Shown piece after piece: positions 1-64,000 of a stretch of 64,000 nt of DNA (its first letter is position 1; each line of letters opens with the position of its first letter). The notes under the pieces are model-generated. The model was not told where the DNA came from and made no database searches. It was given only the letters and a program-made list of their open reading frames with translations. Source of the DNA: Candidatus Gastranaerophilales bacterium (GTDB lineage Bacteria > Cyanobacteriota > Vampirovibrionia > Gastranaerophilales > Gastranaerophilaceae). The stretch lies in the NCBI GenBank assembly GCA_944323285.1, contig CALURV010000008.1:62001-126000 (forward strand), written 5' to 3'. The position numbers and the translations under genes are program-made.

Positions 1-500
1 ATATAATTCCTGATTATATGTCAGTAGCTGAACTTAAATATATTTTAGCAAGCCTTATAAAAGAAAAGGTTTCCATTAAAGATATCGTTTATATATTTGA
101 AAAAATAAATGATTTTGCAGATGAAACAAATAAAGAAGAACTGCTTGAAAGAATAAGAATTTCTCTTGCAAGACAAATAAGTAAATCATTGATTAATGAA
201 ACAGATAAAACAATTTATGCCTATGAACTATCAGAAAAAAGCATTGAATCTTTTATTGGCGAAAAAGCAAATGATGAAATTATCAGAATTGAAAGCAACA
301 AAATTGAAGAAATAATTAAATTAATAAAAGAAAAAGTAAATAAATATGCTCCAGACTCAAAAGAAATAGTTTTAATTGCACCAATGAAAATAAGGCATTT
401 AATTTATTTAATTTTATCTCAAATGCTCCCTAATATAAGGGTTGTTGCAAGAGAAGAATTAATATTTGAATATCCTCTGCAAATTGTTTGTTCAATTTAA
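1..500 (+). CDS. flhA: FlhA-family export gate protein, C-terminal part (5' end outside window)
   Basis: The frame is open from the window edge (codon phase begins at base 3) and reads IIPDYMSVAELKYILASLIK, so the ATG at base 18 is internal. The visible ~165 residues match the cytoplasmic C-terminal domain of FlhA/SctV: the SVAELKYIL...VSIKDIVYIFEKINDFA block, the ISLARQISKSL segment, a PDSKEIVLIAPMKIRHLIY strand-helix and the terminal QIVCSI, which resembles the family ending. FlhA forms the inner-membrane export gate of flagellar type III secretion and its cytoplasmic ring docks substrates. I cannot tell a flagellar from a non-flagellar secretion paralogue from this part alone. The stop codon lies directly against a degenerate copy of the dispersed repeat family. 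Confidence 0.8.
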   Translation, partial: IIPDYMSVAELKYILASLIKEKVSIKDIVYIFEKINDFADETNKEELLERIRISLARQISKSLINETDKTIYAYELSEKSIESFIGEKANDEIIRIESNKIEEIIKLIKEKVNKYAPDSKEIVLIAPMKIRHLIYLILSQMLPNIRVVAREELIFEYPLQIVCSI

Positions 501-620
501 TCAAGTATTACACTTGATTTCTATACTGATACAAGCTCGTTCAAAATAATGTTTTGGTTTCATCTTACAAAAATTCCATCACACTTTCAGCTTATTGTGA
601 ATTTTTCACCGATAAAATAA
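497..620 (+). repeat. Dispersed two-hairpin repeat, copy 1 (degenerate long form)
   Basis: This is the most diverged long copy. It starts at the flhA stop (taatcaagtattacacttg, compare taatctagtatcgcacttt in other copies), keeps the middle insert (ctgatacaagctcgttcaaa) and ends with the cagcttattgtgaattttt hairpin arm. It lies between convergent genes. Confidence 0.65.
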
Positions 621-650
621 AAAAGGGAAAGATTTTTTAATCTTTCCCTA
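613..650 (-). terminator. Rho-independent terminator of the 668-1576 gene
   Basis: An 11-bp perfect inverted repeat (agggaaagatt, bases 624-634, and aatctttccct, 639-649) has a TTTT loop. Read on the minus strand it is followed by a T-rich run. It lies just beyond the stop of the leftward gene. Confidence 0.85.
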
Positions 651-667
651 TTATCAGAAGAATATTT

Positions 668-1576
668 TTACTTTTTTTCTTGAGATTTATCAACATTTTC
701 TTTCTTATTTGCAAACATTTTTGAACTTATTTTATTTGCAATTGGAGTAATTACAACTGGACCTAAGTATCTATATATAATACCTAAGATTATAATTACC
801 TTTAGTTTATTAATACCTGGTAATATTTTGTCAGCTTCACCTCTGGCTGCTGCGGAATTATAAACATCATCAACAAGTCCTTTTACAGCTTCTTTAGCCT
901 TATCTGCATTACCTGCATTTTGAGTAATTGTATCTTTAACTGCATTTTGAACAGAAGCCAATTTATCTTGTGTAATTTGAAAGGCTTTTAATTTACCTTC
1001 CTCCCCAACAATACCTTTTAATTGACTAGCCATTTTAGATGAAACTTGTTCTATTCCTTCCTTTAATTCACTGCCTTTTTTACCCGCAACTTCAGCAACC
1101 TTCGTTAATAATTCATCTTTATTTGCTGCAGCTACTTTCTCTCCGATTTTAGTGTAAAAGCCTTTATGAGCTCCAAAATATTTTTCAGCTCCTTTCATAA
1201 CTACATCAGAAATTTTATCTTCAACCAAATAAGCACCAGCTGCTGAAACTCCTAATGTTAAAGTATCATTAATTAACATTTGAGGTTTTTGTTCTTTCTT
1301 TATTTTTTTATTTCTCAATGTATTAATCATATAAAAACCGGATAGAAGAACACTTTCTGCAACCATTACATGAGTAAATGTTCTATTTGAATTACTAAAT
1401 TTTTTAATAAATTTTTGAAATCCTTTATTAGCGACAACCTTTTCATAAAAACCTGATAATCCATTTACAACAGGTTGAGGAACAAAACCTTTAAATGACA
1501 TATCTTTTTGAGTTTGTCCTTTGTAATTTGATTGTTTTTTAGGATTATACCCTGATGTTATACTATTTATTTTCAT
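668..1576 (-). CDS. Lineage-type membrane protein with MKINSIT/FKG N-terminal tag (302 aa)
   Basis: Function is unknown. I place the start at 1576 (MKINSITSGYNPKK), because a GGGAG sits about 10 bases upstream and the first seven residues are identical to those of the next gene upstream; a longer frame to 1636 has no such support. The protein has YKG at residues 18-20 and FKG at 28-30, then hydrophobic helices near 70-84, 106-118 and 258-279. Between them is a Lys/Glu/Ala-rich helical stretch, and the tail is charged (KKENVDKSQEKK). It overlaps the end of the upstream gene by 14 bases, so the two are probably co-translated. It is likely membrane associated. The tag recurs on unrelated proteins in this window. 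Confidence 0.8.
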   Translation of the reverse strand: MKINSITSGYNPKKQSNYKGQTQKDMSFKGFVPQPVVNGLSGFYEKVVANKGFQKFIKKFSNSNRTFTHVMVAESVLLSGFYMINTLRNKKIKKEQKPQMLINDTLTLGVSAAGAYLVEDKISDVVMKGAEKYFGAHKGFYTKIGEKVAAANKDELLTKVAEVAGKKGSELKEGIEQVSSKMASQLKGIVGEEGKLKAFQITQDKLASVQNAVKDTITQNAGNADKAKEAVKGLVDDVYNSAAARGEADKILPGINKLKVIIILGIIYRYLGPVVITPIANKISSKMFANKKENVDKSQEKK

Positions 1577-2525
1577 GATTTGCCACTCCCGAAAAAGACT
1601 GGAATAGTGCTTTTTCATTACTATCTTGGAATACATTGTAATTTAACATTATTTGAGGATTTTGTTCCGGTGATTGCTTTTTCTCTGGTTTCTTTTGTCC
1701 TAACAACCCCAGCAATATAGGTACTAATGCGATTGTAATAGTTGCTCTTATCGGCATAAATACTGGCTGGAATAATTTATCTATTATATTTTTATTTGCT
1801 TTGGCATAATTATTAATAATTTGTTGTTCTTTTAAGGCATTTAATACTTTTTCTGATATGTCTGGAGCTTTTTCAGAAATCTGCTCTTTAAAAGTATTCT
1901 GTGCATGTTTACCTGCTTTTTGGAAAATAGAAAGATTGAGTTTCCCTCCTTCTGTTAAAGCATTAATTTGTTGGGCAAGATTCAAATCACGACCTTCAGT
2001 TGTTAATTTTTTAGAGAATTCAACTAATGCATCAACACCTTGCTTAACAATACCCTGTGATTTTTCTTTCATTGCTTGCGGCATATTAAACACCCCTTTA
2101 TTATTTGCAAGTTTTGTTGCCGCAGCTATTGGAGTCCCTATTAATGCAGTAGTTGCAAGTCCAACAAGACCTGATGAAACTGATTTAGCTGCCTGATAAG
2201 AACATTTTTCCTTATCTTCTTCATTTTTTGCCGTCGCCATTATTGTAATTGGTCTTAACCCGCAAGTAATAAGTATTGCAAATAAAGCCTCTGCTACTAA
2301 CGGATTATCGGAGGCAAAATTGGCTGCTTTATGAAGGAGAGGAACACCCCCCTTAAAATTCACACGACCATCAGAATTCATCTTGATGGTCGTGTTTATT
2401 TGGTCATTATTATTTTGTTTGTTATTATGTCGCTCGTACACACACTCTTTCATTCTGTGTCCGGAAGACCCTGCCCCCTTGGACTTAGAATAAATGCTTA
2501 ACGGTGTAATAGAATTTATTTTCAT
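1563..2525 (-). CDS. Lineage-type membrane protein with MKINSIT...NFKGG tag (320 aa)
   Basis: Function is unknown. The start at 2525 has a good ribosome binding site (ggaaagag) and gives MKINSITPL, matching the neighbour downstream. FKG lies at residues 57-59. The stretch between tag and FKG (residues 15-55) is longer than in the neighbour and unusually polar and Asn-rich, and its DNA contains a 12-bp perfect hairpin at 2362-2395. Hydrophobic segments lie near residues 77-96, 116-138 and 262-275. The sequence then runs into a Lys/Pro/Gln-rich linker (KKPEKKQSPEQNP). It forms a two-gene unit with the 668-1576 gene. It is probably a paralogue or partner of that gene, although similarity beyond the tag is weak by eye. 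Confidence 0.8.
   Translation of the reverse strand: MKINSITPLSIYSKSKGAGSSGHRMKECVYERHNNKQNNNDQINTTIKMNSDGRVNFKGGVPLLHKAANFASDNPLVAEALFAILITCGLRPITIMATAKNEEDKEKCSYQAAKSVSSGLVGLATTALIGTPIAAATKLANNKGVFNMPQAMKEKSQGIVKQGVDALVEFSKKLTTEGRDLNLAQQINALTEGGKLNLSIFQKAGKHAQNTFKEQISEKAPDISEKVLNALKEQQIINNYAKANKNIIDKLFQPVFMPIRATITIALVPILLGLLGQKKPEKKQSPEQNPQIMLNYNVFQDSNEKALFQSFSGVANHENK
2362..2395. repeat. 12-bp perfect inverted repeat inside a coding region
   Basis: The arms are acacgaccatca (2362-2373) and tgatggtcgtgt (2384-2395) with a 10-base loop. The element lies in codons about 44-55 of the 1563-2525 gene, just before the NFKGG motif. It is more GC-rich than its surroundings. Confidence 0.85.
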
Positions 2526-2715
2526 AATCTCTTTCCATTCATCCTTACACTTGTTCTAAAACCTAACAAAAATTAATTTGCTATTTAGAGTCTTAATCAT
2601 AACAAAAAAACATCATGTTTTTCAAAATATTATATATTTTTTTTAAATTTTTCCGCAAAAACTATTCATTTCTAGTAAAGACACAAATTAAAAAAACTTA
2701 ATATTTTTAAAAAAT

Positions 2716-4014
2716 TTAAATTCCAAAACAAATATATTTTAATCCCTTATTCTTTAACTGTACTTTATTATACTGATTTCTTCCATCAAAGATAACTTTA
2801 TCTTTAATTTTTGACTTTATTACATCAAAGTCAGGATGTCTGAATTCATTCCACTCAGTCAAAAGAATTAACGCATCAGCATTATCAAGTACTTCGTAAG
2901 CTGAACCTAAATACTCTATGGATTCTAAAAATATATTTTTTGCGCAATCCATTGCTTGCGGGTCATATGCCTTAACAATAGCACCATGCTCAATAAGTTT
3001 ATTAATAATTGTTATTGAAGGAGCTTCTCTCATGTCATTAGTCTTTGGTTTAAAAGACAAACCCCATATTGCAAATATTTTCCCTTTTATATTATTTTTA
3101 TAATATTGTAAAATTTTTTCTACAAACAACCTTCTTTGATTCTCATTAACCATTTTTGTTGCTTCTAATATATTACTGGAACATTCATTTTCTTTAGCAA
3201 CAGAAATTAAAGCACTGACATCTTTAGGAAAACAGCTGCCACCATAACCTATACCCGGAAACAAAAACTTATTTCCTATTCTTGTGTCTGTTGAAATACC
3301 AATTCTAACCTGCTCAATATCTGCACCAACTTTTGTACATATGTTTGCCATTTCATTAATAAAAGAAATTTTTGTTGCAAGAAATGCATTCGCAACATAT
3401 TTTGTCATTTCAGCAGATTTAACATCCATAAAAATCATTCTATTTGCTGTCTTAAAATAAGGAGCATATATTTCTTTCATTATATTTGATGCTTTTTCTG
3501 AGTTTGAACCTATAATAACTCTATCAGGAGAGAGAAAATCATCTACTGCTGCGCCTTGTTTTAAAAATTCAGGATTAGATACAACATCAAAAGGAACTTT
3601 TGCTATTGTTTTCATTATTTGATTTAATTTTTCTGCTGTTCCTACAGGAACTGTAGATTTATTTACTATAACTTTATATTCATTTAAATTTTCCGCTATT
3701 TGTTTTGCAACTTCAATTACAGCTTTTAAATCACAAGAACCGTCTTTATCTTGCGGTGTCGCAACCGCAATAAAACATACCTTTGATTCTTTTACTGCAT
3801 TCTTTAAATCAGTTGAAAAAAACAACCGATTCTCTTTTACGTTATTATTAATTAATTCTGAAAGTCCCGGTTCATATATTGGTATTATCCCTTTTTTCAA
3901 TTTTTCTATTTTTTCAATATTATTATCAACACAGATTACACTATTACCCATATCGGCAAGGCAAGTTCCTGCAACTAAACCAACATAACCTGTTCCTATT
4001 ATACAAATTTTCAT
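2716..4014 (-). CDS. ugd: UDP-glucose 6-dehydrogenase
   Basis: Oxidises UDP-glucose to UDP-glucuronate with two NAD+, supplying acidic sugars for the adjacent polysaccharide locus. The start at 4014 (MKICIIGTGYVGLVAG) is preceded by GGAGAG; the frame extends further upstream but without a binding site. Features run in family order: an N-terminal Rossmann motif GTGYVG, the KSTVPVGTA segment, the central helix, and the catalytic cysteine in GYGGSCFPKDV near residue 263. The C-terminal domain has WGLSFKPKTNDMREAPS. Length (432 aa) is normal. The gene is divergent from the phosphoesterase at 4237 and separated from the 6-18 kb locus by that gene. Confidence 0.93.
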   Translation of the reverse strand: MKICIIGTGYVGLVAGTCLADMGNSVICVDNNIEKIEKLKKGIIPIYEPGLSELINNNVKENRLFFSTDLKNAVKESKVCFIAVATPQDKDGSCDLKAVIEVAKQIAENLNEYKVIVNKSTVPVGTAEKLNQIMKTIAKVPFDVVSNPEFLKQGAAVDDFLSPDRVIIGSNSEKASNIMKEIYAPYFKTANRMIFMDVKSAEMTKYVANAFLATKISFINEMANICTKVGADIEQVRIGISTDTRIGNKFLFPGIGYGGSCFPKDVSALISVAKENECSSNILEATKMVNENQRRLFVEKILQYYKNNIKGKIFAIWGLSFKPKTNDMREAPSITIINKLIEHGAIVKAYDPQAMDCAKNIFLESIEYLGSAYEVLDNADALILLTEWNEFRHPDFDVIKSKIKDKVIFDGRNQYNKVQLKNKGLKYICFGI

Positions 4015-4078
4015 ATTAACTCTCTCCAAACGGCATTTTAGCATACTGAATTTTTTTAAGCAAAATTATAAGAACATA

Positions 4079-4161
4079 TTTAATCTAGTATCGCTCTTTG
4101 TTAGCGAGGATGACTCGGTAACAAAGTACTCACCTTTTGAAAACGCCTCTCGAAAAAATTA
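4079..4161 (+). repeat. Dispersed two-hairpin repeat, copy 2 (first hairpin inverted, second missing)
   Basis: Flanks match other copies (ctagtatcgct before, tactcaccttttgaaaacg after), but the hairpin between them reads gttagcgaggatgactcgg, the reverse complement of the usual ccgagtcatcctcgctaac. The copy stops at cgaaaaaatt, so the terminal hairpin is absent. It lies between divergent ugd and the 4237 gene. Confidence 0.85.
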
Positions 4162-4236
4162 TTATATAAATTATTTCACATTGTAAAACTACAAGAATAT
4201 ATAAACAATTTTTTTATGTTTGAACATTAACACTAT

Positions 4237-5886
4237 ATGAAAATTCAACCCATAAAATATCAAAATCAATCATTCAAAGCCGCAACAATAAACATAAATG
4301 CTTTTTCTGATACTCACGGCGAATTGTATCTTGCTAATAATGCCCTTGAAGAAATGCGAAACAGAAAAAAAGATATCTTTTGCCGAAATGAAAAAGGGAA
4401 AACAAATGTTTTAGCAATATGCGGCGATTGGTTTATGGATGGGGGCAGAAAAGGCTACAAAGCAAATCCTGATAAACCCCTTGCTATATTTCAATCTGAT
4501 ATATTTAATGAATTTATCTCTCAAATAAAAAAAATTGCAACAAACACAAATGTTTTATTTACGCCGGGCAATCATGAATTTGACGGTGGTGTTCCTTTAC
4601 TTGATGAAATTCTCGCCTCTCTTAATGCTGATACATTAATTACAAATCTTGATTTGGAAAATTCTTCCGGCTTTAAAAAGAGTATATCTAATAATAAAAT
4701 AATTAACGAAAAAGTTCTTGAAGTTGACGATGATAAAAATCCAAATCTCAAACATAAATTATTATTTCTTGGAGTAATTCCTGTTAACTTACAAATGTAT
4801 CAGAAAAATTTAAATGGAATTTCTCTTACTAATAATTCAACAAAACCGCAAGCTCTTGTAAAAAAAGAAGATTATGAAGAAACACTTCAATTGTGTAAGA
4901 GCAAAATAGAAAACTTTAAAGAAAATAATCCTAATGGTATAGTTATTGTTATGTGTCACACAGGAGTAGAATTTGCTGATAATCTTGCAAAGGAGGCTCC
5001 TGTTAATATTATCTTCGATGGGCATGAACATAAAAACGATATAAGAAGAGTAAATTCTACACCTATAATACCTCTTTTACAAAATTTCAAAAAAATTGTA
5101 AATGCCAAAATCAAAATAAATGATAACGGCGTTATAGAAAGTATAAGATTAAAAGATTTTAATCCGATAAATAATAAGAAAAAAGGTCCTTTATGCAGGT
5201 TTTATCATAAATTATTTAGAGAAGATTTAGAAAAAAGATATTCTGTTAAAACTAACTACTCTAATATTAAGTCGCTTGATATTAAAAATATAAGATCTCA
5301 AAATAACTATTTAGCTAATTTTGTAACAGATTCTATTTTGGAAGAACTTCAAAAAATAAACCCTGAAATTGATTTCTTTGCACTCAATGCTTCGGCAATA
5401 AGACATCCACTTAAAGTATCACAAAAAAAATCAATTTCTTCTTTTGATATTATGAATATTCTCGCAGGTATAAGAGAAGAAGACGGGCAAATAGTGACAA
5501 CAGATGTTTCTGGTTTACAACTTACATATATGGTTCTAGATAATTTACTATTTAATAAAGATTTACCACAAAAAAATCCTTTAATTCATTACGCGGGTTT
5601 ATCTGTAAATAGAACAAAACTGCTTGAAGAATATGAAAAAGGAGCTTCTTTAGAGCAACTATCTGCTTATATTATTAACTCTAAGACCAATGAACCAATA
5701 ATTCCTGATGCTGAATATAAAATGGCTAATGTTGAAAAATATTTTGATAAAAGTCAAAATCCTAAAATAAAATCATTAAAAAACAAGTCCAAAAAATTTG
5801 GTAATACTGTTCAAAATTTATTCAAAAAACATTTTGAAGACTCCAAAGATAACTTATTTGCAAAATGTGACGTAAGAATTTACTAA
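4237..5886 (+). CDS. Metallophosphoesterase / 5'-nucleotidase-like protein with MKIQPI...FKA tag
   Basis: Predicted calcineurin-like phosphoesterase joined to a 5'-nucleotidase C-terminal-like domain (549 aa). Metal-site motifs are visible in order: SDTHGE near residue 23, CGDWFMDGG, GNHEFDGG, CHTGVEF and FDGHEHKND (GxH type). The region from about 350 to 500 resembles the substrate-binding half of UshA-type enzymes (NYLANFVTDSILEEL, FFALNASAIRHP). UshA-type nucleotidases normally carry a signal peptide. This one lacks a hydrophobic leader and instead starts MKIQPIKYQNQSFKA, the tag seen on other proteins here. Substrate is unknown. No clear Shine-Dalgarno precedes the ATG. Confidence 0.8.
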   Translation: MKIQPIKYQNQSFKAATININAFSDTHGELYLANNALEEMRNRKKDIFCRNEKGKTNVLAICGDWFMDGGRKGYKANPDKPLAIFQSDIFNEFISQIKKIATNTNVLFTPGNHEFDGGVPLLDEILASLNADTLITNLDLENSSGFKKSISNNKIINEKVLEVDDDKNPNLKHKLLFLGVIPVNLQMYQKNLNGISLTNNSTKPQALVKKEDYEETLQLCKSKIENFKENNPNGIVIVMCHTGVEFADNLAKEAPVNIIFDGHEHKNDIRRVNSTPIIPLLQNFKKIVNAKIKINDNGVIESIRLKDFNPINNKKKGPLCRFYHKLFREDLEKRYSVKTNYSNIKSLDIKNIRSQNNYLANFVTDSILEELQKINPEIDFFALNASAIRHPLKVSQKKSISSFDIMNILAGIREEDGQIVTTDVSGLQLTYMVLDNLLFNKDLPQKNPLIHYAGLSVNRTKLLEEYEKGASLEQLSAYIINSKTNEPIIPDAEYKMANVEKYFDKSQNPKIKSLKNKSKKFGNTVQNLFKKHFEDSKDNLFAKCDVRIY

Positions 5887-6005
5887 TTTTTAAGATAATA
5901 ATATAAATTATTATTTAAATCTTAATAGAAATTAGACTATTTTCTTATATTAATATATTTTTGTTTGTTATATAATTTTTTTGATTATAAAACTAGGACT
6001 TAATA

Positions 6006-7364
6006 ATGCTTTCAAGGTCTATTTTTATTATGTTAATATTTGACATTTTAATTTTATTTATATCAACAAGTTTTTGGTATAAATATTTTAATTTACCTGA
6101 AAATTTATTCATTATATCAATAGCTCTCATTACAATAATAGGATTTATTGTTTTATTTCTAAAAGATAATTATAAAATCCGAGAATTTAATATTTCATCA
6201 AAGAATTATTATTTATTATTTGAAGGTATCTTTATTTTTCATGTTCCTTTATTAATATTTTTATTTACTATAAAGCACAATATACAAACATTGGAATTTA
6301 TTGGATTGAATATTCTAACTGTTTATATATTCTTAGCTGCTTATAGAAATTTATTTCACTTATATTTATTTAAATTAAAGAAAATAAAAAATGTCTTAAT
6401 AATAGGAACAAATAAAGAAGCTAAACTTATTGCAGATGAAATCATAAATAAAAAAGCACTAAAAATGGAAGTTATTGGTTTTGTTCAAGATAATGAAGAA
6501 GAAAATATAATAAAAGATTCCAATACAAAATTATTTGAACAAAGAAATTTAAAAGAAGTAATAAAAAACAATAATATAAATATCATAATTATTGCAATAA
6601 AACACAGAATGGAAGAATCTTTACTTACTAATTTTGTTAATAATATTCCAAAACAAGTTAAAATTTATAAAATGCCGGATTTTTATGAAATGGTTACAGG
6701 CAAATATTATGTAAGCAAAATGTCTATAAATTGGCTTTTTTATGATTTTATGAACAGCCGCTCAAACATATACAATTTTTGCAAGCGTACTTTTGATATA
6801 GTTTCTGCATTAATTATCTTGACAGTTACTGTCCCTATCCTCTTATACATAGGCATAAAAGTAAAAAATACAGATGGAGCAAGTGCAATATATACTCAAA
6901 ACAGAGTTGGTAAAGGCGGGAAAATATTTAAAGCATATAAATTGAGGACTATGTATGTTAATGATTATAAGCCAGAAGAGGGGAAAATAGAACATACAGA
7001 ATCTCAAGATGAAGATAACAGAGTTATTCCTTTCTGTAAATTCATAAGAAAGGCAAGACTTGATGAAATACCGCAAATGATAAATATTTTAAAAGGAGAA
7101 ATGTCTATTGTCGGTCCAAGATGCGAATGGGAAGATTTAGTAAAGATTTATTCTAAAGAAATTCCATATTATAAATGCAGACAATGGGTTAGAACAGGCT
7201 GGACGGGCTGGGCTCAAATAAATCAAGGACATTGCGTTTCAAATGATGATATAGCTGAAAAACTTCAATATGACTTGTATTATCTGAAACACAAAAATAT
7301 TATTTGGGAAATTGGGATATTAATTAAAGCTATTTTTCTAGCGCTTGGAGGCAGGCATGAATAA
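6006..7364 (+). CDS. Polyprenyl-phosphate sugar-1-phosphate transferase (initiating transferase, WbaP/WcaJ type)
   Basis: Starts the polysaccharide repeat unit by moving a sugar-1-phosphate from a nucleotide sugar to undecaprenyl phosphate at the inner membrane. The N-terminal third has about four to five membrane helices, followed by a nucleotide-binding-like domain (NVLIIGTNKEAKLIADEI, near residue 130). A further membrane helix (FDIVSALIILTVTVPILLYI) precedes the C-terminal catalytic domain, which has the KLRTM, RLDEIPQMINILKGEMSIVGPR and GWTGWAQI motifs. It is the first gene of the rightward locus. A -10-like TATAAT at 5971 may drive it. It overlaps the next gene by 8 bases. Confidence 0.9.
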   Translation: MLSRSIFIMLIFDILILFISTSFWYKYFNLPENLFIISIALITIIGFIVLFLKDNYKIREFNISSKNYYLLFEGIFIFHVPLLIFLFTIKHNIQTLEFIGLNILTVYIFLAAYRNLFHLYLFKLKKIKNVLIIGTNKEAKLIADEIINKKALKMEVIGFVQDNEEENIIKDSNTKLFEQRNLKEVIKNNNINIIIIAIKHRMEESLLTNFVNNIPKQVKIYKMPDFYEMVTGKYYVSKMSINWLFYDFMNSRSNIYNFCKRTFDIVSALIILTVTVPILLYIGIKVKNTDGASAIYTQNRVGKGGKIFKAYKLRTMYVNDYKPEEGKIEHTESQDEDNRVIPFCKFIRKARLDEIPQMINILKGEMSIVGPRCEWEDLVKIYSKEIPYYKCRQWVRTGWTGWAQINQGHCVSNDDIAEKLQYDLYYLKHKNIIWEIGILIKAIFLALGGRHE

Positions 7365-8466
7365 AACAAAGATTACCCATATTACAAGATATGCACATCC
7401 TCATATAGGTGGGATTGAAGCTGTTATATCTCAGATTAATGAAAGTTTGCCTGATGAACAATTTGAAAAAGAAGTTATTTGTTGTTCAAATACAGAAAAG
7501 TCTTCAATTGAAAATGGTGTAAAATATAATCGTTGCAAATTTTTATTTGAATTTGCAGCAAATACGATATCACCAGAATTTATATGGAAATTATCAAGAG
7601 TAAATACTGATATACTTCATTATCATATGCCATTTATTTTTGCTGTAATAGCACATTTTATTGCAAGACCAAAATATAAAAAACTATATATTACATATCA
7701 CGGTGCGATTGTTGGATATGATAAATATATGCGCCCTTTTTGGGGAATATATAAACATTTTTATAAAATAGCAGATAAAATTCATGTATTATCTCCTACA
7801 ATTATAAATAGTGACCCAATATTATCTGAGAATAAAGAAAAATGTGAAATAGTGCCTTTTGGTGTTGATTTAAAATTAGATTATAATCAAGAAGAAGTTA
7901 ATAAAATAAAAGAAAAATATAAAAATAAAAAAATTATTTTGGCAATTGGACGTCTGGTTAAATTTAAAGGTTTTCAATTTGTTATTGAAGCAATGAAAGA
8001 AGTAGATAATGCTATTTTACTAATAATCGGAGATGGACCATTAAAAAATGATTTCGAAACATATATAAAAGAAAATAATATAAAAGAAAAGGTTGTGTTA
8101 TTAGGAGCCATTTCTGATGAAAAAATAAAAAATAATTATATCAAAGCTTGTGACATATTCATATTATCCTCAATCAGAAAATCAGAATCATTTGGAATCG
8201 TTCAATTAGAAGCAATGCGTTTGGGCAAACCTATTATTAACACAAAATTAGGCACTGGTGTTAATTATGTTTCTATAGATGGTGAAACAGGGTTAACAGT
8301 AGAACCGAAAGAATCCAAAGAACTATCAAAAGCTATTAATAAATTACTACAAGATGATAATTTAAGAATAAACTTTGGAGAAAATTCACTTAAAAGAATA
8401 AAAGATATATTTAATATTAATATAATTAAAAACCAATACAAAAATCTATATGAGCTTGGAGAATAA
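7357..8466 (+). CDS. GT4-family glycosyltransferase
   Basis: Retaining glycosyltransferase of GT-B fold. The N-terminal domain begins MNKTKITHITRYAHPHIGG, with the glycine-rich acceptor loop HIGGIE. The C-terminal donor domain has AIGRLVKFKGFQFVIEAM and the E-x7-E signature ESFGIVQLEAMRLGKP. I chose the ATG at 7357 because ggaggcaggc directly precedes it, although the frame extends to 7345. It overlaps the priming transferase by 8 bases and the next gene by 17, as expected in a tight operon. Sugar specificity cannot be read from sequence. Confidence 0.88.
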   Translation: MNKTKITHITRYAHPHIGGIEAVISQINESLPDEQFEKEVICCSNTEKSSIENGVKYNRCKFLFEFAANTISPEFIWKLSRVNTDILHYHMPFIFAVIAHFIARPKYKKLYITYHGAIVGYDKYMRPFWGIYKHFYKIADKIHVLSPTIINSDPILSENKEKCEIVPFGVDLKLDYNQEEVNKIKEKYKNKKIILAIGRLVKFKGFQFVIEAMKEVDNAILLIIGDGPLKNDFETYIKENNIKEKVVLLGAISDEKIKNNYIKACDIFILSSIRKSESFGIVQLEAMRLGKPIINTKLGTGVNYVSIDGETGLTVEPKESKELSKAINKLLQDDNLRINFGENSLKRIKDIFNINIIKNQYKNLYELGE

Positions 8467-9853
8467 TAATTTGCAGTTTTTAATAAATAAAAAGAATATA
8501 TTAATTTGTTTAAGCTTGATAATTATTTTTTTCTTACTTGCTATTTCTTTCCTTTTGGAAATTGCTGATTTAAATTTGGTAGTATTACCTTTTGGAATAT
8601 ATTTTATATTAACTATATTTTTATTTGCAATTCTAAATTATTATGTGAAAGATAAATTTGTATCAAAAATATTTGTACTTTCTGTTTTATTTCATTTTAT
8701 TTTTATATTATTCTGGCATATTTTTAAATATTATATACTTGGATATCATTTACCTACAGAAAAGACATTTATTCCATTTACCGTTGATAATGATGGCGTA
8801 TTGTATCACACATTAGGAGTTTTTGTTTCTAATAATTTCTCTGCTTCAACTTTTCAAACTAATTTAACTGGTGGTTTTTTCCCTAAAATTATAGGTATTT
8901 TATATTTTTATTTCGGTAAAAATCCTTTTATACCATGCCTTTTAAACTGTATTATTTCTGGCTTTACAGTTATATTTATTTATTTAATTGGGAAAAATGT
9001 CTTAAATACTAAATCAATAGCTAAAATATATTCTTTAGTTTCAATTTTAACATTTGCTCATATTATGAATACATCGGTATTAATAAGAGATTCATATATT
9101 ACACTTTTTATGTATTCTTCATTATATTTATCATACTTATTTTATAAAACAAAAAATCTATTATGGTTATTTTTAACATTTTTTAGTTTATATTTATTGT
9201 ATTCTTTTAGACCTTATGCTGCATATGTTTTATTATCTGCAATGTTAGTATCGTGGATAATATGTAATTTAAAATCAGAGTTAAAAAATAGACAATTAAA
9301 ACTTTCTAAATATACCCTTATTGTTTGTTTATTTTTTCCAATACTAGCAGCAGGATTTATCTTTCTTGTAAAATATTTTTTGTCTTCTATTTCTCTTCTA
9401 AAAAATATTTCAATAGAATCATTAATTGATATAAGAGAAACAGCATACCAAACTGGTAATGCAGAAATTGCAATTGACTTTGGAGCATTGTACAATGTAT
9501 TTTTCTTATTACCATTTATAGTTGGATATATTTATTTATTTTTTGCGCCATTTCCTTGGGAATGGATTTATGCAGCAAGAATTGTATATATACCTGATAT
9601 GTTAATATTGTATTGTTTCTTACCTTCTTTTTTTAAAAATATAAAAATTATTTTTACTGAAAAAAAGTTTTTACTTGTATGTTCTTTATTATCAATAATA
9701 CTTATGTTTAGCATTTATTGTATAACATTAGGCAATACTGGTGCCATTCACAGGCTAAGAGGACCTTTTATTCCTATGATATATTTAATTGCATTGTCAA
9801 AACCAGATAGATTTTTAAATAAGATTTTAAAATTTATAAGGAGTTTCTTATGA
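8450..9853 (+). CDS. Polytopic membrane protein, polymerase- or GT39-like candidate
   Basis: Has about eleven to twelve hydrophobic segments over 467 residues, with short charged loops including RDSYITLF and YSFRPYAAYVLL. Arg-Asp and Arg-Pro-Tyr loops of this kind occur in GT-C/GT39-like membrane transferases and in some polysaccharide polymerases. In this locus every other Wzx/Wzy pathway role is filled, so a Wzy-like polymerase is the likeliest job, but that is inference from position. The ATG at 8450 has no binding site; an in-frame TTG at 8471 with GGAG nine bases upstream may be the true start (460 aa). Confidence 0.6.
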   Translation: MSLENNNLQFLINKKNILICLSLIIIFFLLAISFLLEIADLNLVVLPFGIYFILTIFLFAILNYYVKDKFVSKIFVLSVLFHFIFILFWHIFKYYILGYHLPTEKTFIPFTVDNDGVLYHTLGVFVSNNFSASTFQTNLTGGFFPKIIGILYFYFGKNPFIPCLLNCIISGFTVIFIYLIGKNVLNTKSIAKIYSLVSILTFAHIMNTSVLIRDSYITLFMYSSLYLSYLFYKTKNLLWLFLTFFSLYLLYSFRPYAAYVLLSAMLVSWIICNLKSELKNRQLKLSKYTLIVCLFFPILAAGFIFLVKYFLSSISLLKNISIESLIDIRETAYQTGNAEIAIDFGALYNVFFLLPFIVGYIYLFFAPFPWEWIYAARIVYIPDMLILYCFLPSFFKNIKIIFTEKKFLLVCSLLSIILMFSIYCITLGNTGAIHRLRGPFIPMIYLIALSKPDRFLNKILKFIRSFL

Positions 9854-11085
9854 AAATAATTATAGAAAACGAAATTTTTAAGCATCAAGGTGGAACAGAA
9901 ACTGTTGCTATAAATACTTATGAAATATTAAAAAAAAGAGGTCATGAAGTTTTCTTTTTTGCAACAAACAAAAAACCTTATTATGAAGAAAATTATAAGT
10001 ATTCAAAATATTTTCCTAAATTTGTTTACTCCACAAAGGAATATTTAAAAAATCCTTTAGCATATTATTGGAATTTTGAAGCCGCTCAGAATCTAGAGAA
10101 AATGATTGATGAAATAAAACCGGATTTAATTCATTTTAATTTGCTGATATCTCCATCAGTTCTATGTATATGTAAGAGAAAAAAAATACCTACTGTTATG
10201 ACTTTACATGTACCAGCGCCACCTTGTCCTGCCAGCACAATGCAACTTGGTGACAAAGTATATTGTAAAGATTTTAAGTGTAAAAATGGAAATTATTGGC
10301 ATTGTGTACTAAATAAATGTAAAAACAGATCATTAGAAAATAGTGCAAGAAAAGCGTTATTATCATATATATATAAATCTTCTAATGCCTACTTGGCAAT
10401 TAATAAATTAATTTGTTGTTCTGATGCATTAAAAAATTATTGTTTACAAACAAATATAGGAATAGATAAAAATAATATTGTTACAATCAATAATTTTTTA
10501 CCAGATGAAGAATTAAACACTATACCCAATTATTCAAACAAGTGCTATTTTTTATACATTGGAAGATTGAGTAAAGAGAAAGGTGTTAATTACTTATTGG
10601 AAGCAATAAAAGAACTGCCAAAAGATATAAGGTTAAAAATAGCGGGGACAGGTGCAGAAGAAAATAATTTAAAAAAATATATTATAGATAATAAATTAAA
10701 TAATGTTGAATTTTTAGGATTTAAAAATAGAGAAGAAATAAAAGAATTATATCAAAATTGTATTGCAACTATATTACCCTGTAATTGGTTTGAGATATTC
10801 GGGATGACAAATATTGAATCATTTATAAATGGGAAACCTGTCATAGCTAGTAATATAGGAGGTATTCCCGAGATTATAGAACACAATGTAAATGGATTAT
10901 TATTTGAGCCTGCAAATATTGAACAATTAAAAGAGTGTATTATAAAATACTATAATAATCCGAAATTAGTAATTGAACATGGTAAGAATGCTTATCAAAA
11001 AGCTATTACAGAATATACAGAAGAAAAATATTATAACAAATTAATTGATGTATATAATAACGTATTAGAAAACTATAATGTTTAA
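9850..11085 (+). CDS. GT4-family glycosyltransferase with cysteine-rich insert
   Basis: GT-B glycosyltransferase: the start MKIIIENEIFKHQGGTETVA contains the acceptor-side GGTE loop, and the donor domain has YIGRLSKEKGVNYLLEAI and EIFGMTNIESFINGKP (E-x7-E). Residues about 120-160 carry an insert with six or more Cys plus His (PPCPASTMQ, VYCKDFKCKNGNYWHCVLNKC), as seen in a subset of GT4 enzymes and possibly a zinc-binding loop. The start has aggag upstream and shares ATGA with the stop of the preceding gene. A 244-base gap follows. Confidence 0.87.
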   Translation: MKIIIENEIFKHQGGTETVAINTYEILKKRGHEVFFFATNKKPYYEENYKYSKYFPKFVYSTKEYLKNPLAYYWNFEAAQNLEKMIDEIKPDLIHFNLLISPSVLCICKRKKIPTVMTLHVPAPPCPASTMQLGDKVYCKDFKCKNGNYWHCVLNKCKNRSLENSARKALLSYIYKSSNAYLAINKLICCSDALKNYCLQTNIGIDKNNIVTINNFLPDEELNTIPNYSNKCYFLYIGRLSKEKGVNYLLEAIKELPKDIRLKIAGTGAEENNLKKYIIDNKLNNVEFLGFKNREEIKELYQNCIATILPCNWFEIFGMTNIESFINGKPVIASNIGGIPEIIEHNVNGLLFEPANIEQLKECIIKYYNNPKLVIEHGKNAYQKAITEYTEEKYYNKLIDVYNNVLENYNV

Positions 11086-11276
11086 AATATTTAAATTTAT
11101 TGAAAACATACTAATTAAAACAATATAATAACATTCTTTATAAGAATATTTTTATGCAATATTTGTTTATTTAAAAATTCAATTATAACGAATGGTTGCT
11201 AATTCTTAGTTATATATTTTGTATCTTATATAAGTTATAGTATGTCTATAAAGATACTTTAATAAAAAATTTATGA

Positions 11277-11282
11277 TATAAT
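11277..11282 (+). promoter_or_regulatory. Candidate -10 box before the second half of the polysaccharide locus
   Basis: A TATAAT lies 48 bases before the ATG at 11330, within the only sizeable gap (11086-11329) in the 6-17 kb gene run. No convincing -35 hexamer is present. An imperfect hairpin with 7-bp arms (gtatctt 11221-11227, aagatac 11251-11257) lies just upstream. Confidence 0.35.
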
Positions 11283-11329
11283 TTTACTCGTAATTCTACT
11301 TAATAATCAAATAATGAGGAATATTTAGA

Positions 11330-12244
11330 ATGAAAGAGGGAATTTCTGCTATTTTAACACTTTATAAACGTCCATATAATTTAGTTAAACAAGTTGAGGC
11401 TATATTAGAACAAACAATAAAACCTTCAGAAATATTATTATTTCAAGATAAAGTAGAAAATGAAATAATAGAGATACCAAGTTCAATAAAAAATAAGTTT
11501 AATAATATATATGTTGCCCCCAAAAATATTGGAGTTTGGGGGAGGTTTAATTTTGCAAGAAGTGCTCAAAATGAACTTATTTTCATTTTTGATGATGATA
11601 CAATCCCTGGAAATAAGTGGTTTGAAAATTGTGTTAATGAAATGAAAAAAGAAGAAGCACTTTATGGTACAAATGGTGTTTTAATGGATAGGCCTAAAGA
11701 TTATCCTTTAAAAAATAGTTTTCAGCGTATAGGATGGTACGGACCGAACTCACGCACTGTCCCTGTTGATTTTGTAGGTCATTGCTGGTTTTTCAAAAAA
11801 AAGTGGCTTGATTATTTATTTGAAAATACAGAAAATATGCAAGCATATAAAATATGTGCAGAAGACATGACCTTTTCATATAAATTGCAACAGCATGGAA
11901 TTAAAACGCTTGTTCCACCTCATCCAATGACAGATTTACAAATGTGGGGTAATTGTATATTGAAAGATACTAATTCTCATACAGATAAAAATGGTTTGTC
12001 TGCAAATAATGAAAATCTAAAAAAATATAATCTGGCAATAAATGAATTATTAAAAAATGGATTTATACCATTAGTTTCCTTAAATTCATTTGGAATTAAA
12101 AGACTGAACTGCTTAATCTTATTAACGAAAAGAATAATTTGGATACTAAAATTATTTTCTAAAGATAAACAAAAATTTCAAAAAATAAAAATGGAGTATA
12201 TTTCTAAAATTATAAATAGATTTTATAACTATGATAAAGGATAA
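11330..12244 (+). CDS. GT2-like glycosyltransferase
   Basis: Small inverting-type GT-A glycosyltransferase (304 aa). The fold starts EGISAILTLYKRPYNLVKQV, and the metal/nucleotide motif is IFIFDDDTIPG (DDD near residue 87). An acceptor-side ED (CAEDMTFSYKLQQ) follows at the expected distance. The C-terminal ~70 residues are Lys-rich and probably contact the membrane. A tgagga lies 9 bases before the ATG. The next gene follows after two bases. Confidence 0.82.
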   Translation: MKEGISAILTLYKRPYNLVKQVEAILEQTIKPSEILLFQDKVENEIIEIPSSIKNKFNNIYVAPKNIGVWGRFNFARSAQNELIFIFDDDTIPGNKWFENCVNEMKKEEALYGTNGVLMDRPKDYPLKNSFQRIGWYGPNSRTVPVDFVGHCWFFKKKWLDYLFENTENMQAYKICAEDMTFSYKLQQHGIKTLVPPHPMTDLQMWGNCILKDTNSHTDKNGLSANNENLKKYNLAINELLKNGFIPLVSLNSFGIKRLNCLILLTKRIIWILKLFSKDKQKFQKIKMEYISKIINRFYNYDKG

Positions 12245-12246
12245 AA

Positions 12247-13488
12247 ATGGGAAATAAAGAAAATAAAATTTTAATATTCAATTGTTGGTGGGAAAGAATA
12301 AATTATGGAGCCGTATTAACAGCATATGCTCTCCAAGCATTTATATCAGAATCATTGAAATGTGATAATAAATTAATTTATAACCCTCCACAGTACAATA
12401 AATATTTTAAAAAATTTAAAGCTTTTGATAATTTTAAAAATAAATATTTAAATGGCACGCATGAAATAACAACGTTAAAACAATTATTTGATTTAAATAA
12501 TGCTTATAATATCTTTATTACAGGATCTGATCAAGTATTTAGATACCCTTTTTTAAAGAATATAATAAATGGATATGAACAATATTTTTTAGATTTTGCA
12601 AGCATACATTCTAAAAAGATTTCGATCGCGGCAAGTTTTGGTATAAAAAAATCTGAATTTTTAAGAGAAACAACACCTCTTATCAGAGAAAAGATAAGAC
12701 GTTCATTAAAAACATTTGATTTTATTTCTGTTAGAGAAAAAGATGGTGTTGAAATCTGTAAAGATTTATTTAATGTAAATGCACAATGGATAATTGATCC
12801 TGTTTTTTGGCTTAATCCAGAGCGCTACAATACAATATCTCAAGATTCAGATCTTGATTGCACGGATAAAATAGTTTCTTATTTTTTTCATAAAACAAAA
12901 AGGGATAAAGATGTTTTCAAAGATATAGGGAAAAAATTTGGAGCAAAAATAGTTGAATTATATATGTCCGATAGATCTATAGAAGATTGGTTAAAAGCTA
13001 TAAAAACATCAAAACTTTTTATAACAAATTCTTTTCATGGTGTATGTTTTGCAATATTATTTAACAAGCCTTTTATATGTGTAGTAAATTCTAAATCTGG
13101 TATTTCAAGATATGAATCTTTGTTTGAAATGCTTGATATAAAAAATCAATGTATATATTCTTTATCTGAAATCTTAGAAAAAGATTGTATCTTTAAAGTC
13201 AATTATAATGAAGTTAATAAAAATATTAATACTGAAGTCAAAAAAGGGCAAAATTTCTTAATAGAAGCAATAGATAGCAAAATAGAATGTTCCGAACAAA
13301 AAATTGATAACAAAATTAAAATTTTAGAAAATCAAATTTGTGAGTTAGAAGATAAATTAACATTAAAAAAACTTTTTATAAAAACTCTTTGGGAAATATG
13401 GGTTAATATTTTTCATTGTTTTCCTTCAATTATACAAGATATTATTCGAAACATAAGGAGAAATGTTGTTAAAAATAGAAAAAAATGA
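12247..13488 (+). CDS. Polysaccharide pyruvyl transferase family protein
   Basis: Probably adds a pyruvyl ketal or otherwise decorates the glycan; the family shares a GT-B-like fold. Visible family features are the NCWWERINYGAVLTAYALQ start, the ITGSDQVFR motif, DFISVREKDGVEICKDLF, IIDPVFWL and FITNSFHGVCFAILFNKPF. Residues about 340-385 form a predicted coiled coil (KIKILENQICELEDKLTLKK). It is followed by an F420-hydrogenase-beta-like gene with a 26-base overlap, a pairing that is common in capsule clusters. Confidence 0.85.
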   Translation: MGNKENKILIFNCWWERINYGAVLTAYALQAFISESLKCDNKLIYNPPQYNKYFKKFKAFDNFKNKYLNGTHEITTLKQLFDLNNAYNIFITGSDQVFRYPFLKNIINGYEQYFLDFASIHSKKISIAASFGIKKSEFLRETTPLIREKIRRSLKTFDFISVREKDGVEICKDLFNVNAQWIIDPVFWLNPERYNTISQDSDLDCTDKIVSYFFHKTKRDKDVFKDIGKKFGAKIVELYMSDRSIEDWLKAIKTSKLFITNSFHGVCFAILFNKPFICVVNSKSGISRYESLFEMLDIKNQCIYSLSEILEKDCIFKVNYNEVNKNINTEVKKGQNFLIEAIDSKIECSEQKIDNKIKILENQICELEDKLTLKKLFIKTLWEIWVNIFHCFPSIIQDIIRNIRRNVVKNRKK

Positions 13489-14656
13489 ACTATGTACTGG
13501 ATGCGGAGCATGCAAAAATATCTGTAAACAAAATGCTATATCTATTATTGAGGATGAAGAAGGTTTTCTAAAACCTTTAGTAGATCATTATAAATGCATT
13601 AATTGTTCTTTATGCGATAATATTTGTCCAATATTTAATTATAAATCATCTAACACAAAAAATCCCAAATCTTTTTTGTTTATGAATAAAGATAAAATTG
13701 AAAAGGAAAAATCTTCAAGTGGTGCGTTTTTCCCCTTGATTGCTAAATATATAATTGAGCAGAACGGTATTGTTTTCGGGGTAATATGGGATGAGAATAT
13801 AAAGGCAATTCAAGCGAGTGCTCAAAATTTTGATGAATTAGAAAAAATGAGAGGTTCAAAATATGTTCAGGCTGACACAAAGTCCACATTCAAAGAGGTT
13901 CAATATTTTTTAGATAAGGGAAAGGTTGTTTTATATTCGGGGACGCCCTGCCAAATAGCAGGGCTTAAATCCTTTTTAAAAAAAGATTATCAAAATCTAA
14001 TAACAATTGATTTAATTTGTCATGGTGTACCATCTAGAAAAATATTTGAATATTATAAAAAGATGTTTTTAAAGCAAAAAAGAGATAATACAAAAATCAT
14101 AAATATAAATATGCGCCCAAAACCTGTGAAATTTGAATATATTCATTATTGGAAGATAGAGACATTATTAAAAACTTATAAAATATCAATGCAAAAGAAT
14201 CCTTTTGTTTTGACATTTTTATATAATTTAAATTTAAATAAATCATGTATAAATTGTAGATTTAACTGTTTGCCTAGAGTTGGTGATATAACAATAGGAG
14301 ATTTTAATGGTGTAGAATATTTCGAAAATAATTTAAAAGTCGAGGATGGAGTTTCTGTTATTCTTTTAAATAATAAAAAAGGTGAGCGTTTTTATGAAGA
14401 AATATCAAAACAACAGATATCAAAAGAAGTCCCTTTCGAAAAGGTTGTAAGATATAATTTAAATATAGTAGAGGCAACAAGGCCACATGAGAAACGAGAT
14501 GCTTTTTTTAAAAATTTTTTATTAAAAGAGCAGAGCATGGAAGATTTTGCAAAAAGATATATTAAAATATATCCATTTGAAATTATATATATTTATAAAA
14601 GATTACCCAATTTTATAAAAAAGATTATAAAAAAAATATTAGCTAAAAATGATTAA
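13463..14656 (+). CDS. Coenzyme F420 hydrogenase beta-subunit-like Fe-S flavoprotein
   Basis: The N-terminus has two [4Fe-4S] motifs (CTGCGACKNIC near residue 11 and CINCSLCDNICP near 45), then the FrhB-type domain (KSSSGAFFPLIAKYI, YSGTPCQIAGLKSFL, IDLICHGVPS) and a C-terminal Cys set (CINCRFNCLPRVGDITIGDF). Homologues with these domains are regularly found beside pyruvyl transferases in polysaccharide loci, where they probably reduce or isomerise a sugar or supply electrons; the reaction is not established. F420 itself is not implied. The aaggagaa before the ATG at 13463 lies inside the preceding gene. Confidence 0.85.
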   Translation: MLLKIEKNELCTGCGACKNICKQNAISIIEDEEGFLKPLVDHYKCINCSLCDNICPIFNYKSSNTKNPKSFLFMNKDKIEKEKSSSGAFFPLIAKYIIEQNGIVFGVIWDENIKAIQASAQNFDELEKMRGSKYVQADTKSTFKEVQYFLDKGKVVLYSGTPCQIAGLKSFLKKDYQNLITIDLICHGVPSRKIFEYYKKMFLKQKRDNTKIININMRPKPVKFEYIHYWKIETLLKTYKISMQKNPFVLTFLYNLNLNKSCINCRFNCLPRVGDITIGDFNGVEYFENNLKVEDGVSVILLNNKKGERFYEEISKQQISKEVPFEKVVRYNLNIVEATRPHEKRDAFFKNFLLKEQSMEDFAKRYIKIYPFEIIYIYKRLPNFIKKIIKKILAKND

Positions 14657-15866
14657 GAACAAAGTTACATACAATCTATATCCTATATCTTTATATGCAA
14701 GGCAGATTGCAGGGTCTTTAATTCTATTTATTATTGCACGATATTTGTCTGTGTATGATTTTGGTCTTTTTTCAAGTTACAAAAATGTTGCTATTTTCTG
14801 TTTTATGTTTGCGAATTTGGATTATCATAACTATATTCTTGTTTCTTCTAAAGCAAATGTAAAAGAAGTACAACTCAAAATTTCTTTATTTTTGTTAAAT
14901 GCTATTTCAATAGGAATTATGATTGCATTAGTTTCAACATTCTTTCATTTGGATAGCCATATATTATTTATACTTGTTGTCATAAGAACGTTCTTTGACG
15001 GAACATTCTTTTCTCTTATTTTACCATATTTCCAAGCCACAAAAACTTTTAACACTATTGCTAAAATTAATATTATCTATGCTGTTTGTATTTCAACCAT
15101 TGCAATTATATCTTATATTTTTAAACTGTCTCTGTATAAATTCTTGTTGCTAAATATTTGCCTAGGTTTAATTAATTTTATTCAATGTTCATATTTTGCC
15201 AAAATCAATTATCTTCTTGTCTTTAACCATATTAAAAGATTTTGCAAAATGTTAGATAAGAGTATTTGGGCATATATAGGAGTTAGTATAGCTTCTTTTC
15301 TGTACTCCCAATTATCTTCACTTTATGTTTCAACTTTTTTAGCAAAAGAACAAGCGGCACTTTATTTTTCTGCATTTACTATTGCTTCAGTCGTTGGTAT
15401 ACTCATTGCGGCACAAGTTCAAAAAATGATGCCGGACTTGATTAACAATAGTATTGAAAACATCAAATTAATACTCAAAAATAATTTAAAAATTTTGCTA
15501 ATAATAACCTGCGGATTATTTTTATTCATGCTTTTATTTGGGAAAATCCTTTTATTAGTTCTATATGGACAAAATTATTATGGTAATGCTTATCCGATAC
15601 TTTTAATACTTATGTTGGGTAATATTTGTGTAGCAGAAGCGTGTGTCTATGGTGCATATATTACAGCAAGCGGCAATCAAAAAAAGAAAATACCAATGCA
15701 ATTAGAAGCAACAGTTTTAACAATTTTAGGGTTAATAATCTTACACAAATTCGGAATATATGGTGCTGCATTATCATTTTTATTTGCAGCAATATATATT
15801 TCATTCAGGTATACTGTTTTTACATTAAAACTAATTAAAGAAAAAGAAACTAATGAAAAAAATTAA
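14649..15866 (+). CDS. Wzx-like polysaccharide flippase (MOP superfamily)
   Basis: Moves the undecaprenyl-linked repeat unit across the inner membrane. Has about twelve membrane segments in 405 residues, with the family-typical start (YPISLYARQIAGSLILFIIARYLSVYDFGLF) and a late AEACVYGAYITASGNQKKK loop. Overlaps the preceding gene by 8 bases and the next by 14. It has no obvious binding site of its own, so translation is probably coupled. Confidence 0.85.
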   Translation: MIKNKVTYNLYPISLYARQIAGSLILFIIARYLSVYDFGLFSSYKNVAIFCFMFANLDYHNYILVSSKANVKEVQLKISLFLLNAISIGIMIALVSTFFHLDSHILFILVVIRTFFDGTFFSLILPYFQATKTFNTIAKINIIYAVCISTIAIISYIFKLSLYKFLLLNICLGLINFIQCSYFAKINYLLVFNHIKRFCKMLDKSIWAYIGVSIASFLYSQLSSLYVSTFLAKEQAALYFSAFTIASVVGILIAAQVQKMMPDLINNSIENIKLILKNNLKILLIITCGLFLFMLLFGKILLLVLYGQNYYGNAYPILLILMLGNICVAEACVYGAYITASGNQKKKIPMQLEATVLTILGLIILHKFGIYGAALSFLFAAIYISFRYTVFTLKLIKEKETNEKN

Positions 15867-16854
15867 AGTATTAGATTGCACCCTTCGCGATGGTGGATAT
15901 ATAAATGATTGGAACTTTGGATTTGATAATATAAATAGTATTATTAAATCTTTAGATATTGCAAAAATAGATTTTATTGAGTGCGGCTTTCTAAAAAATA
16001 TTCAAACTTCAAGTGATTATACTCTTTTTAATAATATTACTGATATAAAACAGATTAAAACAACAAATGCAATAAAAACTTTTATGATTAATAATGACGA
16101 ATATGATTATTCTGAAATTATCAAAAATGATTTAACAAATTTTGCCTTTCGTATTGCCTTTAGAATAGAAAACCTATCTGAAGTTTGTGATTTTGCAAAA
16201 ATTTTAAAGGATAAAGGTGCAAAAGTATTTATAAACCCTAAAAATTTTTCTACATTCTCAGAAAAAGAAATAACAATTTTAATTAATAAAATCAATAATC
16301 TTTCACCATTCGCATTTTCTATTGTAGATACATTAGGTGCAATGTCAAAAGATAATTTACAAGAAAAAAATCAGCTTATTAATAATCTAAATAAAAATAT
16401 TGCATTGTGTTTTCATTCGCATAATAATCTTTCTCTTTCTATAAAAAATACCATTGAGTTTATAAAATTATATAGTGATTACAACTTAATAATAGATTCA
16501 AGTATTGGCGGAATAGGAAGAGGAGCAGGCAATCTTTCTACTGAATATATTTGTGAATATTTAAACAAAAATTATCAAAATAAATATAATATTGATGAAA
16601 TAAAAAAAGTAAAAGAAAATATTATCGAAAAATTTTTTATGAAAATTTCAGATAAAAATATGGAATTATACTATTTAACAGCAAAGATGAACTGCCACCC
16701 CAATTATGCAACTTTTTTAATTAAAAATAATATTAAATCTATTGATTTAGCAAAAGAATTATTTGCTCTTTTGCCTAAAGATAAAAAAACTTCATATAAT
16801 GAAAAAACTATAAATGAACTTTATATGAAACTATTAATTAATAAAGCTAAATAA
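15853..16854 (+). CDS. HMGL-like aldolase-domain protein in the polysaccharide locus
   Basis: TIM-barrel protein of the isopropylmalate synthase/HMG-CoA lyase/4-hydroxy-2-oxovalerate aldolase superfamily. The metal and catalytic signature is at the start (VLDCTLRDGGYINDWNFG), with DTLGAMSKDNL near residue 158, the FHSHNNLSLSI metal histidines and SIGGIGRGAGNLSTE. Length (333 aa) is shorter than synthases with a regulatory domain, and no LeuA dimer domain is visible. Proteins like this appear in capsule and O-antigen loci, where they may make or cleave a pyruvate-derived branched or acidic residue; the substrate here is unknown. Its start overlaps wzx by 14 bases. Confidence 0.82.
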   Translation: MKKIKVLDCTLRDGGYINDWNFGFDNINSIIKSLDIAKIDFIECGFLKNIQTSSDYTLFNNITDIKQIKTTNAIKTFMINNDEYDYSEIIKNDLTNFAFRIAFRIENLSEVCDFAKILKDKGAKVFINPKNFSTFSEKEITILINKINNLSPFAFSIVDTLGAMSKDNLQEKNQLINNLNKNIALCFHSHNNLSLSIKNTIEFIKLYSDYNLIIDSSIGGIGRGAGNLSTEYICEYLNKNYQNKYNIDEIKKVKENIIEKFFMKISDKNMELYYLTAKMNCHPNYATFLIKNNIKSIDLAKELFALLPKDKKTSYNEKTINELYMKLLINKAK

Positions 16855-16929
16855 TATAGAATTCAAAAACAAGAGCATTTATTTTATGATAAAATTTATA
16901 TATTAAAATTCTTATTTAAGGAGCCGTTT

Positions 16930-18288
16930 ATGGAAAATTATAATTATAATAACGAGTTAGATGAAGAACTTACAATTGATTTAAAAAAAATATTTTTTAC
17001 TATTTGGTCAAGAAAGTCATTAATAATAAAAATTTTTATATCAGTTATTTTATTTTTCATACTATTAACATTTATTTCTCCCAAAAAATATATAGTAAAT
17101 AGCGATTTATACATAAATAAAGCAAATAATTCCAACATGATGGAAATAAATCCATTTGCGTTAGAAGAACTAGGAGCAGCAGGTGGTGGAGTTGCTGCTC
17201 TCATGTCAGGAGGCAGTGGTGCTTTATCAAATGAACTTGAGCTTATTCAATCACCTCTCGTTATTGATAAAGTTATAAAAGAAAATAATCTTGTTTATAA
17301 AAAGAGATGGGGAATAATTCCAAACAAAAAAGAAGGGGAATATATTTCTACAGCTGCATTTTTAAAGAAAAATATTTCTTTTGAAAATAAAAAAGGTACT
17401 AATGTAATATCAATAGAATATAAAGCAAAAGACCCTGAACTTGCATATAATATAGTGAATTCAATTATAAATAATTATATAGAACTACATAAACAATTAA
17501 ACAGCGAAAAATCAAAATCAGATAAAGAAATTATAGAAACTGAATACACAAAAGCAAAAGCAGCATTAAGTAAAAAAGTAGATGCAGTACAAGGTTTACC
17601 CGAAAATGCAATGACTACAACCGGAAACCTAACAGCGATGAGTGCTTTTTCAAAATCTGCTCAACAAGCTATGTCTACTATTAAAGGTCAAGTTATTGCA
17701 GGTGAACGTTCAAGAATAGAATTAACTGAAGAAGCTGCTAAAGTAGCTGAACTTTCTTCTAAATTAGAATGGGCTAAGATGGTTGATAAAATGTCTGATT
17801 CATCCAAGGTTCTGGTTTTAAAAGAGCCACAAAAACTTAGGGATTTTGAATATTCTTCTCCTAAACTATTAATAAACATTATTCTTGGAATTGTATTTGG
17901 ATTTATTATTTCTATATTTGCTATAATTATTGCAGAATTAACAGATAGAAAACTTTCTTTTTCAATGCTTTCAGATAATGTTCTTTATGACTTAGAGAAA
18001 GATTTTACCGATTTAAAATTGCAACTGTTAGCAAACCAAGAGAAGAATATTTCTATAATCACTTTTGAAAATCTTTCAGATGATATTTTATCAAGCTTAA
18101 AAGAGTTTAAAAATATAACTTTAATTAAAGCAGATATTACAAATGAGTTTGTACAATATATAAATAAATCAGAAAAAGTTGTTCTGTTTTCAAAAATAGG
18201 TCAAACTAATTCTAAACTATATAAACAAATAAGAACAATCCTTACTGATATGAAGAAGAATATTTTATTGGATTGTCTTATAAAATAA
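16930..18288 (+). CDS. Wzz/PCP-like chain-length protein with degenerate tyrosine-kinase-like tail
   Basis: Controls polysaccharide chain length at the inner membrane. The N-terminal Wzz domain has one membrane helix (residues 31-49); the periplasmic part has the LGAAGGGVAALMSGGSGALS and ELIQSPLVIDKVI motifs and a coiled-coil stretch around 165-300. A second helix lies near 313-336. The last ~110 residues are cytoplasmic and resemble the outline of a BY-kinase domain (ending VVLFSKIGQTNSKLYKQIRT...NILLDCL), but have no Walker A GxxxxGK[ST] and no Tyr tail, so kinase activity is unlikely. A clear aaggag precedes the ATG. A strong terminator follows. Confidence 0.85.
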   Translation: MENYNYNNELDEELTIDLKKIFFTIWSRKSLIIKIFISVILFFILLTFISPKKYIVNSDLYINKANNSNMMEINPFALEELGAAGGGVAALMSGGSGALSNELELIQSPLVIDKVIKENNLVYKKRWGIIPNKKEGEYISTAAFLKKNISFENKKGTNVISIEYKAKDPELAYNIVNSIINNYIELHKQLNSEKSKSDKEIIETEYTKAKAALSKKVDAVQGLPENAMTTTGNLTAMSAFSKSAQQAMSTIKGQVIAGERSRIELTEEAAKVAELSSKLEWAKMVDKMSDSSKVLVLKEPQKLRDFEYSSPKLLINIILGIVFGFIISIFAIIIAELTDRKLSFSMLSDNVLYDLEKDFTDLKLQLLANQEKNISIITFENLSDDILSSLKEFKNITLIKADITNEFVQYINKSEKVVLFSKIGQTNSKLYKQIRTILTDMKKNILLDCLIK

Positions 18289-18305
18289 ATTAATAATTAA
18301 TTATG

Positions 18306-18340
18306 AAAAAGGATTGATTAAATATCAATCCTTTTTTATT
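18306..18340. terminator. Bidirectional Rho-independent terminator
   Basis: Perfect 13-bp arms if the A/T ends are counted (core ggattgat 18311-18318, atcaatcc 18324-18331), loop TAAAT, flanked by A-run and T-run. It lies between the convergent wzz-like and PAP2 genes and can serve both. Confidence 0.92.
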
Positions 18341-18355
18341 AGATATTTTATTAAT

Positions 18356-18952
18356 TTAATTTTCAATTTTTATATATAAATAAATTAATAACAAACCTAA
18401 AATATAAGCACCTAAAACATCTGTAGGGTTATGAACCCCTATCCATATCCTGCTTAAACCTACAAATAAAATCCAAATGATTGAAATTATAATACCAATA
18501 TTTTTAAATATTTTATTTTCGCAATATTTACTTAAATAGAAAATAACCATACTCCAAAGGCAAATAGTTACTAAAGAATGACTTGAAACAAAGCTAAAAC
18601 TATCAGGATGAATTGTTGTTATTTGAAGTTCTAAAGAAGGTCTTGGTCTTTTTATAATCGGCTTTATTATACAATTAATTAAAAAAGTAACTAAAGGAAC
18701 AGAATATATTAATAATAAGCTCCAATATAATCTTTTCTTTATAAAAAATACAGAAATGCTTAAAAGAGGAATTATTATCATTGCAGTATATAAAATACAA
18801 TCAGGCAGCATAGGCAGCCATAAAGGTAAAAATGCTAATTTCTCCTGAATAAAGATTATAAAACTTTTGTCCCATTGGCTAACAACAGGACAAAAGTTTA
18901 TTAAAATTACCAATAGTATGAATAGAAAGCTTAATATTATTACTTTTTTCAT
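18356..18952 (-). CDS. PAP2-family membrane phosphatase
   Basis: Integral membrane acid phosphatase, likely acting on a lipid (di)phosphate such as undecaprenyl pyrophosphate released by polysaccharide polymerisation. About five to six membrane helices. All three catalytic motifs are present: KPIIKRPRPS, SFVSSHS (variant of PSGH, with His kept) and SRIWIGVHNPTDVLGA. Start taken at 18952 (MKKVIILSFLF), one base after the stop of the upstream radical SAM gene; an upstream extension would overlap that gene. Confidence 0.87.
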   Translation of the reverse strand: MKKVIILSFLFILLVILINFCPVVSQWDKSFIIFIQEKLAFLPLWLPMLPDCILYTAMIIIPLLSISVFFIKKRLYWSLLLIYSVPLVTFLINCIIKPIIKRPRPSLELQITTIHPDSFSFVSSHSLVTICLWSMVIFYLSKYCENKIFKNIGIIISIIWILFVGLSRIWIGVHNPTDVLGAYILGLLLIYLYIKIEN

Positions 18953-18953
18953 A

Positions 18954-20480
18954 CTACTTACCGCAACAGCAGCAATTACCTGCACAACTATTTTCTACTT
19001 TATTTTGAGGTTTTTCTTTTGAACAGAAATTATCTCTGTCTATATAATATTCTCCTTCAAGTGGGAAAATAGTCATCCAAAGATTTTCTCTCCAATCTTT
19101 ATCCAAAATTTCTTTAACATCTTTTGAATATTTATCGATTTTAGAAGTAATTTCCGGATTAGTTAAATAAGCAGCTGCATTTTCATGCGTTTCATAAGGT
19201 TTAAATTCATTGTAATATTTTCTTAAGACATCCGGTCTATCAACAATCATACAAGGTCTTAGCATGTTACCGTCTTCATAAGGAATACCATCTCTTATTG
19301 CACGCATAAATGGCGATGCCAAAGCTTCAGTTAATGTACAATTTTTAAGGTTATGAGTTGCCAAATGAACAAAAGTGCAAGGTTCGACATCACCTCTTGG
19401 GTTAACGTGAACATATTGTCTTCCGCCTGCAATACAACCCATCATTTCAGGGCCATCACCCCAAAAATCAACTGTCATCATAGGAAGAGTGTTTCTTGCA
19501 TTATATACAGCCTTTAATATTTGACGTCTTTGCTCCGCATTTGGAACCATACTAACATCAGGACTATCACCAACCGGTACATAATGGAAAAACCATGCCC
19601 ATAAACAACCTTTATCTGATAACATTTGCATAAAAGAATCAGATGTTACTTCATCACAGTTTTGACTTGTTGCTGTTATACTTGCGCCAAAAAGAATACC
19701 AGCTTTTTTAAGCATATCCATTTTTTGCATAACCATATCAAAACAACCTTCACCGCGAACAGCATCTGTATTTTCTTTTAATCCACCAATAGAAAACATT
19801 GGTTGAACATTACCAAGTCTTTTTAATTCTTCAACTGTTTTTTCTGTAATTAAAGAACCATTTGTAAATGTTATAAAAGTACAATCATCAAACTCTTTTG
19901 CTAATTCTAAAAACTCTTTTCTTGCAAAAGGTTCTCCGCCCACAATCGGGAATATATGGATACCCATAACATCTCTTGCTTCAGTAAAAATTTCTCTCCA
20001 TTTTTCTTTAGTTAAATCTTCTTTAACATCATATTCATGAGCCCAGCAGCCTTTACAATTAAAATTACAACGCTTTGTTATACTTGCTAAAAGTACTGTA
20101 GGAGGGAAAAATCCATTTTTATTATTAAATTCCGTTCTTTTTCTTAGATTGTCGCCATAATAACCATTTACAAAGAAATTTTTTATCCATTTATTTCGAC
20201 AATTAGGATGCAATTCAGTTAATATTTTCTTCCACCAATAAAGATGCGGATGATTTGTCTTAAATAACCATTGCATTCTTCTTGCGTGGTTAATACCACC
20301 TTTTGAGCCTGATATTTTTTCAAATATCTTTGCTAAGTTTATAAGTTTTTCTTTACTGAAATTATGTCCTAAATAATTCAGCAGCATATCTATAGCAAAA
20401 TTATTAACTTTTAATTTAACTCTGTCAAATTTTCCCATAGAATTTGACTGCCAAGCTACTGATTGTTTCTCTAGTTTCAT
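18954..20480 (-). CDS. Radical SAM protein with SPASM/twitch-like region and Cys-rich C-terminal tail
   Basis: The radical SAM [4Fe-4S] site CxxxCxxC is at Cys138, Cys142 and Cys145 (RCNFNCKGCWAHEY), with IVGGEPFARKEF and TFTNGSLITEKTV following as in the TIM-barrel core. A second Cys region (CIAGGRQYVHVNPRGDVEPC, then RPCMIVDRP) suggests an auxiliary cluster. The last eleven residues, SCAGNCCCCGK, hold five Cys (499, 503-506). The N-terminal ~130 residues are Lys/His/Trp-rich and unassigned. The substrate is unknown. It is the first gene of a two-gene leftward unit with PAP2, preceded by ggagag. A family resemblance to radical SAM proteins acting on lipids or cell-envelope molecules is possible but not shown. 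Confidence 0.85.
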   Translation of the reverse strand: MKLEKQSVAWQSNSMGKFDRVKLKVNNFAIDMLLNYLGHNFSKEKLINLAKIFEKISGSKGGINHARRMQWLFKTNHPHLYWWKKILTELHPNCRNKWIKNFFVNGYYGDNLRKRTEFNNKNGFFPPTVLLASITKRCNFNCKGCWAHEYDVKEDLTKEKWREIFTEARDVMGIHIFPIVGGEPFARKEFLELAKEFDDCTFITFTNGSLITEKTVEELKRLGNVQPMFSIGGLKENTDAVRGEGCFDMVMQKMDMLKKAGILFGASITATSQNCDEVTSDSFMQMLSDKGCLWAWFFHYVPVGDSPDVSMVPNAEQRRQILKAVYNARNTLPMMTVDFWGDGPEMMGCIAGGRQYVHVNPRGDVEPCTFVHLATHNLKNCTLTEALASPFMRAIRDGIPYEDGNMLRPCMIVDRPDVLRKYYNEFKPYETHENAAAYLTNPEITSKIDKYSKDVKEILDKDWRENLWMTIFPLEGEYYIDRDNFCSKEKPQNKVENSCAGNCCCCGK

Positions 20481-20548
20481 TTACTTATCTCTCCTTAATC
20501 AATTTAATTATACGTTAAACATAACAAAATTAAAGCAAATAACCACTA

Positions 20549-20577
20549 TTGATAACTAATATTAACTATGCAATAAT
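20549..20577 (+). promoter_or_regulatory. Promoter for an apparently leaderless lipid-kinase mRNA
   Basis: TTGATA (20549-20554), 17-base spacer, AATAAT (20572-20577), then only six bases to the ATG at 20584. There is no Shine-Dalgarno sequence, so transcription would start at or next to the start codon. Confidence 0.55.
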
Positions 20578-20583
20578 CAAATT

Positions 20584-21444
20584 ATGAAACAAGTTCTAGT
20601 GGTAAATAATCCTAATGCGGGAAGAAAAAAAGCTTTGAAATATAAAAAAGCTGTTTTAAAATATCTTTTTAACAAGAATTTGCAATTTAAAAGCATATCA
20701 ATAGAAGAACTGAGAAATATAAACTTTGAAGAGTTTGATACAATTATTGCAATAGGCGGAGACGGAACTGTTAATAAATTAATTCCTTTTGTTATTAACA
20801 CTGAAAAAATACTTGGAATAATTCCTTGCGGTACCGCTAACCTTTTAGCCGCTAAACTAAATATCCCTGCAAATATTCATAAGGCATTAAAAATAATAGA
20901 TATTCAAAATTTCAGTAAAATAGACTCTTTTAAAGTTAACGACAAATTCTCTATTTTAAGGTTCGGACTTGGATTTGATGCTGATATTATTTGTAATACT
21001 CCGCAATCTTTAAAAAACAAATTTGGTTACTTCGCATATTTTATTGCAGGAATTTTGTTTGCACTCCGTTTAAAACAAAGACAATACAATTTATATTATG
21101 ATAATAAAAAACACAGTGTTGTTGCTACTTGCTTAATTGCTGCAAATGCCGGTAATATGTTTAAAAATATTTTTTCTGTTTCTAAAAATTGTAAACTAAA
21201 TGATAATTTAATGGATGTATTTATATTAAAAATTAAAAATCCTATAATGTTCTTTTTTGAATTTTTACAAATAATTTTCAATATAAAAATTTCAGGTTCT
21301 AAAGCAATGTACTTTCAAACATCTGCTTTAAATATAAAAAATGACTTTTTTAACTGCCATTTAGATGGAGAAAAACATAAATTTAAAGATGAAGTTAATA
21401 TTACTATAATCCCTGAATCAGTAAAAGTATTCTCGAACATATAA
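20584..21444 (+). CDS. Diacylglycerol/lipid kinase family protein (YegS/DagK type)
   Basis: ATP-dependent kinase of a membrane lipid. The nucleotide-binding motifs are clear: VVNNPNAGRKKA at the start, IAIGGDGTVNKLI (GGDGT near residue 59) and IIPCGTANLLAAKLNIP. The C-terminal half has the beta-sandwich elements, ending with CHLDGEKHKF (the family usually has DGE here). Length (286 aa) is normal. It is divergent from the radical SAM gene and followed by a strong terminator. There is no ribosome binding site; see the promoter entry. Substrate (diacylglycerol or another lipid) is not determined. Confidence 0.88.
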   Translation: MKQVLVVNNPNAGRKKALKYKKAVLKYLFNKNLQFKSISIEELRNINFEEFDTIIAIGGDGTVNKLIPFVINTEKILGIIPCGTANLLAAKLNIPANIHKALKIIDIQNFSKIDSFKVNDKFSILRFGLGFDADIICNTPQSLKNKFGYFAYFIAGILFALRLKQRQYNLYYDNKKHSVVATCLIAANAGNMFKNIFSVSKNCKLNDNLMDVFILKIKNPIMFFFEFLQIIFNIKISGSKAMYFQTSALNIKNDFFNCHLDGEKHKFKDEVNITIIPESVKVFSNI

Positions 21445-21474
21445 AAAATAGCCGGTAATTATACCGGCTATTTT
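21445..21474. terminator. Bidirectional Rho-independent terminator
   Basis: 12-bp perfect arms (aaaatagccggt 21445-21456, accggctatttt 21463-21474), loop aattat, between the convergent lipid kinase and Wza-like genes. Confidence 0.93.
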
Positions 21475-21486
21475 CCATTATTATAA

Positions 21487-23982
21487 CTACCATTTATTAA
21501 TAGCAAATGCCATAACTATAATAGATGCAATACCTTTTAATGTATCACAAATAGGTGTTATCCAGTCATTTCCAGCAATTCTTCTTGGAACAACAATAGT
21601 ATCACCTTGTTCTATGTTACTTCCTGCAGAAATTTTTTCGGCTCTTCCATTTACAGAAACTCTATAAAGTCTAAATTTATTAGCATTAGGAGTATATCCG
21701 CCCACTTGTTTTATATAATATTTTGCATTTGCACCTTTTTTATATACAAAAGATTGCTCATTATATACTTCACCAATAACGCTTACATGATTTGACATTC
21801 TTGGAATATAAATATCATCACCATCTTGAACTTCAATATTATCTAAGTCTTTTATTTTATCAAGATTGTTATTTCTTATATTCAAAGCAATTTGCCCAGT
21901 ATATTTTTTTGCCATTTCACCATCATCAGCTTTCAACATTTCAAGCATTTCTGCTTTAGATTTTTGATCAGCTTCAGAAGGTTTATAAGCACTAGCCATT
22001 CTGCCTTCAATTAATTTAATATCGCGTTCATTATTCTTCAGAGCAAGTTCAACTTGTTTACCTTGAATATTTGTTCTTCTGAAAACAATACCTCTTAAAT
22101 CAGCTTCATTAGTTAATCCGCCTGCTAAATCTATAATATCAACCAGTTTTTTACCCTCTACAAAAGTATAAGAACCGGGTTTTTTAACAAACCCTGATAT
22201 TTTAACCGTTTTCATAACTTCATTACCGCGAAGTGTTCTAAAGAATATTTTATCGTCAGGATTTATTGATATACTTTTTATTCTATCCGAATTAATCATA
22301 ATGTCATATAAATAATAAACTTGAGTAGCTCCGTTTGCCCCGGTAATTTCAACTGCTACATTTTCTGTAGGTATAAGCTTATTAGAATTTTGAGTAACTG
22401 CAGCGAGTTTTACATCTTCTTTTTTCTCTGCATCTTCTTTTTGTGCTTCATCTTCCGTCTTTAGTGCAACTTCTTGTTCACCAGAATTTTGTGTTTTCTC
22501 TTCTGATATTTCACTAACATCAGATTCAATAAATTGTATATCTGTCATAACATCATTCAATGTCATATTATCAATATAAGTAAGATGTTTAGGAGTATTT
22601 ATACATCCATAAACATCAACAAACAATGAATTAGTATTTTTATAAACATTAATTACATCTCTAGGCTGCAAAATAGGATCATTCATGCCTGCAAAAAACT
22701 CTTTAAGAAAAACAGGTATTGTTTCAATAGAATTATCTGCACCTGAAACCCTTCTAATTACAGCTTGATTAATAAAAGTTTCTTCTAAAAGTTCATCTTC
22801 ACTTTTTAAAATATCAGATAATCTCATACCTTCTTTATAAGCATAAGTAGCAGGATATTTTACATTACCTTGAATAGTAACAATATTTTCTGCAGTATTA
22901 TATATTTCTCTAAATTGAACAGAATCACCGCTTTTTAATTTAGTATTTTTAGCTTCATTCCAAGCAATATTTTGAGCGCTACGCTGCATTGAAGAAGTAT
23001 CTAACCCCAATAAAGTAACTTCAGTAACTTGAGTCGAAGGAAGAAGCCCTCCAGCATAATTTACTATTTTTTGAAGTGTTTCACCTTCTTTTATTTCATA
23101 TATACCAGGAGTTGCAACTCCGTTTTTAATTGCAACAACACTGCCTATTCCGGTAACAAAAATTTTATCATTCGGTCTTAAAATAATTCCGTTGTCATTT
23201 CCTGCAAATAACGCCTCATATACATCAACTTGTTTTGTTTTATTGTTAGATGTATAAGTTATATTCCTTAAAGTACCGGTCTTTTTAACTCCGCCTGCAG
23301 CATTTAAAGCTTCAAGAATTGATGAGTTATTACCGACAAGAACTTTGCCTGGTTTATTAACTTGTCCATATACAAATACAGAAAAATCCTGTCCTGAAGA
23401 AACAGTCAATTTGACTTTTAAATTTTTATATTTTTGAGAAGCAAGTTTGTTTACTTCACTTTCAACATCACCTATTGTACGGTTTTCAGCTTTAACAAGT
23501 CCTAACCCTTGTATAAAAAGGAAACCCTTTGAATCAACTTCTGTTCTTGTTGTAGGATTAAGAACACTGGCTCCTGAAATAGCCATAACATCAATAGAAT
23601 CGCCATATAAATATACAGTAACTTTTTCGCCTATATTTAACTTATAATTGCTGTCAAATTTTCCTGTTGTAGCAGAGCTTGAAGACGTTGATGCTGAAAA
23701 TAGATTATATCCGGCTTGTAATAATGGATTGCCAGAAACTTCAATATCCTTATCATTAAAAAGTCTTTCAACAGGACTCAATGTTATTTTCTGTTGTAAC
23801 TTAGAATCAATTACATCCTGATAATTATTTTCAAATGCATCTAAATTTCCGTGTTCATCTTGTTTCTGAACATTTTCTACCCTTCTTTCCGAGGCAGAAA
23901 CAAACTGTGGAGAAGATGCTGCAAAAGCAATCGGTTCCATAGCAAACATCACTAGTAAAATCAAACAAATTATTTTTTTCAT
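21487..23982 (-). CDS. Wza-like polysaccharide export protein with multiple SLBB domains
   Basis: Predicted periplasmic/outer-membrane channel component for polysaccharide export. A signal peptide is visible (MKKIICLILLVMFAMEPIAFA); I see no lipobox Cys. The Poly_export domain (KLNIGEKVTVYLYGDSIDVM) is followed by repeated SLBB-like units: VFVYGQVNKPGKVLV, TPGIYEIKEGETLQKIVNYAGG, YAYKEGMRLSDIL, ISGFVKKPGSYTFVEGKKL and VIGEVYNEQSFVYKKG. At 831 aa it is about twice the size of E. coli Wza. A Glu/Lys/Gln-rich linker lies near residues 500-540. It ends with one hydrophobic helix. It is the last gene of the leftward run starting at 28398; aagga precedes the ATG. Confidence 0.9.
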   Translation of the reverse strand: MKKIICLILLVMFAMEPIAFAASSPQFVSASERRVENVQKQDEHGNLDAFENNYQDVIDSKLQQKITLSPVERLFNDKDIEVSGNPLLQAGYNLFSASTSSSSATTGKFDSNYKLNIGEKVTVYLYGDSIDVMAISGASVLNPTTRTEVDSKGFLFIQGLGLVKAENRTIGDVESEVNKLASQKYKNLKVKLTVSSGQDFSVFVYGQVNKPGKVLVGNNSSILEALNAAGGVKKTGTLRNITYTSNNKTKQVDVYEALFAGNDNGIILRPNDKIFVTGIGSVVAIKNGVATPGIYEIKEGETLQKIVNYAGGLLPSTQVTEVTLLGLDTSSMQRSAQNIAWNEAKNTKLKSGDSVQFREIYNTAENIVTIQGNVKYPATYAYKEGMRLSDILKSEDELLEETFINQAVIRRVSGADNSIETIPVFLKEFFAGMNDPILQPRDVINVYKNTNSLFVDVYGCINTPKHLTYIDNMTLNDVMTDIQFIESDVSEISEEKTQNSGEQEVALKTEDEAQKEDAEKKEDVKLAAVTQNSNKLIPTENVAVEITGANGATQVYYLYDIMINSDRIKSISINPDDKIFFRTLRGNEVMKTVKISGFVKKPGSYTFVEGKKLVDIIDLAGGLTNEADLRGIVFRRTNIQGKQVELALKNNERDIKLIEGRMASAYKPSEADQKSKAEMLEMLKADDGEMAKKYTGQIALNIRNNNLDKIKDLDNIEVQDGDDIYIPRMSNHVSVIGEVYNEQSFVYKKGANAKYYIKQVGGYTPNANKFRLYRVSVNGRAEKISAGSNIEQGDTIVVPRRIAGNDWITPICDTLKGIASIIVMAFAINKW

Positions 23983-24019
23983 ATCGTTCCTTTTAGTAAT
24001 TTATTATTAAATTGTACAC

Positions 24020-25075
24020 TTATGTAATAGCAATTTCCATAAGTGATTTTATAGCAGGCCATTCAAGTTTCCATAAACCTGATGCATCAAGTGCGTAGTT
24101 ACCGACACATGCCAATTTGCAATCTTTACATTTATTAACTGTCTCAATAAATAAAGGATCCTTAATAACCTCTTTTAAGGGTCTGTTTTTAACACTTATA
24201 AACGGTTCTCTGTCATAGCAGCGAAGCATTTCACCGTTTGAATATATTACAGTTGCAATTCTTGGCCAATGACATTCATAGTAATTTTTCTTAGCTATAA
24301 TATAGTCCATAAAATAATATGAATTTCTTATCGGATATCCTTGTTTTTTCAAATCTTTAATTTTAACAAATATTTCAGATAACTGACTTGCTTCAAGTTC
24401 AGTTTCTTTAACATTTTGAGCTTCTTCAAGAGTTTGATTCGATTTATTAACCGTAAAATAAAGCAATATATCAGCCTCTTTACAATACTGAGCTACTTCT
24501 TTTATCTGTTCAAATTCTGTTTTAGCTGAAACCGTACAACATACATATATTCTCATCTTCGGAGAATGAACTTTATGATATTCAATACCGCTCATAACTT
24601 TATCACAAATACCCGGCAAATGACGAATATCATCATGAGCTTTACCAATTGCATCTAATGAAACAAACATCAAATCGGTATATTTGGCAAAGTCAGGATT
24701 AGTTTCAAGAAACCAGCCGTTTGTAGCTATTTTGGTATATAGCCCTGCATCATGCGATGCTTTACATATCTGGTCAAAATCTTGTCTTAAAAGCGGTTCT
24801 CCGCCCCATAAAATACTGTCTAAATATCCTATTTGACCAGCTTCTGTTAATAATCTTACTATCTCATCTGTAGACATATCTTCATTTTCTTTTTTATGCT
24901 TCCAGAAGCAAAAATCGCAGTTACAATTACATTTACTTGTAACCATTAAAGAAAAGCATAAAGGTTTTGGAGTTTTTGATAATCTGCTTGCTATACACTC
25001 TAATGCTCCACCGCCTAAATGCCTGTAATATTTTAATCTTTCAAAAGACATTTCATTTCTTGATTTAGTAATCAT
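24020..25075 (-). CDS. Radical SAM/SPASM-domain protein
   Basis: CxxxCxxC at Cys49, Cys53 and Cys56 (SKCNCNCDFCFWKHK), with ILWGGEPLLRQDF and TKIATNGWFLE as core strands. A C-terminal SPASM-like cysteine set follows (CHWPRIATVIYSNGEMLRC, then CKDCKLACVGNY). Such enzymes modify peptides or act as maturases and lipid/quinone modifiers; nothing here fixes the substrate. No small precursor peptide is evident next to it. It lies between an activase-related protein (68 bases upstream) and the Wza-like gene (37 bases downstream) in one leftward run; gagagaag precedes the ATG. Confidence 0.86.
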   Translation of the reverse strand: MITKSRNEMSFERLKYYRHLGGGALECIASRLSKTPKPLCFSLMVTSKCNCNCDFCFWKHKKENEDMSTDEIVRLLTEAGQIGYLDSILWGGEPLLRQDFDQICKASHDAGLYTKIATNGWFLETNPDFAKYTDLMFVSLDAIGKAHDDIRHLPGICDKVMSGIEYHKVHSPKMRIYVCCTVSAKTEFEQIKEVAQYCKEADILLYFTVNKSNQTLEEAQNVKETELEASQLSEIFVKIKDLKKQGYPIRNSYYFMDYIIAKKNYYECHWPRIATVIYSNGEMLRCYDREPFISVKNRPLKEVIKDPLFIETVNKCKDCKLACVGNYALDASGLWKLEWPAIKSLMEIAIT

Positions 25076-25143
25076 TTTTTCTTCTCTCTCTACCGTTTTT
25101 CTTTAAGGTATCATAAATAAAACTTATCATCAATTTATATTAT

Positions 25144-26322
25144 CTACTTGGATAATAAATTTACATTATCCTTTAGTTTCTTTCGTTTTTTTCTTTTTAC
25201 AAGGTCAATAAAAGCCTCAATTCTGGTAATATATCCGGCTTTACCCGTTTGTTCATCAATAACTAATGACATAACAGGAATATCCTCTTCTCTGCTTACT
25301 TTAGGCAAAATATTTTGAGCTACAATTTCAGGCATACAAGAGAATGGGGAAATATGAATAATACCATCAACACCGTGTTTTGCAGCATAGACAGTATCTC
25401 CTATAGTTTCTATACATTCACCGCCAATTGCTCTTTTCATATATTTTTCTGCATACCTTACAGATCTTTCTCTATGAGATTCTCTATGGTAAAAAAGAGA
25501 TGGTTTTAGAACATGTTCAAGCCAATCTGAAAACATTATCTGCCTTTGAACTTCTACTCCCATTTCGCCAAGTTCTTTTTCGATATTTTGATTTGTATAA
25601 GGGTCTAATAATACAAAAAATTCTCCGATTAAGTAAACAACAGGAACTTCTTTATTCTTATCTATAGGTATTTTTTTAAAATCTTCAATTATCTGTTTCT
25701 TTAATTTTTTTGCTTTCAAAACAGAATTAGTTTCATCTGTTATTTTTAGCCATTTTTCATAGCATTTTTCAGCATCGCCTTTATTTATTTCACGAGGTCT
25801 TGTATAAAATAAAAGTTTTTCCGCAGTATCTATAGCAAAGAATTTATTAAATCCCAAACTAAAACCTTTATAATATTTCCAAGGATTTAAGCAATGAGTA
25901 ACATGCCAGAAAGCTTGAAGAGTCTGTTTCATTTTACTTTGATACATATCAAAAATAACCATATCAAACTCATAACCCATTGATTTAAGAGTTTTTTGAG
26001 CCATTTTCGTATAATTACCAAGCCGGCAAGACCCCGGAGCCTGAAACATCATTAAAGTATTTGCACCTTTATCTAAAGCTTGAATATAATTTGCAAGATT
26101 TAACTTATATGGCAGGCAAATACCTTCTATACTGTTTTTTACACCTATTTCTAATGCTTTGTTACTATTTGCAGGCGGAATAACAACCTTAGCGCCTAAT
26201 GAAATAACTAAAGCCTTTAAAGGTATATCTATTCTTCCCATTCTAGGCCAAGCTATTATCCTATCCTTTGCCGGGATTTTATTTTCCATTTTATTTTTTT
26301 CAAGCTTTTCTCTGGTGTTCAT
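25144..26322 (-). CDS. CoA-dehydratase-activase-related Fe-S protein (second-domain type)
   Basis: Resembles the stand-alone CoA protein activase proteins related to 2-hydroxyglutaryl-CoA dehydratase activators: AWPRMGRIDIPLKAL, KVVIPPANSNKALEIG, GICLPYKLNLANYIQALDKG, QAPGSCRLGNYTKM, IHISPFSCMPE and DEQTGKAGYITRIEAFID. Three Cys in these motifs would fit an Fe-S cluster. The ASKHA-type ATPase normally partnered with this family is not in the window. The start could be 26322 or the internal ATG at 26289; neither has a strong binding site. The gene lies 22 bases after the PHP gene. Reaction and substrate are unknown. Confidence 0.78.
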   Translation of the reverse strand: MNTREKLEKNKMENKIPAKDRIIAWPRMGRIDIPLKALVISLGAKVVIPPANSNKALEIGVKNSIEGICLPYKLNLANYIQALDKGANTLMMFQAPGSCRLGNYTKMAQKTLKSMGYEFDMVIFDMYQSKMKQTLQAFWHVTHCLNPWKYYKGFSLGFNKFFAIDTAEKLLFYTRPREINKGDAEKCYEKWLKITDETNSVLKAKKLKKQIIEDFKKIPIDKNKEVPVVYLIGEFFVLLDPYTNQNIEKELGEMGVEVQRQIMFSDWLEHVLKPSLFYHRESHRERSVRYAEKYMKRAIGGECIETIGDTVYAAKHGVDGIIHISPFSCMPEIVAQNILPKVSREEDIPVMSLVIDEQTGKAGYITRIEAFIDLVKRKKRKKLKDNVNLLSK

Positions 26323-26344
26323 ATCAAGTTATGTTATCACAAAA

Positions 26345-27328
26345 TTAAACAATACTAAACGGATTCGAATATATCCAAGGCTTGTTTTTCAAATAAACCT
26401 CAACTCTGTATTTACCTTTTTTCTCTATTTTATAATTAATGCATTTTCCGTTTGTACTATATATTATATCACCGTTAAATAATACTTTTATTTTTGAATT
26501 AACTAAAAGTTTAACATTGAGAGCATTATCTGATAAATATATTATAGGAGTTTCATTCTTTAATTGGTTATTCATCATTATATTTTTTCCTTCTTTTATT
26601 GATTGAAGGATTATTTTTCTTTGTGCATCAAAATTTTGGGGTAATTCTTCATCTAAAATTAGAATATTAATTAATGTTTTAAACATTGATTCATAAGGAA
26701 AAATTTTAACAGGAATTATATATTTTGTAATTTTTAGAGCATGCGCATCAACTCCTACTATAGCAGGAACAATTTTATCTGTTTTATTATTTAATTCATC
26801 CCACCATTTTAAAGTTTCTGATTTAGGTCCTTTTATAAGATTATTCCTAAAAAGATATGCATATATAATTTTAAAAATATTTGATTCATCATAATTATCA
26901 GCCCAATCAGAGAACCAATTCCAAATTTCAACACCGTCAGGAATAATTGATTTATCAATCCACTTTATAGGCGGAGCATTATTTTTACGCTCATCTGATT
27001 CATCGGGATGAGCAGCAAATCCGAAACCGCCTTGGGCTTTCACTTCAGAAATATAGTTTTGTGGATTTATATCAGGCTCAATATTTTTTTTGATATCAAG
27101 AGCTATATAATGATTTGTATTTTTTGGAGAAATTTCCTCTCCTTTTATAACACAAACCCCATTATAAAAACCTTCTTCTATTTCTATATTATTATGGTCA
27201 GTTATTATAATCCAGCTTAATCCTGCATTTTTAGCAGCTTTTGATATTTCTTCAATATTACCTGTTCCATCAGAAAAGACAGAATGTATATGAATAGCAC
27301 CTTTATAAGAATAAAAATTATCTTTCAT
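26345..27328 (-). CDS. PHP-domain metal-dependent phosphoesterase
   Basis: PHP family (polymerase and histidinol phosphatase-like). The metal-binding motifs occur in order: GAIHIHSVFSDGTG, IIITDHNNIE, VIKGEEIS, FAAHPDESDE and VGVDAHALK. About 230 residues form the catalytic domain; the remainder (IYLSDNALNVKLLVNSKIKV onward) looks like a beta-sandwich appended domain. Start and upstream stop share one base (TAATG), so it is translationally coupled to the 27328-28398 gene. The substrate is unknown. Confidence 0.83.
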   Translation of the reverse strand: MKDNFYSYKGAIHIHSVFSDGTGNIEEISKAAKNAGLSWIIITDHNNIEIEEGFYNGVCVIKGEEISPKNTNHYIALDIKKNIEPDINPQNYISEVKAQGGFGFAAHPDESDERKNNAPPIKWIDKSIIPDGVEIWNWFSDWADNYDESNIFKIIYAYLFRNNLIKGPKSETLKWWDELNNKTDKIVPAIVGVDAHALKITKYIIPVKIFPYESMFKTLINILILDEELPQNFDAQRKIILQSIKEGKNIMMNNQLKNETPIIYLSDNALNVKLLVNSKIKVLFNGDIIYSTNGKCINYKIEKKGKYRVEVYLKNKPWIYSNPFSIV

Positions 27329-28398
27329 TATTTAACAGAACTTGTTAGTACTTTTTCTTTATTTATTGTAATAACTTGAGCAGCTGATTTTCTATTTATA
27401 TCAACCCTCTTAATAATTGCATTTCTCTTCTTTCTTAAAAGCATATCAATAAAAGCTTCTATACGAGTAACAAAACCTGCTTCACCTGAATGTTCATCTA
27501 TAGTTAAATGAATAAATGGTACTTTTCTTTCTTTACAATGATAATAAATTTCATCAGCCATTAAAGAATCTGGGCCGCAACCAAAAGCAGAAAGAGCTAT
27601 TATACCGTCAACTTTTTTATTTAAAAGATAATAAGCGGCAGTCCCAGTAAGCTCAGGTTCATTTGCCCAATATTGAACTTCTCCTATTTCATCTATTGAT
27701 TTTATTGCATCTTCAAATGATACATTTAGAGATGTATAAACTTTTACATTCATCTTCTCCAATTTTTTTATCATATTCAATGAAATTCTTTCATCAAAAA
27801 GATTATAACCATGTGCCATAATAGCAACAGAAATGGGCTTAACTATATCTATTGTTTTCTTAACTGTTTTTCCATTTATAGCATTATCTAAAGCTTCTTT
27901 ATAACTAACTCCGGCTCTTGTCATTTCTGTAAATGAATTATATACTTTAAATCCGTTATCAATTGCCATTTTTATTTTTTGCTCATCATTTATATTAAAA
28001 GCATTTGCTGTTTGTCTGCAAAAATCTTTTAAATTTATATTTTCTGTTTTATCTAAAGTTGGCTCTATCATCGTAAAATTTTGAGGCAAAATATTTCTTA
28101 TAATTTCCGGCAATCCTCTTACTTTACTGCAATTATTAATTTTATAGCCTGTTGATTGAATAGAAGGAATAAAAATTGTATTACAGCCTTTATTAAGCAA
28201 ATTAACAACATGCCCTACATATACTTTTACAGGAAGGCAAGTATCTGAAACTACATATTTAGAGCCGTCATTAATTGTTTTGGCTGTTGTCTTATCCGAT
28301 AATATAACTTCAATACCTAATGATTTAAAAAAACCATAATAAAAAGGGTAATTGTTATAATACGAGATCGCTCTTGGTATTCCTATTTGTTTTGGCAT
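27328..28398 (-). CDS. CoA-dehydratase-activase-related Fe-S protein (DUF2229 type)
   Basis: Matches the DUF2229/HgdB-like family: start IGIPRAISYYNNYPFYYGFF, then SDTCLPVKVYVGHVVNLL, IQSTGYKINNCSKVRGLPE, ALSAFGCGPDSL and DEHSGEAGFVTRIEAFID. The Cys in the CLPVK, NCSK and FGCGP motifs are the likely Fe-S ligands. It is distantly related to the 25144-26322 protein (shared C-terminal GKAGYITRIEAF/GEAGFVTRIEAF). In Firmicutes these two types often occur together with an ATPase subunit. Here they occur as a pair around a PHP gene without it. It is the first gene of the leftward run; the binding site is weak. Confidence 0.8.
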   Translation of the reverse strand: MPKQIGIPRAISYYNNYPFYYGFFKSLGIEVILSDKTTAKTINDGSKYVVSDTCLPVKVYVGHVVNLLNKGCNTIFIPSIQSTGYKINNCSKVRGLPEIIRNILPQNFTMIEPTLDKTENINLKDFCRQTANAFNINDEQKIKMAIDNGFKVYNSFTEMTRAGVSYKEALDNAINGKTVKKTIDIVKPISVAIMAHGYNLFDERISLNMIKKLEKMNVKVYTSLNVSFEDAIKSIDEIGEVQYWANEPELTGTAAYYLLNKKVDGIIALSAFGCGPDSLMADEIYYHCKERKVPFIHLTIDEHSGEAGFVTRIEAFIDMLLRKKRNAIIKRVDINRKSAAQVITINKEKVLTSSVK

Positions 28399-28486
28399 TA
28401 TAATTTTTCTTATTTTTATGAATTACAAGATTTACGAAAAAGTATACAACAACCGAAGATGATAAATCAATCACATTTTTTATAAA

Positions 28487-28514
28487 AATAAAAAATTTCG
28501 GAACGACAAGATTT
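28487..28514 (-). repeat. 28-bp direct repeat of the tRNA-Pro 3' end (distal copy, att-like)
   Basis: Identical over 28 bases to 28622-28649 (aataaaaaatttcggaacga and the following eight bases). The matched segment covers the last 17 bases of tRNA-Pro plus 11 bases downstream, the layout of attL/attR after integration at a tRNA. Only 107 bases separate the copies. They contain an inverted repeat (catcaaac 28517-28524, gtttgatg 28546-28553), an imperfect hairpin and a 10-base match to the tRNA T arm (gaacttgcga 28609-28618). No gene is seen in 28399-28632. Confidence 0.85.
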
Positions 28515-28632
28515 CACATCAAACAAGGTGAATTTATGAACCGTAGTTTGATGGGTTCCGTGAGTTGATTTTCTTTTCTCCTTTTGTTTAGAAAATCACG
28601 AAACGGAAGAACTTGCGAGCCAATAAAAAATT

Positions 28633-28706
<74 letters not shown>

Positions 28707-28722
28707 AAATATTTTAACTTAT

Positions 28723-28753
28723 TTTATACTATCATCTCATATTTTTTTTTCAA
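28723..28753 (-). promoter_or_regulatory. Candidate promoter for tRNA-Pro
   Basis: On the minus strand TTGAAA (28753-28748) and TATAAA (28728-28723) are spaced by 19 bases, about 16 bases before the tRNA 5' end. The spacing is long, so moderate support only. Confidence 0.4.
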
Positions 28754-28763
28754 CATGATAAAT

Positions 28764-28887
28764 TAATCTAGTATCCCAATTTTGTTATCGAGTCATCCTC
28801 GCTAACAAAGTACTCTCCTTTTGAAAACGCCACTTAAAAAAATTCACTCACTCTTTCAGCTTATGGTTAATTTTTTATTGGACATAT
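28764..28887 (+). repeat. Dispersed two-hairpin repeat, copy 3 (short form)
   Basis: Starts ttaatctagtatccc, includes the tcgagtcatcctcgctaaca hairpin in the usual orientation, tactctccttttgaaaacgc, and ends with the aattcactcactctttcagc arm and a mutated ggttaattttttattggaca. It lies between the tRNA and the divergent 28954 gene. Confidence 0.85.
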
Positions 28888-28898
28888 TAATTAAAAAT

Positions 28899-28925
28899 TT
28901 GACAAGAATGTAAATAATTTATAAT
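28899..28925 (+). promoter_or_regulatory. Promoter for the SbcD/SbcC-like pair
   Basis: Consensus TTGACA at 28899-28904 with TATAAT at 28920-28925 (15-base spacer; TAATAA two bases further gives 17). It lies about 30 bases before the TTG start at 28954. Confidence 0.55.
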
Positions 28926-28953
28926 AATGTAAACAGTGAAAGGATTTTAAAAT

Positions 28954-30243
28954 TTGTTTTTTTCCTTTATTCATATTTCAGATATTCATCTTGGCAGACC
29001 ATTTTCTGACCTGACAAAATTTTCTTTTGATGAAAAAATCAAATCAATTTATAATAATGCCGTTGAGAAAGCATTTAATAATTTTATTGATTTTGCACTT
29101 GTTAAAAATGTTGATTTCGTACTTATCTCTGGTGATACATTTGATAATATTGAACAAGATTTTAGATCTAAACTAATCTTAAAAGAAGGATTAAAAAAAC
29201 TTGCCGCTGCTGATATAAAAATATATATCGTATGTGGAAATCATGATCCAATTTCTGCATATAATAAAAACACTTTTGATTTTGACGAAAATTCCAATAT
29301 TAAAATTATAGGAGTTAATACTCCTCAATATGGTAAATTTCTTGTTACAGATAAAAATTCTAATCCACAAGCAATAATACATGCCTATAGTTTTAGTGAT
29401 AACCACTTAGAAGAAAATCCGATTAATTATTTTGAACATCCACAAAATGATGAAAAAATTCTATTTAATATAGGTCTTTTACATTGTGATTTAGATGGAG
29501 ATAAATCAAGTCCTTATGCTCCTTGCTCAACCAATGACTTAAAAACTTTAAATTATGATTATTGGGCTTTAGGGCATATTCATATTCCTTCTTATGATGA
29601 AGAAACAATTCAATACTCAGGCACAATTCAAGGCAGAAATAATAAAGAAACTGGTCCTCACGGTCTTAAGTATATTAAAGTTGAAAATAATTCTATTATT
29701 AAAAACAGTTTCATTCCAATTGATATAATTAGGTTTGAAAATATTGATATTGATTTATCACAAGCTAATGATATAACTTCTGCTTATAATATAATCCAAG
29801 AATTCATTTTAGATTTTATTAATAGAAATAATAATTTAAATTGTGAATTATTTCTTTTAAAATTAAATCTTAGCGGCAATATTTGTTTCTATTCTGATAT
29901 AAATGAAGATTTCTATAATACTCTTTCAGAACGAATTAAAAATGATTTTAATAATAAAATATATATTTCAGAAATTTCAAATCAAACACATCCAAAAACA
30001 GAAGAAAAAATACTAAATGATGATGATGGAATTTCAGGAGAAATATATAGAACCATAGATGATAATAATTTAGATTCTGTAATTGAAAAAATTGAAAAAG
30101 ATTTTAAAAATATATTATTGCAATGTAATTTTACAAAAACGGAATATAACGAATTTAAAGAAGAAATAAAAGAATACTCTAAAGAAGAATGCATTAACCT
30201 TTGTAATATTATTTATTATAATGAAATTAAACAGGAACAATAA
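28954..30243 (+). CDS. SbcD/YhaO-family DNA repair exonuclease subunit
   Basis: Mre11-like nuclease that pairs with the ATPase encoded next. Metallophosphoesterase motifs: FIHISDIHLGRPF, VLISGDTFDN, YIVCGNHDP, GLLHCDLDG and WALGHIHIPS. The start is TTG at 28954 (MFFSFIHIS) with gaaagga ten bases upstream; no ATG is better placed. Length (429 aa) fits YhaO more than E. coli SbcD. The C-terminal ~170 residues are helical and probably bind the partner's coiled coil. Two bases separate it from the next gene. Confidence 0.88.
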   Translation: MFFSFIHISDIHLGRPFSDLTKFSFDEKIKSIYNNAVEKAFNNFIDFALVKNVDFVLISGDTFDNIEQDFRSKLILKEGLKKLAAADIKIYIVCGNHDPISAYNKNTFDFDENSNIKIIGVNTPQYGKFLVTDKNSNPQAIIHAYSFSDNHLEENPINYFEHPQNDEKILFNIGLLHCDLDGDKSSPYAPCSTNDLKTLNYDYWALGHIHIPSYDEETIQYSGTIQGRNNKETGPHGLKYIKVENNSIIKNSFIPIDIIRFENIDIDLSQANDITSAYNIIQEFILDFINRNNNLNCELFLLKLNLSGNICFYSDINEDFYNTLSERIKNDFNNKIYISEISNQTHPKTEEKILNDDDGISGEIYRTIDDNNLDSVIEKIEKDFKNILLQCNFTKTEYNEFKEEIKEYSKEECINLCNIIYYNEIKQEQ

Positions 30244-30245
30244 TT

Positions 30246-32981
30246 ATGTCAAAGTTAATTATTGATAATATTATTATAGAAAAAAGTGATAAAGATATAA
30301 AAACCGGTGTAAATTATAAATTTTCATCAGGAATAAATCTAATATGCGGAAATAATGAAGCAGGTAAAAGTTCCCTGATGAAATTTATTAAAGAAGGATT
30401 TTTTAGACCAATAAAAACAGATACCGGTAAAATATTTTTCTATATTACAAATAATAATAATGAAAAACAGATTTACCGTGCTGATATCAAAAATTCTCTT
30501 AAAAAAACAGATAGATGCAAATTATATGATGAAAATAATTTTATTTGTGATTATTCATTAATAGAAAAAATAATTAATCAAAAATATTTTGAACAAGGAT
30601 TCACAATTAATCTTGATGACTTAATGAGCTTACAATTTGATAATAATCTATCATTAGTAAATATTATAAAAGACCCGTCAGGTGATAAACTTAATTCAAT
30701 ATTACAAAAAGTTGAAAACAATATTTCTGAATATATTGGTATAAATGGCAAACCCAAAAAAACTATAACAGAAATTCTTGATGAAATATCAAATATAAAT
30801 AAAAAAATTAATGAATTATCTCAAAAGGAAAATCAATATAACAGTACAATATTAACTATCCACAATTATGAAGAAGAAATTATAGAATTATCAAAAAAGG
30901 AAGAATATTTAAATATTCTAATAAATTTAGAAAAAACTAATACAGAACTTGAAAGATTAACTGAAGTAGATAAACATCTTAATCTTGATTTTAATATAGA
31001 TTTATATAACGCAAAAGAAAAATATATAGATTTAGTACAAAATATAGGGAAATATGAATCAAATATTTTAATATTAGAAAAAAATAAACTAAAGCTTGAA
31101 ACTATAATCTCAAAAATAAATAATAATTTAAATCATTTAAACTATGAATTTAATTTAAATATAACAGAAGAAAATTTAATAAATTTTACAATCAATTATG
31201 AAAGAATTAATAAAGTAAAAGATATTCTCCCCGAAATTGAAAATAATAAAACCGAGATTAAAACATATCAAAGAACAATTGAAGATATTGAAGAAAATCT
31301 ATTAAAACTAAAAAATGACTTAGAATATATAAACAAGGATATTAACAATAATTGCGACATCAAAGATTTAGAAGAATATTATTCAACGATAAACGATGGA
31401 GTAAAACAATATAAATATCTAGCAAACGAAATAAGTAACATAGATAAAAATATTAAAATAAATTCAGGCGGAATATGGACAAACAGAAATTCATTAATTT
31501 TATTTGCTTCTTTATTTTTATTAATGGCATCGTGTTCCATCGTAAGTTTTTACTTAAAAGAAACAACTGCAGGAATATTTTCTCTTTTAATGTCAGTTCT
31601 TATAGCAATAGGCTTTACAATACAAAAACTTAGTAGTTATCAAGATAATCAAGATAGTGACAAAATAAGAAAACAAACTCAACAAGAAGCTATCTTATGT
31701 AATATCATTGAAAAAATAAAAAACTATTATCCTGAAATAAATAATGTTGAAAGTTCTTACTTAATAGAAAAATTAGAAGAAATAAAACAAGAAATTAACA
31801 TTAAATTATTAAATAATAATTCTTTACAAGAAAAAATAAGACATAATGAAAGCGACAGAACATTTAATGAAACTAAATTATCAAATATTCAAGAGAAAAT
31901 AACAAATCTGGAAAATAAAAATACCGAATTAATAAAGGAAATTCAAGAGATAATTAAACAAGATAATCTTACATTAAATGAAAAAAATTATCTTGAAGCT
32001 ATTGAAATTATAAAAGACATAAAAGAAGACATTGCTGAAAAAAATATGCTTCTTTCTGAAATTACTGATATAGAAATTATAAACAATGAAATAATAAAAA
32101 AATTTAATTACTTTATTATTGAAAATAAAATAAATATTAATATTACATCAAATATAAAAAATAACATAGAAGAATTACAAAATTTATTTGAAAAAAATAA
32201 TGAACTAAAAAAACAAATTGACATATTAAATGTATCTATTGAAAATTTAACAACCCAAAAAGTGCAGCTGGAAGAACAAAAAGTTCCTTTTATCAATCTT
32301 TTTAAAGAAATTAATTCATCAATAAACTTAAATGAAGCATTAAAGGAAACCGAAATAAAAAAGAAAGAAAAACAAAATCTAAAAAAGAATGCTGAGTTTG
32401 AAAAAAGAGAGCTGGAAGATTTTGAAGGTATTTCTGACTTAAAAAATAAAAGAAATGTATTAATTAATGAATATAGAAACATAGTAAAAAAAATATTAAT
32501 AAACAAAGCAGTTTCTGAAATTACAACAATGGCAAAAAATAATTTTGATAAAACTCAACCCGATTTAGTAAATGCACAAAAGTATTTATCTATTTTAACA
32601 GATAATAAATATTCAAAAATAATTCTAGAAACTGAAGAAATATCAAACAGCGAAGGCAAGGTAATTAAGAAATGGGACGATCTTTCAAGAGGGACTAAAG
32701 AACAATTATATTTAGCACTGCGTTTAGGTTATGCCTCTAATTACTCCAAAGATAAATCAACAATGAAAGATAATGGAAGAGCTAATTTACCTATAATTAT
32801 AGATGATGCATTTGTCAATTTTGATTATGAAAGAACCCATAATGCACTAAAATGTCTTATTGATTTTTCTAAAACAAATCAAGTATTATTTTTCACTTGT
32901 CATACAGATTTAATAAAACACCATTTTGAACAATTAAATCTTCAAGAAGATGAATTTTTCAAGATAATATATATAAAATAA
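30246..32981 (+). CDS. SbcC/YhaN-family SMC-like ATPase with central membrane hairpin
   Basis: Rad50-like ATPase of 911 aa. Walker A is NLICGNNEAGKSSLM near residue 35; long coiled-coil arms occupy about 165-400 and 450-740. The signature WDDLSRGTKEQLYLALRLG and Walker B IIIDDAFVNFDYER lie near the C-terminus, with the CHTD switch histidine. Between the coils are two adjacent hydrophobic segments (SLILFASLFLLMASCSIVSF and AGIFSLLMSVLIAIGFTI), as in YhaN, where SbcC has a zinc hook; no CxxC hook is seen. This suggests membrane-tethered DNA processing. It follows the nuclease subunit directly. Confidence 0.88.
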   Translation: MSKLIIDNIIIEKSDKDIKTGVNYKFSSGINLICGNNEAGKSSLMKFIKEGFFRPIKTDTGKIFFYITNNNNEKQIYRADIKNSLKKTDRCKLYDENNFICDYSLIEKIINQKYFEQGFTINLDDLMSLQFDNNLSLVNIIKDPSGDKLNSILQKVENNISEYIGINGKPKKTITEILDEISNINKKINELSQKENQYNSTILTIHNYEEEIIELSKKEEYLNILINLEKTNTELERLTEVDKHLNLDFNIDLYNAKEKYIDLVQNIGKYESNILILEKNKLKLETIISKINNNLNHLNYEFNLNITEENLINFTINYERINKVKDILPEIENNKTEIKTYQRTIEDIEENLLKLKNDLEYINKDINNNCDIKDLEEYYSTINDGVKQYKYLANEISNIDKNIKINSGGIWTNRNSLILFASLFLLMASCSIVSFYLKETTAGIFSLLMSVLIAIGFTIQKLSSYQDNQDSDKIRKQTQQEAILCNIIEKIKNYYPEINNVESSYLIEKLEEIKQEINIKLLNNNSLQEKIRHNESDRTFNETKLSNIQEKITNLENKNTELIKEIQEIIKQDNLTLNEKNYLEAIEIIKDIKEDIAEKNMLLSEITDIEIINNEIIKKFNYFIIENKININITSNIKNNIEELQNLFEKNNELKKQIDILNVSIENLTTQKVQLEEQKVPFINLFKEINSSINLNEALKETEIKKKEKQNLKKNAEFEKRELEDFEGISDLKNKRNVLINEYRNIVKKILINKAVSEITTMAKNNFDKTQPDLVNAQKYLSILTDNKYSKIILETEEISNSEGKVIKKWDDLSRGTKEQLYLALRLGYASNYSKDKSTMKDNGRANLPIIIDDAFVNFDYERTHNALKCLIDFSKTNQVLFFTCHTDLIKHHFEQLNLQEDEFFKIIYIK

Positions 32982-33006
32982 TTTTCGTTTGAACTATACT
33001 TTAAGT

Positions 33007-34152
33007 ATGAGTTTTTATAATGAAGAAATAAACAAACTAAAAGAAAAAGACAATTTTAGGTATATTCACAATATTGAAGAAAAGCACGAAAAATTTCTTT
33101 CAATAAATGGGTTTAATATGCTTAATTTTTCATCTAACGATTATTTAAACTTAAGTACAAATAGATTAATAATAAAAGAATTTTTGAAAAAATATAAAAA
33201 TGATAATGAATTAATTTTTTCATCAACATCCTCAAGATTACTAACAGGGACTTCAAAAAGCTATAAGAAATTAGAAGAAAATATATCAAAACTATTTAAT
33301 AAAGAACGTTGCTTATTATTCAATACAGGATATCAATGTAATCTTGGAGTGGTTTCTTCATTAGTAACCAGAGGGGATATTATTTTTTCTGATAAACTAA
33401 ATCACGCAAGTATAATAGACGGTATGAGACTTTCTCCTTGTGAATTTTACAGATATAAACACTTAGATTATGAAAATCTTGAAGAATTATTAGAGAAACA
33501 TAGAAAAAACTATAAAAAAGCAATAATTATATCAGAATCCGTATTCAGTATGGATGGTGATATTGCTGATATAAAAAAGCTTGTTGAATTAAAGAAAAAA
33601 TATAATTGCATGTTAATGATAGATGAAGCACATGCATTAGGGATATTCGGAGAAAATCTTGCCGGTATTTCAGATAAAGAAAGATTACTAAATGATATAG
33701 ATATAATAACAGCAACTTTAGGAAAATCCTTTGCCTCTATGGGAGCATTTTGCGTTGCAAACAACGAAATTATTGACTACCTTATAAATAAAGCAAATTC
33801 ATTTATTTTCTCAACGGCTCTTGCCCCGGTTAACATAATGTGGTCAAATTTTTTAATTGAAGAAAAATTTAATACAGTAAAAGAGAAATCTAAAAATCTT
33901 AATGCATTAATTGTTGAAGCCCACAACTATATAAATGATAATGGTAAAACACAAATAATACCTATAATAATAGGAGATAATAATAAAACCGTAAAAATTG
34001 CAGAAATATTACAAAATCAAGGTTATTATATTTTGCCTGTAAGACCTCCAACTGTTCCTTTTAATACATCAAGATTAAGACTATCCCTTACTGCAGATAT
34101 TACAATTGAAGAATTTAAAAAAGTTATAGACATTGTAAAAGAGGCATTATAA
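33007..34152 (+). CDS. bioF: 8-amino-7-oxononanoate synthase (biotin synthesis)
   Basis: PLP-dependent condensation of pimeloyl-ACP with alanine. Motifs: NFSSNDYLNLS, TSSRLLTGTSKSYKKLEE, LLFNTGYQCNLGVVSSL, IISESVFSMDGDIADI, MLMIDEAHALGIFG and the PLP lysine in ITATLGKSFASMGAF. I use ATG at 33007; an in-frame TTG at 32989 is possible. Neither has a Shine-Dalgarno sequence. A TATACT six bases before the ATG hints at a leaderless transcript, though no matching -35 is seen. It heads the bioF-bioG-bioC unit, with the next gene sharing TAATG. Confidence 0.9.
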   Translation: MSFYNEEINKLKEKDNFRYIHNIEEKHEKFLSINGFNMLNFSSNDYLNLSTNRLIIKEFLKKYKNDNELIFSSTSSRLLTGTSKSYKKLEENISKLFNKERCLLFNTGYQCNLGVVSSLVTRGDIIFSDKLNHASIIDGMRLSPCEFYRYKHLDYENLEELLEKHRKNYKKAIIISESVFSMDGDIADIKKLVELKKKYNCMLMIDEAHALGIFGENLAGISDKERLLNDIDIITATLGKSFASMGAFCVANNEIIDYLINKANSFIFSTALAPVNIMWSNFLIEEKFNTVKEKSKNLNALIVEAHNYINDNGKTQIIPIIIGDNNKTVKIAEILQNQGYYILPVRPPTVPFNTSRLRLSLTADITIEEFKKVIDIVKEAL

Positions 34153-34778
34153 TGGAAATTAAATGGCTAAATAAAAAGAATAATAATAAATTCATCGTTT
34201 TTTTTAACGGTTGGGGAATGGATGAAAAAATAGTATCTAATTTACTTTTTGAAGATTATGATGTTTTAACCTTTTTTGATTATAGAAATATAGAAAAAAT
34301 ACAAATAGATTTATCCGATTACAAAGAGAAATACTTAATTGCCTGGTCTATGGGCGTATATGTTTGTAATTTTTTCCGTGATGAATTTAAAAATTTTGAT
34401 AAATTTATTGCAATAAACGGGACTCAAAAACCAATTGATAATGATTATGGGATACCTGTTGAAATATATAATATGACAATTGAAAGGTTTAATGAGCAAT
34501 CTTGCAAAAAATTCATAAGGAAAATATCTCCTAAATTAAATACGGAAGAATACTGCAGAAGAACAATTGAAGAATTAAAAGAAGAACTTATTTCAATAAG
34601 AGATTTAAAAATAAAAGATTATTTAAAATTTAATAAGGCATTTGTTTCTTTAAAAGACAGAATAATTCCTGCTAAAAATCAAATAAACTATTGGAACCAA
34701 GAAAATATAAAAATTACAGAACTTGACTCAAACCATTACATCTTTGATAATTTTAAGACTTGGAGCGAATTATTATGA
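34152..34778 (+). CDS. bioG: Pimeloyl-ACP methyl ester esterase, BioG type (DUF452)
   Basis: Alpha/beta hydrolase that releases pimeloyl-ACP from its methyl ester, replacing BioH. Visible features are FIVFFNGWGMDEKIV at the start, the nucleophile elbow in YLIAWSMGVYVCNFF (Ser), and a late ITELDSNHYIFDNF with the catalytic His. Length (208 aa) fits BioG. It sits between bioF and bioC with overlapping start and stop codons at both ends, which strongly supports the role. Confidence 0.87.
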   Translation: MEIKWLNKKNNNKFIVFFNGWGMDEKIVSNLLFEDYDVLTFFDYRNIEKIQIDLSDYKEKYLIAWSMGVYVCNFFRDEFKNFDKFIAINGTQKPIDNDYGIPVEIYNMTIERFNEQSCKKFIRKISPKLNTEEYCRRTIEELKEELISIRDLKIKDYLKFNKAFVSLKDRIIPAKNQINYWNQENIKITELDSNHYIFDNFKTWSELL

Positions 34779-35506
34779 TTAATAAAGCTCTTGTTAAAAA
34801 GAGATTTTCTAAAAGCCTTAAAACATATGAAGAAAATGCTATTATACAAAAAATAATGGCAAAAAAGCTTATAAAATTATTAGATTCAAAAGAGTATAAT
34901 TCTATTTTTGAGATAGGATGTGCAACAGGAATACTCACAAAAGAAATTAAAAATACTCTTAACTTTAAAGAATATAGTGCAAACGATATTGTGGAAAAAT
35001 CACAAGAATATATAAATAAAATAATTTATCCAAATACTTTTCTCGCCGGCGATATAGAAGAAATTAAACTAAACAAAAAATATAATTTAATACTATCAAA
35101 TGCCAGCCTTCAATGGTGTAATGATATAGAAAAAGTATTGGAAAAATTAATAAATTCATTAGAAGAAAAAGGCACATTAGCAATATCAATTTTTGGAGAT
35201 AATAATTTAAAAGAAATAAAAGATGTTTTTCATATAGAAAATAATACATATTCTTCGGCTAAACTAAGAAAATCATTAGAAAAATATAATCTAATAAAAT
35301 TTGAAGAAGAAGAATTCAAAATTGAATTTGAAAATCCAATAATGATATTAAAGCATCTTAAGTTAACAGGAGTAAACGCAATAAAAGAATTTGCTTTAAC
35401 TAAGAAAAAATTAAAAGAATTTGAAGAAGAATATATAAGAAAATATCAAAATAATGGAAAAGTATTATTAACCTATAATCCTGTATATATAAAAATCACG
35501 AAATAA
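34775..35506 (+). CDS. bioC: Malonyl-ACP O-methyltransferase
   Basis: SAM-dependent methylation of malonyl-ACP to start pimelate synthesis. Characteristic N-terminal KKRFSKSLKTYEENAIIQ, motif I IFEIGCATGILTKEI, LAGDIEEI, and SNASLQWCND (Class I methyltransferase post-motif II). The start ATG at 34775 overlaps the bioG stop as ATGA. It ends by overlapping comM convergently by 11 bases. bioA, bioD and bioB are not in the window. Confidence 0.9.
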   Translation: MINKALVKKRFSKSLKTYEENAIIQKIMAKKLIKLLDSKEYNSIFEIGCATGILTKEIKNTLNFKEYSANDIVEKSQEYINKIIYPNTFLAGDIEEIKLNKKYNLILSNASLQWCNDIEKVLEKLINSLEEKGTLAISIFGDNNLKEIKDVFHIENNTYSSAKLRKSLEKYNLIKFEEEEFKIEFENPIMILKHLKLTGVNAIKEFALTKKKLKEFEEEYIRKYQNNGKVLLTYNPVYIKITK

Positions 35507-37043
35507 AAGAACGGTACTGAATAGCCTGAGCAATATGAGAAGAATTAATATTTTCAGATTCTTCAAGGTCTGCAATTGTTCTTGAGAGTTTTAAAAGCCT
35601 GTCATAAGCTCTTGCAGATAAATTAAATTTTTTAACAGCATTTTTCAATAAAGAAGCAGATTCATCATCTAATATGCAAAACTTTTTAATAAGTTTAGGT
35701 GTTAACTGTGAATTAGTATAAATACCAAATTTTTTATATCTCTCAAGCTGTATATTTCTTGCTTTAACAACTCTTTTTCTAATATCGGCAGAAGTTTCAG
35801 CAGTATTATCAGAATTTTTATCAATTAAATCATTCAATTTGAGTCTGGGGACTTCAATAACCATATCTATTCTGTCTAAAAGCGGACCGGATAATTTGGC
35901 CCGGTATTGTCTTATTTGGAATTCGGAACATTTACATTGTTTTTCACTATCTCCGAGATAACCGCACGGGCAAGGATTCATAGCAGCAAGCAAAATAAAT
36001 TCGGAAGGGAATTCCAACCTTGATTTAGCTCTGGCAATAACAATTTTACCATCTTCTAAAGGCTGGCGAAGGACTTCAAGAACAGAGCGCGGGAATTCGA
36101 CAAATTCATCCAAAAACAAAACACCTCTATGAGCAAGAGTAATTTCACCCGGTTTAGGATTCGTTCCTCCTCCAATAATACCGACTGCAGAAGCAGTATG
36201 ATGTACGCTTCTGAATGGTCTTTGTGTAATCAAAGGTTTATTAGGATTAAGAAGACCTGAAATACTATATATTTTAGAAAGTTCTATAGATTCATCAAAA
36301 GATAAAGGCGGAAGAATAGAAGCAAAACATTTAGCAAGAAGTGTTTTTCCGGACCCCGGCGGTCCTGACATCAATAAATTATGAGCACCTGCAGCTGCTA
36401 TTTCCATTGCTTTTTTTGCTTTTAATTGTCCTTTAACATCTTTAAAATCAAAATATTCTTCTTTATCATTTTGTTCTTGAATATATTCAGATATATCAAT
36501 TTTTAAAGGTTTAAGTTCAATATGTTGAGGAGAATCTATGTTAAAATGATTCACTATTTCACAAAGATTATTTGCACCAATAACATCAATATCGTCAACA
36601 ATAGCAGCTTCTTTTGCATTTTCCATAGGAAGAATAAGTTTTTTAATACCCTGCTGTTTTAAACCGGCCGCTATAGGGAGCACCCCTGAAACAGCTCTTA
36701 AAGAACCGTCTAAAGAAAGTTCTCCAATAAATGCAGTTTCATTAAACTCTGATTGAGAAATAATACCGCTTTTTGATAATATACCAACAGCTATAGGTAA
36801 ATCATAATAACTTCCGGTTTTCCTTATATCGGCAGGAGCAAGGTTAACCACTATTTTTTTATTAGGAAATTGATAAGCTGAATTTTTGATAGCAGAACGT
36901 ACGCGTTCCTTTGCCTCATTAACAGCAATATCAGGCAACCCAACAATTGAAACAGAAGGAAGTGAATTATTAATATCAACTTCAACTAAAATTTTAAAAA
37001 CATCAAGTCCTATTACAGTTGCTGTAAGAATTTGTGAAATCAC
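35496..37043 (-). CDS. comM: YifB/ComM-family Mg-chelatase-like AAA+ ATPase
   Basis: Branch-migration helicase family used in natural transformation and recombination. The N-terminal Lon-like fold has SIVGLPDIAVNEAKERVRSAI and VNLAPADIRKTGSYYDLPIA; Walker A is LMSGPPGSGKTLLAKCFAS; Walker B region GVLFLDEFVEF; sensor LLAAMNPCPCGYLGD with the zinc-type CxC...CKC cysteines; C-terminal helical domain. The start is GTG at 37043 with a weak agg upstream. A 9-bp perfect hairpin (37054-37083) lies immediately before it. Length (515 aa) is normal. Confidence 0.93.
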   Translation of the reverse strand: MISQILTATVIGLDVFKILVEVDINNSLPSVSIVGLPDIAVNEAKERVRSAIKNSAYQFPNKKIVVNLAPADIRKTGSYYDLPIAVGILSKSGIISQSEFNETAFIGELSLDGSLRAVSGVLPIAAGLKQQGIKKLILPMENAKEAAIVDDIDVIGANNLCEIVNHFNIDSPQHIELKPLKIDISEYIQEQNDKEEYFDFKDVKGQLKAKKAMEIAAAGAHNLLMSGPPGSGKTLLAKCFASILPPLSFDESIELSKIYSISGLLNPNKPLITQRPFRSVHHTASAVGIIGGGTNPKPGEITLAHRGVLFLDEFVEFPRSVLEVLRQPLEDGKIVIARAKSRLEFPSEFILLAAMNPCPCGYLGDSEKQCKCSEFQIRQYRAKLSGPLLDRIDMVIEVPRLKLNDLIDKNSDNTAETSADIRKRVVKARNIQLERYKKFGIYTNSQLTPKLIKKFCILDDESASLLKNAVKKFNLSARAYDRLLKLSRTIADLEESENINSSHIAQAIQYRSFIS

Positions 37044-37053
37044 AATATAAACC

Positions 37054-37083
37054 TATATACTAACTTCCAGTAGCTAGTATATA
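37054..37083. promoter_or_regulatory. Hairpin immediately upstream of comM
   Basis: 9-bp perfect inverted repeat (tatatacta 37054-37062, tagtatata 37075-37083) with a 12-base loop, ending eleven bases before the comM GTG start. It could occlude translation or be a protein-binding site. The loop sequence ccagtag recurs at 37102. Confidence 0.5.
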
Positions 37084-37128
37084 ACAGCATAAAATTTTTA
37101 TCCAGTAGAGTAAAATATCGAAAGACGT

Positions 37129-37257
37129 TTATCCTAACTTTTTTTCAGTTTCTTCTATTTTTTTAAGGATAGACTCAATCTGTTTTTGAAACCACTCAGT
37201 AAAGAGTTTTATTTCATTTTTGAAGCTATAAGCCCCAGGCCAAACAGAATAATACAT
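37129..37257 (-). CDS. Small protein, 42 aa (unrecognised)
   Basis: An open frame reads MYYSVWPGAYSFKNEIKLF, then an amphipathic helix (EWFQKQIESILKKIEE) ending KKLG. The ATG at 37257 has gaaagg seven bases upstream. Codon use matches neighbours. It lies 85 bases upstream of comM on the same strand, so it may be an upstream small gene of the same transcript. I do not recognise a family. Confidence 0.5.
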   Translation of the reverse strand: MYYSVWPGAYSFKNEIKLFTEWFQKQIESILKKIEETEKKLG

Positions 37258-37346
37258 AATTGTACCTTTCTCTTAATATTTAATATTTATCGACAAAAAT
37301 TAGAAAAACTTTAATACAAAATAATATGTAAATTTATGTAAAAAAA

Positions 37347-37476
37347 TATAATAAAAAGTGCATAAAAAAATATTTACAGGATTTAAAACAAGTGAAAGAC
37401 TCAAAAGTCTAAACTGAACAACTATCTACCAAAACTAACCTAGTTAACGCTCTTTAAAAAAAAGAGCTTTTTTTTT
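37347..37476 (+). ncRNA. Candidate small RNA ending at an orphan terminator
   Basis: A TATAAT at 37347-37352 would start a transcript near 37360, and a terminator (37449-37476) ends it after about 115 bases with no open frame between. A small internal hairpin (agact/agtct, about 37389-37402) is present. The downstream sdaAB gene appears to have its own promoter beyond the terminator, so this looks like a free-standing RNA, not a leader. No -35 box is clear and I recognise no known RNA family. Confidence 0.4.
37449..37476 (+). terminator. Rho-independent terminator upstream of sdaAB
   Basis: Stem gctcttt (37449-37455) with aaagagc (37461-37467), loop of five A, followed by nine T. No annotated rightward gene ends before it. 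Confidence 0.88.
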
Positions 37477-37503
37477 GCCTAAAATACTCAAAAATATTAT
37501 AAT
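37475..37503 (+). promoter_or_regulatory. Promoter for sdaAB, apparently leaderless
   Basis: TTGCCT (37475-37480), exact 17-base spacer, TATAAT (37498-37503), then eight bases to the ATG at 37512. No Shine-Dalgarno sequence is present. Confidence 0.6.
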
Positions 37504-37511
37504 TACAAATT

Positions 37512-38180
37512 ATGAAGCAGCGCTCTTTATTCGATATTATTTCACCAATAATGACAGGCCCTTCCAGTTCTCATACGGCAGGCGCTGTAAGACTTGGATT
37601 AATGGCAAGAAAAATATATAGAGAAAAGCCACAAAAGGTAATTTTAAAACTTTATAATTCATTTGCGCAAACAGGTAAAGGGCACGGTACAGATAAGGGA
37701 TTAATGGCCGGTCTTCTTGGATACAATGTTGACAGTAATAAAATAAAAAATATTTTTAATGATGCAGCTTTAAAAGATATAGAATATAGATTTGAGAATG
37801 AACAAAATATTGAAAGACATCCTAATGCTGTTGATTTTTTATTATATGGAAAAATTAATATGAGAATTTCCGGTAATTCTATAGGGGCAGGCAATATTGA
37901 AATAACAAAAATAGAAGATTTTACAACAAAAATTTCAGGGGAGTTAAATACACTTATTCTTTTTTATAAAGATAAACCGGGAATGATTTCAAGAGTATCA
38001 ACATTAATTCAAAAAGAAAACATAAATATAGCATCTTTAGACTGCGATAGAGATGCAAAGGGGAAAACCGCATCTATGTGTATTTGTTTAGATAGCGAAA
38101 TATCTGATTCAATTATAAAAAAAATAGAAGAAATTGAAGATGTATATTTTGTAAGAAATTTAAAAAGATTAGAGGACTAA
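37512..38180 (+). CDS. sdaAB: L-serine dehydratase, iron-sulfur type, beta subunit
   Basis: Beta half of the two-subunit [4Fe-4S] L-serine dehydratase that turns serine into pyruvate and ammonia. Start MKQRSLFDIISPIMTGPSSS is diagnostic, followed by HTAGAVRLGLMA and TGKGHGTDKGLMAGLLG. The C-terminal ACT domain (LILFYKDKPGMISRVSTLI...NIASLDCDRDAKGKTASMCI) is complete. The alpha subunit gene follows after one base. Translation appears to start without a leader. Confidence 0.93.
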   Translation: MKQRSLFDIISPIMTGPSSSHTAGAVRLGLMARKIYREKPQKVILKLYNSFAQTGKGHGTDKGLMAGLLGYNVDSNKIKNIFNDAALKDIEYRFENEQNIERHPNAVDFLLYGKINMRISGNSIGAGNIEITKIEDFTTKISGELNTLILFYKDKPGMISRVSTLIQKENINIASLDCDRDAKGKTASMCICLDSEISDSIIKKIEEIEDVYFVRNLKRLED

Positions 38181-38181
38181 A

Positions 38182-39063
38182 GTGGAATATTCTTTTACTA
38201 CATTTGAATCATTATTAGAAATCTGCAATAAAGAAAATAAAAGAATATACGAAATAATGCAGGAAAAAGAAGCATTTGATTTTGATAAAACCGTGGAAGA
38301 AGTGAGAAATAAAACCGAAAAAAGTCTTAAAGCAATGAAAGAAGCTATAAAAAACGGATTAAAATCAAAAGAAAAATCAATAAGCGGATTATGCGGTGAT
38401 GATTGTTATAAATTACTAGGCAGATATAAAAAAACTGGTTCTACTTTTGGAAAGATATTTGAGAAAATAACAACCTATGCATTAGCTACAATGGAAGAAA
38501 ATTTAAGAATGAACAGAATAGTAGCGTGCCCGACAGCAGGTTCTTGCGGAATAGTACCTGCCGTCATAATAGCGTTAAGCGAAAAATATAAATCAGATAA
38601 AGAAGAAGAAATAAACGCCCTAATAACAGCAGGAGCAATAGGATATATAATATCAGCAAAAGTAGCAATGGCAGGAGCCATAGCAGGATGCCAAGCGGAA
38701 TGCGGAGTAGCATCAGCAATGAGTGCAGCTGCAGCTGTTCAAATTATGGGCGGTGATGAAAAACAAAAAATTAATGCTGCAGCATTAGCTTTAAAAAATA
38801 TTTTAGGACTTTCCTGCGACCCCGTATCAGGTTTAGTTGAGATTCCATGCGTAAAAAGGAATGTTTTCATGGCAATACACGCAATTACAGCATCCGAGCT
38901 TTCTATGGCTGATATCGAAAGTAAAATACCGCCTGATGAAATTGTTGATGCAATGATGCAAACAGGTCAATTAATGTCACCCCTACTAAAGGAAACTTCA
39001 CAAGGAGGTTTAGCAACTACTAAAACAGGGATATTAATTAATAAGAATTTAAGTAATAATTAA
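38182..39063 (+). CDS. sdaAA: L-serine dehydratase, iron-sulfur type, alpha subunit
   Basis: Catalytic half of the serine dehydratase. Cluster and active-site motifs: RIVACPTAGSCGIVPAVIIA, GCQAECGVASAMSAAAAVQI, and GLSCDPVSGLVEIPCVKRN. Cys residues in these motifs are expected to hold the [4Fe-4S] cluster. Start is GTG at 38182 with agagga upstream, one base after the sdaAB stop. Length (293 aa) is normal for split enzymes. Confidence 0.93.
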   Translation: MEYSFTTFESLLEICNKENKRIYEIMQEKEAFDFDKTVEEVRNKTEKSLKAMKEAIKNGLKSKEKSISGLCGDDCYKLLGRYKKTGSTFGKIFEKITTYALATMEENLRMNRIVACPTAGSCGIVPAVIIALSEKYKSDKEEEINALITAGAIGYIISAKVAMAGAIAGCQAECGVASAMSAAAAVQIMGGDEKQKINAAALALKNILGLSCDPVSGLVEIPCVKRNVFMAIHAITASELSMADIESKIPPDEIVDAMMQTGQLMSPLLKETSQGGLATTKTGILINKNLSNN

Positions 39064-39081
39064 AAAAAGAAGGAAAATAAA

Positions 39082-39405
39082 ATGGCAGCAGAAAAAGATC
39101 CAAGACTTTCAGGTTTAGAGCAATCTTTAATTAATTTTTTAAGTCAAAAAAAAGATATTGAAGAGAAAGTAACAGGCGGAATGAGAAGAGTCCGTTCTTT
39201 AACAATGGGATTAAAAATTGATGCAAGAAAAGTTGTTTTTACAATACAAATAGGAATGTGCGAAGCTTCTTTTAATATTAATAACGGATTAAAAGAAAGA
39301 GGAAGTTGTCTCGGGCTTGAAAGATACATAAGAGATTGGTATGAACGTCCAACCGTAAATTATGAAATGCGAACTATTGTAAAAGAAAGCTTTAGAGATG
39401 TATAA
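39082..39405 (+). CDS. Small conserved-looking protein (107 aa), unknown function
   Basis: Unrecognised soluble protein. Begins MAAEKDPRLSGLEQSLINFL, followed by a Lys/Arg-rich basic patch (GGMRRVRSLTMGLKIDARK). A beta-rich core with two Cys (IGMCEASF, RGSCLGLERYI) and a short Trp/Tyr/Arg motif (DWYERPTVNYEMRTI) follow. Good binding site (agaagga). It is 18 bases downstream of sdaAA on the same strand and ends in a strong terminator, so it is the last gene of the serine dehydratase unit. No membrane segment or signal is seen. Confidence 0.8.
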   Translation: MAAEKDPRLSGLEQSLINFLSQKKDIEEKVTGGMRRVRSLTMGLKIDARKVVFTIQIGMCEASFNINNGLKERGSCLGLERYIRDWYERPTVNYEMRTIVKESFRDV

Positions 39406-39408
39406 AAG

Positions 39409-39442
39409 AATAAGAGGAATTATTATATAATTCCTCTTATTT
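39409..39442. terminator. Bidirectional Rho-independent terminator
   Basis: 14-bp perfect arms (aataagaggaatta and taattcctcttatt) around a short loop, between the 39082 gene and convergent dapL, with T-runs outside. Confidence 0.92.
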
Positions 39443-39447
39443 TAATA

Positions 39448-40626
39448 TTAGAACAATGAAGAAAATCTGTTCATAGCTTCAAGAGTATTTTCTCTGTTAC
39501 CAAAAGAGGTTAATCTAAAATAACCTTCACCGTTTTTGCCGAAACCCGCTCCTGGAGTTCCCACTACTGCTATGTTATTTAATAAGAAATCAAAAAATTC
39601 CCAAGATTTCATATTATTAGGGCATTTTAACCAAATGTATGGAGAATGTTTTCCACCTGTATACCAAATCCCTTTTTTATCCATAGTATCTGAAATTATT
39701 TTAGCATTTTCACTGTAGTATTGAAGATTATTTTTTATTTGTATTTGCCCTTCCTGAGAGAATACAGCTTCAGCAGCTCTTTGGACAATATATGGTACTC
39801 CATTAAATTTAGTTGTTTGACGTCTTAACCAAAGTTTATTCAACATAGTATCTTGTCTCTTAAGAGATTTTGGAACAACCGTATATCCGCACCTTGTACC
39901 TGTAAAACCTGCGGTTTTAGAGAAAGAACAAAATTCTATAGCACAATCTTTAGCACCATCTATTTCATAAATGCTATTAGGCAGCTCTTCTGACTTTATA
40001 AAACATTCATAAGCAGCATCGAACAATATTACAGCATCATTTTTCAGAGCATAATCTACCCATTTTTTTAAATCTGACTTTGAATAAACAGCACCTGTGG
40101 GATTATTAGGTGAACAAATATAAATAATATCACATTTGATTGTTTCATCAGGAAGCGGAAGAAAACCATTAGATTCATTTGCATCAATAAATAAAACTTT
40201 TCTTCCTGCCATAATATTAGTATCAACATAAACAGGATAAACAGGATCAGGAATTAAAACAGTATTATCAAGCCCAAAAATATCTAAAATATTACCCAAA
40301 TCACTTTTTGCACCATCAGAAATAAATATTTCATCTGATTCTAATTGAACATCTTTACGTTGATAATATTTTTTAATAGCATCTCTTAAAAAAGCATAAC
40401 CTTGTTCAGGACCATAACCTTTAAAAGAAGATTGAACTCCCATTTCATCAGCTGCTTTTTTAATAGCATCAACCACTACAGGAGCTAAAGGCAGAGTAAC
40501 ATCACCTATACCCATTTTTATAAGTTTCTTACCAGGATTTTTTTGTGTAAATTCTACAACCTTTTTAGCAATTGTAGAAAATAAATAACTATCTTGTAAA
40601 TTTAAGTAATTACTGTTGATATTCAT
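39448..40626 (-). CDS. dapL: LL-diaminopimelate aminotransferase
   Basis: PLP enzyme converting tetrahydrodipicolinate to LL-diaminopimelate in one step, used by cyanobacteria, plants, chlamydiae and relatives. Motifs: KLIKMGIGDVTLPLAP, FKGYGPEQGYAFLRDAI, FISDGAKSDLGNI, ICSPNNPTGAVY, FDAAYECFI and the PLP lysine in FCSFSKTAGFTGTRCGY. Start at 40626 (MNINSNYLNLQ) has aggagaa; a longer upstream frame has no binding site. Length 392 aa fits. It supports the cyanobacterial-relative placement. Confidence 0.93.
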   Translation of the reverse strand: MNINSNYLNLQDSYLFSTIAKKVVEFTQKNPGKKLIKMGIGDVTLPLAPVVVDAIKKAADEMGVQSSFKGYGPEQGYAFLRDAIKKYYQRKDVQLESDEIFISDGAKSDLGNILDIFGLDNTVLIPDPVYPVYVDTNIMAGRKVLFIDANESNGFLPLPDETIKCDIIYICSPNNPTGAVYSKSDLKKWVDYALKNDAVILFDAAYECFIKSEELPNSIYEIDGAKDCAIEFCSFSKTAGFTGTRCGYTVVPKSLKRQDTMLNKLWLRRQTTKFNGVPYIVQRAAEAVFSQEGQIQIKNNLQYYSENAKIISDTMDKKGIWYTGGKHSPYIWLKCPNNMKSWEFFDFLLNNIAVVGTPGAGFGKNGEGYFRLTSFGNRENTLEAMNRFSSLF

Positions 40627-40700
40627 GATTTCTCCTAAAATTGTTACAAAATAATTATACATAAACAAGAAATATAAAAAAATTCATAAATAAAAATAAG

Positions 40701-40730
40701 TTGTTACATAAATTATGTAAATGATATAAT
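40701..40730 (+). promoter_or_regulatory. Promoter with embedded palindromic operator
   Basis: TTGTTA (40701-40706) and TATAAT (40725-40730) with an 18-base spacer, about 65 bases before the ATG at 40796. The spacer and -35 carry a perfect palindrome, ttacata-aat-tatgtaa (40704-40720), which would place a bound regulator directly on RNA polymerase. Confidence 0.6.
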
Positions 40731-40795
40731 CAAAAATATAAAAGCAGTTATAGTATAATTATAAAGAACATTAATAAATCAAAAAGGGAAAAGAG

Positions 40796-42169
40796 ATGGC
40801 AGTAAGACAAAGACAAAAAGAACAAGACCCAATAATAAGACGTACAAACTTTGATGCGGTTGAATCTAACTTAACAGATGAACAGGCTAAATTAGAAGCA
40901 TCTCGTTGTTTAAATTGTAAAAATCCAAGATGCGTGCAAGGATGCCCGGTAAATATAAAAATACCTGAATTTATTCAAGCAGTAAAAGAAGGTAATATAG
41001 AAAAAGCAGGAGAAATAATCAGAGAATCAAGTTTATTACCATCAGTATGCGGAAGAGTATGCCCTCAAGAACGTCAATGTGAAGGTAAATGCGTACTTGG
41101 TATAAAATCAGAACCAATAGCAATAGGTGCCTTAGAAAGATATGTAGGCGATAAAACAAATGTAAAAATCGGAGAAATAAAAGAAACCGGTAAAAAAGTT
41201 GCAATAATAGGTTCAGGTTGTGCAGGAATTACTGCTGCTGCTGATTTAAGAAAAGCAGGTCATGAAGTTGTAGTATTTGAAGCATTACATAAATTAGGCG
41301 GAGTTTTAAGATATGGTATTCCTCCATTCAGACTTCCCAGAACATTTTTAGATAAAGAAATAAATAACTTAAAAGAAATGGGGGTTAAATTCCACACAAA
41401 TGTAGTTGTAGGTAAATCAATTACAATAAAACAATTGAAAGAAGACGGATTTGATGCAATTGTTATAGGTTCAGGCGCAGGACTTCCGAAAATGATGGGA
41501 GTGCCGGGCGAAAACTTAAACGGAGTATACAGTGCAAATGAGTTTTTAACAAGAGTAAACTTAATGCAAGCAAATTTAGAAGAAACAGCAACTCCAATAA
41601 GAGTTGGAGAAAAAGCAGCAGTAATAGGCGGAGGTAATGTTGCAATGGATGCAGCAAGAGTTGCTGTCAGAATAGGGTTTAAAGAAGTATATATTGTATA
41701 TAGAAGAACAGAAGCAGAACTACCGGCCCGCCTTGAAGAAATTAGACACGCCAAAGAAGAAGGTGTAATATTTAAGTTTTTACATGCTCCAAAAGAAATA
41801 TACAATAAAGACGGATACGTAAACGGAATGCAATTTGAAATAATGGAACTTGGTGAACCTGATGAGTCAGGAAGAAGAAAACCTGTTCCAACAGGTAAAT
41901 TTGTTGATTTAGATGTTGATACGGTTGTTGTTGCATTAGGCACAGGACCAAACCCTACAATTCAAACATCAATGAAAATGGAGAATCTGGATTTAGAAAC
42001 AAATCCAAAAGGTTATATAATCATAAATGCCGAAACAGGCGAAACATCTATAGATGGAGTATATGCCGGAGGCGATGTAGCTCCAACAGGTTCCTCTACA
42101 GCTATTAATGCAATGGGAGCAGGCAAAAGGGCTGCTAAAGCAATAAATGATTATTTGGCTAAATTATAA
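40796..42169 (+). CDS. gltD: Glutamate-synthase small-subunit-type NADPH oxidoreductase
   Basis: FAD and Fe-S protein of the GltD/NfnB/SudA group (457 aa). The N-terminal cluster domain has CLNCKNPRCVQGCPVNIKIP and CGRVCPQERQCEGKC. The FAD Rossmann motif is VAIIGSGCAGITAAADL, the NADPH motif AAVIGGGNVAMDAARVA, and the C-terminal FAD loop GVYAGGDVAPTGSSTAINAM. Stand-alone members act either as glutamate synthase small subunit or as ferredoxin:NADP+ transhydrogenase subunit. No large GltB partner is nearby, so the physiological reaction is open. Strong terminator follows. Confidence 0.85.
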   Translation: MAVRQRQKEQDPIIRRTNFDAVESNLTDEQAKLEASRCLNCKNPRCVQGCPVNIKIPEFIQAVKEGNIEKAGEIIRESSLLPSVCGRVCPQERQCEGKCVLGIKSEPIAIGALERYVGDKTNVKIGEIKETGKKVAIIGSGCAGITAAADLRKAGHEVVVFEALHKLGGVLRYGIPPFRLPRTFLDKEINNLKEMGVKFHTNVVVGKSITIKQLKEDGFDAIVIGSGAGLPKMMGVPGENLNGVYSANEFLTRVNLMQANLEETATPIRVGEKAAVIGGGNVAMDAARVAVRIGFKEVYIVYRRTEAELPARLEEIRHAKEEGVIFKFLHAPKEIYNKDGYVNGMQFEIMELGEPDESGRRKPVPTGKFVDLDVDTVVVALGTGPNPTIQTSMKMENLDLETNPKGYIIINAETGETSIDGVYAGGDVAPTGSSTAINAMGAGKRAAKAINDYLAKL

Positions 42170-42182
42170 ATAATCACAAAAT

Positions 42183-42216
42183 AAAAAGAGCGATTAAAAT
42201 TTTAATCGCTCTTTTT
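42183..42216. terminator. Perfect 34-bp palindromic terminator
   Basis: Completely self-complementary stretch (left arm aaaaagagcgattaaaa), with A-run and T-run ends, 14 bases after the 40796-42169 gene. Confidence 0.93.
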
Positions 42217-42220
42217 ATTT

Positions 42221-42400
42221 TATCTAATATCGCACTTTGTTACCTTATCATCTAACTAACAAAGTACTCACCTTTTGAAAACTCGGCTTTACTTCGTTTC
42301 ACTAGGGATACAAGCTCTCTCAAAAACAAAATTTTGGGGTTGTTTTGTAAAAAAATTCACTCATACCTTCAGCTTATAGTGAATTTTTTTCGGACAAATT
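42221..42400 (+). repeat. Dispersed two-hairpin repeat, copy 4 (long form)
   Basis: Contains the ctttgtta...taacaaag hairpin with a different loop (ccttatcatctaac), the tactcaccttttgaaaac spacer, the ~60-base insert (gctttacttcgtttcactag onward), and the aaaaaattcac...gtgaattttttt hairpin ending cggacaaatt. It lies between the convergent 40796 and 42400 genes and may double as terminator. Confidence 0.88.
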
Positions 42401-42690
42401 TATGCAGTTGTAGAAAAAACTCTTTGACCTTTATCTACTGCCTTATTTATAGAATATCCTCCAACAGCACCAATCCCCAATACTGTTAATAACTTATTTT
42501 TCATATTTGGTAAAACATTATTATTTACAACATCAGCAGGAACAAATCTATTAAGATCAATATTTTCAGGTAATTTTAAAATAGTATCTTGTATCTGTCC
42601 ACAGTCAACAACTTTAGAAGAAATGGCTTCTGGTTTCTTTTTAACACTTTTTAATAGACTATTTATAAAATTTACAGGACTAATACTCAT
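42400..42690 (-). CDS. Small protein MSISPVNFINS... (96 aa), unknown function
   Basis: Unrecognised. Start taken at the second ATG (42690), seven bases from aggag; the ATG at 42696 is too close to it. N-terminus MSISPVNFINSLLKSVKKK is short, hydrophobic then basic, and may be a distant variant of the MKIxxI-type starts in this window. A Gly-rich hydrophobic stretch (LLTVLGIGAVGGYSI) near residue 73 could insert in a membrane. Ends next to repeat copy 4. Confidence 0.7.
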   Translation of the reverse strand: MSISPVNFINSLLKSVKKKPEAISSKVVDCGQIQDTILKLPENIDLNRFVPADVVNNNVLPNMKNKLLTVLGIGAVGGYSINKAVDKGQRVFSTTA

Positions 42691-42867
42691 AAACATTCTC
42701 CTTTTATTTTAATAACATAAAGAGAAAAAGAAATTTTTATTGTTAAAATTTTTTTAATTATTACAAAATATTAAAATATCACTCAAAAATTGAGTTAATT
42801 TGGCAGCAATGAATACTCGCAACCAAAACGTAATAATAGATTAAATTATCTTTTCATTAATATATTT

Positions 42868-43045
42868 GTCTAGTATCGCACTTTGTTACCTTATCATCTC
42901 TCTGACAAAGTATTCACCTTTTAAAGACTCTGTTCTCCTTCGTTTCACTAAGGATACAATCTCATTCAAAAACATAGTTTTTAATTCGTTTTGTAAAAAA
43001 ATTCACTCACTCTTTCAGCTTATCGTGAGTTTTTTCTCAGACAAA
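42868..43045 (+). repeat. Dispersed two-hairpin repeat, copy 5 (long form)
   Basis: Same layout as copy 4: ctagtatcgcactttgttac, ttatcatctctctgacaaag, insert with cttcgtttcactaaggatac, and terminal hairpin with actctttcagcttatcgtga ending ctcagacaaaa. It fills most of the 362-base gap between two leftward genes (42697-43058), where I see no gene. Confidence 0.88.
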
Positions 43046-43058
43046 ATAAAATACCAGA

Positions 43059-44072
43059 CTATATTATCTCCTCATTAATATCTTTTTTTAAATCTTTAAA
43101 AGAAATATTTCTGCTACAAAGGAACAAAAAGGCAACTATTGAAACAAAAATAGTTACAACAGTCTGTTCAAGTATAGAAATAGCAAGAGCTGTTTCTTTA
43201 GATATATCATAGATTGCAAAAGCTGAAATAACAGCTAATTGATATGGCCCTATAAATATTGAAGTAGAAGGTATCATACAAGCTAAAGCAATAAAACTTA
43301 TTATAAATATTGAAACAGACCAATGTATATCATACCCAAATCCATAAATAACAATTAGAAAATTCATACACTCAAAAAACCAAATTCCCATTGCGAAAAA
43401 TAAAGCATATAAAATTCTTTTAGGTGAATCAATTATTTCAAAACCATCAAAAAAAGAATTGCACAAATTCTTAACAAAATTTGTTGTTTTATTAATAAAT
43501 GTATTAAAAGGGGAATTGAATGTTTTATTAACTATATAAGAACACACTTTATCAACTCTGTTATATTTATAAGTAACAAAAGTAAAAATAATACCAAAAA
43601 AAAGAACTATAGCTGCAAATAAACATAGATTTATGGCTAATTGATTTCTATGATAAGTAAAAATACCAAAACAGAGAAAAGAGAAAATAACAAAAACATC
43701 AAAAATTCTTTCTAACATAACACTGCCAAAAATTTTAATTTTATCAGCATTGTATTTTTTTCCGGTATAATAGGCTCTAAAAATGTCACCGGCTCTAGCG
43801 GGAAGCAAAATATTTAATGCAGCTCCTGTATGGCATAGTGCAATTAACTCTTTCATTTCAGGTTTTTTTACTGTTTTATATATTAATTGTTTATAGCAAA
43901 AAGCTCTTAAAGATAAAGAACAAGAAATAGATATAACTAAAATAAAAATATACCTAAAATCAAATTCTTTGACTAACTTTATAAGCTTTAAAAAATCAAT
44001 ATTAACAAATACAAGATACAAAAATATAAAAGTAATTAATAACAAAACTATATTTTTAATATTGATTTTCAT
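43059..44072 (-). CDS. Lysylphosphatidylglycerol-synthase-TM/UPF0104 family membrane protein
   Basis: Polytopic protein (337 aa, about eight membrane helices) of the MprF-flippase/AglD-like family. Characteristic features are RAFCYKQLI early, CHTGAALNILLPARAGDIFRAYY (family core), VMLERIFDVFVIFSFLC and the late ACMIPSTSIFIGPYQLAVI. Members move or shield lipids, or support glycolipid synthesis; the substrate is unknown here. Start shares TAATG with the upstream dehydrogenase, so the two are coupled. Confidence 0.83.
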   Translation of the reverse strand: MKINIKNIVLLLITFIFLYLVFVNIDFLKLIKLVKEFDFRYIFILVISISCSLSLRAFCYKQLIYKTVKKPEMKELIALCHTGAALNILLPARAGDIFRAYYTGKKYNADKIKIFGSVMLERIFDVFVIFSFLCFGIFTYHRNQLAINLCLFAAIVLFFGIIFTFVTYKYNRVDKVCSYIVNKTFNSPFNTFINKTTNFVKNLCNSFFDGFEIIDSPKRILYALFFAMGIWFFECMNFLIVIYGFGYDIHWSVSIFIISFIALACMIPSTSIFIGPYQLAVISAFAIYDISKETALAISILEQTVVTIFVSIVAFLFLCSRNISFKDLKKDINEEII

Positions 44073-45043
44073 TATATTTGATGCTCCATTTTTATAAGAA
44101 CTTTAACAGAGTCTTTCGATTTATTAAATTTAAAAGCTTCTAAAGCATTATCAATACTAAATATACCTGAAATTAAAGGATTAAAGTTTATTTTCTTCTT
44201 TTCTAAAAATCTTAAAGCAGGCAAGAATTGACCGCATCTTGAACCAAGAACAGTTATTTCATTTATAACAATAGGGGCAAAATTAAATTCACCAGAAGCA
44301 GCAATTGTACTTTTTAAAACAAGAGTTCCTCTTGGTTTAACTAAAGAAACAGAAGTTTCAAACCCCGATAAAGAGCCCGTAGCTTCAACTACAACATCAA
44401 ACATCAGTTCACTTCTTAAATTAGATAATAAAAGGGTTTTTACTCCTTGAGAAGAAACAATATCAAGTTTATTTTGATGTTTGCCTATTAAAATAACATC
44501 AAGCCCAGAGGCATTTAAAGCTAAAGCTGTAGTTAAACCCAATTTCCCATCACCTAAAACAGCAACTTTCTCAAACGGTTTAATATGAAGTTGTTCAAGA
44601 ATTTCAAGAGCTGCAGCTAACGGTTCAATAAAAACTGCTTCTTGAGAAGATACGCTATCTGGTATTTCAACTAAATTTTTAATTGGAACAGTAACATATT
44701 CAGCCATACATCCGTCTTTTTTCCAAATACCCAATGTTTTTCTATTAGGGCAATGTCTTTCTAATTGTTTTTTGCACCATTCACATTCGCCGCATCCGTC
44801 ATTTATTTCTGCAGCAACACGTTTTCCTATTAAATTTTTATCCTCTGAATTTACATCTTCAACAAAACCAATAAATTCATGGCCCAATATACCTTTATAA
44901 CCCATATAACCTTTAGTAATTTCATAATCAGTATTGCAAATTCCAGCAATTTCAACTTTTATCAGAGCTTCACCTTTATTAGGAATAGGTTTTTCAATAT
45001 CCGACAATAATTTTAATTCTTCATCGAATACAACTGCTTTCAT
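44072..45043 (-). CDS. Zinc-dependent alcohol/polyol dehydrogenase (MDR superfamily)
   Basis: Medium-chain dehydrogenase (323 aa). Catalytic zinc ligands are in EIAGICNTDYE and LGHEFIGFVED. The structural zinc lobe is CGECEWCKKQLERHC (four Cys), and the NAD(P) motif is VAVLGDGKLGLTTALAL. C-terminal IDNALEAFKFNKSKDSVKVL is family typical. Substrate is not predictable. Start at 45043 has ggtga six bases upstream; 45055 is an alternative. Its pairing with a glycolipid-type membrane protein suggests an envelope-related alcohol, but that is speculation. Confidence 0.86.
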   Translation of the reverse strand: MKAVVFDEELKLLSDIEKPIPNKGEALIKVEIAGICNTDYEITKGYMGYKGILGHEFIGFVEDVNSEDKNLIGKRVAAEINDGCGECEWCKKQLERHCPNRKTLGIWKKDGCMAEYVTVPIKNLVEIPDSVSSQEAVFIEPLAAALEILEQLHIKPFEKVAVLGDGKLGLTTALALNASGLDVILIGKHQNKLDIVSSQGVKTLLLSNLRSELMFDVVVEATGSLSGFETSVSLVKPRGTLVLKSTIAASGEFNFAPIVINEITVLGSRCGQFLPALRFLEKKKINFNPLISGIFSIDNALEAFKFNKSKDSVKVLIKMEHQI

Positions 45044-45079
45044 CTTCTTCACCATTCTTTCATCTAGACTTTTTATTTA

Positions 45080-45685
45080 TTATACTATTTTTAACCCCAA
45101 ATAATGTAATTTTTTTTGAAGTTTTAATTTTTCATTTATTATTACATAATCTGAAGTATAAATATTCTTTATGGATGCAGCATCTAATATATTTTGAGAT
45201 TGTATAAACGTAATATAAGCGTCTTTATATTTTTTAAGATTGACCAAATTATTTATTTTTATCTCTATTAATTGAGAAAATAAAGAATAATTAATTTCAG
45301 TCATACTATTTATAGCCAAATCACAATATAAAACAGCTTCTTTTGATTTTTTTAAAGAATTGTAGCAGTTAGCGAGAGAAGCAAGAATTTTAAAATTCTT
45401 TGAACTAATTTTTTCAGCCATTAAATATAAGGAAAGTGCTTTATTAAAAAAACCTTTTATAAAACAAATGTCAGCATACAACATAATACTTTTAAGGTGA
45501 TACGGTGTCAAAATAACAGCTTCTTTTAATTTTTTCATAGCTTTATTTAGATGATTAAAATAATAGAAATCATCTTCAGCTTCTCTAAAAAGTATTTCTG
45601 ATTTTATATTTATAATTTTATTGATAGCTTTTTTATTTATAATATTCTGCATTACTTTTATTACTTCATCTACCAATAAAATCAT
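45080..45685 (-). CDS. TPR-like helical repeat protein (201 aa)
   Basis: Helical repeats with TPR spacing: HLNKAMKKLKEAVILTPYHL, ADICFIKGFFNKALSLYLMA, LASLANCYNSLKKSKEAVLY and LVNLKKYKDAYITFIQSQ. No membrane or catalytic domain. TPR proteins are scaffolds; no partner is evident. The start is uncertain (45685 or the ATG at 45652), since neither has a clear binding site. Upstream region 45686-45955 carries short CATG palindromes shared with the divergent rpoZ-like gene. Confidence 0.72.
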   Translation of the reverse strand: MILLVDEVIKVMQNIINKKAINKIINIKSEILFREAEDDFYYFNHLNKAMKKLKEAVILTPYHLKSIMLYADICFIKGFFNKALSLYLMAEKISSKNFKILASLANCYNSLKKSKEAVLYCDLAINSMTEINYSLFSQLIEIKINNLVNLKKYKDAYITFIQSQNILDAASIKNIYTSDYVIINEKLKLQKKLHYLGLKIV

Positions 45686-45738
45686 AAAATTTATAGGGAA
45701 AATAAGGCTACAATTGTTTTAAAGAAAGAAAAATAAAA

Positions 45739-45773
45739 ATCATGGAAACCATGATGCGACATGAGTTTTCATG
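45739..45773. repeat. Pair of small CATG palindromes in a divergent promoter region
   Basis: atcatgg-aaa-ccatgat (45739-45755) is a perfect 7-3-7 palindrome; catga-gttt-tcatg (45760-45773) follows. Related halves (aaaccatgaaaaccatg) recur at about 45823-45839. They lie between the TPR gene and the rpoZ-like gene and could be operators. Confidence 0.5.
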
Positions 45774-45895
45774 ATTTCAATTCAAATTAACAATTTTTAA
45801 CACAAATAACAGAAAAAATTTTAAACCATGAAAACCATGTCAGAGCATGCCTTTCCGCCCAATTACAAAAGTTAACATTTTAAAAAAACTATAAC

Positions 45896-45924
45896 TTGAT
45901 ATTAAAAAATGAGCATTGTATTAT
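45896..45924 (+). promoter_or_regulatory. Promoter of the omega-like gene
   Basis: TTGATA (45896-45901), 17-base spacer, TATTAT (45919-45924). It overlaps an apparent upstream extension of the reading frame and so helps fix the coding start at 45956. Confidence 0.7.
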
Positions 45925-45955
45925 AAAGTTAATAAATAAAATTATTGGAGGAATA

Positions 45956-46198
45956 ATGAACCAAATCATAAAAATAGCCTGGGACTTAAACGAAAATACA
46001 GAAAACAGATATCAATTGGTATATGAAATTGCAGAACTTGCTAAAAAATTAGTTGATGAAAACCAATTAAAAAGAGTAAGAGAAGAATACAGTTTTGATG
46101 AAGTTCCATTTGATACTTCAATAAAAAAAGAAAATCCTGTAGAACATGCTATTATGGTAAAAGCATCAGAATATGATGATTCAGGTTTGGTAGGATAA
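45956..46198 (+). CDS. rpoZ: Omega-like RNA polymerase subunit (80 aa)
   Basis: Small protein whose core NRYQLVYEIAELAKKLVDE followed by PVEHAIMVKASEY resembles the omega/Rpb6 pattern (NR[FY]xLVxxxAxxAxxL ... KPVxxAIxE). Omega binds the beta' C-terminus and helps assemble RNA polymerase. The lead-in residues differ from the usual MARxTVEDCL. Start at 45956 has a perfect ggaggaata. It has its own promoter and a strong terminator shared with convergent rpsT. Assignment rests on a short motif, so moderate confidence. Confidence 0.6.
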   Translation: MNQIIKIAWDLNENTENRYQLVYEIAELAKKLVDENQLKRVREEYSFDEVPFDTSIKKENPVEHAIMVKASEYDDSGLVG

Positions 46199-46212
46199 TA
46201 AAAGAGAATAAC

Positions 46213-46242
46213 AAAAAGCTCCTTTTTCAAAGGAGCTTTTTT
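46213..46242. terminator. Bidirectional Rho-independent terminator
   Basis: Arms aaaaagctccttt and aaaggagcttttt around TTC, between the rpoZ-like gene and convergent rpsT. Confidence 0.93.
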
Positions 46243-46263
46243 AAAGCAAAAAACCAATTTAAA

Positions 46264-46536
46264 TTAAGCCATTAATTTATTTACAGCAATTGTTAATCTT
46301 GATTTTTTTCTCGAAGCAGTATTTTTATGTAAAATACCCTTAGAAGCTGCCTTATCACAAAGTTTATAAGCTTTAGATAAAGCTGATTTAATTGCATCTT
46401 GGTCTTTTTCTTTGGCTTGAGCTAAAACAAGAACATTTTTTACAGCAGTTTTAAGAGCTGACTTAAAAGCCAAATTTCTTTGATAATTTCTTTCCGCTGT
46501 TAATATTCTTTTTTTAGCTGATTTAATATTTGCCAT
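46264..46536 (-). CDS. rpsT: 30S ribosomal protein S20
   Basis: Standard S20 of 90 residues: MANIKSAKKRILTAERNYQR, SALKTAVKNVLVL, then LCDKAASKGILHKNTASRKK. Binds 16S rRNA early in assembly. Good binding site (agaaaggg). The leader between promoter (46605-46632) and start contains a small hairpin (attgt/acaat, 46561-46577), where S20 autoregulation could act; that is conjecture. Confidence 0.96.
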   Translation of the reverse strand: MANIKSAKKRILTAERNYQRNLAFKSALKTAVKNVLVLAQAKEKDQDAIKSALSKAYKLCDKAASKGILHKNTASRKKSRLTIAVNKLMA

Positions 46537-46604
46537 TGTTTTTCCCTTTCTAATGTCAGTATTGTCAATGTAACAATCTGCTTAGAGGATTAGTGAGTAA
46601 AATT

Positions 46605-46632
46605 ATTATATAATCTAAAAAAATAAAGTAAA
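46605..46632 (-). promoter_or_regulatory. Promoter of rpsT
   Basis: On the minus strand TTTACT (46632-46627), 16-base spacer, TATAAT (46610-46605), about 70 bases before the start codon. Confidence 0.6.
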
Positions 46633-46729
46633 CATAATTATTAAAAATATTAAAATTTTAAGACAAACTAGCAAAAAATGTTTATTAGTATTTTTAGAGC
46701 AATTCGGATAGCCTCAAAAGAAGTAATCA

Positions 46730-48301
46730 ATGCAGATAAATAAAATAACACTAAGCCAAAAAAATAATAATAAAGAAATAAGTTATAAAGGTGGGCGTGA
46801 AGTACTAAGAGCCTTCTCAGACCCTGATTCTTTAATAACAACAATTGCTCTGGAATCAAGTGTAACAGGGGGGAGAGGCATTAATGCATATAAAAGAGGC
46901 GGCATTCATGAATTTAGAGAAAGATTTATAGACGATGTAGTTTCAGCTATATTTTGGATGAAAGGTGTTGATATTTTTAACAAAATCGGAGATAAATTTG
47001 GACAACATGTACTAAAACTTCCTACTACTGAATTTGATGTTGGTAAAGATGCACTAAGAACTCCATTTAACAACCTTGTACAAGATTTAAAAGAAAAAAC
47101 TGCAAACCCAGAAGCTGCTAAAGCTCTTGAAAAAAAACTTGCCGCATTTAAATTTACAAAAATAATTTTATCAACCCTTCTTGCAACAAGTTTTGTTGGG
47201 TTTGGTCTACCCAAAATAAACCAAGCCATAACCAGAAGACTAATGGCAGATGAAAAACTAAAACACAAAACAGAAAATTCAAAAGAAACTAAAATAATTT
47301 CAGATGTCATAAATCAACAATATTCATTTGAAGAATTTAATAAAAAGATAAATAAAAACAATAAAAAAGAAAATATACCTAATTTCAGAGGCATATCCCC
47401 AACAATGATGACAACAATAGCTCATTATTTAGAAAGCAATAAAATATGTAAAATGCTATCTTGTGATGCAGGAATATTATCAGGCAGAGTTATTACAGCA
47501 AGAAATCCTGATGAAGGAAGAGAATATTTCTTTAGAGATGCTTCATCTTCATTCTTCTATTTTGCAAGTACTCCTCTTGTATATAAAATGCTACAAAAAA
47601 TAACAGGAAGTACAAATCTTACAAGTATTGATAATATAGCAGCAAAACAAATAAACGATGAAATTATAAAACAACTTAAAAAGCCTGATGGCACATTTGC
47701 TTCTATAAATACTAGTGATTTTAAAGCAAAGACCATAGGCGTTTTAGACGATAAAGCAAAAGAATTAATATCTAAACTTCCATTTAAATCAGATGTCATT
47801 TCCTTACAAGAACTAAAAAAATTCATTACCGATGAAAATCTTATAGCAAAAGCAAAAGAAATGGCAGCTTTACAGCCTGAACAGAGTACAATTGGAAAAG
47901 TTCTTACAAAACAACAAGTTGCCGATGTATTAAAAGACGGTTGTTTAAATACACCGGAATTTATGCAAAAAACATTTAAGAGCAGATTTGGTGAAGCATT
48001 AACTAATCCATATAAATATATACCGATGAAAAAAATTACAACATTTAGGGACAATATGGATAAATATGTACAATCTATAATTGATACTGCAAACAAAACA
48101 AATTCAGGTATTATTAATAAAGAATTACTCGATAAAATTAATAGAAAGAGTTTTATTATGTCTGCTGGATTTAGATTTGCAGCAATAGCATTTTCAGCCT
48201 TTGCATTAGGAATTGCAATACCTAAAATACAATATGCAATTACAGCAAAAAAGACAGGCAAAAAAGATGCACCCGGTTTAAGAGAATTTAAAGAAGATTA
48301 G
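46730..48301 (+). CDS. Lineage-type membrane protein with MQINKIT...YKGG tag (523 aa)
   Basis: Function unknown. Starts MQINKITLSQKNNNKEISYKGG, the same tag layout as the proteins at 0.6-2.5 kb. Hydrophobic segments lie near residues 143-161 (KIILSTLLATSFVGFGLP) and 484-503 (FAAIAFSAFALGIAIPKI), each ending Pro-Lys-Ile-(Asn/Gln) before a basic stretch (INQAITRRLM, IQYAITAKK). This looks like an internally repeated membrane-anchor unit about 340 residues apart. The region between is Lys/Asp-rich and helical. Convergent with rdgB, overlapping by 14 bases. aaagaag precedes the ATG. Confidence 0.8.
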   Translation: MQINKITLSQKNNNKEISYKGGREVLRAFSDPDSLITTIALESSVTGGRGINAYKRGGIHEFRERFIDDVVSAIFWMKGVDIFNKIGDKFGQHVLKLPTTEFDVGKDALRTPFNNLVQDLKEKTANPEAAKALEKKLAAFKFTKIILSTLLATSFVGFGLPKINQAITRRLMADEKLKHKTENSKETKIISDVINQQYSFEEFNKKINKNNKKENIPNFRGISPTMMTTIAHYLESNKICKMLSCDAGILSGRVITARNPDEGREYFFRDASSSFFYFASTPLVYKMLQKITGSTNLTSIDNIAAKQINDEIIKQLKKPDGTFASINTSDFKAKTIGVLDDKAKELISKLPFKSDVISLQELKKFITDENLIAKAKEMAALQPEQSTIGKVLTKQQVADVLKDGCLNTPEFMQKTFKSRFGEALTNPYKYIPMKKITTFRDNMDKYVQSIIDTANKTNSGIINKELLDKINRKSFIMSAGFRFAAIAFSAFALGIAIPKIQYAITAKKTGKKDAPGLREFKED

Positions 48302-48869
48302 AACTAATCCATTTCAACATTGGTTTAAGTGCATTTGCTCTATGTGAAATATCATTTTTTACTTCATTAGGGAGTTGAGCCATTGTCATATCTTTTTCAG
48401 GAATAAAAAATATGGGGTCATAACCAAAGCCATTTTCGCCTTTAGGTGAATCATCTATAAACCCATATATTTTCCCGATTTCACTATTAAGTACATTTCC
48501 ATTAGCATCAACAAGTACCATAGAGCAGACAAAATGAGCACTTCTATAGTCATAAGGCACATTTTTCATCTCATCTAGTAATTTTTCAATTTTTTCTTTT
48601 TGAGTTTTAGCATATCTTGCAGAATGAATACCCGGACGTCCTTCTAATGCATCAACGCAAAGTCCGGAATCATCAGCCAAACAATATGTTTTCATAATTT
48701 TAGCTGCTTCTTGTGCTTTTATAAGAGCATTCTCTTGAAAATTTACACCATTTTCCACCGGATTAAAATCACCTTTAACAACATCAAATTCAATATTGGG
48801 ATTTTTATTAATATCCCTTATTTCTTCCAATTTATGAGGATTAGCTGTTGCAATAATTATCTTAATCAT
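48288..48869 (-). CDS. rdgB: XTP/dITP pyrophosphatase (RdgB/HAM1)
   Basis: Removes non-canonical purine triphosphates. Motifs: IIIATANPHKLEEI at the start, YCLADDSGLCVDALEGRPGI, HSARYA, ENGFGYDPIFFIPE and NDISHRANALKPM. Length 193 aa is typical. The start codon directly follows the uppS stop with no gap. Confidence 0.94.
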   Translation of the reverse strand: MIKIIIATANPHKLEEIRDINKNPNIEFDVVKGDFNPVENGVNFQENALIKAQEAAKIMKTYCLADDSGLCVDALEGRPGIHSARYAKTQKEKIEKLLDEMKNVPYDYRSAHFVCSMVLVDANGNVLNSEIGKIYGFIDDSPKGENGFGYDPIFFIPEKDMTMAQLPNEVKNDISHRANALKPMLKWISSNLL

Positions 48870-49613
48870 TTATTTTCCAAATCTTCTTTGTCTTTGATTG
48901 AAATTTAAAATGGCATCAGCTAATGCATTTTTATCGAAATCGGGCCAAAATATATCTGTTACATAAATTTCAGTATATGCAAGCTGCCATAATAAATAAT
49001 TACTTATTCTTTTTTCTCCACCTGTTCTTATTAATAAAGCAGGATCAGGAATTTCAGATGTATAAAGATTATCAGAAATCGTTTTTTCTGTAATTTCTTC
49101 AGGATTTAAAACTCCATCTTTAACTTTTTTTGCTATTTCTTTAACAGCACTTGCAATCTCCGTTCTGGAGCCGTAATTAAAAGCAATTTGAAGATTTAAT
49201 GTTTTATTATTCTTCGTTTCTTCTTCTCCATATTTTATAACTTTAATTAAATCATCATTTAAAGAGGCTCTATTTCCAATAAAGCTTAACTTAATATCAT
49301 TAGCTTGAAATTCAGGAACTTCATTAACAATGGTTTTTACAAGTAAAGACATTAAAAAATCTACTTCTTCTTTTTCTCTGTTCCAATTTTCGGTAGAAAA
49401 AGCATAAACAGTTAAATATTTTATACCAAAAGATACACAAGCTTTTAAAGTAGTTCTTAATGCTTCAACACCTTTTTTATGACCTGCAGCAGAAGGTAAA
49501 AATTTATTTTTCGCCCAGCGTCTGTTACCATCCATTATTATGGCAACATGCTGCAAATTTGCTTCATTAACAATTTGTTTTATTTCTTGTACATCCGTTA
49601 ATGTTTTTAACAT
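48870..49613 (-). CDS. uppS: Isoprenyl transferase (undecaprenyl diphosphate synthase family)
   Basis: Makes the C55 lipid carrier used for peptidoglycan and for the polysaccharide pathway at 6-18 kb. Motifs: HVAIIMDGNRRWAKNKF, HKKGVEALRTTLKAC, YAFSTENWNREKEEV, FNYGSRTEI and LLIRTGGEKRISNYLLWQL. Ends RQRRFGK as usual. 247 aa. aagaga precedes the ATG. Forms a two-gene unit with rdgB. Confidence 0.94.
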   Translation of the reverse strand: MLKTLTDVQEIKQIVNEANLQHVAIIMDGNRRWAKNKFLPSAAGHKKGVEALRTTLKACVSFGIKYLTVYAFSTENWNREKEEVDFLMSLLVKTIVNEVPEFQANDIKLSFIGNRASLNDDLIKVIKYGEEETKNNKTLNLQIAFNYGSRTEIASAVKEIAKKVKDGVLNPEEITEKTISDNLYTSEIPDPALLIRTGGEKRISNYLLWQLAYTEIYVTDIFWPDFDKNALADAILNFNQRQRRFGK

Positions 49614-49712
49614 ATATTTTCTCTTTACTTATTATTTATCCACAAAGAACTTACTTATTATATTCAAAGAAAATTATAAAACAAAAAACCAAAAATAACA
49701 GTTTTATATTTT

Positions 49713-49839
49713 AATTTGTCCGAGAAAAAATTCACGACAAGCTGAAAGTATGAGTGAATTTTTTCGAGTGACGTTTTTAAAAGGTGAGTACTTTGTTAGC
49801 GAGGATGACTCGGTAACAAAGTGCGATACTAGATTAAAT
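49713..49839 (-). repeat. Dispersed two-hairpin repeat, copy 6 (short form, reverse orientation)
   Basis: The only copy in reverse orientation: begins tttgtccgagaaaaaattca, contains the terminal hairpin, then aaaaggtgagtactttgtta, the first hairpin and gtgcgatactagattaaat. It lies between divergent uppS and gyrA; the rest of 49614-49949 holds the gyrA promoter and no gene. Confidence 0.9.
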
Positions 49840-49854
49840 ATTATATTAAAAAAT

Positions 49855-49882
49855 TTGCTCAAATACTTGTTTGTGTTACAAT
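49855..49882 (+). promoter_or_regulatory. Promoter of gyrA
   Basis: TTGCTC (49855-49860), 16-base spacer, TACAAT (49877-49882), about 60 bases before the TTG start. It lies 15 bases past repeat copy 6. Confidence 0.55.
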
Positions 49883-49949
49883 ATAAGTATCATAAACCAG
49901 TATTTGTGAGAGAGAAAATAATAAATAATTTTATAAAGGGGTAGAAGTT

Positions 49950-52493
49950 TTGAGCCAAAAGAATTTTTTTGAAGACGGAAAAATTGTTCCAGTAAATATT
50001 CGTGAACAAATGAAACAATGTTATATAGATTATGCTATGTCCGTAATTATAGGAAGAGCACTTCCTGATGTACGTGACGGTTTAAAACCCGTACATAGAC
50101 GCATTCTGTTTGCAATGAATGAACTTGGTATGACTCCTGATAAACCATTTAAAAAGTGTGCAAGAATCGTAGGTGAAGTATTAGGTAAATATCATCCGCA
50201 CGGTGATACTGCCGTATATGAATCATTAGTAAGAATGGCTCAAGACTTTTCAACAAGATATTTAACAGTAGACGGGCACGGTAACTTCGGAAGCGTTGAC
50301 GGTGACGGTGCTGCTGCGATGAGGTATACAGAAGCCAGAATGCATAAAATAACAACCTCTATGCTTGCTGATATTGATTGTGAAACTGTTGATTTTGTAC
50401 CAAACTTTGACGGTTCATTAGAAGAACCTTCTGTTCTTCCGGTAAGACTTCCTATGCTTTTATTAAATGGAGTTTCCGGTATAGCAGTCGGTATGGCTAC
50501 AAACATTCCGCCTCACAACTTATGTGAAATAGTAGATGGAACAATTGCTTTAATTGATAATCCAAATCTTACAATAGAAGAATTAATGCATCATGTAAAA
50601 GGTCCTGATTTCCCAACAGGTGCAAGCATTATTGGTGTTTCTGAAATCAAAAAAGCATATACAACAGGCAGAGGTTCTATAAAAATGTCTGCAATTTCTA
50701 CATTTGAAGAACTTCCCGCAAGTGCAGGCCGTCAATCAAGGACAGCAATTGTTGTTACAGAAATTCCATACCAAGTAAACAAAGCTGTTCTTATTACAAA
50801 AATAGCAGAACTTGTTCGTGATAAAAAAATAGACGGCATTTCTGATATAAGAGATGAATCTGACAGAGATGGTATGCGTATTGTTATTGAACTTAAACGT
50901 GATGCAAAACCTGAAGTTGTTAAAAATAACTTATATAAATATACCCAATTAACAGCAACTTTTGGTGTAAACATGTTAGCTTTAGTAGGGCAGCAGCCTC
51001 GATTAATGAATTTACTTGAAGTACTTAATGAATTCATTGAACACAGAGTTGAAATTATTACAAGAAGAACTTTATTCTTCCTGAAAAAAGCTAAAATGAG
51101 AGCTCATATTTTAGAAGGCTTATTAATTGCTTTAGCCAGCCTTGATGATGTAATAGAACTTATAAAAAAATCTAAAACAGCAGATGAAGCAAGAATAGGT
51201 TTAATGTCTAAATTCGGACTTGATGTTGATCAAGCTAATGCTATTCTTGAAATGCAATTAAGACGTTTAACAGGCTTAGAACAAGATAAAATTAAAGCAG
51301 AATATGAAGAGTTAAAACGCAAAATTCAAGAATATGAAGAATTATTATCAGATAGAACTAAAGTTTTAGCTGTAATTAAAACAGAGCTTCTTGAAGATAA
51401 AGAAAAATATGGAGATGACAGAAAAACTCAAATACTTCCTGAAGCAGATGAAATGACAATAGAAGATTTAACTCCAAATATTCCAATGGCAGTATTTATA
51501 ACAAGACAAGGATATATTAAACGTATTTCATTGGATGTATTTGAACGTCAAAATCGTGCTACACGAGGAAAAGGCGGAATAAAAACAAAAGAAGATGATG
51601 ATGTAGGACATTTCTTTACTGCAATGATGCATGATAAAGTGTTGTTCTTCTCTAATAAAGGAACTGTTTACAGCTTAAATGTTTATGACTTTCCTGAAGG
51701 TTCAAGACAAGCAAAAGGATTACCAATAATAAACGTATTACCTTTAGCACAAGATGAAAAAATTACAGCAGTTGTACCTGTTTCAAATTTTGATCCGAAC
51801 TCAAATTTAATAATGTTAACAAAAAAAGGTTACATTAAGAGAATAGGTCTTGATAATTTTGCAAATATCAGAAAGAACGGAATTATCGCAATAGGACTAG
51901 AAGAAGGCGATACTCTTAACTGGGTAAAACAAGCAAACAACACTGATGAAGTATTTATAGCAACAAGCTGCGGTATGGCAATAAGATTTGCTATTGATGA
52001 TTTAAGACCTTTAGGTAGAAGTGCTAGAGGTGTAAACTCAATGAAATTAAGAACTGCAGATACTATAATAGGCTGCGATATTATACCTAGAAACTTTGAT
52101 GCTGATTTACTTGTTGTAACTTCCGATGGTTTTGGTAAACGTTCAAAGATGTCTGAATTTAGAGCTCAAAATAGAGGCGGCATAGGTCTGATTGCAACAA
52201 AATTTAAAACAGCTTCTTCAAGATTAGTAGCACTTACCGTTGTTGAGGAAAATGATGAAATAATGGTTGTAACACAAAACGGAATTGTTTCAAGAATAAA
52301 AGCTTCTGATGTTTCAAGACAGGGAAGACCTGCAACAGGTGTAAGAATACAGAACTTAATGGAAAATGATTCAGTAATGGCCGTTAACAAAATCGTAAGT
52401 ACAGAAACAAATGATTCATATAGTGAAGAAGCTATGAATGAAAAAGTTGAAGAATCAATACAAAACCGATTAGGAGATTTTGGCAATGAATAA
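49950..52493 (+). CDS. gyrA: DNA gyrase subunit A
   Basis: Type II topoisomerase breakage-reunion subunit (847 aa). The winged-helix core has [20 protein letters not shown], the catalytic tyrosine Tyr126 in [10 protein letters not shown], and the [23 protein letters not shown]. The positions equivalent to E. coli Ser83 and Asp87 are Thr87 and Glu91. The C-terminal beta-pinwheel carries the GyrA-box-like [14 protein letters not shown]. Start is TTG (49950), eight bases from aaagggg. gyrB is not adjacent. It overlaps ridA by 8 bases. Confidence 0.95.
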
Positions 52494-52860
52494 AATTATC
52501 TCTACAGATAAAGCTCCAAAAGCAATAGGACCATATTCGCAAGCATATTTATGCGGAAATACTTTATATTGTTCGGGACAAATAGCAATAAATCCTGAAA
52601 CAAATGAATTTTTAAACGGAACTATTGAAGAACAAACAAATCTTATTCTTAATAATATAGAAGGACTATTAGAAGCAGCAGGATATGGATTTGAAGATGT
52701 TGTTAAAACAACTTGTTTTTTAGCTGATATGAAAGACTTTGCCGTATTTAACAATTTATACGAAAAAGCTTTTATTTCAAAACCTGCCCGTTCTTGCGTT
52801 GCGGCAAAGGAACTTCCTAAAAATGCTCTTGTTGAAATTGAAGTGATTGCGGTTAAGTAA
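52486..52860 (+). CDS. ridA: RidA-family enamine/imine deaminase
   Basis: Hydrolyses reactive enamines such as 2-aminoacrylate from serine and threonine dehydration; the serine dehydratase at 37.5 kb makes such an intermediate. Motifs: [37 protein letters not shown] and [20 protein letters not shown] (conserved Arg). ATG at 52486 has aggag nine bases upstream and lies inside the end of gyrA. 124 aa. Followed by dtd with one shared base. Confidence 0.93.
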
Positions 52861-53306
52861 TGAAAATTGTTGTTCAACGTGTTAAGAATGCAAGTGTTTC
52901 AATTGACAATAAGCTTTTTAGCTCAATTGAAAAAGGTTATTTAATATTATTTGGTGCTGAAAAAGGTGATATACAAGAACAAGCAGACTGGCTTGCAAAC
53001 AAAATTTGTGTTTTAAGATGTTTCCCTGACGAAAACGGAAAAATGAACCTTTCGATAAAAGATATACAAGGAAGTATTCTTGTTGTTTCTCAGTTTACTT
53101 TATGTGCTGATGTAAAAAAAGGAACTAGGCCTAGTTTTGATAATGCTATGAATCCTGATGATGCAAATAATATTTATGAATATTTTGTAAGTAAAATAAA
53201 AGAACAAGATATTCCTGTTAAAACAGGTGTTTTTGGAGCTCATATGGAAATTTCTCTATTAAATGACGGACCTGTAACTTTTATAATTCAAGCTCCTGAT
53301 AAATAA
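52860..53306 (+). CDS. dtd: D-aminoacyl-tRNA deacylase
   Basis: Recycles tRNAs mischarged with D-amino acids or glycine. Motifs: KIVVQRVKNASVSIDNK at the start, LVVSQFTLCADVKKGTRPSF (SQxTL) and NDGPVTFIIQAP (GPxT). 148 aa, standard length. Start shares one base with the ridA stop. Likely in one transcript with gyrA and ridA. Confidence 0.95.
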   Translation: MKIVVQRVKNASVSIDNKLFSSIEKGYLILFGAEKGDIQEQADWLANKICVLRCFPDENGKMNLSIKDIQGSILVVSQFTLCADVKKGTRPSFDNAMNPDDANNIYEYFVSKIKEQDIPVKTGVFGAHMEISLLNDGPVTFIIQAPDK

Positions 53307-53317
53307 AAAGGCAATAT

Positions 53318-54598
53318 ATGAAAAATAATATTGGCAATTTTTTTATAAACATACTTAATCATCCTGAAATAATTTTTGCCACTATTGCATTATTTTTTGG
53401 AATACGTTTTTTATTTTTAACACCACCAGGATGTGTTCCTGATGAACCATCTCATATATATAAAAGCTGTGAAGTTGCAAATGGAATTTTCTATAGTAAA
53501 GAACCTGTCAAACAAACTATTTATGATAAAAAATTAGAATCAATTGTTCCCAAAAGAGATTCTAATAATTTTCATTTTGCAAGCAGATATTCACCCACAA
53601 TGTATCTTTCTTCAGCTTTAGGTATTAAAGTTAGTAATTATTTTTCTAATGATAGTAAATTAATATTTTATTCAGGCAGGTTTTGTAATTTATTAATGTA
53701 CATAATATTAATTACAATAGCTATTAAGATAACACCTGTTTTTAAATATCCTTTTTTGTTTTCAGGACTTTTGCCAATGGCTTTATTTGAAGGAATGAGT
53801 TATAGCGCAGATTCATTTAATACAGCATTTGCTTTTCTTTTCTTTGCATATTTATTTAAATTAATTTTCTCTAAGAAAGATTTAACAAATAAAGAATTTT
53901 TCTTTCTTTCTTTCTTTTCTATAATAGGAGCTTTTTGTAAAGGTTTAATTTATCCAATATTTTTATACTTCTTTATTCCATTTAAAAAGAACAAATTCCC
54001 ATACATAATATCTCTCATAATTTTAACTATTTTTATTTGTTATTATTGGATTAATATAAATCCAGAAAACATTAATCCACTACATAAAGTAATAGACAGT
54101 CCTTTATATATATTTCAACATCCAATAGATTTTATAAAAATTTCATATTATACAACAATAACTGATTTTTATATATATATTAAAGGACTAATAGGAATTC
54201 TTGGATGGCTTTCAATAACTCTTCCAGAAGATACTTACATTATGACAATAATTGTTTTTGTAAGTATGTTGATAATATTAAATGAAAAAATAAAATTTAG
54301 TATAAAAATATCTTCTTTATTAATTTTTCTTATTTTTTATCTTTCCTTTTTATATATTCATCTAATATATTGGACGCCAATAAACGCAAACATAATTACA
54401 GGAATTCAAGGTCGATATTTTCTATCTTTATTACCTTTAATTTTCTTATTCTTATCTACTAATAAAATAAAATTTAGTGAAAAATATAAATATTATTTTA
54501 AAGCTTTTATTATTCTATTTATTATTTATTTACTGAATACAACCTGTAACATTTTACACATGTATTATCACGAACTCGGAATAAATGTAGTAATGTAA
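53318..54598 (+). CDS. DUF2142-type polytopic membrane protein (GT-C-like)
   Basis: About ten to eleven membrane helices in 426 residues. The signature loop LTPPGCVPDEPSHIYKSCEV is the PDEPxH motif of DUF2142 proteins, which are considered GT-C-like membrane glycosyltransferases. A late INANIITGIQGRYFLSLLPL loop is also typical. It probably uses a lipid-linked sugar at the outer face of the membrane; acceptor unknown. It starts 11 bases after dtd with aaaaggc upstream and ends one base from convergent ade, so no terminator separates them. Confidence 0.82.
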   Translation: MKNNIGNFFINILNHPEIIFATIALFFGIRFLFLTPPGCVPDEPSHIYKSCEVANGIFYSKEPVKQTIYDKKLESIVPKRDSNNFHFASRYSPTMYLSSALGIKVSNYFSNDSKLIFYSGRFCNLLMYIILITIAIKITPVFKYPFLFSGLLPMALFEGMSYSADSFNTAFAFLFFAYLFKLIFSKKDLTNKEFFFLSFFSIIGAFCKGLIYPIFLYFFIPFKKNKFPYIISLIILTIFICYYWININPENINPLHKVIDSPLYIFQHPIDFIKISYYTTITDFYIYIKGLIGILGWLSITLPEDTYIMTIIVFVSMLIILNEKIKFSIKISSLLIFLIFYLSFLYIHLIYWTPINANIITGIQGRYFLSLLPLIFLFLSTNKIKFSEKYKYYFKAFIILFIIYLLNTTCNILHMYYHELGINVVM

Positions 54599-54599
54599 G

Positions 54600-56309
54600 T
54601 TAGATAAATAATTCCGTAAATTTATTTTTTACCACATCCATTAAACCTTTATCCGTAAGTTTAAGTTCGGGAATTACCGATAAAGATAAAAAAGACATAG
54701 TCATAAATGGTTCTTCTAAAGTGCAGCCTATTATTTTTTCGCCTTTTTTCAATTCGTTATATTTCGAAAGAAAATCATCTGAATAATCTTCAGACATTAA
54801 ACCTGCAATAGGAAGATCGAGCTTAGCCACAACATCATTATCTTTTACAATAACCTTACCACCTTGCGATTTAACAAGTTCCTTTATTGCTTTTAACATA
54901 TCATCATCATTAGTGCCAATAACAATCATATTATGAGAATCATGAGCAACAGTTGAAGCAATAGCACCTTTTTTAATACCAAAACCCTTTACAAATCCTT
55001 TACCTATATTTCCGCTTGCTTTATGTCTTTCAATAACAAGAATTTTTAATATGTCATCATCTACATTACTTTGAGCAAATCCATCTATAACATTAATTTT
55101 TGCATTAACACTCTTAGTAACAAGCTGACCATCTTTAACTTCAATAGCTCTTACTTTGTCTGATTTTGCTTTTATTCTTAAATCTTCCTTTTCTAGCCAT
55201 CTAACATTTACCGTTCCTCTTAAAGAAGAAAATTTCTTTTTTTCTATATTTATAACCAAATGACCATCTTTAGCAACAATATTTCCATTTTTTATAACTA
55301 TTGTCGGTTTAAAATCTTCTAGATTATCAAATAGAAGCATATCTGCTTTATACCCGGGAGCAATTGCTCCAACTTCTTTTAATCCAAAATATTCAGCAGT
55401 ATTTATACTTGCCATTTGTATTGCCTTTATAGGATTAATTCCATTTTTTACTGACTTTCTTACCATCATATTAATATGTTCTTTTAAAGCATCAGGGTAT
55501 CTGTCATCCGTTACGAACATACATTTCCTTGTAGGAAAATTTTTCAGAACCGAACTTAGAGCATCTAAATCTTTAGCTGCACTTCCTTCTCTAACCATTA
55601 AATACATACCTAATCGTAATTTCTCAATTGCTTCATTTCTATTATTACATTCATGATCAGAAGAAACACCTGCTGCAATATATGCACATAAGTCTTTTCC
55701 TGTTAAATAAGGAGAATGACCATCTATTCTTTTATTTTTTTCTACACCTAATTTTATTTTTGATAAAACCTCTTTATTCAAATTAACAACCCCCGGGAAA
55801 TTCATCATCTCGGCGATTCCCAACACCCAAGGACTATCAATTAATAAGGATAAATCATAACTGTTTAATTCAAATCCTGAAGTTTCATATGTAGAAGCAG
55901 GGACACAAGAAGGAAGTGTCATAAAAATATCTAAAGGCAAATTTTTCGATGCCTCCCTCATAAAACTTATACCATGAAGCCCTATTACATTTGATATTTC
56001 ATGAGGATCTGCAACAACCGTTGTTGTACCTGTTGGTACAACCAATCTCGCAAATTCTGATGGCATTAACATAGAACTTTCTATATGAACATGTCCATCT
56101 ATAAAAGAAGGTGATAAATATTTACCTTCAGCCTCTATTTCTTTTTTGCCTTTATAACCTTCTCCAACCCCTGCAATTAAATTATCTTTAATTGCAACAT
56201 CTGATTTATATATTTCTTCCGTTAAAACATTAATAATATTGGCATTTTTTATCACTAAGTCTGCCTCTTTTTCTCCTTTTGCAGTTTTTATAATTTCTTC
56301 TAATGACAT
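54600..56309 (-). CDS. ade: Adenine deaminase
   Basis: Amidohydrolase converting adenine to hypoxanthine for purine salvage. 569 aa, normal for the family. Metal-site motifs SPSFIDGHVHIESSML, VVADPHEISNVIG and IDGHSPYLTGKDLCAYIAAG, with SSDHECNNRNEAI and the C-terminal TVAHDSHNMIVIGTND. The single-gene leftward unit is preceded by the 286-base gap that holds repeat copy 7. Confidence 0.94.
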   Translation of the reverse strand: MSLEEIIKTAKGEKEADLVIKNANIINVLTEEIYKSDVAIKDNLIAGVGEGYKGKKEIEAEGKYLSPSFIDGHVHIESSMLMPSEFARLVVPTGTTTVVADPHEISNVIGLHGISFMREASKNLPLDIFMTLPSCVPASTYETSGFELNSYDLSLLIDSPWVLGIAEMMNFPGVVNLNKEVLSKIKLGVEKNKRIDGHSPYLTGKDLCAYIAAGVSSDHECNNRNEAIEKLRLGMYLMVREGSAAKDLDALSSVLKNFPTRKCMFVTDDRYPDALKEHINMMVRKSVKNGINPIKAIQMASINTAEYFGLKEVGAIAPGYKADMLLFDNLEDFKPTIVIKNGNIVAKDGHLVINIEKKKFSSLRGTVNVRWLEKEDLRIKAKSDKVRAIEVKDGQLVTKSVNAKINVIDGFAQSNVDDDILKILVIERHKASGNIGKGFVKGFGIKKGAIASTVAHDSHNMIVIGTNDDDMLKAIKELVKSQGGKVIVKDNDVVAKLDLPIAGLMSEDYSDDFLSKYNELKKGEKIIGCTLEEPFMTMSFLSLSVIPELKLTDKGLMDVVKNKFTELFI

Positions 56310-56343
56310 TTTTTCTCCATTTTTATAATATTTATAAAAATAA

Positions 56344-56470
56344 TATTTAATCTAGTATTGCACTTTGTTACCGAGTCATCTTCGCTAACAAAGTACTCAC
56401 CTTTTAAAAACGCCACTCGAAAAAATTCACTCACACTTTCAGCTTATCGTGAATTTTTTCTCGGACATAT
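56344..56470 (+). repeat. Dispersed two-hairpin repeat, copy 7 (short form)
   Basis: Near-identical to the reverse complement of copy 6: atttaatctagtattgcact, first hairpin ccgagtcatcttcgctaac, then ttttaaaaacgccactcg and the 12-bp perfect arms gaaaaaattcac/gtgaattttttc, ending tcggacatatt. It lies between divergent ade and the 56596 gene. Confidence 0.9.
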
Positions 56471-56595
56471 TAGTTTATATTAACATAAAATGTTATCTAT
56501 TTTATGTTAACAATTTTTTTTATGTTTGTTTTTTATATTAATGAAAATATTATAAATAATTTTTATGATATATTAATAAGAAATAAGGAAAAAAT

Positions 56596-56829
56596 ATGAG
56601 AGTTTCTCCTATAAGATTTGGAATTAATTATCAAGAAAAAACTTCGCAACAAGAAACAGAGAATATAATACCAACTACAATAAGACACAATTCTCTTTCT
56701 GATATGGAATTTAATATAATAGCAGATACAATAAGATGTCAAAACTTAAAGAACCAGATGAATGTAAGATTAATGAATTTAAGAAGAAACCTTAATAATT
56801 GTATGGCTCAAGATTTATATAAAAAATAA
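56596..56829 (+). CDS. Small tag-type protein MRVSPIRFG... (77 aa)
   Basis: Unrecognised. N-terminus MRVSPIRFGINYQEKTSQQE keeps the M-(K/R)-(I/V)-x-x-I-x-F-(K/G)-G-like start of the tag proteins here, followed by a polar linker and a helical, Asn/Arg-rich second half (NLKNQMNVRLMNLRRNLNNC) without hydrophobic segments. aataagga precedes the ATG. It ends in its own strong terminator, so it is a single-gene unit. Confidence 0.72.
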   Translation: MRVSPIRFGINYQEKTSQQETENIIPTTIRHNSLSDMEFNIIADTIRCQNLKNQMNVRLMNLRRNLNNCMAQDLYKK

Positions 56830-56846
56830 GTAATTAAAATAAAAAG

Positions 56847-56879
56847 AAAAAAGGAGAACAAAAATTGTTCTCCTTTTTT
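56847..56879 (+). terminator. Rho-independent terminator
   Basis: 14-bp arms (aaaaaaggagaaca, tgttctcctttttt) around aaaat, just after the 56596-56829 gene. Confidence 0.93.
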
Positions 56880-56975
56880 CTTGCCTAAATAAAAAAAATC
56901 ATTAAAAAGAAAAAAGAAATAATAATATTTTTCCATTAAGAATTTAACATTACTTTACAATTTTATTAAAAAAAT

Positions 56976-57003
56976 TAAAGGTTAGCTAAAAAAAGGTCGA
57001 TAA
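56976..57003 (+). promoter_or_regulatory. Sigma-28 (FliA)-like promoter
   Basis: TAAAGGTT (56976-56983), 12 bases, GTCGATAA (56996-57003), compared with the flagellar consensus TAAAGTTT-N11-GCCGATAA. It lies 36 bases before the 57039 start. One base of extra spacing and one mismatch in the -10. Confidence 0.55.
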
Positions 57004-57038
57004 GCTAATTTAAGTAACAATTTTGATGGAGAAAGACA

Positions 57039-58013
57039 ATGGGCTTAGCAGCATCACAGGCAAGATTTTTAGGTATAACTGCAAGAAAATCAAATATAGA
57101 ATATGAAGGACAACAGGTAAACCAACAACGTACTGCTTTAGCTGAAGAAGTTAATGCATTATACAGCAAATTATTATCTTTAGATGTACCTGTAGCCCCA
57201 GATTCTACTCAATTTTATGAAACGAATTACTCTTTTTCTCTTGATAATACCTCAGGATATGATGGGAGTTATTTAGTTAAAAGCTATTATCAAAATGATG
57301 ATGGATCTTATTATTTAAATACAGAAAGAACATATACTAAAAATATTGCTGTTGGAACTGTATTAACAAATTCAAATATTACATATACAACTGATGAACA
57401 AGGGAATAAAACATATACACTAAATACCACTGATGGTTCCTTTATATTAACTCCAAACGCACAAAATAGTGCAAATATGATAGCATTAATAAATGCAACA
57501 TATGGAGAAGGAACTGTTACAGATGATTCTCTATATTATTATCAAGATGCCAATGGTTTAACACATTATATGACCCCATCCCAAGTTGAAAATTATACAT
57601 CAGGAATGGCGATATCATCGTATATTAGCAGTAATAAAGAAGTTACGGAAACTGTAATTTTCGAAAATGCTGCAGTAACATTTGACGCAAATAACAGATT
57701 TTCAAGTATTTCTGCAACTGACCCTAATACAGGAGAACAAATATTTAGTGATGCAGAAGTTAATACAACAAGAACTTATGACTCTGAAGGATATGATGCG
57801 GCATTAAGAGACTATACTATGAGTAAAGATGAATATAATAAAAAAGTTGCCGATATCAACGCACAAACAGAGTCACTGCAGCAAGAAGATAAAGTTCTTG
57901 AATTAAGATTAAATCAAATAGATACAGAACAAAACGAACTTCAAACAGAATTAGAAGCAGTTAAAGCAGTTTTAGATAAGAATGTTGAAAATATATTTAA
58001 TACATTCTCATAG
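57039..58013 (+). CDS. Filament-like protein with helical ends and variable middle (324 aa), unknown function
   Basis: Starts MGLAASQARFLGITARKSNI, an Ala/Arg/Gln-rich helix, and ends in a long heptad-type helix (LELRLNQIDTEQNELQTELE...NVENIFNTFS). The 200-residue middle is Tyr/Thr/Ser/Asn-rich and beta-like. This helix-variable-helix layout without a signal peptide resembles flagellin/hook-associated and other type III export substrates, although no flagellin signature is present. Related starts occur in uncultured Melainabacteria (recalled from memory, not searched). ggag lies seven bases upstream and a sigma-28-like promoter precedes it. The 58069 gene follows after 55 bases. Confidence 0.75.
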   Translation: MGLAASQARFLGITARKSNIEYEGQQVNQQRTALAEEVNALYSKLLSLDVPVAPDSTQFYETNYSFSLDNTSGYDGSYLVKSYYQNDDGSYYLNTERTYTKNIAVGTVLTNSNITYTTDEQGNKTYTLNTTDGSFILTPNAQNSANMIALINATYGEGTVTDDSLYYYQDANGLTHYMTPSQVENYTSGMAISSYISSNKEVTETVIFENAAVTFDANNRFSSISATDPNTGEQIFSDAEVNTTRTYDSEGYDAALRDYTMSKDEYNKKVADINAQTESLQQEDKVLELRLNQIDTEQNELQTELEAVKAVLDKNVENIFNTFS

Positions 58014-58068
58014 AAATACAATAAAAAAAGATTAGCAAACACAAATAAACACGGTAGGAAAGTAAAAG

Positions 58069-58875
58069 ATGAGTTATAAGAATGATAGTTATTTAGTAAT
58101 ATCAAATAAATATGGCGGATTAAGCAGCGATGCAACAGCTATGTTATTTGAAACATATGACTTATTAAGAGATATAACAGTCAGCGGCTCTGCTTCAGAT
58201 GGTGCAGGTTTTGGTACAGCAGGAAGTTTCTTATGGAAATTAGCCAGTATGATAGCACCCAGCTCATTTATGTCAACAATGGGCGGTGGAACATCTATTA
58301 ATATTCCGGGGACTTCTTACTGGACAGGAACAACTACTACCAGTAGTACAGGCTCTTCTTTCGGAATTGGATCTCTTTCGCAATATACAGGTTTTACAGG
58401 TGGTGCTGCTTCAATAGTTCAAGGATTTGGTTCTTCTCAAACAGATGGATATATGACAGGCGGCGCATCATCTTTAACTTCTGTTTCTGAAATAGCAGGT
58501 TCAACCGGAATTAATGCACTTACTTATACAGCCGGTTTAGCCTCAGGTTTTGGATTTGGAGATAGTTTTCTCCTCCCTGCTGCCGGTATTGTTTCTGGTT
58601 TCGGCGGTATTATGCAAGCAATGTCTCCTTATCTTGGTTCTTTTGGTTTAGGCACTACTTTAATTGGCAACCTGCTTCAAGGTACTGCAAGTGCTCCGCT
58701 TGCTGCTTATCAAAAAGTTTCAAGCAGTATTTTAAATAATGCTGATACCATTTTACAAAATAAGATAAAAAATATTGAAACTGTTGTTAAGATGCTTGAT
58801 GCTCAAAATGATGTCGTTAAGAAAATGTTAAAAGATGACATTGAAGGCATGTCTGATAAAATTCAAAACTTATAA
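58069..58875 (+). CDS. Gly/Ser/Thr-rich low-complexity protein (268 aa), unknown function
   Basis: Unrecognised. The first 45 residues are globular-looking (SYKNDSYLVISNKYGGLSSD); then a long Gly/Ser/Thr/Ala/Phe-rich stretch (GTTTTSSTGSSFGIGSLSQY, TAGLASGFGFGDSFLLPAAG) with no charges; the last 50 residues form a charged helix (NKIKNIETVVKMLDAQNDVV). No signal peptide. It sits downstream of the filament-like gene and ends in a strong terminator, so the two are probably one transcript and may be exported together. taggaaag precedes the ATG. Confidence 0.72.
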   Translation: MSYKNDSYLVISNKYGGLSSDATAMLFETYDLLRDITVSGSASDGAGFGTAGSFLWKLASMIAPSSFMSTMGGGTSINIPGTSYWTGTTTTSSTGSSFGIGSLSQYTGFTGGAASIVQGFGSSQTDGYMTGGASSLTSVSEIAGSTGINALTYTAGLASGFGFGDSFLLPAAGIVSGFGGIMQAMSPYLGSFGLGTTLIGNLLQGTASAPLAAYQKVSSSILNNADTILQNKIKNIETVVKMLDAQNDVVKKMLKDDIEGMSDKIQNL

Positions 58876-58890
58876 TTATTCTCACATAAT

Positions 58891-58917
58891 AAAAAGCCCC
58901 TAAAAAGGGGCTTTTTT
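58891..58917 (+). terminator. Rho-independent terminator
   Basis: aaaaagcccc / ggggctttttt with a six-base loop, directly after the 58069-58875 gene. Confidence 0.93.
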
Positions 58918-58928
58918 ACTATATACCA

Positions 58929-59012
58929 TATTCATCTTTTAAAAACATAGTTTTGTTCATTTTATAAAGAAAATTAACTCACTCTTTCTATTTATCGTGG
59001 ATTTCTTCTTTA
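58929..59012 (+). repeat. Dispersed two-hairpin repeat, copy 8 (degenerate 3' part)
   Basis: Aligns with the second half of copy 5: ttaaaaacatagttttgttc, attttataaagaaaattaac, tcactctttctatttatcgtg. The first hairpin is missing and the terminal hairpin is decayed. Confidence 0.6.
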
Positions 59013-59083
59013 ACAATCTTGATATTTTTTAATTAATTATTTTTACCTATATACAAGAAAAAAAACTAACTTATAATAAAAAT

Positions 59084-59506
59084 ATGAAAAATTTTAATTT
59101 ATCAAATTTAATATTATTTATACTGGTTTCAGGGTTAATTTTCTTTTCTGCAACAGAGGTAAATGTTAACTCTGATAAATCGGTCAAAAGCAGCTCGAAT
59201 GAAATTATGCATGAAAAAGACTATGTAAATAAATACTGCAATGGGGAAGTTGAATATATTCTCCCAGATAAAACCCGAATTGATTGTCTTACAGATGAAT
59301 ATGCCATAGAATTTGATTATGCAAAAAAATGGGCTGAAAGTGTAGGTCAATCCTTATATTATGCCAAAAAAACAGGCAAAAAACCTGCTGTTGCTATCAT
59401 TTTAAATAAAGAATCCGATAGAAAATATATTCAAAGAATTAATGATGTTGATAAAGATATAACCATATTTGAAATATATACAAATGATTTTAAGAAACAA
59501 AATTAA
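59084..59506 (+). CDS. Exported or membrane-anchored protein with PD-(D/E)XK-like core (140 aa)
   Basis: N-terminal hydrophobic segment (NLILFILVSGLIFFSATEV) acts as signal or anchor. The conserved-looking core is EYILPDKTRIDCLTDEYAIE, then FDYAKKWAESVGQSLYYA and KKPAVAIIL. The D...E-x-D...K spacing is compatible with a restriction-endonuclease-like fold, as suggested for similar small proteins; this is inference. A TATAAT lies six bases before the ATG and there is no Shine-Dalgarno sequence, so the mRNA may be leaderless. It is followed after 15 bases by a DNA glycosylase gene. Confidence 0.7.
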   Translation: MKNFNLSNLILFILVSGLIFFSATEVNVNSDKSVKSSSNEIMHEKDYVNKYCNGEVEYILPDKTRIDCLTDEYAIEFDYAKKWAESVGQSLYYAKKTGKKPAVAIILNKESDRKYIQRINDVDKDITIFEIYTNDFKKQN

Positions 59507-59521
59507 GGATTTTAATTATTA

Positions 59522-60070
59522 ATGAACAAAATTATTAATAAAAAATTTTATGAAAAGAATACTGTTATAGTTGCAAAAAACTTACTTGGAATGGTGCTGT
59601 GCAGAAGAATAGCAAAAAATAAAATTCTTAGAGGAAAAATTGTAGAAACAGAAGCTTATACTCAAAATGAACCTTCTTGCCATGCATATAGAGGAAAAAC
59701 TAGAAGAAGCTCTACAATGTTTAAAAATGCAGGTATTTCGTATGTTTATTTTACTTATGGAATGTATCACTGTCTAAATATAATTACAGAAAAAGAAGGG
59801 TTTGGCTCAGGCGTACTAATTAGAGCAATTGAACCTTTAGATAATTTTTCTAATACTAATGGACCTGCGAAAATATGCAGAGAACTTAATATTACTAAAG
59901 AACTAAATGAAGTTAATGTATGTTCTGATAATTCTCCTCTATGGATTGAATATGGAGAGAAAATAAAAGACTCTGATATTATTCAAACAACAAGAATTGG
60001 TATTAAATTAGCAACAGAACTTCCCTGGAGGTTTTATATTAAAGATAATAAATTTGTTTCTAAAAAATAA
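59522..60070 (+). CDS. DNA-3-methyladenine glycosylase (AAG/MPG family)
   Basis: Base-excision repair enzyme removing alkylated purines. Motifs: VAKNLLGMVLCRRI, IVETEAYTQNEPSCHAYRGK (catalytic Glu), NAGISYVYFTYGMYHCLNII, VLIRAIEP and NGPAKICRELNI. 182 aa, slightly short for the family (about 190-200) but complete in motifs. aaggatt precedes the ATG. Ends one base from convergent rsmI. Confidence 0.92.
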   Translation: MNKIINKKFYEKNTVIVAKNLLGMVLCRRIAKNKILRGKIVETEAYTQNEPSCHAYRGKTRRSSTMFKNAGISYVYFTYGMYHCLNIITEKEGFGSGVLIRAIEPLDNFSNTNGPAKICRELNITKELNEVNVCSDNSPLWIEYGEKIKDSDIIQTTRIGIKLATELPWRFYIKDNKFVSKK

Positions 60071-60071
60071 A

Positions 60072-60884
60072 TTAATCTATAACCATTTTATATACTTTAT
60101 TTTTATTAATATTGTAAAGTTTTGAAATTATTTTAGAAATATCTTTTGGTGAATAACCTTCTTCTTTCAGAATATTAATTTTATCCATTATAAAGTCATC
60201 TGATTCTTCTCTCTCATCCTTAGCATAGACCAAAGCAACAATTTCACCCTTCAAAGTATTTTCACTATAATATTTTATAATGTTCTTTACTTCATCTATT
60301 TTTACTTCTTCAAAAACTTTTGTTAGTTCTCTTGCTACAGCAATTTTCTTTTCCTCGCCAAAAAGTTCTTGAATATTTAATAAAGTATCCATTAATCTGT
60401 TTGGCGACTCATAAAAAACACAATTTGTATATTTATACTTATTTAAAATATCGAATTGCTGTTTTTTTATCCTTGGAATAAAACCAATAAAGGCATATTC
60501 TTCACAGTCTCTTGGAACAAGCGATAAAAAAGTTGTAACAGCACAAGCACCGGGAATAGATGTTATTTTAACATCATTTTCATATAATGTTTTTATTAAA
60601 GTACTTCCGGGATCAGAAATACAAGGAGTTCCCGCATCTGAAACCAAAGCTACTTTTTTATCCTCATTTAATAAATCTAATATCTTTCTGCTTTTTTCTT
60701 TCTCATTAAATTTATGACAATCAATTAGTTTCGCCTTTATTCTATATTTTTCAGTCAATATTCTTGTTACACGTGTATCTTCACAAGCAATATAATCAAC
60801 ACTTCTAAGAATTTCAACAGCTCGCATTGAAATATCTGATAAATTTCCTATTGGTGTTGCAACTATATAAAATTTATAAGACAT
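60072..60884 (-). CDS. rsmI: 16S rRNA (cytidine-1402-2'-O)-methyltransferase
   Basis: SAM-dependent methyltransferase of the tetrapyrrole-methylase fold. Motifs: YIVATPIGNLSDISMRAVEI, YIACEDTRVT, VALVSDAGTPCISDPGSTLI, GACAVTTFLSLV and ESPNRLMDTL. The C-terminal helical domain is present. 270 aa. It starts six bases after the STAS gene, so probably co-transcribed. Confidence 0.94.
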   Translation of the reverse strand: MSYKFYIVATPIGNLSDISMRAVEILRSVDYIACEDTRVTRILTEKYRIKAKLIDCHKFNEKEKSRKILDLLNEDKKVALVSDAGTPCISDPGSTLIKTLYENDVKITSIPGACAVTTFLSLVPRDCEEYAFIGFIPRIKKQQFDILNKYKYTNCVFYESPNRLMDTLLNIQELFGEEKKIAVARELTKVFEEVKIDEVKNIIKYYSENTLKGEIVALVYAKDEREESDDFIMDKINILKEEGYSPKDISKIISKLYNINKNKVYKMVID

Positions 60885-60890
60885 TACATC

Positions 60891-61169
60891 TTACCTTCTT
60901 GTAATAGGGTTTGTTGCTATATTTGCAAATGTTTTATTTAATCCTGTTACATCAAGCATTCTACCTACTGAAGGATTAACATTACTTATTGAAATAGATT
61001 TATTATTTAATAATGCTACCTTTTGTATATTTAATAATGTTGTCACAGCTTTTAAATCTATACTTTCAATATTTGAAAAATCCAAAGTTATGCTCTTTGA
61101 ATTTTCAAATTCCATATTATTTATATTCCCCATATTATTAAATAATTCAGAAGCTCTTATTATTTGCAT
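60891..61169 (-). CDS. STAS-domain protein (92 aa)
   Basis: Anti-sigma-antagonist-type STAS domain: KSITLDFSNIESIDLKAVTT is the beta-strand plus phosphorylation-loop region, with Ser in IESID at the usual place, then LLNIQKVALLNNKSISISNV and VGRMLDVTGLNKTF. No partner kinase or phosphatase is nearby. Short N-terminal helix. It lies between the AMIN-like gene and rsmI. Confidence 0.75.
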   Translation of the reverse strand: MQIIRASELFNNMGNINNMEFENSKSITLDFSNIESIDLKAVTTLLNIQKVALLNNKSISISNVNPSVGRMLDVTGLNKTFANIATNPITRR

Positions 61170-61247
61170 AATACAACCTACTCATTTATTTGTTGCATAA
61201 AAATATATTAATATCTTTTATTCTTTTATGCAATATTTTTTACAAAA

Positions 61248-61967
61248 TTAACCGACTTTTCTTATTTTTTCTTCTTCATACTGTGATAAATTTGAAATCA
61301 CAAAATCTTTTGGAAGAGTCATATTGGTCTTAACATTGTTTATTCTGTAATGTATAGATGGTACGTATCTTTTCTGACTTACAGTTTTATTTCTAATAGT
61401 ATTATATTCTGTTTGTTTATTATGTTGTTTTGATTTTTTATTAACATTCCTTTTTAAATCCGGTCTTGATGAAATCATTAAGAAAAATAATAGAATAATT
61501 CCCACTAAGCCAAACAATATATATTTTTTATTTGCAATATATAAATATTTATTTAAAGAACTTGCATTTGAATCAAACTGTTTTAAAATACCTGTAGAAA
61601 GTTCTTTTGTATAAATTTTTGCATTATCAATATTTTTTCCTTGAAGTAAAATCATTGTATTACTAGAATTCTTCTTTTGGACTATAACATTTTTTAAATC
61701 AGAAGCATTATCATATAAAATTTCAACAGAATCTGAAGGAACAGCAGAATTTAAAACTAAAGTAAGATTATCTGCAGAATCTGAAAATTGTTTAATATTT
61801 ACTGCATTATTTACTTTTAATATTATTTTATAATTATCATTATCAATCTGTTTAACATCAACTCCTAGAAGAGAATTAGCCGCAAATGCATTTAAAGTAG
61901 AAAAGAAAATAATAAAAACAGATAATACAAATCTATTTATAAAACTATACTTAACCCTTGTCCTCAT
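61248..61967 (-). CDS. AMIN-like exported membrane protein (239 aa)
   Basis: Signal-like N-terminal helix (NRFVLSVFIIFFSTLNAFAA), then a beta-rich domain (LLGVDVKQIDNDNYKIILKV, NLTLVLNSAVPSDSVEILYD) resembling AMIN domains that bind peptidoglycan or polysaccharide. A second membrane helix (YILFGLVGIILLFFLMIS, near 145-165) is followed by a basic cytoplasmic tail of about 70 residues (RNVNKKSKQHNKQTEYNTIR). ggag lies eight bases before the ATG. Domain call is by pattern only. Confidence 0.65.
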   Translation of the reverse strand: MRTRVKYSFINRFVLSVFIIFFSTLNAFAANSLLGVDVKQIDNDNYKIILKVNNAVNIKQFSDSADNLTLVLNSAVPSDSVEILYDNASDLKNVIVQKKNSSNTMILLQGKNIDNAKIYTKELSTGILKQFDSNASSLNKYLYIANKKYILFGLVGIILLFFLMISSRPDLKRNVNKKSKQHNKQTEYNTIRNKTVSQKRYVPSIHYRINNVKTNMTLPKDFVISNLSQYEEEKIRKVG

Positions 61968-62150
61968 TAAATCTCCAACGACTATACTACCCTTTGTATA
62001 TATTTTATAAATTTTAAAAATTAATTACATCAATCAAATGGTTTATAAATTTATCTAAACCTTTAGATTAATGCGCTTGCTTTAATACAAAAAAAATAAT
62101 ACTATAAATTAGTCAGGGTGTTTATATTGTGAATATTTAGAGAGGTAAAT

Positions 62151-64000
62151 ATGTTTGATTTTCTTTCACAAAAAAATAAAAAAGAAAATAAATCGAAAAT
62201 TATACAAAATCAATTTCAAAAACTGAAAGAATTATATTCGAAAGAAAATATAACAACTGAGAGAAAAAAAGAACTTACTGATTTAATCGAAAAATTCGGA
62301 TATTTACCATATTCTCAAACAAAAGCTCTAAAGGAATTAACAGATAGTGAAGTTATATATTTGTTAGAAAAAAAGTTTGAAATAAATAACACATATAAAG
62401 ATAATTCTTTTCAGATAGAAGACGATAAAATAAGCCCTGTAAAAAGATATGGTTATAATAATTCTGATTGGATAAAAAAAGAGCAGCACGATATAAAACT
62501 CATAAATTTAGCGGGACTTGGCAATGGAACAATAGACCCAAAACCGGCAAAATTTATTGATTGGATAAGACAAATTGTTATTCTTCCATCAGGAAATATA
62601 GAAAAAGGAATATTATCTACAACTATATATTTAGTTCCGTTTCATCCAAGAGATTTTGGAAATGCTTATCTGCTTGAGAGCACTCAAGAAGTTAGTGAAA
62701 GTCTAACAGATAATTTATTAAAAGAAAACGGAATTAGTGCAAAAGAACAAATAAAATTATTTATATCTCTAGCTCAACTAGCAGGACATCCCGTTATTTA
62801 TGATGTTTTCCCTCAAACAGGAAGATTTTCAAAAACTGTTCTTGCACATCCTGAAATAGTTAGATGGATTGATGTTAATTTTTTAACAGATGAAATTTCA
62901 AAGGCATTAAATTTTGTTGCTATAAAACTATCTTCTGAATTTGATGAAGATGATGTTACTATTGTAAGAAATATATATAAAACAACACTAAAAAGCGGTT
63001 CCATTGATTTAACTCCTGAATTTAAACCTATTTACAATAGATTCAGAGAAGAACTTGAAGAAAAGAAAAAAGAACTTTCTAACTATATGACAAAAAAAGA
63101 GCAGCAAATTAAATTACAAAAAAGAGTAAGAGAAATTGTTGCTAAAATTAATGGAGTAAAAGCAAGTAAAATAAAAACAGATAAAGATATAACAAAAAGA
63201 GGTGAAGCTCTTCAAGCATTAATAGATTCTGGTCTATGGACTCTGCCTGATGGAGCATGGTGCTCTAGTGGCATTCCTATTTTTGAAAAAATGTCTGAAT
63301 GCGGAAGTTATCCTATATTTAGACATTATGATGCTAAGGGCTGCGATGTTTCTAAATTTGCAGATTCTGACTGTCAAACTCCTTTTTATTTTGTTTACTT
63401 AGAATCGGGTGAATTTAATCTTAAAGTTATGAATTTTTATATTGATTATCTTCAAACAATCAAGGAAGATTATAATTTTGACGGTATGAGATTTACACAC
63501 TCAGATTTTGTTGTTGATGAAATGAGTGAAAAAGACTTAAGACCTATAAGTTACAGAGCGCCAAGATTTCTACTTAAAAAAGCGAATGAAATATTAAAAA
63601 AGAATACTCCATATTTTGCATCTATGGCTGAATATAGATTATGGAACTCTTACTTTAAAGAATATCATCAAGATATGAATTTTGATATCTTATGGGGGAA
63701 TGATACTAAAACAGATTATGAAAAAACTCCTGCTGAAGTTATCAATAATAATAGAGAACTTCAAAATTATAATAGTTCAATATATAAAAATTCTCTTTTA
63801 TCAATATTAAAAACATATAATAATCAAGACGGTGAATTTAGAACTGTTAACAGATACCTTGGACTTATGGATAAAGATGAAGCATTATTTAAATGGTTTA
63901 AGTTTAAATTTTTACCTGGTGGACAACTTGCTCAAAGACCTATAATGTATGTTGACGGTGATGAATCATTTTCTAAAGACGGAATTGAAGCAACAATTCA
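62151..64000 (+). CDS. Large alpha-amylase-like (GH13-type TIM barrel) protein, 3' end outside window
   Basis: Open from ATG at 62151 (gaggtaa upstream) to the window edge, at least 616 residues, with no stop. Regions resemble the barrel of alpha-amylase-like enzymes: LVPFHPRDFGNAYLLESTQE, LAQLAGHPVIYDVFPQTGRF (beta-3 His-like), YNFDGMRFTHSDFVVDEMSE (the DGxRxxH position), MAEYRLWNSYFKEYHQDMNF and DILWGNDTKTD. The first ~110 residues are Lys/Glu-rich and helical. The catalytic Asp of classical GH13 (DGxRxD) is not evident at FTHSD, so activity could be altered. No signal peptide. Substrate unknown. Confidence 0.65.
   Translation, partial: MFDFLSQKNKKENKSKIIQNQFQKLKELYSKENITTERKKELTDLIEKFGYLPYSQTKALKELTDSEVIYLLEKKFEINNTYKDNSFQIEDDKISPVKRYGYNNSDWIKKEQHDIKLINLAGLGNGTIDPKPAKFIDWIRQIVILPSGNIEKGILSTTIYLVPFHPRDFGNAYLLESTQEVSESLTDNLLKENGISAKEQIKLFISLAQLAGHPVIYDVFPQTGRFSKTVLAHPEIVRWIDVNFLTDEISKALNFVAIKLSSEFDEDDVTIVRNIYKTTLKSGSIDLTPEFKPIYNRFREELEEKKKELSNYMTKKEQQIKLQKRVREIVAKINGVKASKIKTDKDITKRGEALQALIDSGLWTLPDGAWCSSGIPIFEKMSECGSYPIFRHYDAKGCDVSKFADSDCQTPFYFVYLESGEFNLKVMNFYIDYLQTIKEDYNFDGMRFTHSDFVVDEMSEKDLRPISYRAPRFLLKKANEILKKNTPYFASMAEYRLWNSYFKEYHQDMNFDILWGNDTKTDYEKTPAEVINNNRELQNYNSSIYKNSLLSILKTYNNQDGEFRTVNRYLGLMDKDEALFKWFKFKFLPGGQLAQRPIMYVDGDESFSKDGIEATI

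Follow-up and report, generated by a model that had tools for sequence, protein, structure and literature searches.

Short, dispersed, intergenic and noncoding repeats that carry hairpins and reach about 100 copies are known as REP/BIME, ERIC and BOX-type repeats. In chloroplast DNA, minute hairpin-associated inversions are found, in which the loop enclosed by short inverted repeats is reversed in place, a change that recurs. Quasipalindrome-associated template-switch mutation in Escherichia coli reportedly leads to the one-sided correction of mismatched arms, as shown experimentally. Inversion of the spacer between inverted repeats in Saccharomyces cerevisiae has been attributed to intermolecular template switching, and the yeast genes document both products, inversion and correction (PMC8604942). 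Loop inversions in rRNA hairpins, including those of Actinobacteria and Firmicutes, have likewise been ascribed to template-switch mutations, with the bacterial rRNAs documenting loop inversion alone (PMC8794818).

The window analyzed here, a stretch of 64,000 nucleotides, belongs to a 1.86-Mb draft genome in 36 contigs (G000), whose relatives in the genome collection are MAGs of Candidatus Gastranaerophilales. It holds seven copies (Table 1) of a noncoding element that starts with ATTTAATCTAG, ends with CTCGGACA and has two hairpins, one near each end; the element exists in a short form of about 123 bp and a long form of about 180 bp. About 106 copies of the element were detected by search in G000 and 93 in the genome of a sister species (MAG CALVED01, a single record that appears as both G019 and G028). 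Each of the two sister species thus has about 100 copies of the family in its genome, and the other members of the genus that were tested contain traces only. Positions 58973-59015 of the window are a probable relic of the second hairpin alone (10 mismatches in 43 positions).

Table 1. Copies of the repeat in the 64-kb window and the parts of copy 2
Feature	Position	Strand	Details
Copy 1, degenerate	495..615	+	Left end 495-520, second hairpin 573-615
Copy 2, 3'-truncated	4078..4158	+	Element start ATTTAATCTAG, hairpin 1, then TACTCACCTTTTGAAAACGCC; truncated insertion shared with the sister at the orthologous site
Copy 2, left outer arm	4096..4103	+	CTTTGTTA
Copy 2, inverted interior	4104..4118	+	GCGAGGATGACTCGG; CCGAGTCATCCTCGC, normal orientation, at the orthologous site
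Copy 2, parts of interior	4104; 4105-4108 and 4114-4117; 4109-4113; 4118		Mismatch G; inner stem; loop GATGA; mismatch G
Copy 2, right outer arm	4119..4126	+	TAACAAAG
Copy 3	28761..28884	+	Interior TCGAGTCATCCTCGC, normal orientation
Copy 4, long form	42217..42397	+	14-nt interior CCTTATCATCTAAC, normal orientation
Copy 5, long form	42863..43043	+	14-nt interior CCTTATCATCTCTC, normal orientation
Copy 6, short form	49717..49839	-	Between uppS and gyrA; interior CCGAGTCATCCTCGC, normal orientation
Copy 7, short form	56345..56467	+	Interior CCGAGTCATCTTCGC, normal orientation, second hairpin intact

Read from position 4078, copy 2 consists of ATTTAATCTAGTATCGCT-CTTTGTTA-GCGAGGATGACTCGG-TAACAAAG-TACTCACCTTTTG, with hairpin 1 at positions 4096-4126. 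The preliminary description of this DNA stated that the 15-base interior of this hairpin, GCGAGGATGACTCGG, is the exact reverse complement of the interior of copy 6 (CCGAGTCATCCTCGC; minus strand, 49791-49821), and direct reading confirmed this: the arms and flanks of copy 2 have the normal orientation of the family, and the interior alone is reversed. The interiors that it gave for copies 3, 6 and 7 in element orientation (TCGAGTCATCCTCGC, CCGAGTCATCCTCGC and CCGAGTCATCTTCGC) were also found as stated. None of 100 shuffles reproduced the match between copies 2 and 6, a result that, together with the counts of loop orientation given below, rules out chance as the source of the inverted interior. 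The arms are inverted repeats, as had been described; however, the length of 14 near-perfect bases assigned to them takes in part of what was called the interior, and the true outer arms of copy 2 are 8 bp long. These outer arms pair perfectly over 8 bp in copy 2 and over 9 bp in most copies; inside them lie a G·G mismatch in copy 2 (normally C·C), a 4-bp inner stem and a 5-nt loop, and pairing in copy 2 occurs at 12 of 13 positions. The two orientations of hairpin 1 differ at 7 bases only, five in the loop (TCATC or GATGA) and two in the mismatch (C·C or G·G). As single-stranded DNA, the hairpin folds far better than shuffled sequences (z -8.9).

The stretches around the copies were rescored with a more tolerant profile, and 107 entries from G000 and 96 from the sister were aligned; the tallies omit L106, both ends of which are left ends, which has no orientation and which had been counted once per strand. 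Copy 2 had been presented as the only flipped copy, with the proposal that orientation be counted over all genomic copies. That count showed hairpin 1 to be flipped in 9 of the 104 callable copies in G000 (~9%; one of the nine is degraded) and in 16, versus 77 normal, in the sister (16/93, ~17%), so copy 2 is one flipped copy among many. In both genomes together, 162 copies have a loop that differs from TCATC by at most one base and 22 have one that differs from GATGA by at most one, and no copy comes this close to the plain reverse or the plain complement of TCATC; these counts show inversion, not drift. When the interior was masked, the flipped fraction among the nearest neighbors of flipped copies was 0.087, versus an expected 0.108 (P = 0.59). 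This absence of clustering requires many separate flips, and the clonal spread of a flipped subfamily gained no support. Variants from different subfamilies, for example, GCGACGATGAGACGA, are represented among the flipped interiors. Flips may favor hairpins with longer or more perfect arms, as the inner stem is intact in 19 of the 25 flipped copies versus 90 of the 168 others (Fisher P = 0.05; odds ratio, 2.7).

Evidence for when copy 2 was turned came from its orthologous sites. The 2 kb around it was searched over 41 genomes of the genus, most of which have the orthologous gene region, and the intergenic stretch was aligned in six genomes; five of these lack the element, and the sister has it at the same site between the same two genes. 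Copy 2 and the sister copy have in common a private T (GCT before CTTT, where the family has GCA) and a 3' truncation that ends shortly past AAAACGCC. The interior of the sister copy is CCGAGTCATCCTCGC, in normal orientation. Since the same insertion is present in the sister in normal orientation, copy 2 was turned in place after it had inserted. The flip took place on one of two branches, at about the time when the two species separated or later, and, because most of the family has the normal orientation, the branch to G000 is the most likely one. A second orthologous pair, e67 in G000 and e110 in the sister, which adjoins another orthologous element pair, differs in orientation at both hairpins; its orthology is based on synteny, together with sequence evidence that is weaker. 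About 15 other pairs with two orthologous flanks are concordant in orientation. In one sister copy, L185, the hairpin has been lost through deletion; deletion is another classic outcome at hairpins.

The second hairpin of the element, with arms AAAAAATTCAC and GTGAATTTTTT that are unrelated to those of hairpin 1 and an 18-nt interior, TCACACTTTCAGCTTATC, also flips. It is inverted in 13 copies, 5 in G000 and 8 in the sister, several of them with 0 or 1 mismatch. Flips at two unrelated hairpins indicate a process governed by structure rather than by a recombination site. Furthermore, the arms of hairpin 1 bear traces of one-sided correction. Among copies with a normal loop and C at interior position 15, 24 have a base other than C at position 1; in 13 of these 24, the base is G, a change that restores a pair by converting the C·C mismatch to G·C. 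The C mutation spectrum of the element itself predicts a G share of 5%, so the change is ~10 times more common than expected (P = 1.7e-11, an approximate value since the copies are related). Mixed states, in which the loop and only one mismatch base are flipped, are also present, for example, CCGAGGATGACTCGG. The left side accounts for nearly all corrections (13 changes of C1 to G versus one of C15 to G), an excess that would be accounted for only if the direction of replication or transcription, or inheritance among copies, matters; some of the one-sided forms may be inherited and not separate events.

Based on these data, we consider it very probable that the flip in copy 2 arose by template switching at the quasi-palindrome of hairpin 1, within a high-copy-number, noncoding, two-hairpin mobile repeat. 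It can be envisioned that during DNA synthesis the nascent strand would stall in one arm of the hairpin, switch templates, using the complementary (sister) strand in the other arm, copy the loop in the opposite direction and then switch back; the loop and the mismatch would thereby be reverse complemented, and the sequence outside the arms would be unchanged. Template switching predicts both loop inversion and one-sided mismatch correction, and the presence of both supports it. The spacer of copy 2 is an exact reverse complement with arms and flanks kept, as in the footprint of spacer inversion by template switching; in addition, the change was made in place, arms are homogenized and a hairpin suffices without any particular sequence. 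The preliminary description had named a replication-associated flip as one possible origin, and this suggestion gains support: the change in place relative to the sister, the scattered recurrence, the flips of the second hairpin and the one-sided corrections make up a template-switch signature. The evidence for such an event consists of footprints in the sequence and not of the event itself, and we infer that polymerase template switching was the agent, rather than nuclease action or recombination on an extruded cruciform. The same trace would follow from a switch to another copy of the element as an ectopic template. Most likely, the flip has no function of its own.

Other origins of the inverted interior were weighed against the same observations. 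The preliminary description had raised the possibility of a recombinase-driven switch; such a device would be phase variable and regulatory, with site-specific recombination between the arms turning the 15-bp segment. The exact inversion of a segment that sits between inverted arms agrees with such a switch, as does the location of copy 2 between two divergently oriented genes; however, these genes encode a UDP-glucose dehydrogenase and a metallophosphoesterase, and no recombinase gene was found among the flanking genes checked at this locus. Arms of 8 to 9 bp and a segment of 15 bp are far below the size of known invertons, and a promoter would not fit; the 15 bp contain nothing to switch. 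The flipping sites have no common recombinase recognition sequence, the arms of the two hairpins being unrelated; the flipped copies are scattered; and the frequent one-sided partial states would not be produced by clean strand exchange. A recombinase-driven switch is therefore highly improbable. The mobile subelement that had also been suggested is at odds with the empty sites described below, where the whole repeat of 123 to 180 bp inserts with precise ends.

An extruded cruciform that was nicked or resolved and then religated with the hairpin reversed, without replication, would be consistent with the strong hairpin potential and with flips at both hairpins, but it would not by itself give one-sided arm correction, and we regard this route as very improbable also. 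Somewhat less remote, but still unlikely, is ectopic gene conversion, in which another copy of the repeat, paired in the opposite direction through the palindromic arms, overwrote the interior. About 100 near-identical donors are available per genome, and at several orthologous sites (for example, e25/e198 and e76/e150) the body of the element diverges far more than its flanks, as would follow from exchange between copies; however, no flipped copy was found with a patch that requires a specific donor, and copy 2 retains its private GCT beside the arm, so that a conversion tract would have to end at the arm on that side. Conversion of this kind may partly overlap with template switching. Artifactual assembly is the least credible of these explanations and can be considered extremely improbable. 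The genome is in draft form (36 contigs), and the orientation is known from the assembly alone, but the hairpin, at 31 bp, is below short-read length, flips recur across many copies and are also present in a second MAG, assembled independently, and the flipped copies have distinct interior variants. The preliminary description had allowed for all other copies being fixed in one orientation and copy 2 being an assembly error; instead, flipped copies make up ~9% and ~17% in two separately assembled MAGs.

The mutational process proposed here is already known; the repeat family that carries the hairpins is apparently undescribed, and a search of the literature on repeats of the order Gastranaerophilales found nothing relevant. 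Against Rfam at the gathering threshold, the window yielded a tRNA only, with no match to the element, and three element loci gave only subthreshold miRNA or sRNA matches, all outside the element. An exact empty site (L024 versus L264) shows that insertion is precise, with neither duplication nor deletion of the target; L060, both L070 copies, L101/L185 and L029/L118 provide additional empty or near-empty sites. A statistical test for target duplication gave no clear signal, and the ends ATTTAATCTAG and CTCGGACA are not terminal inverted repeats; these two results argue against a DDE-type MITE. Precise insertion without target duplication and hairpins near both ends are traits of REP/RAYT or IS200/IS605-like elements; however, no Y1 transposase (PF01797) was found in G000 or the sister, and a Y1/RAYT mobilizer was rejected. 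A search of viral contigs for the hairpin pattern gave no exact match, and viral carriage was rejected on that basis.

Several additional observations concern the insertion and history of the repeat. Insertions lie in or beside terminator-like hairpins in 15 of 174 left flanks versus 0 of 174 control segments ~300 nt away, which is no more than a hint, the control segments being mostly coding; examples are the L024/L264 junction, L060 and L122/L083. At e25/e198, e33/e37 and e76/e150, the flanks are near identical and the element bodies are clearly different, including short versus long forms, which alternate at the e76/e150 site; this divergence suggests exchange between copies or replacement. 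In the regions between uppS and gyrA (window positions 49600-49960 versus L183) and at L087 versus L108, the sister species have elements in opposite orientations. Inversion of the whole element was rejected at both sites since the element positions differ slightly, and these are probably independent insertions into the same intergenic regions. In L106, near positions 1545-1620, the left end ATTTAATCTAGTATCGCACTTTGTTA is followed by 15 nt and then by its reverse complement, forming a palindrome with 26-bp arms; this structure is possibly the result of a longer template switch.

Flipping might instead be tied to the life cycle of this apparently undescribed element, which lacks terminal inverted repeats, target duplication and a Y1 enzyme and may move by a single-strand route; each round of movement could then turn a hairpin. 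Flipped copies occupy sites where the sister has no element (L024, L060 and both copies in L070), and movement-linked flipping is thus allowed; however, copy 2 was flipped in place, so movement is not required for a flip, and we consider such a link unlikely. The main value of the repeat lies in the number of its replicate hairpins, about 200 in two sister genomes, and not in one flipped copy. It offers a natural assay of the frequency of loop inversion and arm correction in an uncultured bacterial lineage. It also counsels against treating small inverted segments within repeats as phase-variable switches without an orthologous-site test.

The element resembles the REP/BIME, ERIC and BOX repeats in its general features, and it differs from REP/RAYT systems in that the RAYT-type transposase is missing from both element-rich genomes. 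Unlike the minute inversions of chloroplasts, which occur in single-copy organelle spacers, its flips occur in a dispersed bacterial repeat. One-sided correction is shared with the quasipalindrome mutations of E. coli, where it is experimental, whereas for the present repeat it is deduced from sequence. The S. cerevisiae system is alike in the exact inversion of the spacer, the retention of the arms, their homogenization by the same process and its recurrence in several lineages, but it concerns single-copy coding loci in yeast and not ~200 hairpins of a dispersed bacterial repeat (PMC8604942). Likewise, the rRNA hairpins bear the same footprint in bacteria, an inverted loop on an intact stem; there, however, such inversions are rare (69 loop-only cases) and bound by rRNA function, whereas in this repeat they reach ~9 to 17% of copies and are apparently unconstrained (PMC8794818).
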